64,000 nucleotides of DNA, from positions 28,626,288-28,690,287 of the forward strand of contig NC_092676.1 of assembly GCF_964355755.1 (NCBI RefSeq), in the 5' to 3' direction. A program made the position numbers and the translations under genes. Below, one piece after another: positions 1 through 64,000 of the stretch. The stretch comes from Antedon mediterranea. Lineage: Eukaryota > Echinodermata > Crinoidea > Comatulida > Antedonidae. The first letter of the stretch is position 1. Each line of letters begins with the position of its first letter. Below the pieces are notes generated by a model, which was given only the letters and a program-made list of their open reading frames with translations, made no database searches and was not told the origin of the DNA.

Positions 1-942
1 TTAAATAAAACCATTGTATCCTGTCTTGGAAATGAGGGAAGGATAGTGAATTTAAAGATGTCTCCCTTAAAAAATAATTCTTAAAACGTTTATGTTGAAT
101 ATACCATGTCACATAATAGTATCAATTGACCAAAAACTGGATAGAAGAAATATATTTACCTAGAAAAAAACTAATTTAAAGTAGGGAGTTGGGTTTTTGA
201 TTGAATTTAACCATTCATTTTGTCATTTTATAAGTTTAAGTTTGCAAAATAACCGTATTCAAAGTCTGATTTAAATATTATCATGTTTTTGGAGCTTTAA
301 CAATAAAGAAAAATAATAGCCTCTTATGAAGAATTTCGATGATTGTTATCCCTCGGAGCCTAAATTTTGGAATGATCGAATGCGTTGGTGGATATAAGCA
401 TGAAGGAATTATTTTTTCCTTCATGTTAAAGGTCCGAATGTTCTCACATGCGATAAGCATGTTTTTTATATGGTTTTGACTATGTGTGCAGAGTTATTTA
501 GTTAGTACTCGACTCCTTATTTAGTTTTTTACTCGGGGTACCCGAGTCTAGGACTCTCTCATCTTCTCCTCATCCATTTCCTCCATCTGGACACTATTGA
601 GTAAAAAGTGCGAATTATAAAGTACTACTCCTCCCTCAATCGTTGTAGTATTGAGTTGGTATGAATATACTACAGGGACATGTCCTCAAAGCTATAAAGC
701 CGGATTTTTAAATTTCAAACAGGATGCAGCCATATCACGTCTCGAAGATGGTACCGTATAGCCGTATTTGGTAGCTGATTTTGATGTGTATGTGACGTCA
801 TCCCGTCTTATGAGAGTCATTACAGCTTCTTTTGCTGTACCCCGAGTATTGCACATTCGTGCTTGTTAGTCCCATACAACACTGAGAAAAATAAAACAAA
901 ACAGCTGTAATAACAATTAAATAACACAGTGTATTACTGTTC
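1..942. other. Gene-free left edge with a copy of sulfotransferase upstream DNA
   Basis: No coding exon is seen. Positions about 12-120 resemble 9020-9110 (shared stretch around 'gtatcctg-tcttggaa-gaggga'), and 371-390 resembles 9465-9485 ('gaatga-cgaatgcgtt'). In the intact gene these sequences lie 250-720 bp upstream of the sulfotransferase start at 8764. The copy here therefore looks like the upstream flank of another sulfotransferase copy whose first exon would lie just left of the window. That is inference. Confidence 0.45.
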
Positions 943-957
943 ACGTTGATGTCTGTC

Positions 958-1085
958 AAACATCATCCTCTCTTATTTTGAAGTTTTGCTAATTTTGAGT
1001 CAGGGTTGGCATCACGCACCATTGGCGACCATTTAAAACCATTTATAACATTTACACCGAAAAACGGTTTTGGTTTGTCTGCCAT
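958..1085 (-). pseudogene. Dead copy of sulfotransferase exon 1
   Basis: Read on the minus strand from the ATG at 1085, this segment matches exon 1 of the sulfotransferase gene at 8623-8764, including about 20 bp of 5' leader ('cttgtccg-ccggcaccgcgtca'). The start, the glycine-valine-asparagine stretch and the 'NGFKW' stretch are still readable. An indel after the 'NPD' motif shifts the frame, and a stop follows within a few codons. The 'YPKAG' phosphosulfate-binding end of the exon and its splice donor are absent. No other sulfotransferase exons are visible between here and 2806, so this is an isolated fragment of a tandem duplicate. Confidence 0.8.
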
Positions 1086-2114
1086 GATTGTGCTTGTCCG
1101 ACCGGCACCGCGTCAATATAAACACTCAAGTGTACTTTTCCCCCAAAGTAGGAAGATTTAGAAGACATTTTTAGGTTGGTGACAATGGAAGTACTGTACT
1201 ACTATCTAATTTTGCTATTTTTTTAAAATACTGGTCTTGTGAATTAAGTTAACGACTCAAAATTATCCAGAATCCTTTTGGGGGAACATGCCAAATCGCA
1301 CAATCAAAATGGCTGCCATGTTTTGAATAAAAATTATGGTTTTAAGAGAATTTAAGTTAAAATTACTTTTCTCCAAAACTATACTCACAAATAATGATTG
1401 AAACTTGCTAGAAACATATCGGTATTGGAAAAACGAAGCTATAGGCTGAGGTCTTTCAAGTTAATACATTGGTAAAAAGATAAATAAATATTTTGGTACA
1501 CATGACGTTTCATACTTATAACACTTGAGCCCGGAATATTTCCAGGCTGGTGGACTAACATAAAACCCCAATAAATAAGACTTGGGGTAAGTCTACGTAG
1601 AAACCATACTATAATATTAGACATTTTTAGAATCCTGTAGGAGAAGGTTGATTCTTCTCTATGACGCATCGCAAGGACGTACGCGCAAGGCAAATAACTT
1701 GACCAATCACAAACGAGTACGTTTGTGATCCGTCGCTTGTGATTGAACAAACTTCTTGTATCGCTTTTTACATCCTTGCGTTACGTTCTTGGGTTAGTGT
1801 CTTTATTAAACAACCTTTTTGACATTTTTTGTTTTTTGTTGGGATGTTAATATATATTTTTTATAGCTAGCTAAAAATCTCAAATTGTTTTATTTCTAAA
1901 GCTTATACCACTTTAACTTCTCTACGTGCTCTTGTTCTTGATCTTGTTTCTTGCTGTATTTTCTTTTATATTTTTATTAAGATTGTTTTTTACTAAAAAT
2001 ATGAATGAATAGGCCTACAAGGAATAAAACAAAATAACATTATCAATTTTGTAGTGTTTATTATTACTGTTGTTTATTACATTATATTATATATGTTGTA
2101 TTTGTATTTGTATC
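1086..2114. other. Gene-free stretch with a MITE-A remnant
   Basis: Positions about 1661-1795 hold a decayed MITE-A copy, recognised by 'gcaaggacgta' near one end, the stem 'ttgaccaatcacaa' against 'cgcttgtgattg', and 'tgcgttacgttct' at the other end. The rest is A+T-rich with no gene that I can support. Confidence 0.5.
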
Positions 2115-2716
2115 TTTAGACGGTGGTGGTCAGATTTAGACGGTGGTGGTCAGATTTAGACGGTGGTGGTCAGATTTAGACGGTGGTGGTCAGATTTAGA
2201 CGATGGTGGTCAGATTTAGACGGTGGTGGTCAGATTTAGACGGTGGTGGTCAGATTTAGACGGTGGTGGTCAGATTTAGACGGTGGTGGTCAGATTTAGA
2301 CGGTGGTGGTCAGATTTAGACGGTGGTGGTCAGATTTAGACGGTGGTGGTCAGATTTAGACGGTGGTGGTCAGATTTAGACGATGGTGGTCAGATTTAGA
2401 CGATGGTGGTCAGATTTAGACGGTGGTGGTCAGATTTAGACGGTGGTGGTCAGATTTAGACGATGGGGGTCAGATTTAGACGGTGGTGGTCAGATTTAGA
2501 CGGTGGTGGTCAGATTTAGACGGTGGTGGTCAGATTTAGACGGTGGTGGTCAGATTTAGACGGTGGTGGTCAGATTTAGACGGTGGTGGTCAGATTTAGA
2601 CGGTGGTGGTCAGATTTAGACGGTGGTGGTCAGATTTAGACGGTGGTGGTCAGATTTAGACGGTGGTGGTCAGATTTAGACGGTGGTGGTCAGATTTAGA
2701 CGATGGGGGTCAGATT
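2115..2716. repeat. 20-bp minisatellite, about 30 copies
   Basis: The unit is 'tttagacggtggtggtcaga', repeated about 30 times with almost perfect register. The few variants are a G-to-A change giving 'cgatggtggt' and a 'cgatgggggt' form, the latter at 2461-2470 and in the last unit. It ends about 90 bp beyond the stop codon of the sulfotransferase gene, so it probably lies in or just past that gene's 3' end. The plus strand is strongly G-rich relative to C. The array is open in some frames, but I see no reason to call it coding. Confidence 0.95.
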
Positions 2717-2805
2717 CTTGGTAAGTAGATGCTACAAAAAAATTCAAAAATATCAAAAGTATATAAAAATTGAATAAATTTGTTTTTCTTATTAGTGCAT
2801 CCGGT

Positions 2806-5800
2806 TTAGGTTTCAAATATAATCCGTTTTGCTAGCGCCGATCCTTCCATTCTCTGGTTGTAAATTGCGTCAAAACGCTTATTTTGAGCGACAGTAAAAC
2901 GAGACTTCCAATCTCCAACGATACCTATAATAAATAATTAATTAGTGAATTGATATAATGATATTGACTTTTTTTAAATAAATTTAAAGCAAATCCTTCT
3001 AATCGCCTAAAGTTACAATTAATTATTGCAGTATTATAGGCCCTCCACTAAATAGGCCTAAACTATTAATATTATTATAAGGCATGCATCTAAAGCTTGG
3101 TTTCCACTAGATACGCAACGTAACGCAACCTACGCAGCGTAAGAAAATGCTCTTCCAGTAATTGTGTTTGCCCCCGCCTGCGTGCAATCAAACCTGTGAT
3201 GTTTGCAGCAATATTAATAATAATAATATTTATTCGGCAAAAGTTCATAAAGTACATTTTACAATTCATCTTGCCAGGAGCAAGTAATAGGCATGAGCCC
3301 AAACAGAAAACTGCTCTTACTCCATCATTACTTATAAAATACAAAAATAACAAAACTAAGTAGCACAAATTAAGTCAAAATAAAACAAAACAAAGTTATA
3401 ATGAGATACACCAATTAAAAATAAGCTGCATTGAATAAACAATATAAACAATTACAACTTAATATTTTGAGATCAAATGTTTGATGAGTTGGGCTTTAAA
3501 GTCTGAAATTGTAGCACATTGTTTAATTTCATTGGGAAGTTGCTCCCATAATCTAGGGAAAATAACAAACGATGAATTTAAAAATGTATTGGTCTTTGCC
3601 TTCCAATGTATTAACCGCCCTTCACACCTCTCACTTGATCTCACAAACTCATTAACACTTTGACTGCCAGAGGTTTTTCCAGTTAGAAACTGCCACCGCC
3701 AGCGTTTTTAGCCCAATTCGATGTTTTTATTAAAGTTGATTGAAACCATGTATGTGATCTGATTTATATGTAATTTAGACTAAAATAATCATAAAGATTT
3801 TAGCTTTATAATGGTACCAAGAACGATTTTTAAATCGCAATATGTAAATCGTAATAGTAAAATGAAAGTAACCCACTTTTTGAATTTTTCGTAGTTTCGC
3901 GCAAGAAAGTCGAGATAATTGCGATTTTGTGCAAGACATCACAATATGAAAATATCGCCCGGTGAGATCAACAAACAACGAAAAAGTTACTTACACGGCA
4001 CCGATAGGCCTATAAAAACAAGTTATCACTATCGAAAAATGTATTACATTTTATAAATCATAAATCTTACATCAATGTTTCGCCAAAATCCACATAGTAA
4101 AGACACCAGGCTTAGTTAACCAGGCCTAAAGTTGGTCCGGAACCGTTTTAGGACTAGGCTAGCCTAGTACTACTAGCCTAGGCCTAGGAGATAGTAAACT
4201 GATGATAATAACCATACTATTTCAAAACAAGTTTGTTGCGTGAAACTCGGTCACTTTCAGTAAAACACCAAAACAATTAGGGTATACATACAATAATAAA
4301 ATTAAAGACTTCATATTGAAAATGACTCCATTATTTTTTATTCAGATAACAAACAAACATGTCAATCCACAAAAACCTTTGTAATGCTTCGGCGGCATAG
4401 CTAGCGCGCGACCGATACACAATGCGCCAAGCCATCGCTCTACGCGCTACTGTGATGCGCGGTGTTTGTTATTTCGACAGGTACCATTTTGACAGTCGTT
4501 CGTAACCAGATTAGTTACTTTCAAATTGTAAAATATTGACGGTCCAGACCGAATATAGTGTTCATATTTATAGTATATACCAATAATTAACCTATCTACC
4601 GGATTTCGTAAAAAAACGCGAAAAACGAAGATCTTCGTTTTTGGCAGTCAAGCGTTGTGTTTCCAAAAACGAAGATCTTCGTGTTTGGCAGTCAAAGTGT
4701 TAAAGGATGATGGACAGAGGCCATGCATTATTTTAAAACCTAATGTGAGTCTATACACTTTAAATATATCTTCAATACTTAAAATATTGCGTCGTCGGTT
4801 CCCACTTGTGATTACGCAATACTGCAGCACTTTGCGTCAATACGTCGTTACGTTGCGTCGCTAGTGGGAAACCTGGTCCTATATGCATCGTACTACTATC
4901 AATAAACAAAATTACCTTTTCTCGTGACATTAAACTTCTGTTTAGTCGCTTTCATGCTAGAAAATGTTGTATTTTCCACAACTTTGTCCAACTGTTCCTC
5001 TGACAAAGGACGAGACAGAAAATCACAAATCCGAACAACACATCCTTTGTGATCCTGTAAAAATGTCAAAATTATTTTAGAAAATATGGCATTCACGAAA
5101 AAAAAAAAAGGGGGGGGGGGAACAAAAAACAATGCAGGAGAAAAACATTAAAATATTTATACAATTCATTATTATTGTATATAAAGTCATCAAAATTAAG
5201 TTGATCATAACTATAAATGATCGTACACCATCGTCATATTATTTACACTAAAATAAAAAGAAACTAGATTTAATTCGTCACTATGACGAATTATAGGTTA
5301 TATGCATTGATTTTAATAAAGATAATTGATTTTTAAAAGATATTTTGATTCATTGATTTTCTCAGATTCTTTAATTATTTATAATATATGATAGGACCTT
5401 GCTAACGCGAATACAATAGCCGGTATCACAATCCGATCAAAGATCCCTCTGCGTATAATGTCATAAACCACATTTGCTGTTACATAATAATAAAGACATA
5501 AGTTATTTTTTATCTAGATTTCATTATAAATCATGTGTATAATATATACACTAAGAAATAAATTTGAACAAACAATACGGATAATAAAAAAAAAATCTTA
5601 TTTCGTTTTCCAAGGTGAGACTCGATCTCGGTACCTTGAGTGCCATAGACACGAGCACACACCACCGAGCCATACACAACTGTCTAAAAATTGTAGAAAA
5701 ATTCCTCCGTGTATTTACTATGCAGTAACCACTTTGGTGCAGATAGATTATTACATACCGCAATGAATTATAATTTTTTACTATGATGACATCTCTAAAA

Positions 5801-8764
5801 ATGTACAAAAATGATGCACTGTCAAACTATATACTTTTAACTTTAATATATGAACTTTTGGAGGAAGAAAGTTAATGTTAAGTTTGTTATTTTGGCCTAA
5901 GAAAATGTCATAATTTGTTTGATTGTCGAAATGAATTTTTTTTAATTTAATATGCAATTAATTATGGCTTAATCAACTTTTGTTCCCTTAGTTTAATAAT
6001 AAATCATACATAAGATACATACACTTCAAGAAAATGAAATAAAAAATATGTGTTCCCGAGCATTCTGACGATCTATATTAATTTTAAAATTTAGCATATT
6101 TTCACCATTTTGTTAACTTACACGTGCGTAGCCTGTCACTTTTGACGTGCTCGTATAAGGCAATTACGCGTTGAAAAGTGAATAAAATATGATGATATTA
6201 TTAAAGAAAGGTTGTACAACCGAAATCGGACAAAAAGAGTGCGCATTAACGTATAACGCGCAGTGCGCGTGCAAAAATCTGCGCACTCATGGCAATTTTT
6301 TAAACGCTTAAAATTGCCTGAAACGTACTCTAATTTCATCGAAAATAAATTTTGACAATTTTGAACATTTTAAGCGCGCGTACGCAAGCGTTATATGCGC
6401 TACGCACGTAATTGTATTGCCATATGATGAAATATGACCTGAAATTTATGAGTACCAAATTTTGTTTAATTGTGATTCATGCTTGTGAAGATATGATTAC
6501 AAACGTGATTTCGTAAAATCGCGCGTAGACCGCGTAATTTTTGATTACGCATCGTGAAAATATAACCACATCGATTCCTGGCCATAAGGAATATACTCTG
6601 AAAAATTGACTTAAATAGATGAAACTGATATCAAGATAATTCACGGACAAAATAGTGCTAAGGAAAGAATAAATAAATAAATAAAGATTTTGACAGAATC
6701 AAGAGGTTATATGCATGATAATGCATATAACCTAATTAAGATTATTTATCATTTTAAATTATCATAAAAGTTAAGAAAAACTTTAAATTAATCGGAATCC
6801 GACTAATAATGCAATGTACTTTAAAATCAAAATTATACAGAAATAACAAGAAAAACTCACAAGTTTCATTTCTTCGTAGGTTAAGAACAAAAAGTTCTTT
6901 TTATTTCGGTGCTGTTCATAGTAGGGCAGATTGTAGTCAAACCAATTTCCATACATCACTGAAATAACAAAAAAATGAATGATAATAATATGTAATGTAC
7001 TACTGACTGCTACTACTAGGTGTTATCATTGCCCTTGTCAAATACGAGGATAAACATAAACAAACTTGACAAGAGTGATGATAATGACGTCATTATCAAG
7101 GTTCACTTACTATCGGTCTTGAGATATTCTTCAAAAAAGCTACCCCACTCCTCATACTCCTTTAAAAAGTGTCTTTCTAACAGAAAATGCCAATAAGAAA
7201 CAGCACTGTCCTTTGGGTTTCGAATAACGAACACCACCTTTTTGTTTAAAAAAATGTTAGTTTAGGTACAATTTAAAAAAAAATGGGTTGTCTTGCATTA
7301 AAGACATATTTATAATTTAAATAAACGCCACAGATACAATGAATCTGTTTTTCTTATTAGCAAGAAATGTTACGCTTCAATGACTTTATATATATACGCG
7401 TGTCGACGATGGTCGTACTATTAACTAACAACATGATGCTGAGCTCCGGAGATCAAAGGGTTTGTCTGTGGCTGCGACACGATCAGTTCCACGCCCCTGG
7501 TAAGCTCGATTCACACTAGCGCACAACGCGAGAACGCAAACGGAGAATCTATCTATAGTACAGTATCCCTTTGTATTTTTCGCAACCAAACATAAGATCG
7601 AAGGACTGCGTTCCTATCTTGGCAAGGCGAGCTCAATGTCCTGTTGTTGTTGATCGTTCTTCAATTTATAATTATTAGGAGATCTATGATATAACACTTA
7701 CCTTTCCTTTACCTTCAAGTACCTGTTTTGGTAGTACGTCAACTGGTGCATGGGTCATTATGACTCTTGGCTTTTCTGTCGAGCAGCTATCGAATTTTTC
7801 GCACGTATCAAAAAATTCGATAGGTAGAATAGCAGAGCTGCTTCCATAATCTTCTTTAACTCTGTCTTTATTTCCCTCACAAAAAATATTGTTCACTAAT
7901 TCTTGTGCCCAATGAGTCCCTAAATGAAAATAATTGAATACATCATTAAATCATAAAATCATCAATAAATCATTATTATTAGGTTTTTTTTATTATGTGT
8001 CTATTTTGTAAATTTTATTCAAAAATAATTTGCATACCGTTTCAAAATACGGATCGGTTAAGCGTGGTTCCCACCATGGATTAAAGAATAGATTCCTTAA
8101 TCCATGTTCCCACTAGCGACGCAAATGATCTTCCAATGATTGTGCCCTCGCTAGTCTGGGCTCCAGACGGAGTTTTTTCTTAAGCTTGGTTCCCACTAGA
8201 ACGTAACGCCAGGACGTAAACGAAACGGAAGCGTTTTAACCAATGACAAGCGAAGTTATAGACAGTTAGCAATCACAAGAGAATAAGCCATCGCTTGTGA
8301 TTGGTCAATTCACTTGCGTTGCGTTACGTCCTTGCGTTGCGTCGCTAGTGGGAACCACGCTTAAGGTTTACGTTGCGTTACGTTGCGTAGCTAAAGCGTG
8401 GTTCCCACTAGCGACGCAACGCAAGAGCGTAACGCAACGCAAGTGAATTGACCAATCACAAGCGATGGCTTATTCGCTTGTGATTGCTAACTGTCTATAA
8501 CTTCGCTTGTCATTGGTTAAAACGCTTGCATTGCGTTTACGTCCTTGCGTTACGTTCTAGTGGGAACGACGCTTTAAGTGGGAATTCACACAGTTTTACT
8601 TCGATTATTGAGTGAGACTTACCAGCTTTTGGATATGTAAGCACAAAAACATCATCCTCTCTTACTTTGAAATTGTGTAGTTTATCAGGGTTGGTATTAC
8701 GCACAATTGGCGGCCATTTAAAACCATTGATAACATTTACACCTAAAAACGGTTTGTCTGTCAT
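2806..8764 (-). CDS. Cytosolic sulfotransferase (SULT family), six exons
   Basis: Exons on the minus strand: 8623-8764, 7702-7919, 7111-7237, 6861-6958, 4916-5054 and 2806-2924. They join in phase to 280 residues, a normal length for cytosolic SULTs. Enzymes of this family transfer sulfate from PAPS to hydroxyl or amine groups of small molecules such as steroids, phenols or bile-type alcohols. The PAPS-binding signatures are intact: 'YPKAGTHW' across exons 1-2 (5'-phosphosulfate loop), '[11 protein letters not shown]' in exon 3 (3'-phosphate site) and 'RKGIVGDWK' across exons 5-6. The catalytic histidine is in 'MTHAP' of exon 2. There is no signal peptide or membrane segment, so it should be cytosolic. 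The substrate cannot be read from sequence. The start is the ATG preceding 'TDKPFLGVN'; the leader just upstream is shared with the dead copy at 958-1085. The exon 5-6 intron carries nested mobile elements. Confidence 0.93.
3205..4830 (-). mobile_element. 3' end of a non-LTR (LINE) retrotransposon, interrupted
   Basis: On the minus strand, 4830-4704 and then 3651-3462 encode the C-terminal end of a reverse-transcriptase polyprotein. Typical features are '[14 protein letters not shown]' and '[21 protein letters not shown]', ending in a stop near 3459. The non-coding tail (about 3440-3205) ends in an ATT-type microsatellite ('aataataataatatt') at 3213-3231, a usual LINE terminus. The reading frame is interrupted only by the TTAA element at 3656-4699; the flanks on either side of that element are in frame with each other. 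This is a 5'-truncated copy with no internal stop seen in the short coding part. Confidence 0.8.
3656..4699. mobile_element. piggyBac-type non-autonomous element with TTAA target duplication
   Basis: The 1,044-bp element has a perfect 14-bp terminal inverted repeat, 'CACTTTGACTGCCA' at 3656-3669 and its complement at 4686-4699. TTAA flanks it at 3652-3655 and 4700-4703, the hallmark of piggyBac insertion. A second, subterminal 'ggcagtca' copy and two 'aaaacgaagatcttcgt' palindromes lie at 4622-4682. No transposase is encoded. It sits inside the LINE coding sequence, so it is the youngest layer of the nest. Confidence 0.88.
5608..5690 (-). repeat. tRNA-like (SINE head) sequence
   Basis: The minus strand shows a box A-like 'TGGCTCGGTGGTGTG' and a box B-like 'GATCGAGTC' at tRNA spacing. 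The flanks do not form a convincing 7-bp acceptor stem, so I call it a tRNA-derived SINE head or tRNA pseudogene, not a working tRNA gene. It lies in the sulfotransferase exon 4-5 intron. Confidence 0.45.
7421..7660. repeat. MITE-C foldback copy (sulfotransferase intron)
   Basis: The ends are an inverted pair: 'acatgatgctgagctccgga' with 'gatcaaagggttt' and 'gcgacacgatcag' following, against 'cataagatcgaaggac...ggcgagctcaatgtcctgttgtt'. The same arrangement occurs at 17938-18155, 43545-43727 and 45457-45692. Confidence 0.7.
8060..8575. repeat. Inverted pair of MITE-A elements
   Basis: Two copies of about 180 bp, at 8184-8362 and 8393-8575, are near reverse complements separated by about 30 bp. 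Each begins and ends with 'ggttcccactag' / 'ctagtgggaacc' and has the internal stem 'ttgaccaatcacaagcg' / 'cgcttgtgattgg'. A third, decayed end lies at 8060-8135. The pair stops about 48 bp from the exon 1 splice donor of the sulfotransferase gene. Confidence 0.85.
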
Positions 8765-9837
8765 GATTGTTCTTGTCCGCCCGGCACCGCGTCAACATGA
8801 AAACTAATGTACTTTAGTTTAGCTCGCGGCAAAAAAAGGCAAAAAAATGGCTATCATGAGGGTAAAACTGCTATTGTAGCATGAGTATAAGCATTTAAAA
8901 GGGTATCAAAGGTGTGCTTGCTGGACCAAGGAAATATTGTTCCTTATCTAAACCAAAGTAAACACCAGAGAATCTATGACCCGATCTATAAGTATCATTT
9001 TTCGTTGATCAGCCAGAGGACAGTTGTATCCTGGTCTTGGAAGAGGGAAGAATAGTAGGTCCTTCTTAGATACTGTATTTTCTGAAATTACATACGATAC
9101 GCCATGTCATTGAAGTCTTCTTTCTATTTCATTATTAACAATTTAATGATTTTGCTCTTTAAAAGTGAGGGGAACAATCCACTAAAAATAAAAATATGTA
9201 GTGATGGAGGGTGGGGGGGGGGGGGGTGATATATCATGTCACCGTATTGTATACACATCTAAAGAAATTCAGTCTAGACTAAACTTATGCGGACCAAAAA
9301 AACATGATGTGCACATGGACATACCATATTTGGGCATATCACCGCCATTTTTGGGCACATCACTCTTTTTTTTTTGTCAAACTTAGTTTAATAGTGTAGA
9401 CAGTCCTTACGATAATTATCTCCACGGAGAATTCTTGTGGGGTGGGGGGGGGGGTAAGGGGGTTGGGAATGATTGAATGCGTTAGGTTGGAAGGGGTATC
9501 TCACCAACATATTATTTATAAGCCTGATTTTTTTTTTGGACAAACTATTTAATTTAATTTAGTAAAACAGTAAGTTATTACAGTATTATTAATATTCTTC
9601 TGAGTGTTTGACCCAATTGAGTGAAAATTATCCAATGAGACACACCCATTTTGTTTTCAGAGCAATTTTCACCGAAGAACCAACCACACTCTACTTCCGT
9701 ATTTACGGTAAAGATTTTGGAAACGAGTTAGGCCTAGGCCTAGAATAAACTATTTAAAACCATTAAATAAGAAGGAAAAATACAACAGTATTGTTCTAAT
9801 TTGCTCACTGAAATTAAATTAAGACACGTTTGTAAAC
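8765..9837. promoter_or_regulatory. Spacer between divergent sulfotransferase and myotrophin genes
   Basis: The two start codons face away from each other across 1,073 bp, so promoters for both genes should lie here. Segments 9020-9110 and about 9465-9500 recur at the left edge of the window. Poly-G runs occur at 9210-9228 and 9439-9452. A decayed MITE-B copy occupies about 9240-9405. I see no clear TATA box. Confidence 0.45.
9240..9405. repeat. MITE-B copy (decayed)
   Basis: It keeps 'gatgtgcacatgg', 'ccatatttgggcatatcac' and the right end 'tgtcaaac-agtttaatagtgtagacag'. Other copies lie near 16.8, 25.0, 25.8, 27.7, 35.4, 41.6, 42.0, 44.6, 52.8 and 54.2 kb, with a stub at 58.84 kb. Confidence 0.65.
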
Positions 9838-12692
9838 ATGGCTGATCAAGTTAGATGGAGCTGTCAAAACGGTGATATAGAGAACTTAGAAAGTTCGGTT
9901 AGCGTGGTAAGTATAAACATTTCTTTCTTTGAATATTTAAACGATAGGCATTAACGTGCTCACTCCGGCGGCCCGCCAAGCCAACAAGCCCGATGTAATC
10001 TGTATCTCTAGTAGGCCCAGGGGCCTAGCTAAGTAGAGGCATAGACACGCTTCTGTGTTACCAAGCCTCTATGTTACCAAGCCTCTAATTCTGTATAATA
10101 TGCTGAGAGCACAAATCAAAGGAAAAATAAAAAATAAATAAAATACAATTTAAAATGTTTCTTTGCTTTAAAGTTTGACAGGCCCATGCCATTATTAACA
10201 TTTTCATTTTTTAATTTTATGTTTCTTTTCTTCTCAGGCCGGTTTTGATATCAATGCTTTCATTGGACAGCGACCACCTCTACACATTGCGGCTGATTAT
10301 GGTCAGCTAGATGTCATCAAATTCCTTGTAGGGAAAGGTGCAGACATTAATGTATGTATAAACTTTAAAAAAAATGTTTTTCTCCTACAATATTTTTAAC
10401 AGACAGCTTGAGTGATTTTCATCAAAACATTGCCAATAAAGTGATGATTTTAATGATTTTATATTATTTATTTTTTCCATGGTTAATTTGCAAACCTTTG
10501 CAGTATGCTGTATGTCCAGCATTCAGATCATAAATATTAATCAAAACCTTTGATTTGCGACAAATTAGAGCCCAGGAACTATTTACATCATGTTAATAAA
10601 TTCATTGCACATGCAGAACAATTGGCCTGGCATTTGGAGATATTGGGACATGTGTCCTCACTGCCCACCTCAACACAGGTTTTAATGGTTTCTAGGTACA
10701 GGCAATGACCGACGACCAACCTAGGTCAGGTCAATATATGTCATCGGTAGTTGCAAATCGAAAACTCCAGCTTTGATCGCGTTTCTTATTTTTTTACATT
10801 TTTTTTTATTGTCAATAACGGGTTGTTTTTGGTTAGCCTATTTCCTGTTCAGAGTCTAGATAATTTTAATAATCAACAAAGCGCTCTGATCTTTACGAAA
10901 TAGTGCTATATAAATGTCGCATTACATTCTGAATAATTGATTTCACTTCATTGATATCACTCTTTATCAGTTATCCCTCTTTATCAGTTATCCTTTAACA
11001 ATAATGAAATTTATGCAGTGAACTTTGCACAAAGAATCAAATAAGAGGAATTACTATATATGTTTGCTACTAATTATAAATGTAAATTAATAAATGTTAT
11101 TTAACAAAAAAGTAAAATTGTTGAGCGCAACAGTTTAAATTAATTGTTAATAAAAGTTAATAAAAACTATTTCCACTTTCACAGAAAAAAGATAAATTGG
11201 GAATGACTGCAGTTCTAGCCGCCATCTATGAAAACCATTATGAATGTGTTAAATACCTGTTAGATAACGTAAGTTTACGATGTGAATATTTATTAATTTT
11301 TTTTATTCATTCTGATGATCAAGAGGATCAATCAAGGATAAAAACACAGAAAAGTACAAAAAGCAACTTATTTCAAATGTGGTCCCTAGATAATAATATT
11401 GGCCTTGTCAATTGTATGACCCCCGGGAGAGGTATGTTATTTGTCCGATGTGCGTCAATCAATCAACCTTATGAATACCATGACACACCCCTGATTGAAA
11501 AAAGTTACTTATCTTTAGGTGACCATAACGCACCCATTTTGACGCATTGTGACCATTGACGGACACTGACACATCATTGTTCATTGATGTGACATACCAG
11601 ATTTGTTTACGCACCCCTGCATTATAATTATTTGTAAATGACGCATCCATGACGCAACTCTCCCGTCTTTCGTATAGTCATTCAATTGACAAGTGCATAA
11701 GAGATTCATCATTAGATGATTTTAAGGTGGTTGGTTGGTAACACATCACCACCCAATTTTGTTCACCAAGTTTTGTGGGGAATGTTCAATTTGTCAAAGG
11801 GCAAGTAAAGTTAAGTTATAGTTAAAGACCCCTTCCCTGCAATTTTGGACGTTTTTTGGAAAATAATACATATATATCACTTTAAAAACATTAAACCATG
11901 TCATTCCTTGTCTTAAATGTACGTTTTATGGTAAATTATGATAAAAAGTGAGAAACAATGCACTACCTAAGTAGCTCGCGGCGATCGACCTCTCGTGGAC
12001 GGTCTTAGGCCTAGCCTAGCTAGGCTTAGTTTTGTAGGCCTAGCTGGTAAACATCGATAACGTACGAACATCGTACGCTAGCTATATACCTAGCCTGACG
12101 TTGTATAGTTGCTGCATTAATTGTCTTTCTATTTTTGCCAGACTCCGTTGATACAAATTGGGGAAAACCCGGTATTTTCGCTGAAAAGTTAGGAGTCTTC
12201 CATTTGTTTTGGCTTCACGATCGATCGAAAAGTGGGCGAATTACAGGTGAAAAACAAAAATATCAATCCGCGCGCAATGCATTTTGGGATTTATAGCGGG
12301 CCGCTATAATTATTAGAATCGATTTATTTTTCACATTTTTAACCGTTTAAAGACGAAAAAAGTTAACGCAATAGGACCATATAGTATTATTTTTACATTA
12401 AATATAGTTTGTGATCTTAAATTAGATCTAAAAAACGTAGGGAATGGGGCTTTAAAGTTATATAATATACCACCACCAAGATTAACAATATTATGGATAC
12501 AGTAAGTAAACCCAAACTACATAATCTCAATTGCAAACAATTATTTTTCTATTACCCTTTGTATTACCAATATTTTGTTTTGTTTTTTTCTAGGGAGCAA
12601 ATACAAATGAAAAAGCACCCAGTGGAGAAACTCTCTTAGAATGCGCTGAGAATGATAAATTAAAAGAACTTGTGAAAAAATATATTAAGTGA
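9838..12692 (+). CDS. MTPN: Myotrophin (small ankyrin-repeat protein), four exons
   Basis: Exons 9838-9906, 10238-10351, 11185-11268 and 12594-12692 join in frame to 121 residues; vertebrate myotrophin has 118. It is a stack of ankyrin repeats: an N-terminal cap with 'WSCQNGDIENLE', a repeat with 'PPLHIAADYGQLDVIKFLVGKGADIN', one with 'GMTAVLAAIYENHYECVKYLLDNGAN', and a short C-terminal cap. In vertebrates myotrophin (V-1) binds the CapZ capping protein and so affects actin-filament capping, and it has also been linked to NF-kappa-B; whether this copy does either is inferred. Exon boundaries fall between repeats, as is usual for ankyrin genes. There is no signal peptide. The third intron holds a TTAA-flanked element, and the 3' region begins with a short tandem repeat. 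Confidence 0.92.
11822..12455. mobile_element. TTAA-flanked DNA element in myotrophin intron 3
   Basis: The ends read 'TTAAAGACCCCTTCCCTGC' on the left and, in reverse complement, 'TTAAAGCCCCATTCCCTACG' on the right, followed on both sides by an 'acgtttttt' stretch. TTAA at 11822-11825 and 12452-12455 fits a target duplication. No transposase is present, and an inner part contains repeated 'taggcctagct'. Confidence 0.6.
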
Positions 12693-12796
12693 TCTGAGAA
12701 AAACAGCCAAAACTCTACTGAATTTATGTGTCATGGAAAACCTCGTAGCATGGCTTACCTTTTAGGACAGCAATGTTGATATCAGGGTTTTACTGA

Positions 12797-12922
12797 CATG
12801 CATCACTGATTTCATTGTCATGCATCACTAATTTCATTGTCATGCATCACCGATTTCATTGTCATGCATCACTAATTTCATTGTCATGCATCACTAATTT
12901 CATTGTCATGCATCACTAATTT
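12797..12922. repeat. 22-bp tandem repeat in the myotrophin 3' region
   Basis: About six copies of 'catgcatcactaatttcattgt', with one 'gatttc' variant in the first and one in the third unit, start about 105 bp after the stop codon, probably in the 3' UTR. Each unit contains the palindrome 'atgcat'. Confidence 0.9.
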
Positions 12923-13048
12923 CACCTAGGAATGGTTAAAGGCTTTTGCAAATCAATTTAGAGAAACTCGTATTCAAAAATGTTTTGAAAGAGTAATAAT
13001 TTATAGATGATTTACTTTTTATGATATTCAGCGTACTTATCACAAATA

Positions 13049-16000
13049 CTCTAGTAGCTAGATCAACTTTCGTATGCACTTTGAGGTCCAGAGAATTTGA
13101 CTTCAGAAATTGGTTTAGGGTGGTCAAACAATCATATTTGGCTTGGTTACACATTTTGAAAATGTGGCGAAAGGTCAAAAGGTCAAGGTGAAAAGTCATA
13201 AGACCAAACATAAATATGTCCTTAAATCTCAACAACCACTGGTCACAACGAGGTAATTTTGGTCTTAAATTAATCAGAAGGTATACATTTATATTCAGTC
13301 TAATGGGACATTTTATTAAAAAATGACCGGAAATGCCATTTATGACCTTTGACCCACAACCTAAGGCATGTATGTATCTCCGTAACTACTGGTCGTAGAC
13401 ACTTGAATTTGGTTTTAAATTGTTCGAAATATATGTTTTGTTATTTGTTACACATTTTGAAAAATGTTACAAAAGGTCAAAGGGTCAAGGTCATGGGTTA
13501 TTTGAACAAATAAAAGAAGGTACTTGTATCTCGGCAACCACTGGTCGCAGCAAGTCAATTTTGGTCTCAAAATGTTTAGAAGGCATGCATTTATATTCCA
13601 TCTAATGGGGCATTTTAGTCAAAAATGATCAGAAATGCCATTTCTGACCTTTGACCCACATACCAGGGCATCTTCATATCTCTGTAAGTACAGGTCGTAG
13701 AAACTTAAATTTGGTATCAAATTGTTCGAAATATATATATTTACATTCATTGTAATAGAAAATGTGGTTAAAAGATGAACAGAAATACTATTACCAATGT
13801 TTCAAACAAAAAACATATCTACACAACTTATCCTTAGACAGTAATGTTATGCAATAACTGATACTTTAAATTGTTTTAATTTCAAATACTAGTTATTGCT
13901 GTCCCCGAGGACATTTTGATAGAAACGTTAAGCTCAACAGTTCTTTTCAGAATGCTAGAAGTAACTTGCCATATGTATCCGATTAAACGCCCCAGGCATT
14001 CATTGTTCAAAATGGTTTTTAGGGGGAAAGAAGGCATCTTTATTTGGGGTATAATATGGTAACATGTATAATCAAATAAATACCACCTAGATGTAAAAAA
14101 ATACTGCACAATTAATATAAAAAAGTGATAAAATTATGTCAAAATGCTTGGTAAATTGTAGATTTATGGTAGTTAATGAAATGTGTTGACGTGATACAAT
14201 TATTGTGTAAATGCATGTGGCGGGGCGTTTATTCCACATGGTGTTCTATTGGAGGGAATGGTGGCGTTTATTTGAAGGAATACTCTAATTTTAATAATTG
14301 TATTTCGTTTCTCAACTGATAAAAGGTACTTTACATGATTCGTTTTCCTCTTTATGCTTTTTAACGAAATCTTTCTGTCTTTTAAAATAAAAGTGATAGA
14401 TTCCATTAAATGGATCTTCTCCTCCAGGTGCCAGTATAATGATATAAAACAATGACACATCATTATCCTGACACGATTGCACTCATAATGGAACTTCATT
14501 CTATCATCTATTTGTTTGTAACTACAATTTGACAACAATCTTTTGCATAGTTTTAAATGCCAATACATAGTTTCAATCATTACTATTGTACAATATGCCC
14601 AGCTTTCCTGAAAACACCCTTGTGTACTGTAGTACAGTGTTGTAGTATGATTTTATCATGATAAACTTCTGATGCTTTTATTGTCAATGCATTCAGTACC
14701 TAAAACATGTCAAAGTTTCTAGTGGTATTGATAATAAATCTCCAGAAATATATATTGTTTTATTATCTACACTGGGAACAGACGTGTATATGTATAAGTT
14801 TTGTCGTTGACATTCAAAACTATTATGCAACAGTGTTACGTAATAATGACAATGACTTGGTCTATTATTGTGGTCTCCGATACCTTTTATTAGGCCTACA
14901 TGATTGTACTTCCACCAGGATAGAATGAGGTTTAATCCCGTTATTATTCTTATTATATATATATATATATCTTTATTTATATATATATCTGGGGTGTATT
15001 TATTTGATTATACATGTTACCATTATTACACCCAACAAAATAAACGCCTTCCCTGAATAAATAAATGCCCGAGGCTTTTATTCGGGTAACTACAGTAAAT
15101 TACTTCTAGCATTCTCAAAAATGTTTGAACGTTCGGGGGTCAACAACACTTTCTAGCATTATTATAAGCAAAAGTACAATTATTACAAACAGTAAAGGAT
15201 TTGTTTTAATTCCTACAGTATAATGAAATCATTAAGCATCAATTATTGCATAACATTACTGTCTAATGATAAGTTGGGTAGATATGTTTTTCATTTAAAA
15301 GATTAGTAATTAATAGTATTTCTGATCATTTTTTATCCAAATTTTCTGTTAGAATGAATGTAAATATGTGTATTTCTAACAATTTGATACTAAATTTAAG
15401 TTTATACGACCTGTACTTACAGAGATAAGAAGATGCCCTGGTATGTATGTCAAAGGTCAGAAATGTCATTTCCGGTCATTTTTTACTAAAATGTTTCATT
15501 AGACTGAATATGAATGTATACCTTTTAAACATTTTGAGACCAAAATTTACTCGCTGTGACCAGTGGTTGCCGAGATACAAATACCTATTTGTGTTTATTC
15601 ATATAACCCCTGGCCTTGACCTTTTGACCTTTTGTAACATTGTTCAAAATGTGTAACAAATAACTAAATGTATATTTCGAACAATTTGAGCCCAAATTCA
15701 AGTCTCTACGGCCAATAGTTACGGAGATACAGATATGCCCTGGTTTATTGGTCAAAGGTCAGAAATGGCATTTCCGGTCATTTTCGACTAAAATGTTTCA
15801 TTAGACTGAATATGAATGTATACCTTCTGATCAATTTGAGACCAAAATTACCTCGCTGTGACCAGTGGTTGTTGAGATTTAAGGACATAATGGTGTTTGA
15901 TCTTATAACCTTTGACCCTGACCTTTTGACCTTTCGCCACATTTTCAAAATGTGTAACCAAGCCAAAAATGATTGTTTGACCACCCTAAACCAATTTCTG

Positions 16001-16055
16001 AAGTCAAATTCTCTGGACCTCAAAGTGCATACGAAAGTTGATCTAGCTACTAGAG
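13049..16055. mobile_element. 3-kb foldback element with roughly 1-kb inverted arms
   Basis: The left arm (13049 to about 14100) and the right arm (about 14985 to 16055) are reverse complements with scattered differences. Matching landmarks are 'actctagtagctagatcaac' at 13049 against 'gttgatctagctactagagt' ending at about 16054; 'agacagtaatgttatgcaat' (about 13838) against its complement at about 15245; and 'tggtaacatgtataatcaaa' (14060) against its complement at about 15005. Each arm is built of two to three diverged 300-bp subunits containing 'aaaggtcaaagggtcaagg' and 'ctactggtcgtaga' motifs. The 0.9-kb centre has no recognisable gene, and open frames in the arms are mirror images of each other. 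This fills most of the spacer between myotrophin and S16. Confidence 0.85.
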
Positions 16056-16757
16056 TAAAAAGAATTATGTTTGCTTCAATTTGTATTTTACTGATACTGA
16101 TAGTTAACTCAATAAATTTATCCAAAGTTTATAATTTATATAACAATTTATATTTAGTTTGCAATGTAATATTTTACTGTGTAAAGGGCTTTTAAAACAG
16201 TAATATTAGTTATATGATGAATACATACTGTACTTTATTTACACATATATGTTTATCCTCTACTTTCATGATAAACTTTTGTAAAAATAAAATGGAAATA
16301 CAATGTTTGTTAGTATTAAAATTATAATAAAAATGTGGTCTTTGGGAAATATAGTTTAACATTTCTGTTTAAAAACCTATTAAGCTATTTACTATAAGTA
16401 TTATATTGGTTATGGTATCTAAAAAGGACAACATATACAGTGTATTTGCACCTTGTTTTTGATTTTAATGTTTCTGGTTATTTTATTCAAACCTTGAGAA
16501 GTTTGTAACTGATTGGTCGATGAAGTTTGCAAGAAGTTTGATCCTTTACGATAAATTAAAAATAAAATTAGCCTACAGAATCTGCCTTATGTTTACCCCT
16601 TTGTATCTAAACTGCTTTTGGCCAGTTATTACATACAAAGTATTAAGTATGTTTTATTCATATGTACTTTTGTGTTTATTTCAGTGGTCTTACATTATTT
16701 TTGTATAAGATATTTGAAGAAGTTTTAGTGGTTAAACCATGGTGTATTGAACCTTAA

Positions 16758-16915
16758 GCTCTGTCTACACTATCAAACTAGTTCCTTGACAAAAAAAGTT
16801 TGATGTGCCCAAATATGGTAGTGATATAACAAAATATGGCAGTGATGAATCATCATATCCATACTAGGCACATTACATTTTTTTTCACATAAAGTTTAAT
16901 AGTGTAGACACCTTT
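16758..16915. repeat. MITE-B copy
   Basis: The ends 'gctctgtctacactatcaaa' and its partner 'agtttaatagtgtagaca' enclose the family core 'gatgtgcccaaatatggta'. The flanking 16056-16757 and 16916-17180 are A+T-rich and show nothing that I can name. Confidence 0.85.
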
Positions 16916-17180
16916 CTTCGAAGTGCTATCAATACATGATCTTCCAGTTGGTATTTCTTATATTTTCTGAGCCTAGAGTGAGAAGTCATTTGTTTTTGTA
17001 CATACACCTCTGTATCTTTCGTATGTAGCTGTAATCATGTTTCAAACTTTATATTGCATTAAAATAATTATCTCACATTAATGTGTTTGGTGTTATTATT
17101 ATTATTCAGGCAAAAAGATAGATTTTACAAAATATAAACAAATTAAACAAACACGACGTAAGGAGAAAAAATAAAATCAT

Positions 17181-17740
17181 AGTGACTAGCTGCCAAGAAA
17201 GCACAAAAGCAGCCTAAGCCACTGTCACCAATTAGGTGTACCTCCACATAGTCACTAGCTGCCAGGAAAGCACAAAAGCAGCCTAAGCCACTGTCACCAA
17301 TTAGGTGTGTACCTCCAACCAATGACTAAATAGTGACTAGCTGCCAGGAAAGCACAACAGCAGCCTAAGCCACTGTCACCAATTAGGTGTGTACCTCCAA
17401 CCAATGACTAAATAGTGACTAGCTGCCAGGAAAGCACAACAGCAGCCTAAGCCACTGTCACCAATTAGGTGTGTACCTCCAACCAGTCACTAAATAGTGA
17501 CTAGCTGCCAGGAATGAACAAAAGCAGCCTAAGCCACTGTCACCAATTAGGTGTGTACCTCCAACCAGTGACTAAATAGTGACTAGCTGCCAGGAATGAA
17601 CAAAAGCAGCCTAAGCCACTGTCACCAATTAGGTGTGTACCTCCAACCAGTCACTAAATAGTGACTAGCTGCCAGGAAAGCACAACAGCAGCCTAAGCCA
17701 CTGTCACCAATTAGGTGTGTACCTCCAACCAGTGACTACT
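17181..17740. repeat. 82-bp tandem array, about seven copies
   Basis: Units begin 'agtgactagctgccagg' at 17181, 17250, 17332, 17414, 17496, 17578 and 17660. The first spacing is 69 bp and the rest are exactly 82 bp. Each unit carries 'cagcctaagccactgtcacc' and 'aattaggtgtgtacctcc'. Variation between units is small (for example 'aaagcacaac' versus 'aatgaacaaa'), which suggests recent expansion. Confidence 0.95.
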
Positions 17741-17937
17741 AAATAAGTACTGTAATACAAATAGCATAACTAACATACGTGAGTAATTGCTTATTATATT
17801 TCTTCACATAAATGTGTTGCTGATTATAATATTCAAATCTCCATATAAAAGTTACATGTTTGAGTGGGTTGATTGAATGAGTTGATTCTAGACAGCGATT
17901 CAACGTTTGTAAAAAGAATTTGGACACAAATACATAT

Positions 17938-18155
17938 TATACCAAGGCAATCCAACAACAGGACACTGAGCTTACAAGATAAGAACTCATAACACTCCAT
18001 TGATCTTATGTCTGGCTGCAACAAATACCAACAGTACTGCAATGTCTGCATATTTTCCTCAGCGCACGGTTTATGTTACAGGGCTGTTTTGGGAGCCACA
18101 GATAAACCCTTTGATCTCCGGAGCTCAGCATCCTGTGGTTAGATTCCCTTTTTTA
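17938..18155. repeat. MITE-C copy
   Basis: The inverted ends are 'aaggcaatccaacaacagga' on the left and, on the right, 'ccggagctcagcatcctgtg' followed by 'gttagattccctt'. The internal parts 'cttatgtctggctgcaacaa' and 'aaaccctttgatctccggag' are shared with the other three copies. Confidence 0.75.
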
Positions 18156-18466
18156 TACTATACAGTTGAGCTGGAATAAAAAGAATCAGGACACCTGCTG
18201 GTAGAGTGTGCTATAGAGAAGGAAACAAGAACTAAAGCCTTGTGTAGTGCTACTCTTGGACGGAACAGTATTTTGCAGAAAGAAGATCCTGTTTCACAAG
18301 ATGGATGACAGACTATCGGCAGGATCAAGCATGTCTGAAATTTGTTTTCCGTCAAATTTTAATTTAAAATACAACATAATAATGAAACAAAATCATGATA
18401 ATCTTTTCTCAACGTTATTTATTCATTTTTGCCTATTCTTCAATGATGTACATAGCCATATATAAT

Positions 18467-20621
<2,155 letters not shown>

Positions 20622-20623
20622 AT

Positions 20624-20900
20624 CTATAAAGTAAATGAAAAATTAATTTAAATACATTAGATTTAATTAAACTAAAAATATATCTAAATTTATTACACAT
20701 AACCCCATAAATATGTGAATAAAAACACTTACTTTTTTCACGAGGTTACCGTGCAAGCCCGAAGATCGAAAAGAGCGAGAAACATGGCTAGCCTCTAGTC
20801 TTTTTCTGCCAGCCGTTTTAGAAAATTTTAGAAAAACGCCCTCAAAGGTTTTTTTAAAACGCGGGATCATGGCAACCAATCGACCAAAAACGCGCGAAAT
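20624..20900 (-). promoter_or_regulatory. S16 5' region: non-coding first exon and probable TOP start
   Basis: On the minus strand a splice donor 'GTAAGTG' begins at 20732 and an acceptor 'TTTATAG' ends at 20624, giving a non-coding exon from 20733 upwards. About 45-60 bp before the donor is a pyrimidine tract 'TTTCTCGCTCTTTTCG' (about 20769-20784), a good candidate for a terminal-oligopyrimidine transcription start as in other ribosomal-protein genes. The exact start is not determinable. Confidence 0.5.
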
Positions 20901-21097
20901 ATTAATTTTGTGGTGGTTGGTGTATGTTGTTGTTGATTTTGTACATTTAGTAAGTATTAATTGTCATATTTACCGAATTATACGTGTTTTACCAAATTGG
21001 TTAAGTACATTATTATTACATAGTATTTCAGTTAATTAAACTCATTTTGCTGCTGCCAATGATGATGCAAAATGAGTTTAAAAAGATGCCTAAAATG

Positions 21098-21275
21098 TAT
21101 TGAAGACCATCGTGAGTAACATCATTTACACATTATCCAAGGCGCTACATTGTCATTGTATTCTAGGCCTAGGTTAGGTTTCATTCCATTCTTGCCTTGA
21201 TGGAGTGGCAAAAGGGTGGTTTGGATGATTGGGATTGTGTATTTTATGTGTCATTCGTGTTATTTAACGTACATC
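21098..21275. repeat. Rearranged copy of S16 intron 1 sequence
   Basis: 21098-21178 is a direct copy of about 20060-20136 (including the 3'-flank and half of the intron 1 snoRNA candidate, but not its box D end). 21183-21275 is an inverted copy of 20405-20495. The two pieces are side by side here but about 270 bp apart and in opposite relative orientation in the intron. This is duplicated, rearranged DNA and not a gene. Confidence 0.8.
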
Positions 21276-21448
21276 TTACCATCAGAGTCATACATCACTG
21301 GAATTCTCTGCCTGAATATGTAATACAAGCCTCTTCAGTGAACATCTTTAAGTCTAGACTTGACAACTATTTTCGGCTAGAAATGGAATCTAATAGGCAC
21401 TAGCCTAAACTATTTCCATCAAACATTAAGTGTAAGTGTAAGTGTAAG
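21272..21448 (+). mobile_element. Short 3' end of a LINE
   Basis: The plus strand encodes 'TIRVIHHWNSLPEYVIQASS' followed by 'VNIFKSRLDNYF' and a stop at about 21403, typical of the last residues of a Jockey/CR1-like reverse transcriptase. A simple tail 'taagtgtaagtgtaagtgtaag' follows at 21429-21450. The element is truncated to its terminal 180 bp. Confidence 0.7.
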
Positions 21449-21734
21449 ATAATTAATTAATTATATTATTATAATATAAGAAGATTGAAAGAACAAGGTA
21501 CACAGGGAGAGAGAGAGAGGGTACAGTAAATACTGTACTGTAGGGGAGAGAGAGTGTGTGCATTATGGATGCAGACAATTTAAAATTATAATTAAAGTAA
21601 GACCTATAGTGTGAATAAAAATACTACATTTAAAATATATTTTAATTTAACTGTTGAATTAATAATACAGGGGACGTATTATTATAATTATTATTATTAT
21701 ATTTAGTTTGTGATTGTTACTGTTTCCAAGCTGA

Positions 21735-24547
<2,813 letters not shown>

Positions 24548-24990
24548 ACACTATTCTGAACGCTTTAAGTATATTAGATATGGGAATGATAATATGTAGT
24601 GCATAGCTTTAGTTTAATAGGTTTGTGTTTATACAAAGTTGAGTTCTGAGAAGAATCTAGTTTATTAATAAGACAGTACTTAGCCAGCTGTAACTGGTGT
24701 CTATTACAAACTGAATCCTGTTCAACCACTGCCTTAAAGTATTTATATTTTGTGAAACTGTTTAAAATTTCATACAACATGTAAATAAAACATTTGTAAA
24801 TAGATTGGATTCGTTGTTTTATTATTACAGTAGGCCAGAAAAACAAAACACTTACATTTATTGTCTTTTTCCATTGTATTAGTATTATGAACGCCACCAT
24901 TTTAATTTTTTCAAGTATTCGTATGACATGCAATATGTGCCAAATTTATTTATAGGAATATTAAGGCATAAAGGTTTTGAGAATTGTGTT

Positions 24991-25130
24991 AAGCTCTGTC
25001 TACACTATCAAACTTTATGTGACAAAAAATGTGATGTGCCCAAATATGGACACGAAGATGTCATATCACTGCCATAATTGAGCACATCACACTTTTTTGT
25101 CAAACTAGTTTGATAGTGTAGACAGCCTTA
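24991..25130. repeat. MITE-B copy (near full length)
   Basis: It begins 'aagctctgtctacactatca' and ends 'agtttgatagtgtagacagc', with the core 'gtgatgtgcccaaatatgg'. It lies 3' of TYMS. Confidence 0.88.
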
Positions 25131-25749
25131 TGGTGTAATTAAATGAAGTGATTGCAATGAATTCAACAGAAACATGCTAAAAGTACAGTTTAGAATTTTG
25201 TTTCATTATCTTTAATACTGTATTTTAATAAAAGAAAAAAACAAAAAAAATATACATTGAAAATCTGAGAAAAAAAAAACTCTAATTTTAAAATAAATTG
25301 TAACACTATAAAAGCTTATAGCAACAATACTTTGTTTTCGAAAGTAGAATTTTAAAACATAATTGGGACTTTACACCGACTTTGGTATAAGCCCACCGCC
25401 ATACAACATTTGGTAACAGGTCAAGCTACCCCTAAAATAATCTGCTGGATATATCTCGGTTTAAATTCAAAAGAGGGCTTATACCAATTATTTAGCACCA
25501 TAAATAAACAACAGCAGCACATAATGTTAAAAAATACAGTACTTCAAATTTTACAAACTCAAAAATGATAATACATTTACTGCACTGCCTAGTAGTATAG
25601 GCATATTATACAAATATAATTTACTTAAGGGAAAAAATAAAAAATTGTAAGAGCTTAATCTGAAACTAAAACAAAAATGATTGAATAAATGAAAGTTATT
25701 TTTAAAGTTATAAATCACTATCTTTCAAATTGTTTACATTAAAAGTAAA

Positions 25750-25863
25750 GGCCTGTCTACACTATCAAAAAAATGTGACATTCCCAAATATGGTAGTGGT
25801 ATGTCCATATATGGGCACATCACATTTGTTGTCACATAAAGTTTGATAGTGTAGACAGGGCCT
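25750..25863. repeat. MITE-B copy
   Basis: It begins 'ggcctgtctacactatcaaa' and ends 'tttgatagtgtagacagggc'. The core is shortened but keeps 'cccaaatatggtagtgg' and 'atatgggcacatcacat'. Confidence 0.85.
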
Positions 25864-26372
25864 AACGCTATTATTTTCTTTAAAAAACAAATTGCACAGT
25901 GTTTGTCTGAGGCAGGAAATGATCGGTATTTGCTTTAATAAATCAATTACAGTAGTATTTTCTATAGAAATATCCGAGAAAGAACTGAACAATACATGAT
26001 CATATGTCAATAAACAGATTGTGTACCAATAACCTCAAGGAAATTTACAAGTAATAACACTTTGAAGATTGTGTCTAAACTAGAAATTGATAAAACATCT
26101 TTTTTCTAAATTAACATTTGTTCAATTATTGAAAGAGCAGTAGGGACTTAACATGATCATCGGTGTTTATTAAAAAAAGAAAAATCTTTTTCAATTTAAC
26201 TGGTATAATTTCGCTTTTGCTTGGTGAATTGGTAGGATTAGGAAAGGCTAAAATTGTAGTCTACCGCATAAATTGGTAGGTGTGTCTTTACAGGTGCTAC
26301 TACTAGACAGAGTTGTTCTGTTTATTGTTGAAAACATCTTGGAATGTTAGATCGGTACTACAGACTTTTACG

Positions 26373-29300
26373 CTAAACACTTTCACCAGTCTCACGGTCT
26401 CGGCTTTCCTCCGTATCTGAATGATGTTGATTTTGAGCACCATCAATTACCACATCCCCCAGTTCAACATCACCCCTTTCATCAGCATTTACCACCTCCC
26501 CCATTTCAACATCACCCCTTTCATCAGCATTAGCCTCTTCCCCAGGGTTTTGCTGTTCTTCAGCAGGCTGTTCACCAGCTAAGACAGGATCTAATGGCAC
26601 ACCTTCCTGACTGGAATTACTATCTCCATCTTGCGCTGCCTCAATCACAAGCGGCTGTTCCGTTTGCGTTGATGTACTTGACATACTAGATGTACTCCGT
26701 CTTTCCATTGGTTCATCATCATCCTCACCAGTTTGTGTCGCCCGTGCTACCCTAGGTACTCGAGCTCCGGCTCTTTCACTGCCTGGATCGTCAGGGAATT
26801 GCATTCCAAGAGCCATTAAACTGATGTCATTGTAAAGACGAGCTCGTTGTACGGGGTCGATGCTGTAACGACTGTACATGTCTCCGTTACCGTTTGATTG
26901 TTGATTTTGGTCCTCATTTATTGTTACAGATGGGCTAAATAAATAATAACATATATAATTATAGTAATTTATTGGCTGTAACGACAGCCTATAAACAAGG
27001 TGCTCTTAAGCTTGACTTGCAGAGTCTCAATATCCACACATAGTAAGTAAAGGGTGAAAGAGAAAGACTTACCTGGCAACACAAATACGAAGGTCACCTT
27101 TAGTGGTGCCATAGGCTATGCCTGCTCCTGGGCTTGGTATCCATTTGACAACGTTCACACTAGCATTCTGCCTCTGATCTCCATCTCCGTTGTGTAATAT
27201 TGAGTTTACTTGTACAAGTGAATTCTCCCCACCATACGGCTCCTGCATTTTGAACACTTGCGCCATTGTCTGCAGCAGAAGACAACAGTTTAAAATAATA
27301 AAGTCAGTGTTCTCCCAACGCAGGTTTTTTATATAGCAATTAGCACCGAATTCAAGAGCTAAAATATCAGTGTCAAAGGTCATACACTTACCCTTCTAGA
27401 TGTTTGATTCAAGCAGTGTAACCGTCTAGCTGCCAGGCCAACAACTACATAAGTACCTAAGGGTGAAAGACTTGTACAGATTGCATTTGGGCCTGAAATA
27501 CAAATCAAACATTAAATATTATCAATTCTTAATACCTTATTAATTACATATGATTATCCATTCATAGTTCTTATTAATAGTTATCAATTCTAAACCTATA
27601 TTTGCATAGCATATACTCTGTCTACACTATCAAACTAGTTTGACAAAAAAAGTGTGATGTCCCTAAATGTGGTAGTGATATTCCCAAATATGGTGGTGAT
27701 ATGACATCATCATATCCATATATGGGCACATCACATTTTTTTGTCACATAAAATTTGATAGTGTAGACAGAGCATTAATGAAAAACAATATTAAAATAAC
27801 GTACCAAAACTTTTAGTATATAAAACATCACCAAAGTTGTTTGGCATGAGTGAGTATATTGCTAGAACACCATTGTCAGGGAAACCAAATGGACTTGGAA
27901 CAAACGTTGCTAAGAGTCTACCATCCTGGGACAGGTCACAGCTATTGTCATTGTGAATCTTACAGTGTGGGACGATAAGACAAGATTTAGCTGTCAAAAA
28001 AGAAAGATTATAATTAATAAATTGCAGAATGTGAACCATTATTATGGGATGGTAAGATATGTCTTATATATTTTACATGTTAGAAAAGGTTACTGGAAGT
28101 CTTTTCGTTCATTCTCAATTTGGGTATATTGCCAGGGATGCCCATAGTGATTCATTGTGATTCCTGACAGGATTTGAACCAAGAACCTTGATGCGGATTC
28201 AAAATGATGTTTGAATATTGCTATTTACCATCGCTAATATCTGGTAACTCTTGCTTTGTGAAATCCCACCACTGCAGACGATGTGTGGTGCTCTTGATGT
28301 TATTAGCCACTGCCGTTTCTCCACGTACTAAAAATGCATCTATGATATTAAATTATGGTAAGATGATTAAGTTTAATTAAAAGTAAATTAATCAAGAAAC
28401 ATCTACAGAACATATTCTTGTTGAAAACTTTATAAGTCAAGAAATTGAAAATAAAACTTACCAGCTATGGCCCTGTTGACAACAGCATGAACATTTCGAG
28501 GAGGTCTGCCAATTTCCTCATCAAAAATACTCACGTCATAGTGACGATGTAGAGGCTGTTGGGCTGGACGAACTCTAATAATAGATGCAATTGAAAATAA
28601 ATAATATTAAAAATAGTAATATAATATTAATTATTTATAACATAATAAATCAATTTTTATGACATAGCAAATATTGGTTCTTGGTAAAAAGCAGCATTTT
28701 TTGTCACCTTTCCATCCCTCGCGATAGTCTATGAAATCCAAGTCTTGATCTTCTCACTTCACGATGCGTATCATCACCCGACACGCCTGCTAGACGTTGT
28801 CCGCGGTACTTGCGTCTTGACGTCCAGCTCCGTGTTAGTGGTCCTGGATTTTGTATCCTTCTAGCTATTCTTCTTATATTAGAGAGGCCAGCTGTTTTGG
28901 TGAAAACAAATGTTAACATTTAATACAATATCTCACACATTTTGGGGTAGAGTTCAGATGGTGTATTGTTAATTCTGTGATCAATATGTCAGCTGTTTCA
29001 TACAATACATCTTATAAATTTAGTGTGAACAATTGAGGGCACTGTGTTCTTACCTGGATCAGTTGGTCTCGACCCATCCTGTTCTGAATACCGAGCCTCT
29101 ACACGTTCCCGAACACGCTCTCTAATAGATTGCCTAACACGATCAATGCGCTCCATTCTACGAACCAAGGCTCTATTTTGATGGTGCAAACAATGATGCC
29201 GTGAGGAGGAGGAGGAGGTTGACGGTAGGAAAGTGGAAGCTATGAAGGAAGATGATGATGAAGACTGAGAGGTTGATGGCCTTTGTATCTGTTCTCTTGA

Positions 29301-32300
29301 TGTACTAGCACTACAACTTTGGACATCTGTAAAAGAGAGAAAACTAATTTTGAAAAAAAGATAGATAATAAATCTCCATCTTCAAGCATACATGCTGCAC
29401 TCTTCTTTCCAGGAACAAAAAATAGGTGGGTTGCAAGATAAACCATATAAGTAGCTCATGAAGATAATAAAAATAATATTGAACTTTTATAAAGCGTTCT
29501 TTACCAGGGTCTCTCAATTGAAATAGGTGAGTTTTCAAGTATTTGAATTTAAAATGGGATGGAGTGTAACGGAACGAGGAAGATCAGATGATCACTAAGA
29601 AGACAACTCTGGGTGAAGTTATGTGTATGGACTTTTAATAAACTGTATGTTGGTTTTTCATAACAACTTACTTGTGTTATTTGAGTTTGAAGTGTTAGAG
29701 GTAGGTGTAATTGTACTTGATGGCAGCAAATTGTCAGAGGATGATCTTTCATTCAATTGTGATGACGACGATGGTGAATCAGCAGATTGCATAGAGTTTG
29801 AATCAACATTAGAATTTGCATCGGAAGTGGTCGTTGTCAAACTAAGCTCCGGGTGAAGAATAGTCCTCAACTCTAACGCAGTTGGCGTTCTACTTTCGTT
29901 GTTTTCGGTACGAGAGTCTGGTGAACGCCAAGCATTTATACGTTGCCTAAAAGGCCGATGTTGTATTGCTGTGCCAAAAACTGAATTTGTTCTTCTTTGA
30001 GTTAGGATACTGTGATCCCGACTACGAGGAATTTCTGCCGATTGATTCTGAAGATTTGATAAAACAGAATCGAGAATTTGTCTGTGGGACATAGCATCTC
30101 GTCCAGCGGCTCTGTGAGCTTCTCCTGATACCAACGCATCGGTTGCACGATTAGCTACAGTTTCTAACGTCACAGAAGCGGCATAATTTCTAGCTTGTGA
30201 CAATAGTGATCTACTATTAATTTCCTGGTTATCCGTGGACACACTTTCATCCGATCTTGACAATAAGTTGTGAATCTCCCTTGATTGGTTGGATGCATGC
30301 GCCAATGTAACTTCTGCAGTGTTTAATCTGTCTCTACGTGCATTTGCACGTCTCACGCGATATTCAACAGTCTGCGTGTATGGTATTTCATTACCACGCC
30401 TTGGAGGGCGCTGAATTTCAAAACTGTCATCATCATCTTGTCTAAATTGGAAAAATCTTCTAGAGAGAGGTCTTTGAAAAGAGCCAGCAGAATTCCTATT
30501 ATCAGCAAACATTGAACTGAAAAAAAAAAAGAATTGATATATGGTATACTTTAGTACAGTATCAATTATTCATCTGTAACAAAATTACCAGTATTCATCA
30601 ACTGTAAAGGACCAGTATATATAAAGCAAATACATAGAATGTTATCAACTCTAAGAAACAGAATATCATGAATTGTTATTGTTGATTATTTAGCAATTAA
30701 CTGAGTAAATTAAGCACGAACTGACTTACCTATGTGAGACATCTACATCATTCTCCTCTCTTGGTTTGTTTGAAATGCCAGTTAAAAGAAAATCTCCATA
30801 TGTACTGAACCGTATCAATCTAGAAAACAAAATGTTACACATATTTTATTCCTTATTGTTCTTTTTGGTTCTTGTGTGCCGCCTAGACTGGGAGATTTCA
30901 AGGCTGTAGAGGTGGCTTGCAACCTTGTTCTATACCTGAATAAAGGCTGTTGTATGCATCACACTACCAGATATAAGCACATGGACAAGAATTCACTATT
31001 TAAATGTCGTCAATTCTTCAACACATCTAAACATTACTATATCAATTTTTTTTTCTTTTTCATGTGTCTTTTTAAATATCATTTTTGTTCCACAAGCATT
31101 CTGTTTTTTGAGAACATGTTATAGTTTATTTTTTTATCTACATCTTGTTAACTGTCTTTTTTGAAGTAAATAAATTTCACTTTGAATTGACCCAAATATT
31201 ATACTGTAAATTACCAACCTGACTCTTTCATTTAGGCATGCTGTTTTGACAGAAGCAAATGGCTTTGGTTGACTCCAGTTCCAAAGAGAGATTTGATTAC
31301 TTGTAGCTATAGCAAGAACTTGGTCTTGTGGATGGAATGACAATGATGAAATAGCATTATGATGCTCCGATACCCACACTTCACTACCACCCTTAGAAAA
31401 ACAAAATTAAAAACATGTACAGTTAGTTAATGCTAATATTGTATGTGTGTTATGCGCGATTTGAACGATTTGCGCAATTTGAAATTGCGCAAAAAAATCC
31501 TTGCGCAATTTGAAATTGCGCAAAGAATTCTTGCGCAATTTAAAATTGCGCAAGGATTTTTTTACGCAATTTCAAATTGCGCAATCAACTTGCGCAATTT
31601 CAAATTGCGCAAGAAAAACTTTGCGCAATTTTAAATTGCGCTGCACAATTTGTAAATTGCGCAAGATAGTTCTTGCGCAATATGACACCTTTGCGCAATT
31701 TGAAAACGAACTGTAAATTTTCAAATTGCGCAACAAAATTCTACCAGACAATCGGTATTATAATAATTTATTGGAATCTAAATAACTCAAAATAAAACAT
31801 AATAAATGCGAAGATAACATGTGTATAATAAATGCATAACATTTATTATTACAATTAAATAATATTATCACTGTAACTTGAATAAAATAAATCAAAATAA
31901 ATGTAAAAATTAAGTTTTTAATATTAGTTTAAGCTAGGCCATGTAACCTAGTCAGTATCAGTAGTCCAGACCCTAGCTAGGCTAGAGTAGTAAAGCCGGC
32001 CGCCCGCGCCGCGCCCGCCTGGTGGAACACCACCGCTTCGTTTTCCTTCGTCGGTTCTTCGACGGTATGCTAACTTATAACAATATTTGCACTACTAAAA
32101 TAAGGAAATGCGATATTTATCTTTAATTTTGAATCATTCTTAGAAATTACTATAAAAATATGGGTGTGCATGATTTCACAATCTGTCGAAAAACCTTGCG
32201 CAATTTGCAGATTACTTGCACAATTTAATACGTTGCTTGCGCAATTTGAAACACATGTTTCAATTCAAATTGCGCAAGGATTTTTTTTGAGCAATTTCAA

Positions 32301-33256
32301 ATTGCGCAAATCGTTCAAATCGCGCATAACATGTGCACTACTAGAGGTAGTGTATACAGTACACCATAGGTTGATATGAGTAAATATGCAAAGTAAGTCA
32401 TAAGTTAAGTTTTAAAAATACCTACATGTAAATCCCACACTCGGACTTCACCACCCAAACAGCCGGAGGCCAGTATCTCATTGGACGATGGATGAAATGT
32501 CACGCACCACGGCGTCCTAGGGTGTCCAACCAGCGTCATTATACACTCTTGCGTACGGACATCTGTGATTCGAACATTATGATCCCCATGTGTTGACGCC
32601 ATTAATGTGTCATCAGAACTGAATGCTACGATAATCGTTGCTTTTACATTTTCTGTTAATGTCACAGGCTGAAATAAATAATATACATATAATATGAATT
32701 AAGAAATTATAAGTTAAGAAGATTATTATACAGTAATTATCTCTTTTATTTAATTCAGAAATAAAACTAAAACATGATAAAAAGAAGCATCTACGAAACA
32801 AATCATTCAACAACTACCGTAAAAAATCAATTATAAAATATCATTTAATATTTATTGATTTTTATTTAATTAATATAAATTTATAAATATTATTACCAAA
32901 CAATATAGCCTAGTAGGGTATGTATGTTTTCCTATTAAGATCTCAATAGTAGCCTAATCCTAGATTGTATTCGTTAGCAATCCCATCCTATGATAAGTCT
33001 AGGCCTACCCGCAAGATACGTGTGTCCAGGTCTGGTGCTAGCCTACCGTGGGTGGATGTCATCTTCTCTACCCTTACAAAATCCAAAAATAGGACGAACT
33101 TACCTTATTGACGCTTGGTGATTCTGCTGTCTTCTTCTCGGCAAATCTTCTTATACGTGTCGTTATTTTATTGCAATGTTTTCTTGATCTTTTAAATATC
33201 TCATTTGTGATATTAAAACTTTCACAAGTAGACTTCATATTTGAATGTTTTGACAT
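26373..33256 (-). CDS. AMBRA1: AMBRA1, WD-repeat autophagy regulator, thirteen exons
   Basis: Exons on the minus strand: 33104-33256, 32426-32668, 31219-31391, 30730-30819, 29672-30516, 29054-29326, 28708-28891, 28462-28574, 28229-28327, 27805-27990, 27392-27492, 27073-27269 and 26373-26934. They join to 1,072 residues (human about 1,300). AMBRA1 is a substrate receptor of the CUL4-DDB1 ligase that targets D-type cyclins and promotes autophagy through ULK1 and Beclin 1. The N-terminal WD region keeps '[15 protein letters not shown]' and '[15 protein letters not shown]'. A long serine/arginine-rich disordered middle follows (about residues 220-690). The second half of the split propeller has '[17 protein letters not shown]' and '[14 protein letters not shown]'. 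Two TQT motifs (952-954 and 975-977) match the dynein-light-chain sites of vertebrate AMBRA1. Some donors are weak (GTTGGT after exon 3, GTGACA after exon 7). Confidence 0.93.
26451..26534 (-). repeat. 42-bp in-frame tandem repeat in the AMBRA1 last exon
   Basis: Two units of 42 bp, starting at 26451 and 26493, encode two near-identical 14-residue acidic blocks ('[14 protein letters not shown]' type) in the disordered C-terminal tail. The length is a multiple of three, so the frame is kept. Confidence 0.85.
27613..27774. repeat. MITE-B copy (AMBRA1 intron 10)
   Basis: It begins 'actctgtctacactatcaaa' and ends 'aatttgatagtgtagacaga', with two tandem versions of the 'aaatatggtggtgatat' core. 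Confidence 0.88.
28140..28205 (-). repeat. SINE fragment with box B (AMBRA1 intron 9)
   Basis: The minus strand contains 'GGTTCAAATCCTGTCAGG', a perfect box B in its usual context, next to a short remnant. Box A is not convincing. Confidence 0.4.
31449..32330. mobile_element. Foldback element made of repeated TTGCGCAATTT palindromes (AMBRA1 intron 2)
   Basis: The ends form an inverted repeat: 'GTTATGCGCGATTTGAACGA' at 31449 and its complement ending at 32330. Inside, the motif 'ttgcgcaatttgaaattgcg' and its variants recur in both orientations about ten times at 31467-31740 and about six times at 32195-32310. Flanks 'atgtgt' (31443-31448) and 'atgtgc' (32331-32336) may be a target duplication. 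The centre (31741-32160) is A+T-rich with one G+C-rich patch at 31996-32040 and encodes nothing recognisable. Confidence 0.8.
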
Positions 33257-34731
33257 ATTTGAGGAACTAGTAAATAACAGCTGTTTTACCTATAACTATC
33301 AAAGTGGCTTTTCTCTTGTTTCGCTGTTTTCCATGGACCGTAAACAACAAAATAGGGGCGGAAGTAGTAAGTGACATTGACCTTTAAATATCTAATTTAT
33401 AAATTCGAATCAAAAATTATTAAATTGAAACAAAAATAATAGTTATAAAGAAACCTTTTAAATAAGTAATTCACTTTATTTAATATTTTATAAATTTTTA
33501 TTAGTTTTTATTTTAAAAACAGCTGCAAGAACTATAAAAAAATAAATTATAAATTGTTCATAAAATACTTATGTAATACAATTTGACCTCTCAAAAAAAG
33601 AAAACAATAACAAAGTAGGCCTAGAAATCTGTGTCGAAATGATAAATGCTTTTAAAATGAAATAATCTACAATGTTTATATTCTAAATATTCGTCTTGCT
33701 TGAAGATTGGTAAGAATTGTTTATTGTTTTAAATTATTTAAGAATAATATGTTAGTCTATGGTTGGATAAGTATGAATATTTGACTGTATTTTGTTAGCC
33801 CTTCAGCTTCATTTCATCGTCTCTTTCATTCTTCCATATAACACGCGACAGACACCAGGCAGTGACTTCATTTTGTATGTCGTGTGGTGACACACATCAT
33901 ACCTTATTTAGAATAAAATATCCTCTTTAGTACTGTAGTGTGGTTTGTATTGTATTGATTGATTTTCACTGGGTTTTCATAATAAATTATTTCATTCATT
34001 TATTATTATTTAATAATTATTTTTACACCTATCAGAAACAATGCTCTTCTATAGCAAGTTTCCATTCACTATTGTTCATGAGAAACAATGCTCTGCTATA
34101 GCTAGTTCCAATCCCTGCCACTGTGTGAACATGCCATTGTTTTTGGCTTTCACAGCAGTCCCACCCTTTCCACTTATATTCCAAGTTTCCTGGACTTTCT
34201 GCATTCTCACTCCTGAGGACGATCAAAGCATATTGATCGAAATGTCGAGAAACTCAACAGTTCTTTTCAGAACTAATACACGTGGTGTACACCGCAAACT
34301 TTATATCAATATTTTTATTAAATTGAATAATAATAATAAGTGATAAAATGTAGATTCTTAAATGATAGATGTTGTTAAGTGACATGATTGTATTTGTATT
34401 GTATAGTGTAAATTAAATTATGCTGGTAGAAACTATATATAAGGTGAAAGTCTACCCAAAATATAAAAATTAAACAAACTATTTAAATAAACAATGACAT
34501 AACATTTAAAAAGTGTCTTGGAATATATTTCAATAAAACATTTTGTAAAATTACTAATGAATTTAATAATCCATATTGTTTAAAAAAGTTATATAAGTTA
34601 TGTCAACAGTCTTCAGTAGTTATGTTAAAGGGTGAATTCATTGTATTATTCAATATCAATATTTTATTAGTTTTTTTCAAATGATTTTTTGTTGACTTTT
34701 ATCAGATAATTTCTAGTGATTTATCCTTAAA
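33257..34731. promoter_or_regulatory. Head-to-head spacer between AMBRA1 and ATG13
   Basis: The two starts diverge across 1,475 bp. 33257-33380 is the probable AMBRA1 5' leader and promoter side, and about 34600-34731 the ATG13 side. No TATA box stands out. A repeat occupies about 34030-34315; the rest is A+T-rich. Confidence 0.5.
34030..34315 (+). repeat. Dispersed repeat with a hammerhead-like core
   Basis: The end 'gaaactcaacagttcttttc' + 'agaactaatacacgtggtgt' is shared with 62325-62385 and partly with 13929-13960. Just upstream (34213-34243) is 'CTGAGGA', then 'GATCA'/'TGATC' able to pair, then 'GAAA', which resembles the conserved core of hammerhead ribozymes found in Penelope-like retroelements. 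Its first part carries a doubled 'gaaacaatgctct-ctatagc'. Confidence 0.45.
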
Positions 34732-37700
34732 ATGGCTCAGAGCATTTTGACAGATAAAGAGATTAAAGGTCTTGACCAGTTTACAAAATTCTTTGCATTA
34801 AAGGTACATTTATATTTTTTTTTTGATTGCATATGAATATATAATATAGGCCTATATATTGTACCGTATACATATATTTAATAAATAAAAATATAAAAAT
34901 TAACTTTAACCAATTTCAGTGTATTCAAGTGATAGTCCAAGCAAGACTAGGGGAAAAGGTCAATACGAGGTCAGGAAGTACGTCATCACGGTCAGATTGG
35001 GTAAGAATTAATTTTGTGTATGTTTCATTCATTTGTCAAAAAATAACATATACAAAACAAAAGAAAAGAGTTCAAAATACTGGTTAACCAAAAAGTGAAC
35101 TGAATCACTGTCAAGTGGCTCACCAAAATGGAAATTGAACAGAGTTACATCAGGTACTGTAGTTCTACCAATCTCTTTTATGGCTAAAATAAAACAATCC
35201 CCTTTCTCTTGCTTAGATATTTTCATTCATTGTATTGTTTTTGCAGTTTAACTTATCCGTGATTGATAAAGCAGGAGTCCAAGCTGAAGCGAGAAAACAA
35301 TTAAATAATCGTCTTCCACAAATTGACGAACCACTATGTATAGAAATATCACTCAAGACCTCAGAGGTTGGTATTTATGTTTTAAGCTCTGTCTACCAGT
35401 ATCAAACTAGTTTGAAAACAAAAAGGTGTGATGTGCCCAAATATGGTGATTATATGCACAAATATGGTAGTGATACGACATCATCATGTCCACATCACAT
35501 TTTTTTCATCACATAAAGTTTGAGTGTAGACAGAAGTTAAGAACATGCTCAGCATCATTTAGATGTTCCAGGCTTCACTCACTTTCTTCATCCTGTTATA
35601 TTGTGACCATTGATGTATTGAAGTATTTTTTTCTTTTCGTTTTATCACATTTATATTTGTAACTTTATTTGTAGGGAGATTCAATGATTCTGGAGACTTG
35701 GAAGTTGGCCATGACAGAGAAGAGTGACCCCAGTGTTCGAATCTATTATAAAGTCTATAACAGAATGTCATTGCTGTTGAAATCTTTAATATGCCTTGCA
35801 CGCACTACGCCCGCATACCGAGTTTCACGTCATCAAAGTCCGGACGATTACAAGATATTCTATAGGATATACTTTGGTGAACCAAACAATAGTTTACTTG
35901 GTGAAGGTAATAGACATGTTATGCTTGTCATTCTTTTTCCTAGGCCTCTGACTTCCTTTGAAATTTGTTTATTCACAATATCAGCTATTCATTCAGGTAC
36001 ATTTATCTAAATTTGGTTTCATTTCCATACATTTAAATTGTGTAAATAACATTTTAAATATGACATAAGAAAAACTGTTATCTCCAATCAGAAGAAATTA
36101 CAGGAACTTGCATTCCAACATACAACAAAATATATAGATATAAAAATATATCTGTATAATTCTTTACGTTAAACCATGAATACGTGCGTGTGTGACGTTT
36201 CAACTTGTTTTCATCAAGTCTTCATCTGGTAATGACTAGATGTTAGTGGTTGCTAGGAGTACTGTAGCTTTGCTCGTTTGTTAGTGGTTGCTAGGAGTAC
36301 TGTAGCTTTGCTCGTTTGTTAGTGGTTGCTAGGAGTACTGTAGCTTTGCTCGTTTGTTAGTGGTTGCTAGGAGTACTGTTGCTAGGAGTACTGTAGCTTT
36401 GCTCGTTTGTTAGTGGTTGCTAGGAGTACTGTTGCTAGGAGTACTGTAGCTTTGCTCGTTTCGTAACCATAGTCTGCGATTTGCCAATGTTCTTCGGCTT
36501 TTCAGGTAAAATGAGCTGATCATATATGTGAGGAAGCGCAAATATAATTATTAATGAACAAATGGTTTTTTTTTTTTGTAGATTACAAGAGTATTCAAGT
36601 AGGATCAGTATTAACCCCTGTTGGCTCACTGGTATTATCAGCCTCTTACAGAACAAACCTAACACTCACTACTCAAAGGTAATTAAGAGAAGGTTTTCCT
36701 TGTTGTTGTTGCTGAATGTATTGTACTGTAGATAGAATATGGGTTACCTATCAAAATCCATGTATCTTTAACTTGAAAGCTATAGTGTTGACTGTATGCT
36801 GTACCATTTGACTATTTTACAAGACTTGTATGATAATTAATTCACAAAGAATCTCAAATCAACAGACCTTCAGATGGGATGTAAAGCTGTTGGACCCCTG
36901 TACATAGTGCACGTTAAAGAACTTGGTACACTATTTGAAAAGATAAGGGGATCGTCTCCTGATGTGCTTATCTCGTTGGTGCTGCAATACTTGCTGCTGC
37001 TTTTTCCGTGGAGGGTCTAATCCAAATTTCTTCAGTTTCCAGTTAAGCTTGAGGACCAGAAAAATACCTCTACCTGTTACCTTTTACTTAACTTATCTTT
37101 TCTTAGATCATTGCAAAGAAGTAATTCAAATCCAATGAAAGTATCTGATGATCATTATGGAAACCCTAAGAGTACTACGGAATGTAGGCCTTGCACATCT
37201 GCCAAAAACAGGTATTTTAAATGTCATCAGGGATGTTGGAAAAGTCCTAATTTATGGAGTTTTCAATTTGCGACATATTGTGCCGTATCCGGATATTCAC
37301 CCCCTGGAAATTTACCCCCCGGACAACTACCCCCCGAACAACCACCACCTGGACCACTACCCCCTTAAGACAACTACCCCTTTAGAACAACTACCCCCCG
37401 GACAAATACCCCCCGGACAACTACCCCCTTAGGACAACAACCCCCTTAAGACAACTACCCCCTGGACAACTACCCCCGGACAATTACCCCCAAGGAACAA
37501 TTACCCCCCAGACAATTACCCCCCGGACAATTACCACCCAGAAAACTATCCCTTTAGAACACCCTAACCACCCAGACCATTCAACAACCTGACTCTGCAA
37601 CAGTGTATAATAGGAAATAATAACTATATTTTAATTCGTTACTTTGACGAATTACTATTCATTATTGTAAACAAAAGTAAAAGATTGAACATAAATATAG

Positions 37701-40700
37701 CCTGGTATAAACTGAAGATTGTCACACATGATCATAGGATAGTCGAACGTATTATATAGTACTCCCTGTATTTACTGTAAAGACTGGGTTCGCTAATAAT
37801 AATAATAATTTTTGCGTCAGGACAATGCTTCGATAACCACTGGTCTTAAAAGAATTAATTTTTATCTCAAATTTGTCATATATGTATTTTTGTACACTTG
37901 AAGAATAATATCACGTTTGATATTTGACCTCAATGTTCACTCACCGAATAAACGTCGATCTTTAAATAAATTCCCCTCAAATAAACGGTGACCATGTCAC
38001 TCCCATAAAACATCATATGGAATAATCGTCGTCTATTTCCATTAGATTATACCCCCTCCCATTGAATAAACAACTTTCTTCCAATAAATGTCCACCTAAA
38101 AACCACCTAAACAATAAACAGCCCAGGCCGTTTTTTCAATAAATACGGTACTTTAAATCTAGCACATCTAGGGTCTAGCGTGCTGTTAAACAGAATAATC
38201 GATTAAAAACGGGTGTTTCGAAACTAGAGACCCGAGACCAGAGACCCGAGACCCAATACGAAAAGGGAGACCTAAATATACGAAAAGGGAGACCCACGTA
38301 CGAAAAGGGAGACCCCACTATACGAAAAGAGAGACCACACTTAACGAAAAGGGAGACCCTAATATACGAAAAGGGAGACCCAAATATAGGTCTCCCTTTT
38401 CGTATTGGTCTCGTGTCAGGTCTCTGGTCTCGGGTCTCTAGTTTCGAAACACCCGTTAAAAACAGATGATTTCATTTTTACAGAAACCGGTCCTATATAT
38501 TTGTCTACTTTTGGATGGGGGGGGGGGGGGTAGTTGACCGGGGGGTAGTTGACCGGGGGGGGGGTAGTTGACCGGGGGATAGTTATCCTAAGGGGGTAGT
38601 TGTCCTAAGGGGGTGGTTGTCCGGGGGTAGTTGTCCGGGGGGGTTGTTATCCTAAGGGGGTAGTTGTCCTAAGGGGGTAGTTGTCCTAAAGGGGTAGTTG
38701 TCCTAAAGGGGTAGTTGTCCGGGGGGGTAGTTGTCCTAAGGGGGTAGTTGTCCGGGTGGTAAACATCCGGGGGATAACTGTCTAGGGGGTAGGTGTCCTA
38801 GAACCATATTGTGCACATACAGGGTCATTGGGATGTCCTTCTTTGGACATTTGGATTGTACAAGCTCAGACGATGACACAATAGGTCACTTCAACTCAAA
38901 AGCTCACTATCAATTCTACTCTTTCTTTCAAGAAAGTACTATCTCTGTAATAAAACACTTATACACTATATTCATGTTAATATTCATGTGTTTCTTAGAA
39001 AATGCTGCATATAAAAAAAGGCAATAATAATGCCATTCAAAATTATTAACTTTAGGCAAACGGAAGTATTTGTACCAGCACAGGATTCATATTCAGAGTA
39101 TATCACAGACTTTTCTACCTCACCTCCTGACAAATTGAACTATGACCTCTATGACATGTCTTCAAGACCTATAACCAATCCCCTTACAATAGCTGACCTA
39201 CCAGGAACTGAAGATGCTGTAATTGAAGGCCAAAGGTCAGTGTATTATTATATGTTTTATAACTTGCTTGAAGAATCTTATTTTATTTATTTTTAGACCA
39301 TTGACCTTTGAATCAGCCGCAGTCACAAAAAGTAATTTGAACTTTAAAAAAACAATAGGCAATTAAACAAACATCTTATAGCAAACCGTATAAGGAATTA
39401 TACAGTAAATCTACATTTAATAAGTAATACAATATATTAAAAATATATATATTATAGTACTCTCATAGTAGTATGCCATTTAAAATTGTTCTTTTAGTAG
39501 TTTGAGTGGAGACCACAAACTTGGAGCATTTGCAAGCTTGAACCAGTCACTTGAGATTTCAAACAGCCAAGCTGATATACCATTTGTATCACTTTTATCT
39601 GATGTCCATGTAGTAGAATCACCTAAACACCAACATGTTGTTACTGATACAAAACAGGTGAGATATCAAAAAATGGATAGTTGTAAATATAATTTTATTA
39701 TTCTTTTATCTGCTATCTAATCAGTTGTTTTTATTTTATAAAGACTCCCAATGCATTATCATGACTGTGTTTTTTTTTAAATTTGAATTTTAGGAAGATT
39801 TAGTGACTGTCCCTTCAACACCTTCTATGCTGCAGAAGTCCTCAGAAAGTGTTGAAGATTTTGTGATGGTGGATCTAGTAAGTAATACAGATTATTTTAA
39901 GTTTATTTTAGTTTGTTAGAAACAGCTATTATTTGAATTGTCATCAGCTGTTGCAAACCCCAGCATGAGTCAGATGTCTGAAATTTTAAAATTCCCACCC
40001 CAATTCCCCAGCAGAGATTGTCATATTAATAATTATATTTAAAGCATCTTTGCCTTGTCTGTTGTTAACTTCTCGCTATGGCCTTGGTATGTCATTTGTA
40101 TATCATAATGTCAATATAACAACAAATAAAAACTTGAAAACATGAAAATTCTGGGGATGAGCAAATTAGATTGTTGTAATTCAATGAGCCAGCTACTCTT
40201 TGTATTAAATATACTACATTAACAAAATTAATAAAATGTTAATAAATTTCAACTTAAAGTTATCTACTTACAAAAAAATCAAATTTAAATAAAGGTGTAT
40301 TAAAGTAAAACAAAATGGTTACTTTTTTTCAGAAACCAGCATTTGCTCGTTCTGATCCAACAAATGATTTTAGTAGTTTTTATCGGGATTTGCAATCTGC
40401 TCCAGATTTAGAGATGTTTCAAAATCCCAGAAGCCTCTCAGAAACACTGGTAAGCTTATTTTATTTATTTTTAAGGTGATCAGGTCAAAAAAAATGTTTT
40501 TAAAGTTTAAAGATTTATTGTCCTAAACAATTTTTTTTTCCCAATTTTTATTTTAATATGCCATTTTAATTTCACATGTTTTTGGGGGACTACACATCTT
40601 TAAGCTTACAGTACTTGTTTATTTTCATAAACAAAAATGTAAAAGATATTTCAAATTGAATAATCATCAAATACATATATATATTGCAGGGGGAAGTACC

Positions 40701-40788
40701 TAAACAATTAGCAAAATATGAAGCCAGTGCGGGTGAAATAAATGAGTTTGTGGAAAGACTATTGCAAACAAAAGAAGAAAATGAATAA
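34732..40788 (+). CDS. ATG13: ATG13, subunit of the ULK1 autophagy-initiation complex, eleven exons
   Basis: Exons 34732-34803, 34920-35000, 35247-35366, 35675-35906, 36582-36678, 37107-37211, 39056-39235, 39498-39657, 39794-39877, 40333-40449 and 40690-40788 join to 448 residues (human isoforms 480-517). ATG13 bridges ULK1 and FIP200 and recruits ATG101 and ATG9 through its HORMA domain. The HORMA domain (about residues 8-195) is clear from '[20 protein letters not shown]', 'DWFNLSV', '[12 protein letters not shown]', '[11 protein letters not shown]' and 'TPAYR'. A disordered middle follows with 'FSTSPP'. The LC3/GABARAP-binding motif is kept: 'EDFVMVD' (Phe372-Val375), matching 'DDFVMID' in human. 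The C-terminal end carries '[11 protein letters not shown]' and a closing helix. Introns 3, 4 and 6 are loaded with repeats. Confidence 0.94.
35384..35535. repeat. MITE-B copy (ATG13 intron 3)
   Basis: It begins 'aagctctgtctaccagtatc' and ends 'agtttgagtgtagacagaag', with the core 'gtgatgtgcccaaatatgg'. It starts only 18 bp after the exon 3 donor. Confidence 0.85.
36194..36462. repeat. 38-bp tandem repeat in ATG13 intron 4
   Basis: From about 36241 the unit 'gttagtggttgctaggagta' + 'ctgtagctttgctcgttt' is repeated about five times, with two units carrying an extra 15-bp 'gttgctaggagtact'. Immediately before it, the minus strand of 36194-36230 shows 'AGATGAAGACTTG...CAAGTTGAAACGTC', a second hammerhead-like arrangement. 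Confidence 0.85.
36857..37095 (+). repeat. SINE body in ATG13 intron 5
   Basis: The segment 'gatgggatgtaaagctgttg' + 'gacccctgtacatagtgcac' + 'gttaaagaacttggtacact' is the typical body of invertebrate tRNA-derived SINEs. The body at 56820-56920 has the same 'cacgttaaagaacc' type of block. The tRNA head is missing or too decayed to see. Confidence 0.6.
37296..38800. repeat. Long C-rich/G-rich foldback in ATG13 intron 6
   Basis: 37296-37560 is a tandem array around 'ggacaactaccccc' (units 14-17 bp, at least 15 copies). 38515-38800 is the reverse complement, an array around 'gggggtagttgtcc' with poly-G runs. The arms are about 950 bp apart and could pair over some 260 bp. Between them lies the 245-bp element at 38211-38455 and unrelated A+T-rich DNA. 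The apparent proline-rich open frames at 37270-37430 are the C-rich arm and not coding. Confidence 0.88.
38211..38455. mobile_element. 245-bp foldback element with 8-bp target duplication
   Basis: The ends are inverted repeats: 'GGGTGTTTCGAAACTAGAGA' and its complement, continuing over 'cccgagaccagagacc'. Exact 8-bp copies of TTAAAAAC flank it at 38203-38210 and 38456-38463, as expected for hAT- or P-like transposition. The centre is a tandem array of 'tacgaaaagggagaccc', about six copies. No protein is encoded. Confidence 0.85.
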
Positions 40789-41512
40789 AAGTTAAGTTGT
40801 CAATAAGATATGATTTTTAGTGAAACTTTTATTGAATCTTGTCATGCCGAACTGCTTAAAAAAACTTATGTACTACCTGCTGCATAGAGAATGTAAGATA
40901 TAAGAATGAAATACTAATATAATGGTGAAGTCAAGTCAGACTGCAGAAAATATCTATTTTACCAGCTGCTCAGCAATTATAATAACCATCAAAACAGACT
41001 GCCGTAATTTCTTGTTTTACAACCAGCTGCATGATAGCACCATATTACAGTAATTAGAAATTTTAAACCCAGAGTTAATTTTAAGTTGAAAGTATTAAAA
41101 TATATTTATTAAAGAGTTCAAAGCTTTTATTGAATTATTTATTTGTGTTTGATTTTTATTTATTGATTATTGATTGCTACTAAGTTGCTATTTGATGATG
41201 CAAATATCTGTTTATATGTAGGTTCTGTTTTTTTCTGTTTTTAAATGTTAATTATTATTATGTGATCATAAAATAATAGTATAAAACATTGTGTTTGGTT
41301 TTGTTAATGTCTGAAATTTTGATACTGTACACAGAAAGTCTATGAAGAAGAGCAATAATAGAGGGCGGATTGTTGTCTTGATCGCGTTGGCGTTTAAATG
41401 ACTTCTAACCAATCATCTGCCAGTATCGAAGGTGACGTCTGTCTTTTGAGTGTCCCCCGCCCATGATACCATTTACCAGAATAAATCAAATCGGCAAAAT
41501 AATGGACACGAT

Positions 41513-41670
41513 GTAAAGCTTTGTCTACACTATCAAACTAGTTTGACAAAAAAGTGCCCAATTGGTAGTAATATTACCAAATATGGTAGTGATATGACGT
41601 CATCGCATCTATATAATTATGGGCACATCACATTTTGTTTTCACATAAAGTTTGATAGTGTAGACAGAGT
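41513..41670. repeat. MITE-B copy
   Basis: It begins 'aaagctttgtctacactatc' and ends 'agtttgatagtgtagacaga'. The second copy about 270 bp further on (41941-42088) has lost its left end but keeps 'gatgtgcccaaatatggta' and the right end. Confidence 0.85.
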
Positions 41671-41940
41671 CCTCTTCACCACTTCTACACGAACTTTGAT
41701 TATTAATTGTCAACAACCAAAACAATTAATCATATATTTTATCTCGTATATCGTGCAATAAAAACAAATAACGCGAAAACAAAAATAACAGAATAGTTCG
41801 TATTTACACATCATCTCCGTAAATACATTTAACATTTCAACATAAAACACTTGAAATCGTTGTGAACACTAATGTAAACAAGTGTGACGCCATTTAGATG
41901 CTTACAGTTATTACAGAATAAACATTGCGTACTTAAGATA

Positions 41941-42088
41941 AAATGTCAAATTAGTTCGACAAAATAGTGTGATGTGCCCAAATATGGTATTGATATGTTC
42001 AAATATGGTAGTGATATGACATCATCATGTCCATATATGGGCACATCACATTTTTTGACACAAAGTTTGATAGTGTAGACAGAGCTTA
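41941..42088. repeat. MITE-B copy lacking its left terminus
   Basis: It keeps 'gtgtgatgtgcccaaatatg', 'atatgggcacatcacat' and the right end 'tttgatagtgtagacagagc'. Confidence 0.82.
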
Positions 42089-42578
42089 ACGTATATTCGT
42101 GTCTAATAAGAGTTCTATAAAGCAAAATACTGGTTCATCCTGTCTGTTAGAAAGGACCATTAGCCTCCTAATGAATTTTAAATGTATAAATGATTTTGCG
42201 TCATAATGACAACATAATGACATTCAAGGAAGTTGCTGAGTTAAATTAGCGATGTTTGCTTTATATTCAATACAGCCAGAACAGACAGTATATTAAATAG
42301 TAAATGTTCTTTTGGATGATCCAAAGTCGAATAAAATTCGTACGGAACAGACAGATTACATTTAAAATGTCATGTATCACTGATAAAGTTATCTTTGACG
42401 AAAAGTGGCTTGTTTGTGTAGCCTAATTCACAATGTTGTTATCAATTTAGTTCCGCGATTCAATCATTAGTTTATTTATTCATTCATTCCTCAGTGGTGT
42501 TCATGCAGTACATAATTTGAATATTGATAAGTTATGTGTACAACCATCCTCCATGGTACACGTGACGTGAGCATGAAT

Positions 42579-42740
42579 CACGATTATACGCAAGGACGCA
42601 ATGTAAGGACTTCCAATCACAAGCGACGGATCATCCGAATGTCGTTTGTGATTGGTCAAATTATTTGCGTTGCGCGTACGACTTGTGTTGCTCGTACGAC
42701 TTGCATTGCGCGTACGTCTTGTGTTGTGACATCGAACCAA
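42579..42740. repeat. MITE-A copy
   Basis: The central stem 'ccaatcacaagcgacgga' against 'gtcgtttgtgattggtca', with 'gcaaggacgcaa' and 'cgcgtacgacttg' arms. The outer 'ggttcccactag' ends are lost or very diverged. Confidence 0.65.
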
Positions 42741-43067
42741 ACTTAAGTACGCGCTGGCGCCCGTATTCCTTTATGTTATGCAACTGATGACGCGCCGTCT
42801 TGACTCTCACGTAACCACCTGCCGTATATCATTTAAAATAATCTATGATGTAATGGCTTTTAAAAGGCCATGTATTTATAAGTAAACAGACGTGTATTGT
42901 TATAGTAATGGAACACGTTCCTAACAGAAAGCAAACAAATGATATAGTACATGTTTATCTTTGTTATCAAGTTCATTCTAGCTTTCATTGTGGTGAGGTT
43001 GTTTACTGGTTGGTGATAGAACATTGTAACTCACTATAAATTATACTTAATACGAAATATATACAAA

Positions 43068-46000
43068 ATGGATTTGTATTTAGTATTCTTTGCAAGTGTT
43101 TCTTTTGTGGGGTGTTTAAGTCAATCGGTTGAGAACCCAACGTCTGTGTTGATCCTCGGGGCAGGAGCAACCGGCTTACAGGCCGCTCAGACTCTCATTG
43201 ACAATGGAGTTGAAAACTTTTTAATCCTGGAAGGTGCAGACTATATCGGTGGCCGGGTGCATGATGTGGAGTTCGCTGGTGTTCAAGTAGAACAGGGCGC
43301 CAATTGGGCTCAACCGAGTAAAGGCAAAATTGAAGATTTGGTGAAAGAGCTTCAAATGGAAACTCATTTGACCAACTGGTACTCGTTCGTAGCTTACAAT
43401 AGCACTGGACATAATATAACGGATGAAGCAACCCAAGTTTTTAATGTGGTAAGTCTCGTTACTAGGCCTAAATTGTGGCAGATGTCAGTATTTCAATGGT
43501 CTTCTTATTAGAGGCGCATCAATTGCCAATGTTGCATAGACTATACAGAAAGGCAATCTAACAACTCACCTTGCCAAGTTAGGAATTCGTAACAATCTTC
43601 TGATGGTTATGGGTGGCTCTGCGTACTGTATATTATATTTGTGACGTGGAACTGATCGTGTCGTAGCCACAGGTAAACCCTTTGATCTCCAGAGCTCAGC
43701 ATCATGTTGTTAGATTGCCTTATACAGTTTAAGTATTGATATAGGTCCTGCTGATTCTTGTACCAACTAAGAAAATCATGATTTTTTTTCTAATAAAGTT
43801 AGGCCTAATTTTCTAGATGGAAGAAAAGCTGAGGAAAGCATTTGACATTGCTGAAGATCTTTGGGATCTTGGAGACACCGATATGTCAATTCGATCTGGA
43901 TTGAGAACGGTTGGTTGGTTGCCAAAGACGCCCCTTGAACATACAATCGAATGGTCATACACAGACTACGAATTAGCAGATATTCCAGAGGTAATTTACT
44001 AATGATCTAGTCTGTTACTTAAGCTGGAGGAATATGGAGTGAAAAGGTTGTTAGTTAGTTATTAATCTGCATTAAGTTATTAAACATAACCACAAGTTCA
44101 AAGTATCATGGATTTTTATCTTTTTGGAATATATTTTCAAATTTCTTTAAGACAATGAGCTCGACAATGAGTCATTATGGATGTTTGGCTCCACCAGATA
44201 CACCTTTCTACGTACCTACCTTTGATTGTCAATGGTGCATTCTATTTTGTATTCAGAATTTCAGTTCCATACAAATACTTTTCAAAAGCCTATTCGTTCT
44301 ATCTCAACAGGCCCAATGGAAATCTATTGTGCGACATTCTATCTTCTCTTTTGAACATTGTAAATACTATTTGCTTTAAATAGTTAATACCCCTATTGGC
44401 ATTTTTGAAACATAATACTACAGTATGTCAACCGGGATTTAATATCAAAAGCATTATTTATGTTTGACTCTTGCTTGGAAAGGCTTTCTGCGTTCTACGA
44501 GGTGACGGATTTCAACCAGTTTGACAGAAAAGTGTGATGTGCCCAAATATGGTAGTGATATGCTTGAGTATGGTAGTGATATGACATCATCATGTCCATA
44601 AATGGGCACATCACATTTTGTTGTCACATAAAGTTTTGATAGTGTAGACAGAGCTTAACTGTTGCTTGTGATTGGTAAAAATTACGTTGCATTACGCATA
44701 CGTCCCTTCATTGCGTCCCCCCATGGATGGGTTTTTGGTAGACAGCAAAATACGTCAAATTGAGCGTGCTAATGCTTTGGCAAAAACCACCCTCACTGTT
44801 TTATGTCCTAGTGAAAACCACGCTCTAAAACCTGTTTGTGGCATTAATCTATGTTTTTATTTAGCTTTCATCTTTGAAATTTCACTCCACTGAAGTTGAC
44901 GAATTTATTAAACGTGCAGCTGGTAGTACCGATGAAGACAAACCTGTATTTGTTAAAGATCCACGTGGATACAAATACATTTTCAATGCTACTCTGGACT
45001 TCTTAGCAGACAAAACTAACAGGTAAATGTATGGTTATTTATCAATATATAAATTAGAAACATTTTCAATTATTTAGAAATCGTTTATTTTTTTCAATTG
45101 TTTTTAATTGCCTAGCAACAAGATTCTTCTGAACAAAGTTGTAACAACAGTCGACCAAACGTCACCAGATCACGTGATTGTTACTTGTAGTGATGGGACA
45201 CAATACCAAGCGACCAATGTCATTGTGACTTTTAGCTTAGCCGTGTTACAAAACCAAGTTGTCACTTTCAAACCCGACTTGCCAGGCTGGAAGATGAGGA
45301 CGCTGAACCGTATCGAAATGGCGTCGTACAGCAAGATTTACGTGCAATTTCCGAAGAACTTCTGGGGTGACCGTGAGATTATCATGAGAACTAGCGACCA
45401 GCGCGGAAAGTATCCATTTTTCATAAACTTGGAAGCAGAAGGTTAGTAATAACAATGCAATCCAATAACAGGATACTGAGCTCCGGAGATCAAAGGTTTT
45501 TTTTGTGGTTGCGACACGATCAGTTAAACGCTAAGTTTAACATCATCCACCGCTCGCCGCGGAGAACATGTACATAGTACAGTAGTGTTGGTATTTGTCG
45601 CAGCCAGACATAAGATCAAAGGACTGTTACGAGTTTCTCTCTTGGCAAGGCGAGCTCAGTGTCCTATTGTTAGATTACCTTGGTAATAATAGGTATTTTT
45701 TTAACATAAACTATTTTGTTTTACTAATTTTGTTTTTCTTCACATATTTTATCAATTATTATCTTTCCCTAGGTTTGTATCCCGAAGGAACAAATGCATT
45801 ACTTGTAGAAGCGACTGGAGATGAGTCTAAACGAATCGAAGCTCAACCTGACGAAGTGACGAAAGCTGAAATCGAAGAAATGTTCAGGGGAATTTTTGGT
45901 GAGGAGAATGTTCCAAACATAACGAACATGTTCATTTCGGGTTGGACGCGGAACCCATTGACGCTAGGAGCATATTCTTTATGGACGCCAAACCTAGAAG

Positions 46001-46272
46001 AAGAGTGTGCTATTAAAATGCAGTCACGTGTTGATAGATTGTTTTTTGGTGGGGAACACACGAGCGAAAATAGTGGTTTTGTAATTGGCGCGATGGAAAG
46101 TGGCGAGAGGGAAGCTTTGAAAGTTGTCGAATGCCAAGCGGGTAAAGATTGTCCCCAGTGGGAGGCAGAGCAATCGTGTTACTGTGGAACTAATGCGGTA
46201 GCTAAAAGTTCTGCTAATATTTTTGTAATTTCATTATTGGTCTTGTTTGTGTCTTGTATTAAAACTAACTGA
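43068..46272 (+). CDS. Secreted/anchored FAD amine oxidase of the polyamine oxidase type, five exons
   Basis: Exons 43068-43448, 43817-43990, 44865-45022, 45116-45441 and 45773-46272 join to 512 residues. These flavoenzymes oxidise polyamines such as spermine or spermidine to an aldehyde, a shorter amine and H2O2. A signal peptide (residues 1-18, 'LYLVFFASVSFVGCLS') precedes the dinucleotide fold 'VLILGAGATGLQAA' and 'EGADYIGGRV...QGANW'. 'SYSKIYVQFP' has the lysine that contacts the flavin in maize polyamine oxidase. The C-terminal FAD site is 'FFGGEHTSENSGFVIGAMESG'. After that come a cysteine-containing linker and a terminal hydrophobic segment ('ANIFVISLLVLFVSCIKTN'), suggesting a GPI signal or a single tail anchor, so the enzyme would act outside the cell. 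Whether it is an oxidase of free or acetylated polyamines cannot be read here. Three introns carry MITEs. Confidence 0.9.
43545..43727. repeat. MITE-C copy (amine oxidase intron 1)
   Basis: The ends are 'aaggcaatctaacaactcac' and 'catgttgttagattgcctta', an inverted pair; the inner 'aaaccctttgatctccagag' and 'actgatcgtgtcgtagccac' are shared with the other copies. Confidence 0.8.
44511..44658. repeat. MITE-B copy (amine oxidase intron 2)
   Basis: The core 'gtgtgatgtgcccaaatatg' and the right end 'ttttgatagtgtagacagag' are intact; the left terminus is replaced by 'caaccagtttgac'. A MITE-A remnant follows directly. Confidence 0.85.
44660..44830. repeat. MITE-A remnant (amine oxidase intron 2)
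   Basis: Recognised by 'ttgcttgtgattggtaaaaa', 'acgttgcattacgcatacgt' and 'cctagtgaaaaccacgctct'. The left half is largely missing. Confidence 0.6.
45457..45692. repeat. MITE-C copy (amine oxidase intron 4)
   Basis: The left end is 'gcaatccaataacaggatac' + 'tgagctccggagatcaaagg'; the right end is 'ggcgagctcagtgtcctatt' + 'gttagattaccttgg'. It includes 'gttgcgacacgatcag', shared with 7421-7660. Confidence 0.82.
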
Positions 46273-46740
46273 AGCAAATTAAATGTACATGGACGCGCAT
46301 TGCTCATCTCTTATTATTTCTAACATGGATTAAAAAAAGCGTTAATTCTAATAAACCAATGTTTTGAACTATTAATTAATTTAACACCGTGGTTAGACTT
46401 TATCAATTGCGTTAATTCTACCGGAATCCTATGCACGGCGTTAATCGAACAAATTTAACTGGTCTAAAAATATTTTAGTCGTCCGGTGTCTTCTTCCAAC
46501 CTGAATCGTACTAATTACCATATAGATTAACACTGTGTTGATTAGTATGTCAATAATTAGTTTATTTAATAACGGTATCATCAATAAAAAATTATATACT
46601 CTTTTGATGATTCATGAAACATACGTCATAGTTGAATCCAATCCTAAATGATTAAGACAGTAGCCTAATACACAAAACATTGTCTCGAAACAGACTCCCA
46701 CGTCAGTAGAGTGACACAACGGGAAAACAAAAAGTTTACG

Positions 46741-46835
46741 CGCAAGCCATCGGTTGTTAAACGCGCGAGCCATCGGTTGTTGAACGCGCGAGCCATCGGT
46801 TGTTGAACGCGCGAGCCATCGGTTTTTGAACGCGC
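46741..46835. repeat. 23-bp tandem repeat, four copies
   Basis: The unit is 'gagccatcggttgttgaacg' + 'cgc', with small changes in the first ('gcaagcc...taaacgcgc') and last copies. The 'cgcgcg' junctions are unusual for this A+T-rich window. Confidence 0.9.
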
Positions 46836-47679
46836 GTTCAAAATGATGCATCTATCCGTGGTGTCACTCATTAAATTAACTGGCCTTATTCTGAACATGT
46901 TTTTCTATGATAAGAAATTGCAAAAGTTATGTTGACTATTCTCAATCTGGGTTCGATCAGCTAGAAAACGGCTGCGGTACCAGTAGTAATTTTGAATAGC
47001 GTGCGTTTGGCACGTCATGTTCGTTCGTTGAAGATGTTACTCTCCCTAAAATGAAATGAGATATAATTTAAGGCATGTAAACAGACCTATCGTTTCTGTA
47101 TTAGAACAATGTATATCCCGTATCCACTCTTTTATTTTGCACTCCGTAGTGTCTGATAAATTATGGTTTAATCATTTACTTTATGAATTGTCTTTTTTCT
47201 TCTCTGTAGTATAGCACTTATTATAGGAAGGTATTTTCAAAATCTTTTAAAATCAAGCATTGCAATACTATATATTCCTTTTAATCTTTCATTACATAAT
47301 TTGATCACGTGAAATTGAACATGTTTGATAGATATTATCTCAAGCACCTTTCTTGAAACAGCTGTAAACATTGAGATATCGTATACCGTACACGTTTCAT
47401 GCATCGTTGTAAATATGTTTCTAAATATTTGCGAAAACAGTAATGATTAAGTCTGACAATTCTAAAAGTTGTGTCACATTTAGTTTTAGATTTGTTTTCA
47501 ATAACAATTTTAACAATTGCTTTTGAATCTACATTTTGATCGCATACAAAAGCGTAATCGAAAATCTTAGTTATAACTAAATATGTTGTCTATAATCAAA
47601 CGTTATAAATACCAGCAGATTATTATTATTATTTAGAATAAATTTAAATCATAATTTTAAGCTAAGTAAGCTTAAAGCT

Positions 47680-47832
47680 TGGTTCACACGCAACGCAAGG
47701 ACGTAAGCGCAACGCAAGCGAGTTCGACCAATCACAAGCGAAAATTCGGATAATCCATCGCTTGTGATTGGTTAAATTTCTTACATCGCGCTTACGTCGT
47801 GGCGTTACGTTCTAGTGGGAACTAAGCTTTAG
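47680..47832. repeat. MITE-A copy
   Basis: It begins 'aagcttggttcacacgcaac' and ends 'cgttctagtgggaactaagc', with the stem 'gaccaatcacaagcga' / 'tcgcttgtgattggtt'. It lies 70-75 bp beyond the 3' end of the small precursor's coding region. Confidence 0.82.
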
Positions 47833-47904
47833 TATTTAAGAAAAATGAGGCATTGAATCAAATACAATAGATACTAAACTAACCGTTTTATTCTATCTAT
47901 TGTT

Positions 47905-49111
47905 TTAACCAAAAAGAAAGTGACACCAGTCAAGTGTTTGTTCCGTCGAGTTGACGTCACCAAGCAGGTCTTGACACGGGTTCTTACTTTCACTTTTATC
48001 GTCTTTAAATCGTTTACCTATTGCAAACAAAAATAGTTGTTAGTTTTATATGATACATAATTGATGATGATGATGATGGCGATGATTACGCTGTTAAAAA
48101 TACAAATATTGGATAAGATTTAATGATGATACCGACAGATTGATTATGCGGGATGGTTATGTGTTTCATTTGAAGTCCGTCTAGGCCTACTCAACTTCAA
48201 ATTTTTAATTTGATTATGAGACCAGTGATGATGCTATTATGAACATTAGAGTAATAGTGGTAGGCATGCTGATTATGATAAGACAAAAAATGATAAAACG
48301 GATATGATAGAATGGATATTGATTATGATACCAAAGATGTTGATGATGAAAGTGTGGTTGAATTTTAGATTATGCTACTGATAAGACATAAAACAAATAA
48401 TGAGACAGAGTGATGAATTGATGAAGATGATACTGATACCAGTGATGATGCTAATTTATGAAATGATCAGAGTAATACTGATAATGATAAGACAAGGGAT
48501 GATACAACGGGTATGATGGAACGGATATTTGTTATTGAGTAAATTATGGTACTAATAAAACAAAGATACATGAAACAGATAATGATACAGAATGATGATG
48601 AAACTGATGAAGATGGCATGGATAAAAAACAATATATCAATGTCTTACCGTACGGCCCGGTCCACCATCCACCACGTGACTGTTCGCTAGATGCTCCTCT
48701 CTTCATATCAATATTACCAATAGATCGTTGAATCTTCCCTAATAAATATCCTTGATTTCTCAATCTATCAAAATATTGCAGAAATTCACCCGAGGGCTGA
48801 TTACGTATTCGAACCAGCAGCTGACAGAATGTTCCGCAATCTGTTAACCGTAAGATGGCAGGCAAATTGACGTCTTTTGCAGAACTTCTTCCGTCAAATG
48901 CAGCGTTAAAGTAGTTATCTGCTGTGGAAGGTAAGGCTTCTAATGGCAAAGAGTTTGGACGGAGTTGTCCTGTTAAAACGGGATGGTTATCATTTGAAGT
49001 TCGCCTAGGCTTACTCAACTTCCAGTTTTCTGCATTTTGCGACAGCAAAGACTTTGGTTGCACCACCGCTATCAGTAAAGGAATGACCATTAACACTGTA
49101 ATCATCTCCAT
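47905..49111 (-). CDS. Putative neuropeptide/prohormone precursor, two exons
   Basis: Exons 48649-49111 and 47905-48017 (minus) join at phase 1 to 191 residues. I do not recognise the family. A signal peptide is evident ('MEMITVLMVIPLLIAVVQ'). Residues 136-157 form a textbook prohormone cassette: 'MKR', the segment 'GASSEQSRGGWWTGPY' and 'GKR'. Cleavage at both dibasic sites, with the glycine as amide donor, would release a peptide ending in proline-tyrosine-amide. The splice falls within the amidation glycine codon, so the complete GKR exists only after joining the exons. Other dibasic sites are Arg36-Arg37. A conserved-looking block with 'TDCGTFCQLL' and a helical 'EFLQYFDRLRNQGYLLGKI' precedes the cassette, and two more cysteines (169, 186) follow. 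The start is the first ATG giving a signal peptide. The exon 2 join is inferred from phase and content. The 630-bp intron is GAT-rich with a diverged ~220-bp direct duplication (about 48210-48330 versus 48430-48545). Confidence 0.68.
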
Positions 49112-50481
49112 ACCTAGGTTGTTATCCAAACGTGTGTATCAATTTAAGTTACCTGACAGTATTTATACATTTTTGTCTAATTTGAATGCAAATTATGCTT
49201 TCACACTTGTGGGCGTCCTGAAACTTGCAGTGCTAATTATAGGCTAGTGAATATTTGATGGGGATATTATAAGTTACACCGTGTTATTACTAAGTATTAA
49301 TATTCAATTTCTGCTAACAAAAATAAAGTACACATATCACTTCTCGATTACAAATATCTATCATATATTAGTTTCTCCTTCTAGAAAGTGGAATAATTAT
49401 GACGTCGCAATGTTGTTGATTTGAAGAATACATTTAGGCAGATGAAAATGGTGTTTTCTCTTTAGTGGCCATGACGTTTACATAAAATTATGTAAAACAA
49501 AACTTTAAAATATTTGCATACAAAGTAAAACAATAAATGAAAGACAATGAAATGAAAAGTTAATCTGTGTAATATTCTTGCACTTCTCACTTCATTTGGA
49601 CAATTCTTGTTAATTTACAAAGTATTGATAAACCATAAACTTATTTTCAATATTAAAATCTTATTATTTAACAAGTCATGGAGATAAAATTGTCCGTTAC
49701 TTCTGCCTGACGACTTGATAGAAATTCAGGAATGAGATTTAGTCCATGCCTGGTCGCAGAGGTGGCACTCGAGAGGGTGGAGTAGGTATAAAGAAAGTCA
49801 CGTTATGGAAATTGAAACATTTTGTAAAATTAAAAGCTCGCATGGTACACATTCCGCTCAGTTTGTACCCACGTGCGTAATATCTGTCCCTATTTTGTTG
49901 TTTTAGTGACAATTTTCTATTCGTCATTTAGGCTTGACAGAAATTAATACCGATATAATTACCCAGAATCAAAAACGGAATCTCCAGAGGTGAGGCAGTA
50001 TTGAAATGCAGTATAAACGCCTACGCAACAAGCAAAATATGTCATAAAATATTGTAATTTACACGTTACACGAAAGAAAATCATTAGATTTATATTAAAA
50101 AACGAAAATAAAAACCATTAGATAAGTAGTACTAATGTACCGGTACACAATATTCACACGTCCAAATGTCTTAATTGAAATGATACGTATACTATTTATG
50201 ATGACGTCACTGATAACATCTTCGAATGTCAAATGTTGGTTCAATTACGGTACGTCAATTCGATTCAGATTGTTTTTAGTTTAAACTGAAAACGAACTCG
50301 TTTTGAAAATGATGAAGAGAGAAAGAAAGTTAACGCGCGAGTAGTTATCATTATCGCTCGTACTATTATCGTAGTTATCAGTTTAAACGCCCGCGTAACA
50401 TGCATTATCGTTATCATTTTATACGCGCGCGTACCATTATCGTAGTTATCAGTTTAAACGCGCGCGTAATATTATTCAACC
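49112..50481. other. Spacer upstream of the precursor gene
   Basis: The precursor's promoter should lie in the first few hundred bases. 50325-50470 contains several 'gtttaaacgc(g/c)cgcgta' copies alternating with 'attatcgtagttatca', a small irregular tandem repeat. No gene that I can support is present. Confidence 0.45.
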
Positions 50482-51303
50482 ATGGGCCTGTTTCTGCTGC
50501 AACTGCTCAAAATACGGTATAAAAATACGGTATAAAATACGGTATTTTTTATACCGTATTTTTTAGTACCCCGTTTCTGCTAACAATACTTCTTGGGTGG
50601 TCGTGTTAAATTTCATCTTTTTTACCCAAATTGCCATTCATTTATTTGGTCGATAATTAAAAGTCGCAATAAAGGAAGTTTTACGTCTCACTTTCAACAG
50701 CCTAGCCCTAGTGATAGAGATGTTGTGAGAGCACAGAAAACATCGTAATGTGGAAAATTAATTCGTTCCCTCCCCGAGTTATTGTATTTTGCAATGTTGT
50801 ACTGCTTTCGCAGGCTCTTCAGCTTTGAGTTTACTTGCTTTGGAGACAAGTCTATTCCATACTCCTGCTTTATTTTTTTAGAAATGTCTTTATAAATGTG
50901 GTTGTCCCTTTTATTAGTTGGCCAGACATTTTAGCTTCCCCACACACATTTATTTAGTAAAACTGTGACGTCTTCGCTCCACATTTTCGCCGAATATATC
51001 TATACACGTGTGAAAAAGCAGCTGACAGCGACAGAAAATAAAAACACGAATGTTGACCTTTTGTCATGTAAAAAAAAAATACGGTATTTTTTATTGGCAG
51101 CAGAAACGGGTACAAAAAATACGGTATAAATTTGTAAATACCGTATTTTATCCACAAATTTTGTGGGGAAAATACGGTATACAAAATACGGTATATTTTT
51201 TATGAGCGCAGTTTCTGCTGCCAAAAATATACCGTATATATACGGTATTCAAAAAATACCGTATAATATACGGTATTTAGTTGGCAGCAGAAACAGGGCC
51301 CAT
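50482..51303. mobile_element. 0.8-kb element with repeated atacggtat palindromes
   Basis: The ends are an inverted repeat: 'ATGGGCCTGTTTCTGCTGC' on the left and, in reverse complement, 'ATGGGCCCTGTTTCTGCTGC' on the right. Next to both ends are clusters of 'aaaatacggtat' and 'ataccgtatttt', more than twelve in all, and the phrase 'gtttctgct' recurs inside (50574, 51210) as do 'ggcagcagaaac' copies (51095, 51281). No transposase is encoded. Confidence 0.8.
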
Positions 51304-52112
51304 AACATTTAATATTTTCCTGGGTTATTATAGTTTGAATTAATTTTTAATCTTATACAGTAATTATTCACGTTCAAACACAGTTTAAATCTCTTATATT
51401 AATTTATTTAATTACCATAAATCTCATACACCATAATAACTTAACAATAGTACAATTTTAGGATACTTTTCATTGGTTCAACTCTGTTATTAAAATATTT
51501 TAAGGTTTAAAATAATTAATTCTCTAACCACAAATTTTGCAATCAATTTAATTATCCATAGGAGATAATTATTTTAACACAATTTCCATTTTATACACTA
51601 TCTAATATGTTACAATAATTCAAATTTATAGGCCTGTTTAATTTTTGTTTGTGGGATGGGGCGTTGAGGTTACACGTATTTGTTACATTTCCAGTACTAA
51701 ATAGTAATTGTATATCCATAGAAAAATAGGTTAAGATATTTATTTTATTTTATTCAATCGAAACCAACAGCGATAATTACCGCCACTAACAGGTTTGATA
51801 CAAACAAAGCCAGGACTGTTTAAAGCACCTTGATTGGTCCGAACATTGACTTCTTACGTCCAGTGCCCACCTTGACCAGGTGACATAAGCCAATACGTCT
51901 GAGGCAGATACTAGATGCAGGGGCTGCCATAAGATTCAGCAGTGCTGGTTTCAAATGCCTAACTGGACCCCAGCTCCATATACAGCACCCGATATTCTTA
52001 AATGGTTTCACATCCAAACTCTAACCAGGCACAACGTTGCTAACTTCGGTGATCTGACGAGAACCGGTGTTTCAACGTAGTAAAGCCGTATTTATTTTAT
52101 ATGGTAATAATT
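51304..52112. other. Spacer 3' of APIP
   Basis: A+T-rich to about 51780. From 51810 to 52020 the base composition becomes balanced, with a minus-strand open frame ('VRHLKPALLNLMAAPASSIC' region) resembling no protein that I know; it may be a transposon remnant. The APIP 3' UTR should fall in the right-hand part. Confidence 0.4.
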
Positions 52113-55069
52113 TTAAACTATTCCACCCTCATTTTGTGGTGTTTTTGTGGGATCTAGTCCGCATTGCTTCATTTTCACTGCAATCGAAAATAAGTAGTCA
52201 TAGCATTCACACCTACAGGAAAACAATAAAATTATATAATTGTATAAATATATATTTTTAAAATTAAAAAAATATACATTTAAAATTGGCGAACACTGAA
52301 CTTGCATTAATAAAATATATTAATTTAATAATAATAACTTTATTCATAATCTCAGATCAAATTAAAAGTATACATAAATAATTATATTATGAATATTAAA
52401 TAGAATTTGGTAATAATTAAAACTCAATACAAATTACTTTTAGAATTAAGAAATTTAAATTTAAAAAAAAATCCAATATTCACTTTATATATCAAAATTG
52501 ACAGGCAAATATCATATTTTTATTAAATATCTTATTATTAATCTAACATTTTATTATTAATTTAAAATTGATATTTACATTGATTTTGCTTTCTGCCAAG
52601 ATTCACCCCACACGTATACGCCATGTCGCCTTACAAGAACCGCACAGGATTCTGGGTATTCATCCATGGCTCTTGCCATACGATCCTGATTGGAAATAAA
52701 TACATAAAGTGATGTCATATCACTACCATATTTGGGTATATCACTGCCATATTTGGACACATCACACTTCTTTTTTCAAACTAGTTTGATAGTGTAAACA
52801 GAGCTTTACATATCATCAAGACCCAAGTGGTCTAATGGTACGGCATCTGCCTACTAAATAGAAAAGATGAAGTTCGAATCACAGTTAGACATTATTTATT
52901 ACTTCTGCTAAAGGAGGCTATATGACCACCTTGTTTGTGTTTTATTGATAGATTGTTTAAATCCATCACAATCTATATTTAAATGTTACATCACCTTTAA
53001 GTCCCGTTCTTCTGGTGTGTTTTCAATAATCGGTACAATTAATTCTTCATCATATCTGAAATATTAAAAAACACTATATGTTTAAAATGCAATCGTCTAA
53101 AAACCCATTTCTTCTGGTGTGTTTTCAATAATTTGTACAATTAATTCTTCATTATATCTGAAATATTTTAAAACATTATAAATATGTTCAAAATGTAATC
53201 GTCTACAAACCCACTTCTTAAAGTGTGATTTCAATAATTCAATAATTTGTACAATTAATTCTTCATCATATGGGAAATATTGAAAAAACACTATAAATAT
53301 GTTCAAAATGTAATCGTCTAAAAACCCATTTCTCTCATTCTGGAGTAAACATAACTCTATGAATGTATATATCAAATTTCTTATCAATATGTAGCACATT
53401 TACTGTTGTAGGATAATATAAATTAAACCATGCCTACATATAACATTATATTTAACAAGAATGGGGTTAATAGTTATATATGTTATCTAATTACTGTAGG
53501 TAGGAATGTACGTTAGACATTTCAGAGTTATTAATTTATCAAATCGAAAATTAAGGTTTTTCCTTTGCACATTAAGTTTTGCTGAGGCTCTACCAAGTTA
53601 CCATAGCAACATAAAAATCAAATATAAACAAATATATTAAATAGTAAAATTATTTTGAATAACAACTTTAGGAAAGACTTTGTTCATCTTCTGTAAAATT
53701 AGTTTGTCAAAAAACTTTACCTATAATTTCCCCCGCTTGTGCATTTCTTAATGCCTTTGATCATTTCCTGGTGCGTGATACGGAACTCGTTTCCGAGATA
53801 CATCAGTGTTGCCATGACAGCCGCTTGAGAATGGGTGTGAATTACGGCACCAGCTCCTAAAGCACGATAGAAATCAATTATGCAAGAAGTTCTGCCATAG
53901 TTTTCAAATTTGCTTTTTTAAAATAATTTCTTCTTTTTTAAAAATAAATAATTCATAGGGTTTATGTAGCAGTTCTGTGGTAAATTATTGTGGGGGATAT
54001 AGTCAGTGTATCAAGTGTATTAAAGTGTTAATAGAGATGACAGTGAGGCATGAAGTTTGAATCTGAAACTGTCCACTTGGCCATTTTTATCTTTACTAGT
54101 CTCCCTAGATACAGACTATGTGGTATCAGGTGTGATATATAATAATGTAATATACTATCAAAGTTTATGTGACAAAAAAATGTGATGTGCCCATATATGG
54201 ACATGATGATTTCATATATCACTACCATATTTGGGTACATCACACTAGTTTGACAGTGTAGCTTAACACAAAATATATGCATTACCTCTCATAGTGTAAG
54301 CATTCATAAACAAAGGAGTACACTGGCTTTTTTTTAATTTCTTCTCAGGAGGAGGGGTAGATATATCCACATTCTTAATATCTTGCACAAAAATGTCTTC
54401 TGCCTATGACAAAAAAATAAATTGTTGTAGTCAAGATAACCATAACTCAACCGGCTGGATTATTGTGAGCATGCCCAGAAAATAGTTACGCTTCGTTGCT
54501 TTTGGAGTGCTCACCTGAATGCGTTCCTTTTGGACCCCTGATGGTGCGATGTAGATTTTGGATCTGTAAGAAAATTAAATGTATTTCAAATTTGAATCCT
54601 ACTGAAAGTCTATGTGGTTTTTATTCTGACTGTACTGGCAATTAACAGTTAAAAATCGACCTATCAAATTAGGACCTACATTACTATTCTTTAGAAGGAA
54701 AATACACACTTCTTTTCACTATATACATCATATGATATAATTTGTAATTTTACAAACCCAGACTTGATAGTAAGCCCTCCACCAGTTCCTGTGACCCAGC
54801 CCAGGTTATAGAACAACCTACATAATTCTGGAATCAATTTTCTGGGATCCTGGAAAAAAAAATCAAAACATTCATTCAGCAGTTTGTCAACATCAGTTTG
54901 GCCTCATCAGACCATAGGTATACCTGCTCACACAGTGGTCTAGAATAATACTAAAATATGCATGTCTATATTGACTATGATATGATTCATTGTACAACCA
55001 CTATTCTACATTATTGATACTTTCCCCTACCTTTTCATTTTGAAAACTAATATTATCTGAATTATTCAT
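52113..55069 (-). CDS. APIP: Methylthioribulose-1-phosphate dehydratase (APIP/MtnB), eight exons
   Basis: Exons on the minus strand: 55031-55069, 54758-54849, 54515-54563, 54286-54403, 53721-53856, 52995-53055, 52579-52685 and 52113-52212. They join to 233 residues (human 242). This class II aldolase-fold enzyme dehydrates 5-methylthioribulose-1-phosphate in the methionine salvage pathway in the cytosol; in mammals it also restrains apoptosome- and caspase-1-driven death. The zinc ligands are visible as His106 and His108 in 'VIHTHS' and His186 in 'RRHGVYVWG', and the catalytic Glu130 in 'THQEMIKG', all offset by nine from the human numbering. '[12 protein letters not shown]' and '[13 protein letters not shown]' bind substrate. 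The short first exon (13 residues) is inferred from a matching donor and phase. Donor GTTTGT after exon 2 is weak. Intron 5 carries two decayed copies of exon 6. Confidence 0.93.
52700..52807. repeat. MITE-B copy (APIP intron 6)
   Basis: The right end 'tagtttgatagtgtaaacag' and the core 'catatttggacacatcacac' are clear; the left terminus is missing and the core's 'tcactaccatatttgggtat' is doubled. It starts within 20 bp of an APIP exon. Confidence 0.8.
52817..52890 (+). repeat. tRNA-like sequence (APIP intron 6)
   Basis: Box A-like 'GTGGTCTAATGGTACGG' and box B-like 'AGTTCGAATCAC' are at tRNA spacing, but the outer ends do not pair into an acceptor stem. I read it as a SINE head or tRNA pseudogene. 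Confidence 0.5.
53095..53285 (-). pseudogene. Two decayed tandem copies of APIP exon 6
   Basis: Exon 6 (52995-53055) and its flanking intron are repeated with a period of about 110-115 bp. The copy at about 53105-53155 keeps the acceptor and '[14 protein letters not shown]' but has lost the donor and runs into a stop. The copy at about 53220-53270 keeps '[11 protein letters not shown]' but has lost the acceptor AG (now CCC) and carries an internal insertion. The first copy is the only one with both splice sites and matches the human protein ('[11 protein letters not shown]'). Confidence 0.88.
54146..54266. repeat. MITE-B copy (APIP intron 4)
   Basis: It has 'tactatcaaagtttatgtga', 'gatgtgcccatatatggaca' and 'tagtttgacagtgtagctta'. 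It ends 20 bp from the APIP exon 4 donor. Confidence 0.8.
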
Positions 55070-55357
55070 TTTTATAATAAATAATTATTTGCTTTTTATT
55101 GAAGCTGTTTCACCAACCTCTCTACTTCAACAACTAATAAATGGCAATGTGTCATTCGTCTGCTGTCGTTTTATCACATTTATGATTACGTTAAATGTTA
55201 CAAAATGTATATCATAGTAAACGAAATATTTATTTTCTAATATAAAATAATTTTAAAACTCAAATACATATTTTTAAGTTATAATTTTTATGAAACAATA
55301 CTATTTAGAAATATTATTTCTAATAGTAAGCAAAGTTTTAAATATGCAATAACAAAC
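55070..55357. promoter_or_regulatory. Bidirectional promoter between APIP and PDHX
   Basis: Only 288 bp separate the two divergent start codons. The stretch must contain both 5' UTRs and probably one shared promoter. It is very A+T-rich with no TATA box or CpG-rich core that I can point to. The same pair is divergent and closely spaced in the human genome. Confidence 0.7.
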
Positions 55358-58300
55358 ATGGCGGCTATTCTGCGGGTAGGAAGCCGAGCTTTGAGCCGGG
55401 GAACAAAATGTGTAATTTACCCGGCATTTTCAAGTTTATTAAATTCAGATGCAATACTAACACGATATTTTAGTGTATCTGGTACCATTCAAGGTATTTA
55501 TATAGAAGCGTTTGTCATACGTTATTAAGCTAGGCCTCCGCAATAAGTCATCATCATGCATAATATGGGCTGATTCCACCACCTCCTGCCCACCTTGACC
55601 GCTGATACTGATAGCCCACCACATGTTGGGCCTGGCTTAGAAATATGTTAATATATTATTATTTGACAATGACAGTCTTACTAAAAATAAATAAATAAAC
55701 TACCATAAAAATGCCTTAAATTTATTTTAAAATAAAAAACATTTATTTAAGTCTAACTAATAAGAAACACTTATTTTCTTCTTGACATATAAAATATGTG
55801 AAATTATTAATACTATTATAATAGGGCCTACAGTAGTATATTATTCTTTTTTCAGGAGTTACGCCAATGGAATTGCTCATGCCGGCCCTTTCCCCAACAA
55901 TGGAAGTTGGAACAATTAAAAAATGGTTGAAAGAAGAAGGTTTGTATTGTTTATTGAATGAAAATTATATGTATGAGCTCAGATCCAGGGTTTACTCAGA
56001 TCTAGAGTTCACTCAGATCCAGGGTTCACTCAAATCCAGGATTCACTCAAATCCAGGATTCACTCAGATCCAAGGTTCACTTAAATCCAGGGTTCACTGA
56101 GATCACGGGGTTAACTCAGATCCAGGGTTCACTCAGATCCAGGGGTCAAGGGTCTTTCACACCTGTTCTGGCACGGTTCCGGTCCGGCGAATCGAACATC
56201 AATGTTTCGTTTTCACGCGGCTATGCGCCAATCGATATGCGCGTAGCCGCGTGAAAACGAAACATTGACGTTCGATTGGATTTTCCGGCGCCGGACTTGA
56301 ACCGTGCTGGAACAGGTGTGAAAGACCCTTCACTCAGATCCAGGGTTCACTCAGTCTTGGTGGCAAGTACAGTGTCATACAATAAACATTTAGTAAATAA
56401 TAACAAATTTTACCAATGTTGTAGTTTGTACTGTAATGATGCTTTTGTTATATTTTTTTTGCAGGTGAAGCCGTGGCAGTCGGTGATGCGTTATGTGAAG
56501 TGGAAACGGACAAAGCAACAGTTTTTATGGATGCAGATGAAGATGGGGTAATGGCTAAAATATTGGTAAGAAGATTTGATTTTCATCATTTAAAATCATC
56601 GTCATTGTTATCATCATCATCATCATCAATTGTTATCATCATTATCATCATTCATTGTCATTATCATCATCATCATTCATTGTTATCATCATTATCATGA
56701 GTGAGTGAGTGGCCGAGCGGTTAAGACAGTGAAACCGTAATTACGTAGCCATAACATCGGCAGGGGTTCGAGGCTCACTCACTCCATGGTTCTGGTGGTA
56801 GAACGAGTCTTCTCGGATAAGGACTATAAACCGTAGGTCCAGTGTACACATCTAGCTCGTGTGCACTTTAAAGAACCTAGTACATCTTTCGAGACGAGTA
56901 GGGGGTTACCCCGGTGTATTAGTACATCACAGCCACTGATCACCAACTGGGCCCTCTGGGAGACCAGTCTTTGACTGAAGAGGTTACCCAGTATAAATAT
57001 AAATTTCAATTCAATTCAATCATCATCATTGTCATCATCATCACCATCATCATTGTCATCATCACCATCGTCATCATCACCATCATCATCATCATCAATT
57101 GTATCATCATTATCATCATCCATTGTCATCATCATCATCCATTGTCATCATCGTCGTCGTCGTCGTCGTCATCATCATCATTATTATTGTCATCACCATC
57201 ATCATCATCATTGTTATCATCATCCTCATCATCATCATTGTTATCATCATCATCATCATTGTTATCATCATCATCATCATCATTGTTATCATCATCATCA
57301 TTGTCATCATCATCATTATTGTCATCACCATCATCATTGTTATCATCATCCTCATCATTGTTATCATCATCATCATTGTTATCATCATCATCATTGTTAC
57401 CATAAACATTGACATATTATCTGCATCCTCATCATCATTCTCCTTTAATAGCGGTTCTAAAAATAGTCTGTAACTGTAAGATTACTTCTTACCAAACTTT
57501 AAATGTTATTTTATCTCGTAGGTAGCTGAAGGCACCTCAGATATTAAAATAAATACACTAATAGCATTAATGGTTGCTGAAGGGGAGGACTTCAAAGATG
57601 TTGACATACCAGTGTCAACAACTCAACAAGACGTTTCACCAAGTCAAGAGGTGACACCATCACCCCAGAGTCCTACAAGAGTAGATACAGGAGGACACGG
57701 TAGTATGTAAGTCTTCTTTTTCAACAACTTTACCAGCCTACTACTCTTTTTATAATATATATTCTATTATAATTAATTTTCATTACCATCATAATCAATT
57801 TGTTTTATTACCGTATAATAAAATTTTAAAAATGTCAAACAAAAAACATCATCTTTTACCCAACTGACTGCAATATATTAATCATAACTGATGATTATAT
57901 ATTGCAAAAACAAAATGAAAAATAAAATTATAATTATGTGTACTGGAGATTTGATTGAATATATAATCTCCTCAGAGGTTTATTATAATATATACATTTG
58001 AAATTGAATATTTTGTTTTTATTATTTCTAGACAAAGTTTATCTCCAGCTGTCAGGTATCTGGTAGATACGCATAACCTGGATTCTGGGAAGATTCAAGC
58101 AACTGGTCGAAATAACAGAATACTTAAAGGGTATGCATTGTGGTTTTGTAGTCAGAGTGCTCACCTTCTAATTCTAGTATCATGGGTTCAAATCCAATGT
58201 GGTATTACCTTCATAATTTGTTGGTAGGATTAAAGGGGAAAAATATTGTATGTAAGCCATATTGCATGTTTTTAAATAGTTAGAGTGCTCACCTTCTAAT

Positions 58301-61300
58301 CCTAGTATCATGGGTTTAAATCCAATGTGGTGTCAATTCCACTTAATCAATAGGCTCATCATTTTGATGTTAGAAGAATTGATAAAAGGGATGTCAAAAT
58401 ATGGTATATAGGCCATATTGAAAGTTAATGGTTATAAGACCAAGTTCATGGCCTTGGTTCAAATCCTATTTAATATCATAATTGGAACTTAATTATTCAT
58501 AAAGTGGAGGCCTTTGTAGAACCTTCTGACTGTTAATTATTTCTTTTATTTAAATAATTATTTAGGTAATCTTGCCTTATTGCTTTACTGTGTTCTGGTC
58601 GCATTTTTGTATGTTATGCAAAATAATTGATACAATATAACTATAAATTCTGGTTTGTAGGGATGTTTTAAAATACATGTCAACTAAACCTAAAAAGGAC
58701 AGTGTACCAGCTAAATCAACGACAGCTACAACTCAAACAATTTCACCTCCACAAATGTCTGGTGTCAAAGGTCATAAGGTAGTTTGTATTCTTCCACTTA
58801 CAACACCACTCTGCAAGTATTAGACATCACACCTTTTTTTTGTCAAACTAGGTAGACAGAGCTTAATACACACTAAATTAAAGTGTTTCACTTAAGTGAT
58901 TTTAATGACCACATTACCTAGTTAATTAATGTAATACTATACACACCTGAAGCAATTAGTTGATTACTTAATGATTAGTAATAACAGTTATTAAGAAATA
59001 ATGATAAATTACGTTACTTATCAATTAAAATTTGTTTATAAGCATTTGAATGTTTACACCATGAAGAATAATGTTTGCAGTATCTTTGCATAATTTCTTG
59101 AACATAATCTATCAACTGTTTGGACAAAGGACGTTGACCGATTAACTTCATGAGACGGATGACCACTTTTATTGAACTCTGATGCACAATCTGTAGTAGA
59201 ACTAATGTTGTGTAAATGTCCTTAAAATTGTTTTTTCAATTTCTTTTAGACTCCAGCTTATGAGGATTTAGAATTAAGTAATATGCGGAAGGTTATTGCC
59301 AGACGTCTGACAGAATCTAAGGTTACATTTATTATAGTGTTAGCCCCCCCCCCCTCCCCCCCCCCTTCTTCCTTTCCAAATTAAGAAATAAGATAGCAGG
59401 GAAATTGTTAATACATTTAACATACAATGATGCATACAAGGTCAGAGGTCACCATTCCTTTTTTTTTACTCATCTATATTTTTTCTAAATTAAGCAATGA
59501 GATACAAGGGAAATGTTTAGTACATTTAACGTATACAGAATCATATCAAGCTGATGCATACAAGGTCAGAGGTCACTTCTCCTTCAGATGTTCATTACCT
59601 TTACTTTTTCGAAGGATGAACTTGGTTATTTTTAGTGACATTTTGTATGCAGTTTGCCTGTTTGTTTTGATCCAACTTAGTCAATATCTAAAATAATGGA
59701 AATGTCTGAATTTTGATTCTAAATTTACAACAGTAATTATCCATTTCATCATTATATTAATTATATATATATATTAATTATAATATAATTTGTAAAAATT
59801 GCTAGTGTTGCCCGAAAGATCGGCTTGGCAACTTTTTCTGGCTGTTTTCCTTTATCATTTTGATTTAGCTTCTTGCTTATTTTATTTTGTATCACCATTG
59901 AGATCCAGCCACTGATACCCACAGCATTGTCATTATTTTCAGTAATTTGTCTTTGGATTTAATTATAATATAATATATAAATAATTCCGATCACCTGGAT
60001 AGAGTGCTTGATAAACAGAGGTAGAGGTAAATTATTAATTATATATATATATATACATCACAGACACAGAATAAATTCTAAACCGCCCGGTGATATACTG
60101 AAATTTAATTAATTAATTTGAAATGATAAAGATGAGTAAATCTGTGAGAATGAGAAAAGGTCACCCCAACATATATTATTTATTTCAAATATTTCTATAT
60201 TTCAGAGTACTGTACCACATGCATATGCTACAATAGAATGTACAATAGACGCAATATTAAAACTAAGGAAATCATTTGCAAGGGACAAATCCAAGCTATC
60301 TGTCAATGACTGTGTTATTAAGGCGGCTGCAATGGCTCTTAAAGTAAGTTTAGGTTTGAATCCTACATTGTACCTGTGGCTCACACCATATGTCAATGAC
60401 TTTGTTATTAAAGCGGCTGCAATGGCTCTTAAAGTGAGTTTAGGTTTGAATCCTACATTGTACCTGTGGCTCACACCATATGTCAATGACTTTGTTATTA
60501 AGGTGGCTGCAATGGCTCTTAAAGTGAGTTTAGGTTTGAATCCTACATTGTGCCTGTGGCTCACACCATATGTCAATGACTTTGTTATTAAGGCGGCTGC
60601 AATGGCTCTTAAAGTGAGTTTAGGTTTGAATCCTACATTGTACCTGTGGCTCACACCATATGTCAATGACTTTGTTATTAAGGCGGCTGCAATGGCTCTT
60701 AAAGTGAGTTTAGGTTTGAATCCTACATTGTGCCTGTGGCTCACACCATATGTCAATGACTTTGTTATTAAGGCGGCTGCAATGGCTCTTAAAGTGAGTT
60801 TAGGTTTGAATCCTACATTGTACCTGTGGCTCACACCATATTAGCCAAGATCTTTAAACTTTTAAATTCTGTTTATTTTTTGATAAAAGTATAAACATCT
60901 TCAACTTATTGATAGGCTAATTGTTTGTTTGTTTGTTTGTTTGTTTGCTAATTAACTTGTTTGTTCGAAAGTAGAGTATTTATTACTTATTTATATATTA
61001 CTTAAGACTTTTTTAAAACCAAATAGTTTAAATATTGTTAGGCGCTCTGTTCTTAGTAGAGGGCGCCATATAAAAGCCTAAATAGAATAGAATATTTAAA
61101 ACTATTTTTATCGAAATAAAAAACACTTCTGTGATTTCTTTTCCCCACTAAAAGGAGCACCCAAAAGTAAATTCACAATGGAAAGATGAGGGTGTTGTAC
61201 AGATGGCCAATGTTGACATATCAGTTGCTGTGGCAACAGAACAAGGACTGATTACACCGATTGTGACAGATGCTTCGAATAAAGGATTAAAGCAGATATC

Positions 61301-62046
61301 AGAAAATGTTAGGGTAAGCATGTCTTAAGAATTATTCAGAGCAACCCAGGCTCTAGCCCAGGCTATGGATCAATACACTGGCCCAGGCTCTCTGGTGAGG
61401 CTATGGCTCAGCAGGACACTGGCATAGGCTCTTGCCCAGGCTCTAACCCAGGACACTTGCCCAGGGCTCTGTCCCTCTTTCAACAGAGGTCACTGTTCCA
61501 AGCAGTGGGACCCAGCACACTGGCCCAAGCATTTTAAATATAAAGTTCCCTACTTTTTTCCAGGATTTAGCTTCTAGAGCCCGTGAAGGGAAGTTACAAC
61601 TTCATGAATTCCAAGGTGGATCATTCAGGTAATGTTGAGCCCCTTCTTCACCCCCTTAATAAAGACATCAAATTTGAATATTGACTCCCTTGAGTATAAT
61701 GTAACTTATGACATATTGTTTGAGAATTACGCCATTCAGCCTCCATCCTCTTGCTCAGTTTCCTTTAGTTACAGATCAATAATTATTTTCTGTTTTCTTA
61801 TTCAGTATATCAAACCTAGGAATGTTTGGCATTGGAGAGTTTAGTGCTGTCATCAACCCACCACAAGCATGTATCCTAGCCGTCGGAACATCAAAGCTAC
61901 GATTGTCATCCTTGAACCAAGCACAAACAGTAATGACACTGACCTTATCCAGCGACGCTAGAGTTGTCGACGATGCCTTAGCAGCTGTCTTCTTGCAATC
62001 CCTCAAGTCTAACTTAGAAAATCCAATGAGATTAGGATTGTTATGA
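55358..62046 (+). CDS. PDHX: PDHX, E3-binding protein of the pyruvate dehydrogenase complex, eleven exons
   Basis: Exons 55358-55493, 55856-55939, 56465-56565, 57522-57706, 58032-58130, 58661-58778, 59250-59321, 60206-60343, 61155-61313, 61564-61628 and 61806-62046 join to 465 residues (human 501). PDHX is a structural subunit that docks dihydrolipoamide dehydrogenase (E3) to the mitochondrial E2 core. Residues 1-45 are basic and hydroxylated, fitting a mitochondrial presequence. The lipoyl domain has '[13 protein letters not shown]' and the lipoylated Lys90 in 'EVETDKATV'. The subunit-binding domain covers about 171-208 ('[16 protein letters not shown]', '[16 protein letters not shown]'). 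The core-like domain has '[16 protein letters not shown]' and '[14 protein letters not shown]'. Near the end 'SSDARVVDD' replaces the catalytic 'DHRxxDG' of true E2 enzymes, so this is PDHX and not DLAT. Exon 8 lies in a six-copy tandem repeat. Confidence 0.93.
55978..56360. repeat. 17-bp tandem repeat in PDHX intron 2, split by a foldback element
   Basis: The unit 'cactcagatccagggttca' and its variants are repeated about ten times on the left (55978-56148) and resume at 56329-56360. The 179-bp insertion at 56150-56328 has ends 'GGGTCTTTCACACCTGTTCT' and its complement 'GGAACAGGTGTGAAAGACCC', and a G+C-rich inner stem around 'acgcggctatgcgcc'. It looks like a MITE unrelated to the other families here. 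Confidence 0.85.
56590..57440. repeat. Long (ATC)n microsatellite in PDHX intron 3
   Basis: Runs of 'atcatc' with 'attgtc' and 'attgttatc' interruptions cover 56590-56697 and 57018-57440. The two parts are separated by the SINE at 56698-57015. Serine-, histidine- and isoleucine-rich open frames in it are products of the repeat and not coding. Confidence 0.95.
56698..57015 (+). repeat. Full tRNA-derived SINE in PDHX intron 3
   Basis: The head 'gtgagtggccgagcggttaa' + 'gacagtgaaaccgtaattac' is leucine/serine-tRNA-like, with box A 'TGGCCGAGCGGTTAAG' and box B 'GGGTTCGAGGC'. The body contains 'gtgcactttaaagaacctag', 'gggggttaccccggtgt' and 'gggccctctgggagaccagt'. The tail is 'caattcaattcaat' leading into the microsatellite. 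Confidence 0.88.
58148..58470 (+). repeat. Cluster of three SINE-like fragments in PDHX intron 5
   Basis: 58148-58207 and 58278-58336 are direct copies of 'agagtgctcaccttctaat' + 'cctagtatcatgggttcaaa' + 'tccaatgtggt', with a box B-like 'GGGTTCAAATCC'. A weaker third lies at about 58440-58475 ('ttggttcaaatcctatt'). They seem to be tandem tRNA-like units. Confidence 0.6.
58823..58866. repeat. MITE-B stub (PDHX intron 6)
   Basis: Only the right end remains: 'agacatcacacctttttttt' + 'tgtcaaactaggtagacaga' + 'gctta'. Confidence 0.6.
60300..60840 (+). repeat. 90-bp tandem repeat of PDHX exon 8 end plus splice donor, six copies
   Basis: The unit runs from 'atgtcaatgactttgttatt' through 'aatggctcttaaagtgagtt' to 'tacctgtggctcacaccat', with copies at a spacing of exactly 90 bp (the 'aatggctctt' landmark at 60331, 60421, 60511, 60601, 60691 and 60781). 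Each copy includes the last 42 bp of exon 8, a consensus donor (GTAAGT in the first, GTGAGT in the other five, at 60344, 60434, 60524, 60614, 60704, 60794) and 48 bp of intron. Because 90 is a multiple of three, the reading frame stays open through all six copies, up to a stop at 60841. Copies are almost identical, so the expansion is recent or homogenised. The first donor gives the family-like protein. Confidence 0.95.
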
Positions 62047-64000
62047 TTTTGGCATCCTTTGTTTTTATGTCGCGCTCCAATTTTGCAATGCTTATGTAAC
62101 CAATACCCAGCAAGGCATATTTTTTATTTGCCATAGCCCCTCCTTTGTGTGGAATTTGTTGATACAGTATTCAATCTTCCAGTACTACAGTAAGCAGACC
62201 ATGATGCAATTGCTGCTCATGTGCACTGTGAAACATTGTGATAATTTATTGTTTGAAGGTTTGCATGGCGAAATCAAATGTTGATATTCAGTTTGCCGTA
62301 CACCATGTATATTAGAAATGTTGAGTTTCTCTCTCAACAGTTCTTTTCAGAACTAATATATGTGGTGTACCGCAAACTGTATATCATCATTGTGATAACT
62401 AACAATCGTTTCGGAGAATAGATTCATCATTTGTTTAAATTTTATTTAAGGTACCATACCAAAATTGTTCTACTTCAGTTACTTATACACTTTGGAATTT
62501 TGTTATATTCAATCTTCCATCTATATATACAGTAAACAGAGCATGCTTATTGCTGGCTCATGCGCACTGTGAAACATTGTGAACATTATTAATCATTGCC
62601 AACATTTTTCTACTGCAGTAACTACACTTTGTTCTCTCTTTAACATGTTTATGCAATTATTAGTTAGCAAGCTTTTTAGGTAATCATACATTCATAAAAT
62701 GTAACTGCAGGAGAATAATACTCAGTAGAAAATATAATAAAACAAAGAAATATAAATGAACACTGCTGTATTCAATGAAGTAAATATGGCATGTATGGGC
62801 GGCCATTGGGGTCATAATAGCTTCCCATATTCATATGGAACGTTGTCGAGCATGGTAGACTAGCTTGACACTATTAAACAGCTGACACTTAGCGATTTCT
62901 TTGTTCAGCAGATTTTACTAAGATTATATTTACGATATAAGTGGATTACTTCAACTTTTTGTGTTGCAGTGAAAATAGCTATGTCTAATTTTATGTAAAA
63001 TAAAAATAATTATATCAAATTAATTTATTTGTAACAAATGTTTTTACTTTTTTAAACTGTTGTTACAGATCTTTTTTTGTTAGGTAGGGGGATGGGCATC
63101 TTCCTCACGGTTGCCTTATTACCTTAGCCTTGTGACTGACTCGCATGTCACTGATTGTAAGTTGTCATTTTGTAACTTTACGATGACGTGACTGGTCAAT
63201 TGCAATCGATACAATAAATAAAAACAAGCGATTTGCATAAACTAAATGATAATTATGTTATATTGTTTATAAAATATAATTATTTCTCGTTGTGATATGG
63301 TATAAAGAAAATGTCAATTCGCACGTTTTCTTGACAAATTTGTAAAATTTAAAACCAAATCGTTCGCCGATGTTCGCATCTGCTGAAGAACTGGGGATTC
63401 AGAGATATCATTATGGTTCAGTGATTTTCATTGATCTATACTGTATTAGCAAAATGGTACAATTACAATTTACGTATTTTTGTTGCTGGTATAGGGTACA
63501 ATACAGTATTCTAATTTTGTCGTTAAACCGTCCGTAAAATCCTAAATAACGTAGCCTACATAATTACAGGGGTCGAGTAGGCTTCCTTGTCCTCCAAAAA
63601 ACATAAATGAAGATAAATAAAAGATTTTGAATAGGTACATTTTGTAGTTTTCTGAAAAAGTTAATCACTTCCGTAGAAAAAAAAAATCAACGTTTATTTA
63701 TAACAAGACAAATGCATTTAATCAAACCTACCAGCCAATTTGACTATTATTTTCGGTTAAACAATTTTGTTTGTATGAATACTGAAATGCTTTATTTATT
63801 ATAATAAAATAACAATAGATTCTTCTTAAAGATTGTTGGCAGATAGTACGATAAAAAACAGATAAAATGATAAACAAAAATTAATGTAATACTACACATG
63901 ATTATTGTACAAAATTTAAGTTTTAAAATGCGGAATTTGGAAGTTAAAATACGAAAAACGTTTAAAGAGTTTAAAAAAATGATAAAAAGTTGTTTAAAAA
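62047..64000. other. PDHX 3' region and right edge
   Basis: A diverged direct duplication is present at about 62170-62245 and 62510-62585 ('ttcaatcttcca', 'gcactgtgaaacattgtg'). A foldback repeat lies at 62283-62391. The rest to 64000 is A+T-rich and contains no gene that I can support. Confidence 0.5.
62283..62391. repeat. 110-bp palindromic repeat
   Basis: The arms 'gatattcagtttgccgtaca' and its complement near 62391 enclose 'caacagttcttttcagaac'. The same inner sequence and right arm occur at 34247-34310. Confidence 0.75.

Follow-up and report, generated by a model that had tools for sequence, protein, structure and literature searches.

A probable two-exon gene for an amidated-peptide precursor of unrecognised family in the crinoid Antedon mediterranea

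Does a short two-exon frame in the genome of a crinoid encode a secreted peptide precursor and, if so, to which of the known signalling families does it belong? A first-pass annotation of the window (the whole stretch of 64,000 nucleotides that was analysed) had proposed a neuropeptide or peptide hormone gene at 47905-49111, and this stands as the best reading, being predicted from the anatomy of the precursor, from simulations and from codon usage. The locus is very probably a two-exon crinoid gene for a secreted prohormone that falls in no identifiable family.

Joining 49111-48649 to 48017-47905 on the minus strand yields a coding sequence of 576 nt including the TAA, starting at the first ATG of the exon 1 frame and specifying 191 amino acids (Table 1). 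The number of exons and of residues originally annotated, and the splitting of the amidation glycine codon by an intron, are thereby reproduced, with the same exon/intron boundaries recovered to the base. The splice sites are consensus and the TATA box and AATAAA are in fitting positions; together with exon-like codon usage, the TATA box and poly(A) signal speak for a real gene. Scored for codon usage, the spliced frame reaches 0.068; seven neighbouring exons span -0.06 to 0.46, a range that includes it, and 99.1% of non-coding chunks score lower. The neighbours used for this comparison are exons of thymidylate synthase, of amine oxidase and of what, from our own reading of their translations, we take to be an AMBRA1-like gene, those last exons having no Pfam match. 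Chance expectation was derived from 64-kb windows simulated with a 3rd-order Markov model of the window's own composition. Open reading frames that combine a leader-like start with KR...G[KR] arise at 0.017 per simulated window, as against 1 in the real window, and the longest stop-to-stop frame among 200 simulated windows is 203 aa, as against 223 here.

Table 1. Features of the precursor gene and its surroundings, in order of transcription (positions are those of the window)
Feature	Position	Strand	Basis or detail
TATA box TATAAATA	49160..49167	(-)	~50 nt upstream of ATG; seen in sequence
Coding exon 1	48649..49111	(-)	residues 1-154 and first base of amidation Gly codon; sequence and codon score
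Hydrophobic signal-peptide-like leader MEMITVLMVIPLLIAVVQPKS	49049..49111	(-)	hydropathy maximum 3.28 over 12 residues, within residues 1-30
Dibasic site RR, residues 36-37	49001..49006	(-)	translation
CGTFC cysteine pair (Cys92, Cys96) in spacer polypeptide	48824..48838	(-)	translation
KR cleavage site, residues 137-138	48698..48703	(-)	translation
Predicted amidated peptide GASSEQSRGGWWTGPY, residues 139-154	48650..48697	(-)	translation
Intron, 631 nt, GT-AG, phase 1	48018..48648	(-)	GTAAGA...TTTGCAATAG; splits amidation Gly codon (G/GT)
Partial exon 1 copy inside intron	48150..48205	(-)	same orientation; frame open: NLKLSRPRRTSNETHNHPA then stop
Coding exon 2	47905..48017	(-)	remainder of Gly, KR, C-terminal peptide, stop
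C-terminal peptide FKDDKSESKNPCQDLLGDVNSTEQTLDWCHFLF and terminal Gly	47908..48009	(-)	sequence; Cys169-Cys186 loop possible; putative amidation
Poly(A) signal AATAAA	47887..47892	(-)	12 nt past stop; seen in sequence

With respect to membership among neuropeptide and peptide hormone precursors, an N-terminal hydrophobic leader is present by hydropathy, which bears out as a prediction the signal peptide earlier claimed, and KR-GASSEQSRGGWWTGPY-GKR is present as a peptide bounded by basic sites and carrying a C-terminal Gly for amidation. The 16-residue segment that had been described as preceded by KR and followed by GKR is found at residues 139-154, the GKR (residues 155-157) coming directly after it, and the cysteine pairs said to lie on either side of it are Cys92/Cys96 and Cys169/Cys186. 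Counted against the prohormone reading are the lack of a basic n-region and of a clear -3/-1 cleavage motif in the predicted leader, the distance of GASSEQSRGGWWTGPY from that leader within a long spacer, and its presence in a single copy. Between the GKR and the TAA are 34 residues, of which the last is Gly191 (codon 47908-47910). With the claim of one amidated peptide, the site for GASSEQSRGGWWTGPY-amide is upheld, but the count of one may be too low because the precursor ends in a Gly immediately before the stop, a residue passed over in the first-pass annotation and itself a substrate for PAM. A second amidated product beyond GASSEQSRGGWWTGPY-amide, a C-terminal 33-mer with a Cys-Cys loop and an HFLF-amide end, is thus possible.

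Prohormone convertase, carboxypeptidase and PAM are established processing enzymes, and from the layout just described we infer that the gene is expressed, that its precursor is processed and that a product has a receptor. The leader would direct the 191-residue precursor into the secretory pathway, where prohormone convertase would cut at KR (137-138) and at GKR (155-157). Removal of KR by carboxypeptidase and conversion of Gly155 to an amide by PAM would then yield GASSEQSRGGWWTGPY-NH2, with a predicted [M+H]+ of 1724.78, and this amide is the most likely product. An extra cut at the internal Arg could give GGWWTGPY-NH2 (922.42), and the C-terminal fragment with its Gly at the stop may likewise be amidated and closed into a Cys169-Cys186 disulfide loop, for which the predicted [M+H]+ is 3856.76. 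The released peptide would presumably signal to nerve or muscle targets through a G-protein-coupled receptor.

Relatives of the precursor were sought at several levels. No family is matched in Pfam, and a neurophysin domain, as accompanies vasopressin/oxytocin or NG peptides, is absent by the same search; among PDB sequences there is no meaningful relative, the best E being about 1. In the paper texts searched WWTGPY was not found and GPY-amide strings gave no neuropeptide match. A galanin-like reading of 'GYLLG' (residues 121-125) was dropped because that stretch is not placed behind a cleavage site. The crinoid survey of Aleotti et al. 2022 (PMC9793003) has ten monomeric family homologues and PCNP1-20, and the GASSEQSRGGWWTGPY precursor fits none of the PCNP descriptions in its main text, which was the extent of the comparison. 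The earlier designation as unrecognised therefore holds so far, as judged from Pfam, PDB, the paper texts for WWTGPY and those main-text descriptions.

Across the 354 Mb assembly of 18 contigs, among which a COX1 family search brought up no mitochondrial contig, no second copy of the precursor is found at E up to 10, and the locus is single copy. Overlooked in the first-pass annotation was a fragment of exon 1 repeated within the intron (48150-48205). Its source is a block at ~48983-49035, the exon version reading NWKLSKPRRTSNDNHPV and the intron version NLKLSRPRRTSNETHNHPA. Apart from the intron copy, no match to the block is detectable by search elsewhere in the genome, by which a dispersed repeat is ruled out, and the intron copy looks like a partial internal duplication. 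Elsewhere in the window, tandem repeats at 60205-60841 of a fragment matching 2-oxoacid dehydrogenase acyltransferase look like an amplified exon fragment, and 51977-52093 (-) matches a 5S rRNA gene above the gathering score.

Two other neuropeptide sequences, crinotocin and the PCNP4 peptide, mark the genome as that of a feather star, probably Antedon or a close relative. CFWRTCPVG is printed in PMC9793003, where, in the text compared, the vasopressin/oxytocin-type peptide is named crinotocin. The crinotocin gene is at C4:25446600-25456500, with an exon encoding a leader and CFWRTCPVG-GKR near 560-680 of the locus and situated ~8 kb before the neurophysin exon, itself the only neurophysin match in the genome. 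The PCNP4 peptide of Antedon mediterranea, GLFPTGGMDPLGASYFT, has an identical copy with KR and GKR flanks on contig C3. It is within an open frame of 461 aa (contig C3 ~158,000-159,400; ORF 343-1728 minus of the locus), along with ~16 more copies of [ASG]FPGSGGMDTLGNGYF[TK]-GKR or of sequences very like it. These repeats have the Phe, the Asp-(Pro/Thr)-Leu and the C-terminal aromatic residue that the consulted text gives for crinoid pedal peptide/orcokinin-type peptides; according to that text, the type was not detected in A. mediterranea, and PCNP4 is described with one peptide (PMC9793003).

Several other interpretations of the locus merit weighing against that of a prohormone whose chief product is the amidated 16-mer. 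It is unlikely, while deserving some attention, that the main product is instead either the ~99-residue CGTFC polypeptide (38-136) or the C-terminal Cys-loop peptide with its HFLF-amide. The RR and KR sites would free both fragments, the C-terminal Gly is directly usable for amidation, and a single-sequence AlphaFold model of exon 1 has helices in residues 64-143, with pLDDT about 60 across much of that stretch; however, with a mean pLDDT of 47.7 the confidence is low and so the fold says little, and the classic KR-x16-GKR layout points to the 16-mer. Quite improbable is a secreted protein without a signalling role (in defence or matrix, for example), or a gene in decay, in which KR and GKR occur by coincidence. 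That the precursor is without a known relative and that the partial exon copy in the intron represents local rearrangement would accord with such an origin, but the open frame is intact, as are the splice sites, the promoter and the poly(A) signal, and the rarity of the leader with KR..G[KR] in simulated windows argues against coincidence.

Little credence is given to the gene belonging, as a diverged crinoid representative, to a bilaterian family already known, most plausibly bombesin-type or a ligand of the echinoderm tachykinin-type receptors, and the corresponding proposal, that it encodes the ligand still missing in crinoids for a conserved tachykinin- or bombesin-type receptor and is too divergent for homology searches, is just as much a long shot. 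W-x-x-G-P-Y-amide may be set beside the bombesin-type WAVGHLM-amide and FGPTY-amide, the end pattern being one that GASSEQSRGGWWTGPY shares with ArBN and BN. Tachykinin-type peptides are defined by an FXGXR- or FXGLM-amide end and by activation of tachykinin-type receptors, and of this WTGPY-amide fits only the loose pattern aromatic-x-G-x-Z of ligands for such receptors. Neither bombesin nor tachykinin is among the families reported in crinoids in the survey text compared, and the tachykinin type is worth naming because the ligands of the echinoderm receptors are stated to be undiscovered (PMC9400282). The likeness is nevertheless at the level of shuffles (p 0.15 for GASSEQSRGGWWTGPY against the bombesin-type set and 0.06-0.08 when ArBN or BN is taken alone, with the tachykinin pattern in 5% of shuffles), and the position of bombesin-type peptides and the placement of their introns are unlike those here. 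A degenerate DNA pattern for the canonical bombesin exon and a query with the ArBN peptide had no match in the genome, both being weak negatives. As the family tests failed or did no better than shuffles, the gene is filed only as an amidated-peptide precursor of the general kind.

All other living echinoderms form the sister group of the crinoids, for which the neuropeptides published so far come from three species. To these a clean precursor, single copy and outside the main-text descriptions of the survey, adds one defined peptide that can be synthesized and whose mass is predicted. Should the gene prove to be a diverged offshoot of a bilaterian family, it would help to settle the evolution of such families in echinoderms.

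The closest parallels in anatomy are instructive. Bombesin-type peptides directly follow the signal peptide, and the sequence that encodes them is interrupted by a phase-1 intron (PMC12002301). Echinoderm precursors of this type (ArBN) are like the present one in having a single amidated peptide with a phase-1 intron near it, and ArBN itself, EPRRNYNRVFGPTY-NH2, has Gly-Pro close to its Tyr-amide end (PMC12002301). However, GASSEQSRGGWWTGPY at residues 139-154 is >100 residues from the leader, the phase-1 intron interrupts the codon of the amidation Gly, past the peptide and not inside it, one coding intron is present as against three, and there is no PRXN or RIFGPXX-amide motif. Luqin-type precursors also have a single amidated peptide and then a C-terminal Cys pair, but theirs is an RW/RF/RY-amide end with the two Cys ten residues apart (PMC7041311, PMC4772807), whereas PY-amide and Cys169-Cys186 with 16 between rule out membership here. 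Kisspeptin-type precursors of echinoderms share a Cys pair upstream of the amidated peptide (KPP1) and a Gly-X-X-amide end (KPP2). Membership of that type is ruled out by the ending, GASSEQSRGGWWTGPY having neither the LPF- of KPP1 (RXLPF-amide) nor a GMX-amide end, and by gene structure, since in KPP1 a phase-1 intron follows the signal peptide and KPP2 has a single coding exon, in contrast to the Gly codon intron here. With PCNP2-20 (PMC9793003), no peptide printed in the text compared matches GASSEQSRGGWWTGPY, and those PCNPs whose peptides are not printed there are set apart by description only (lengths of 27, 28, 32 or 60 residues, or cysteine-containing). As that text describes them, PCNP2-20 are orphans in which a leader is combined with one amidated peptide, or a few, flanked by basic sites, and they come from the same animal class as the precursor considered here.
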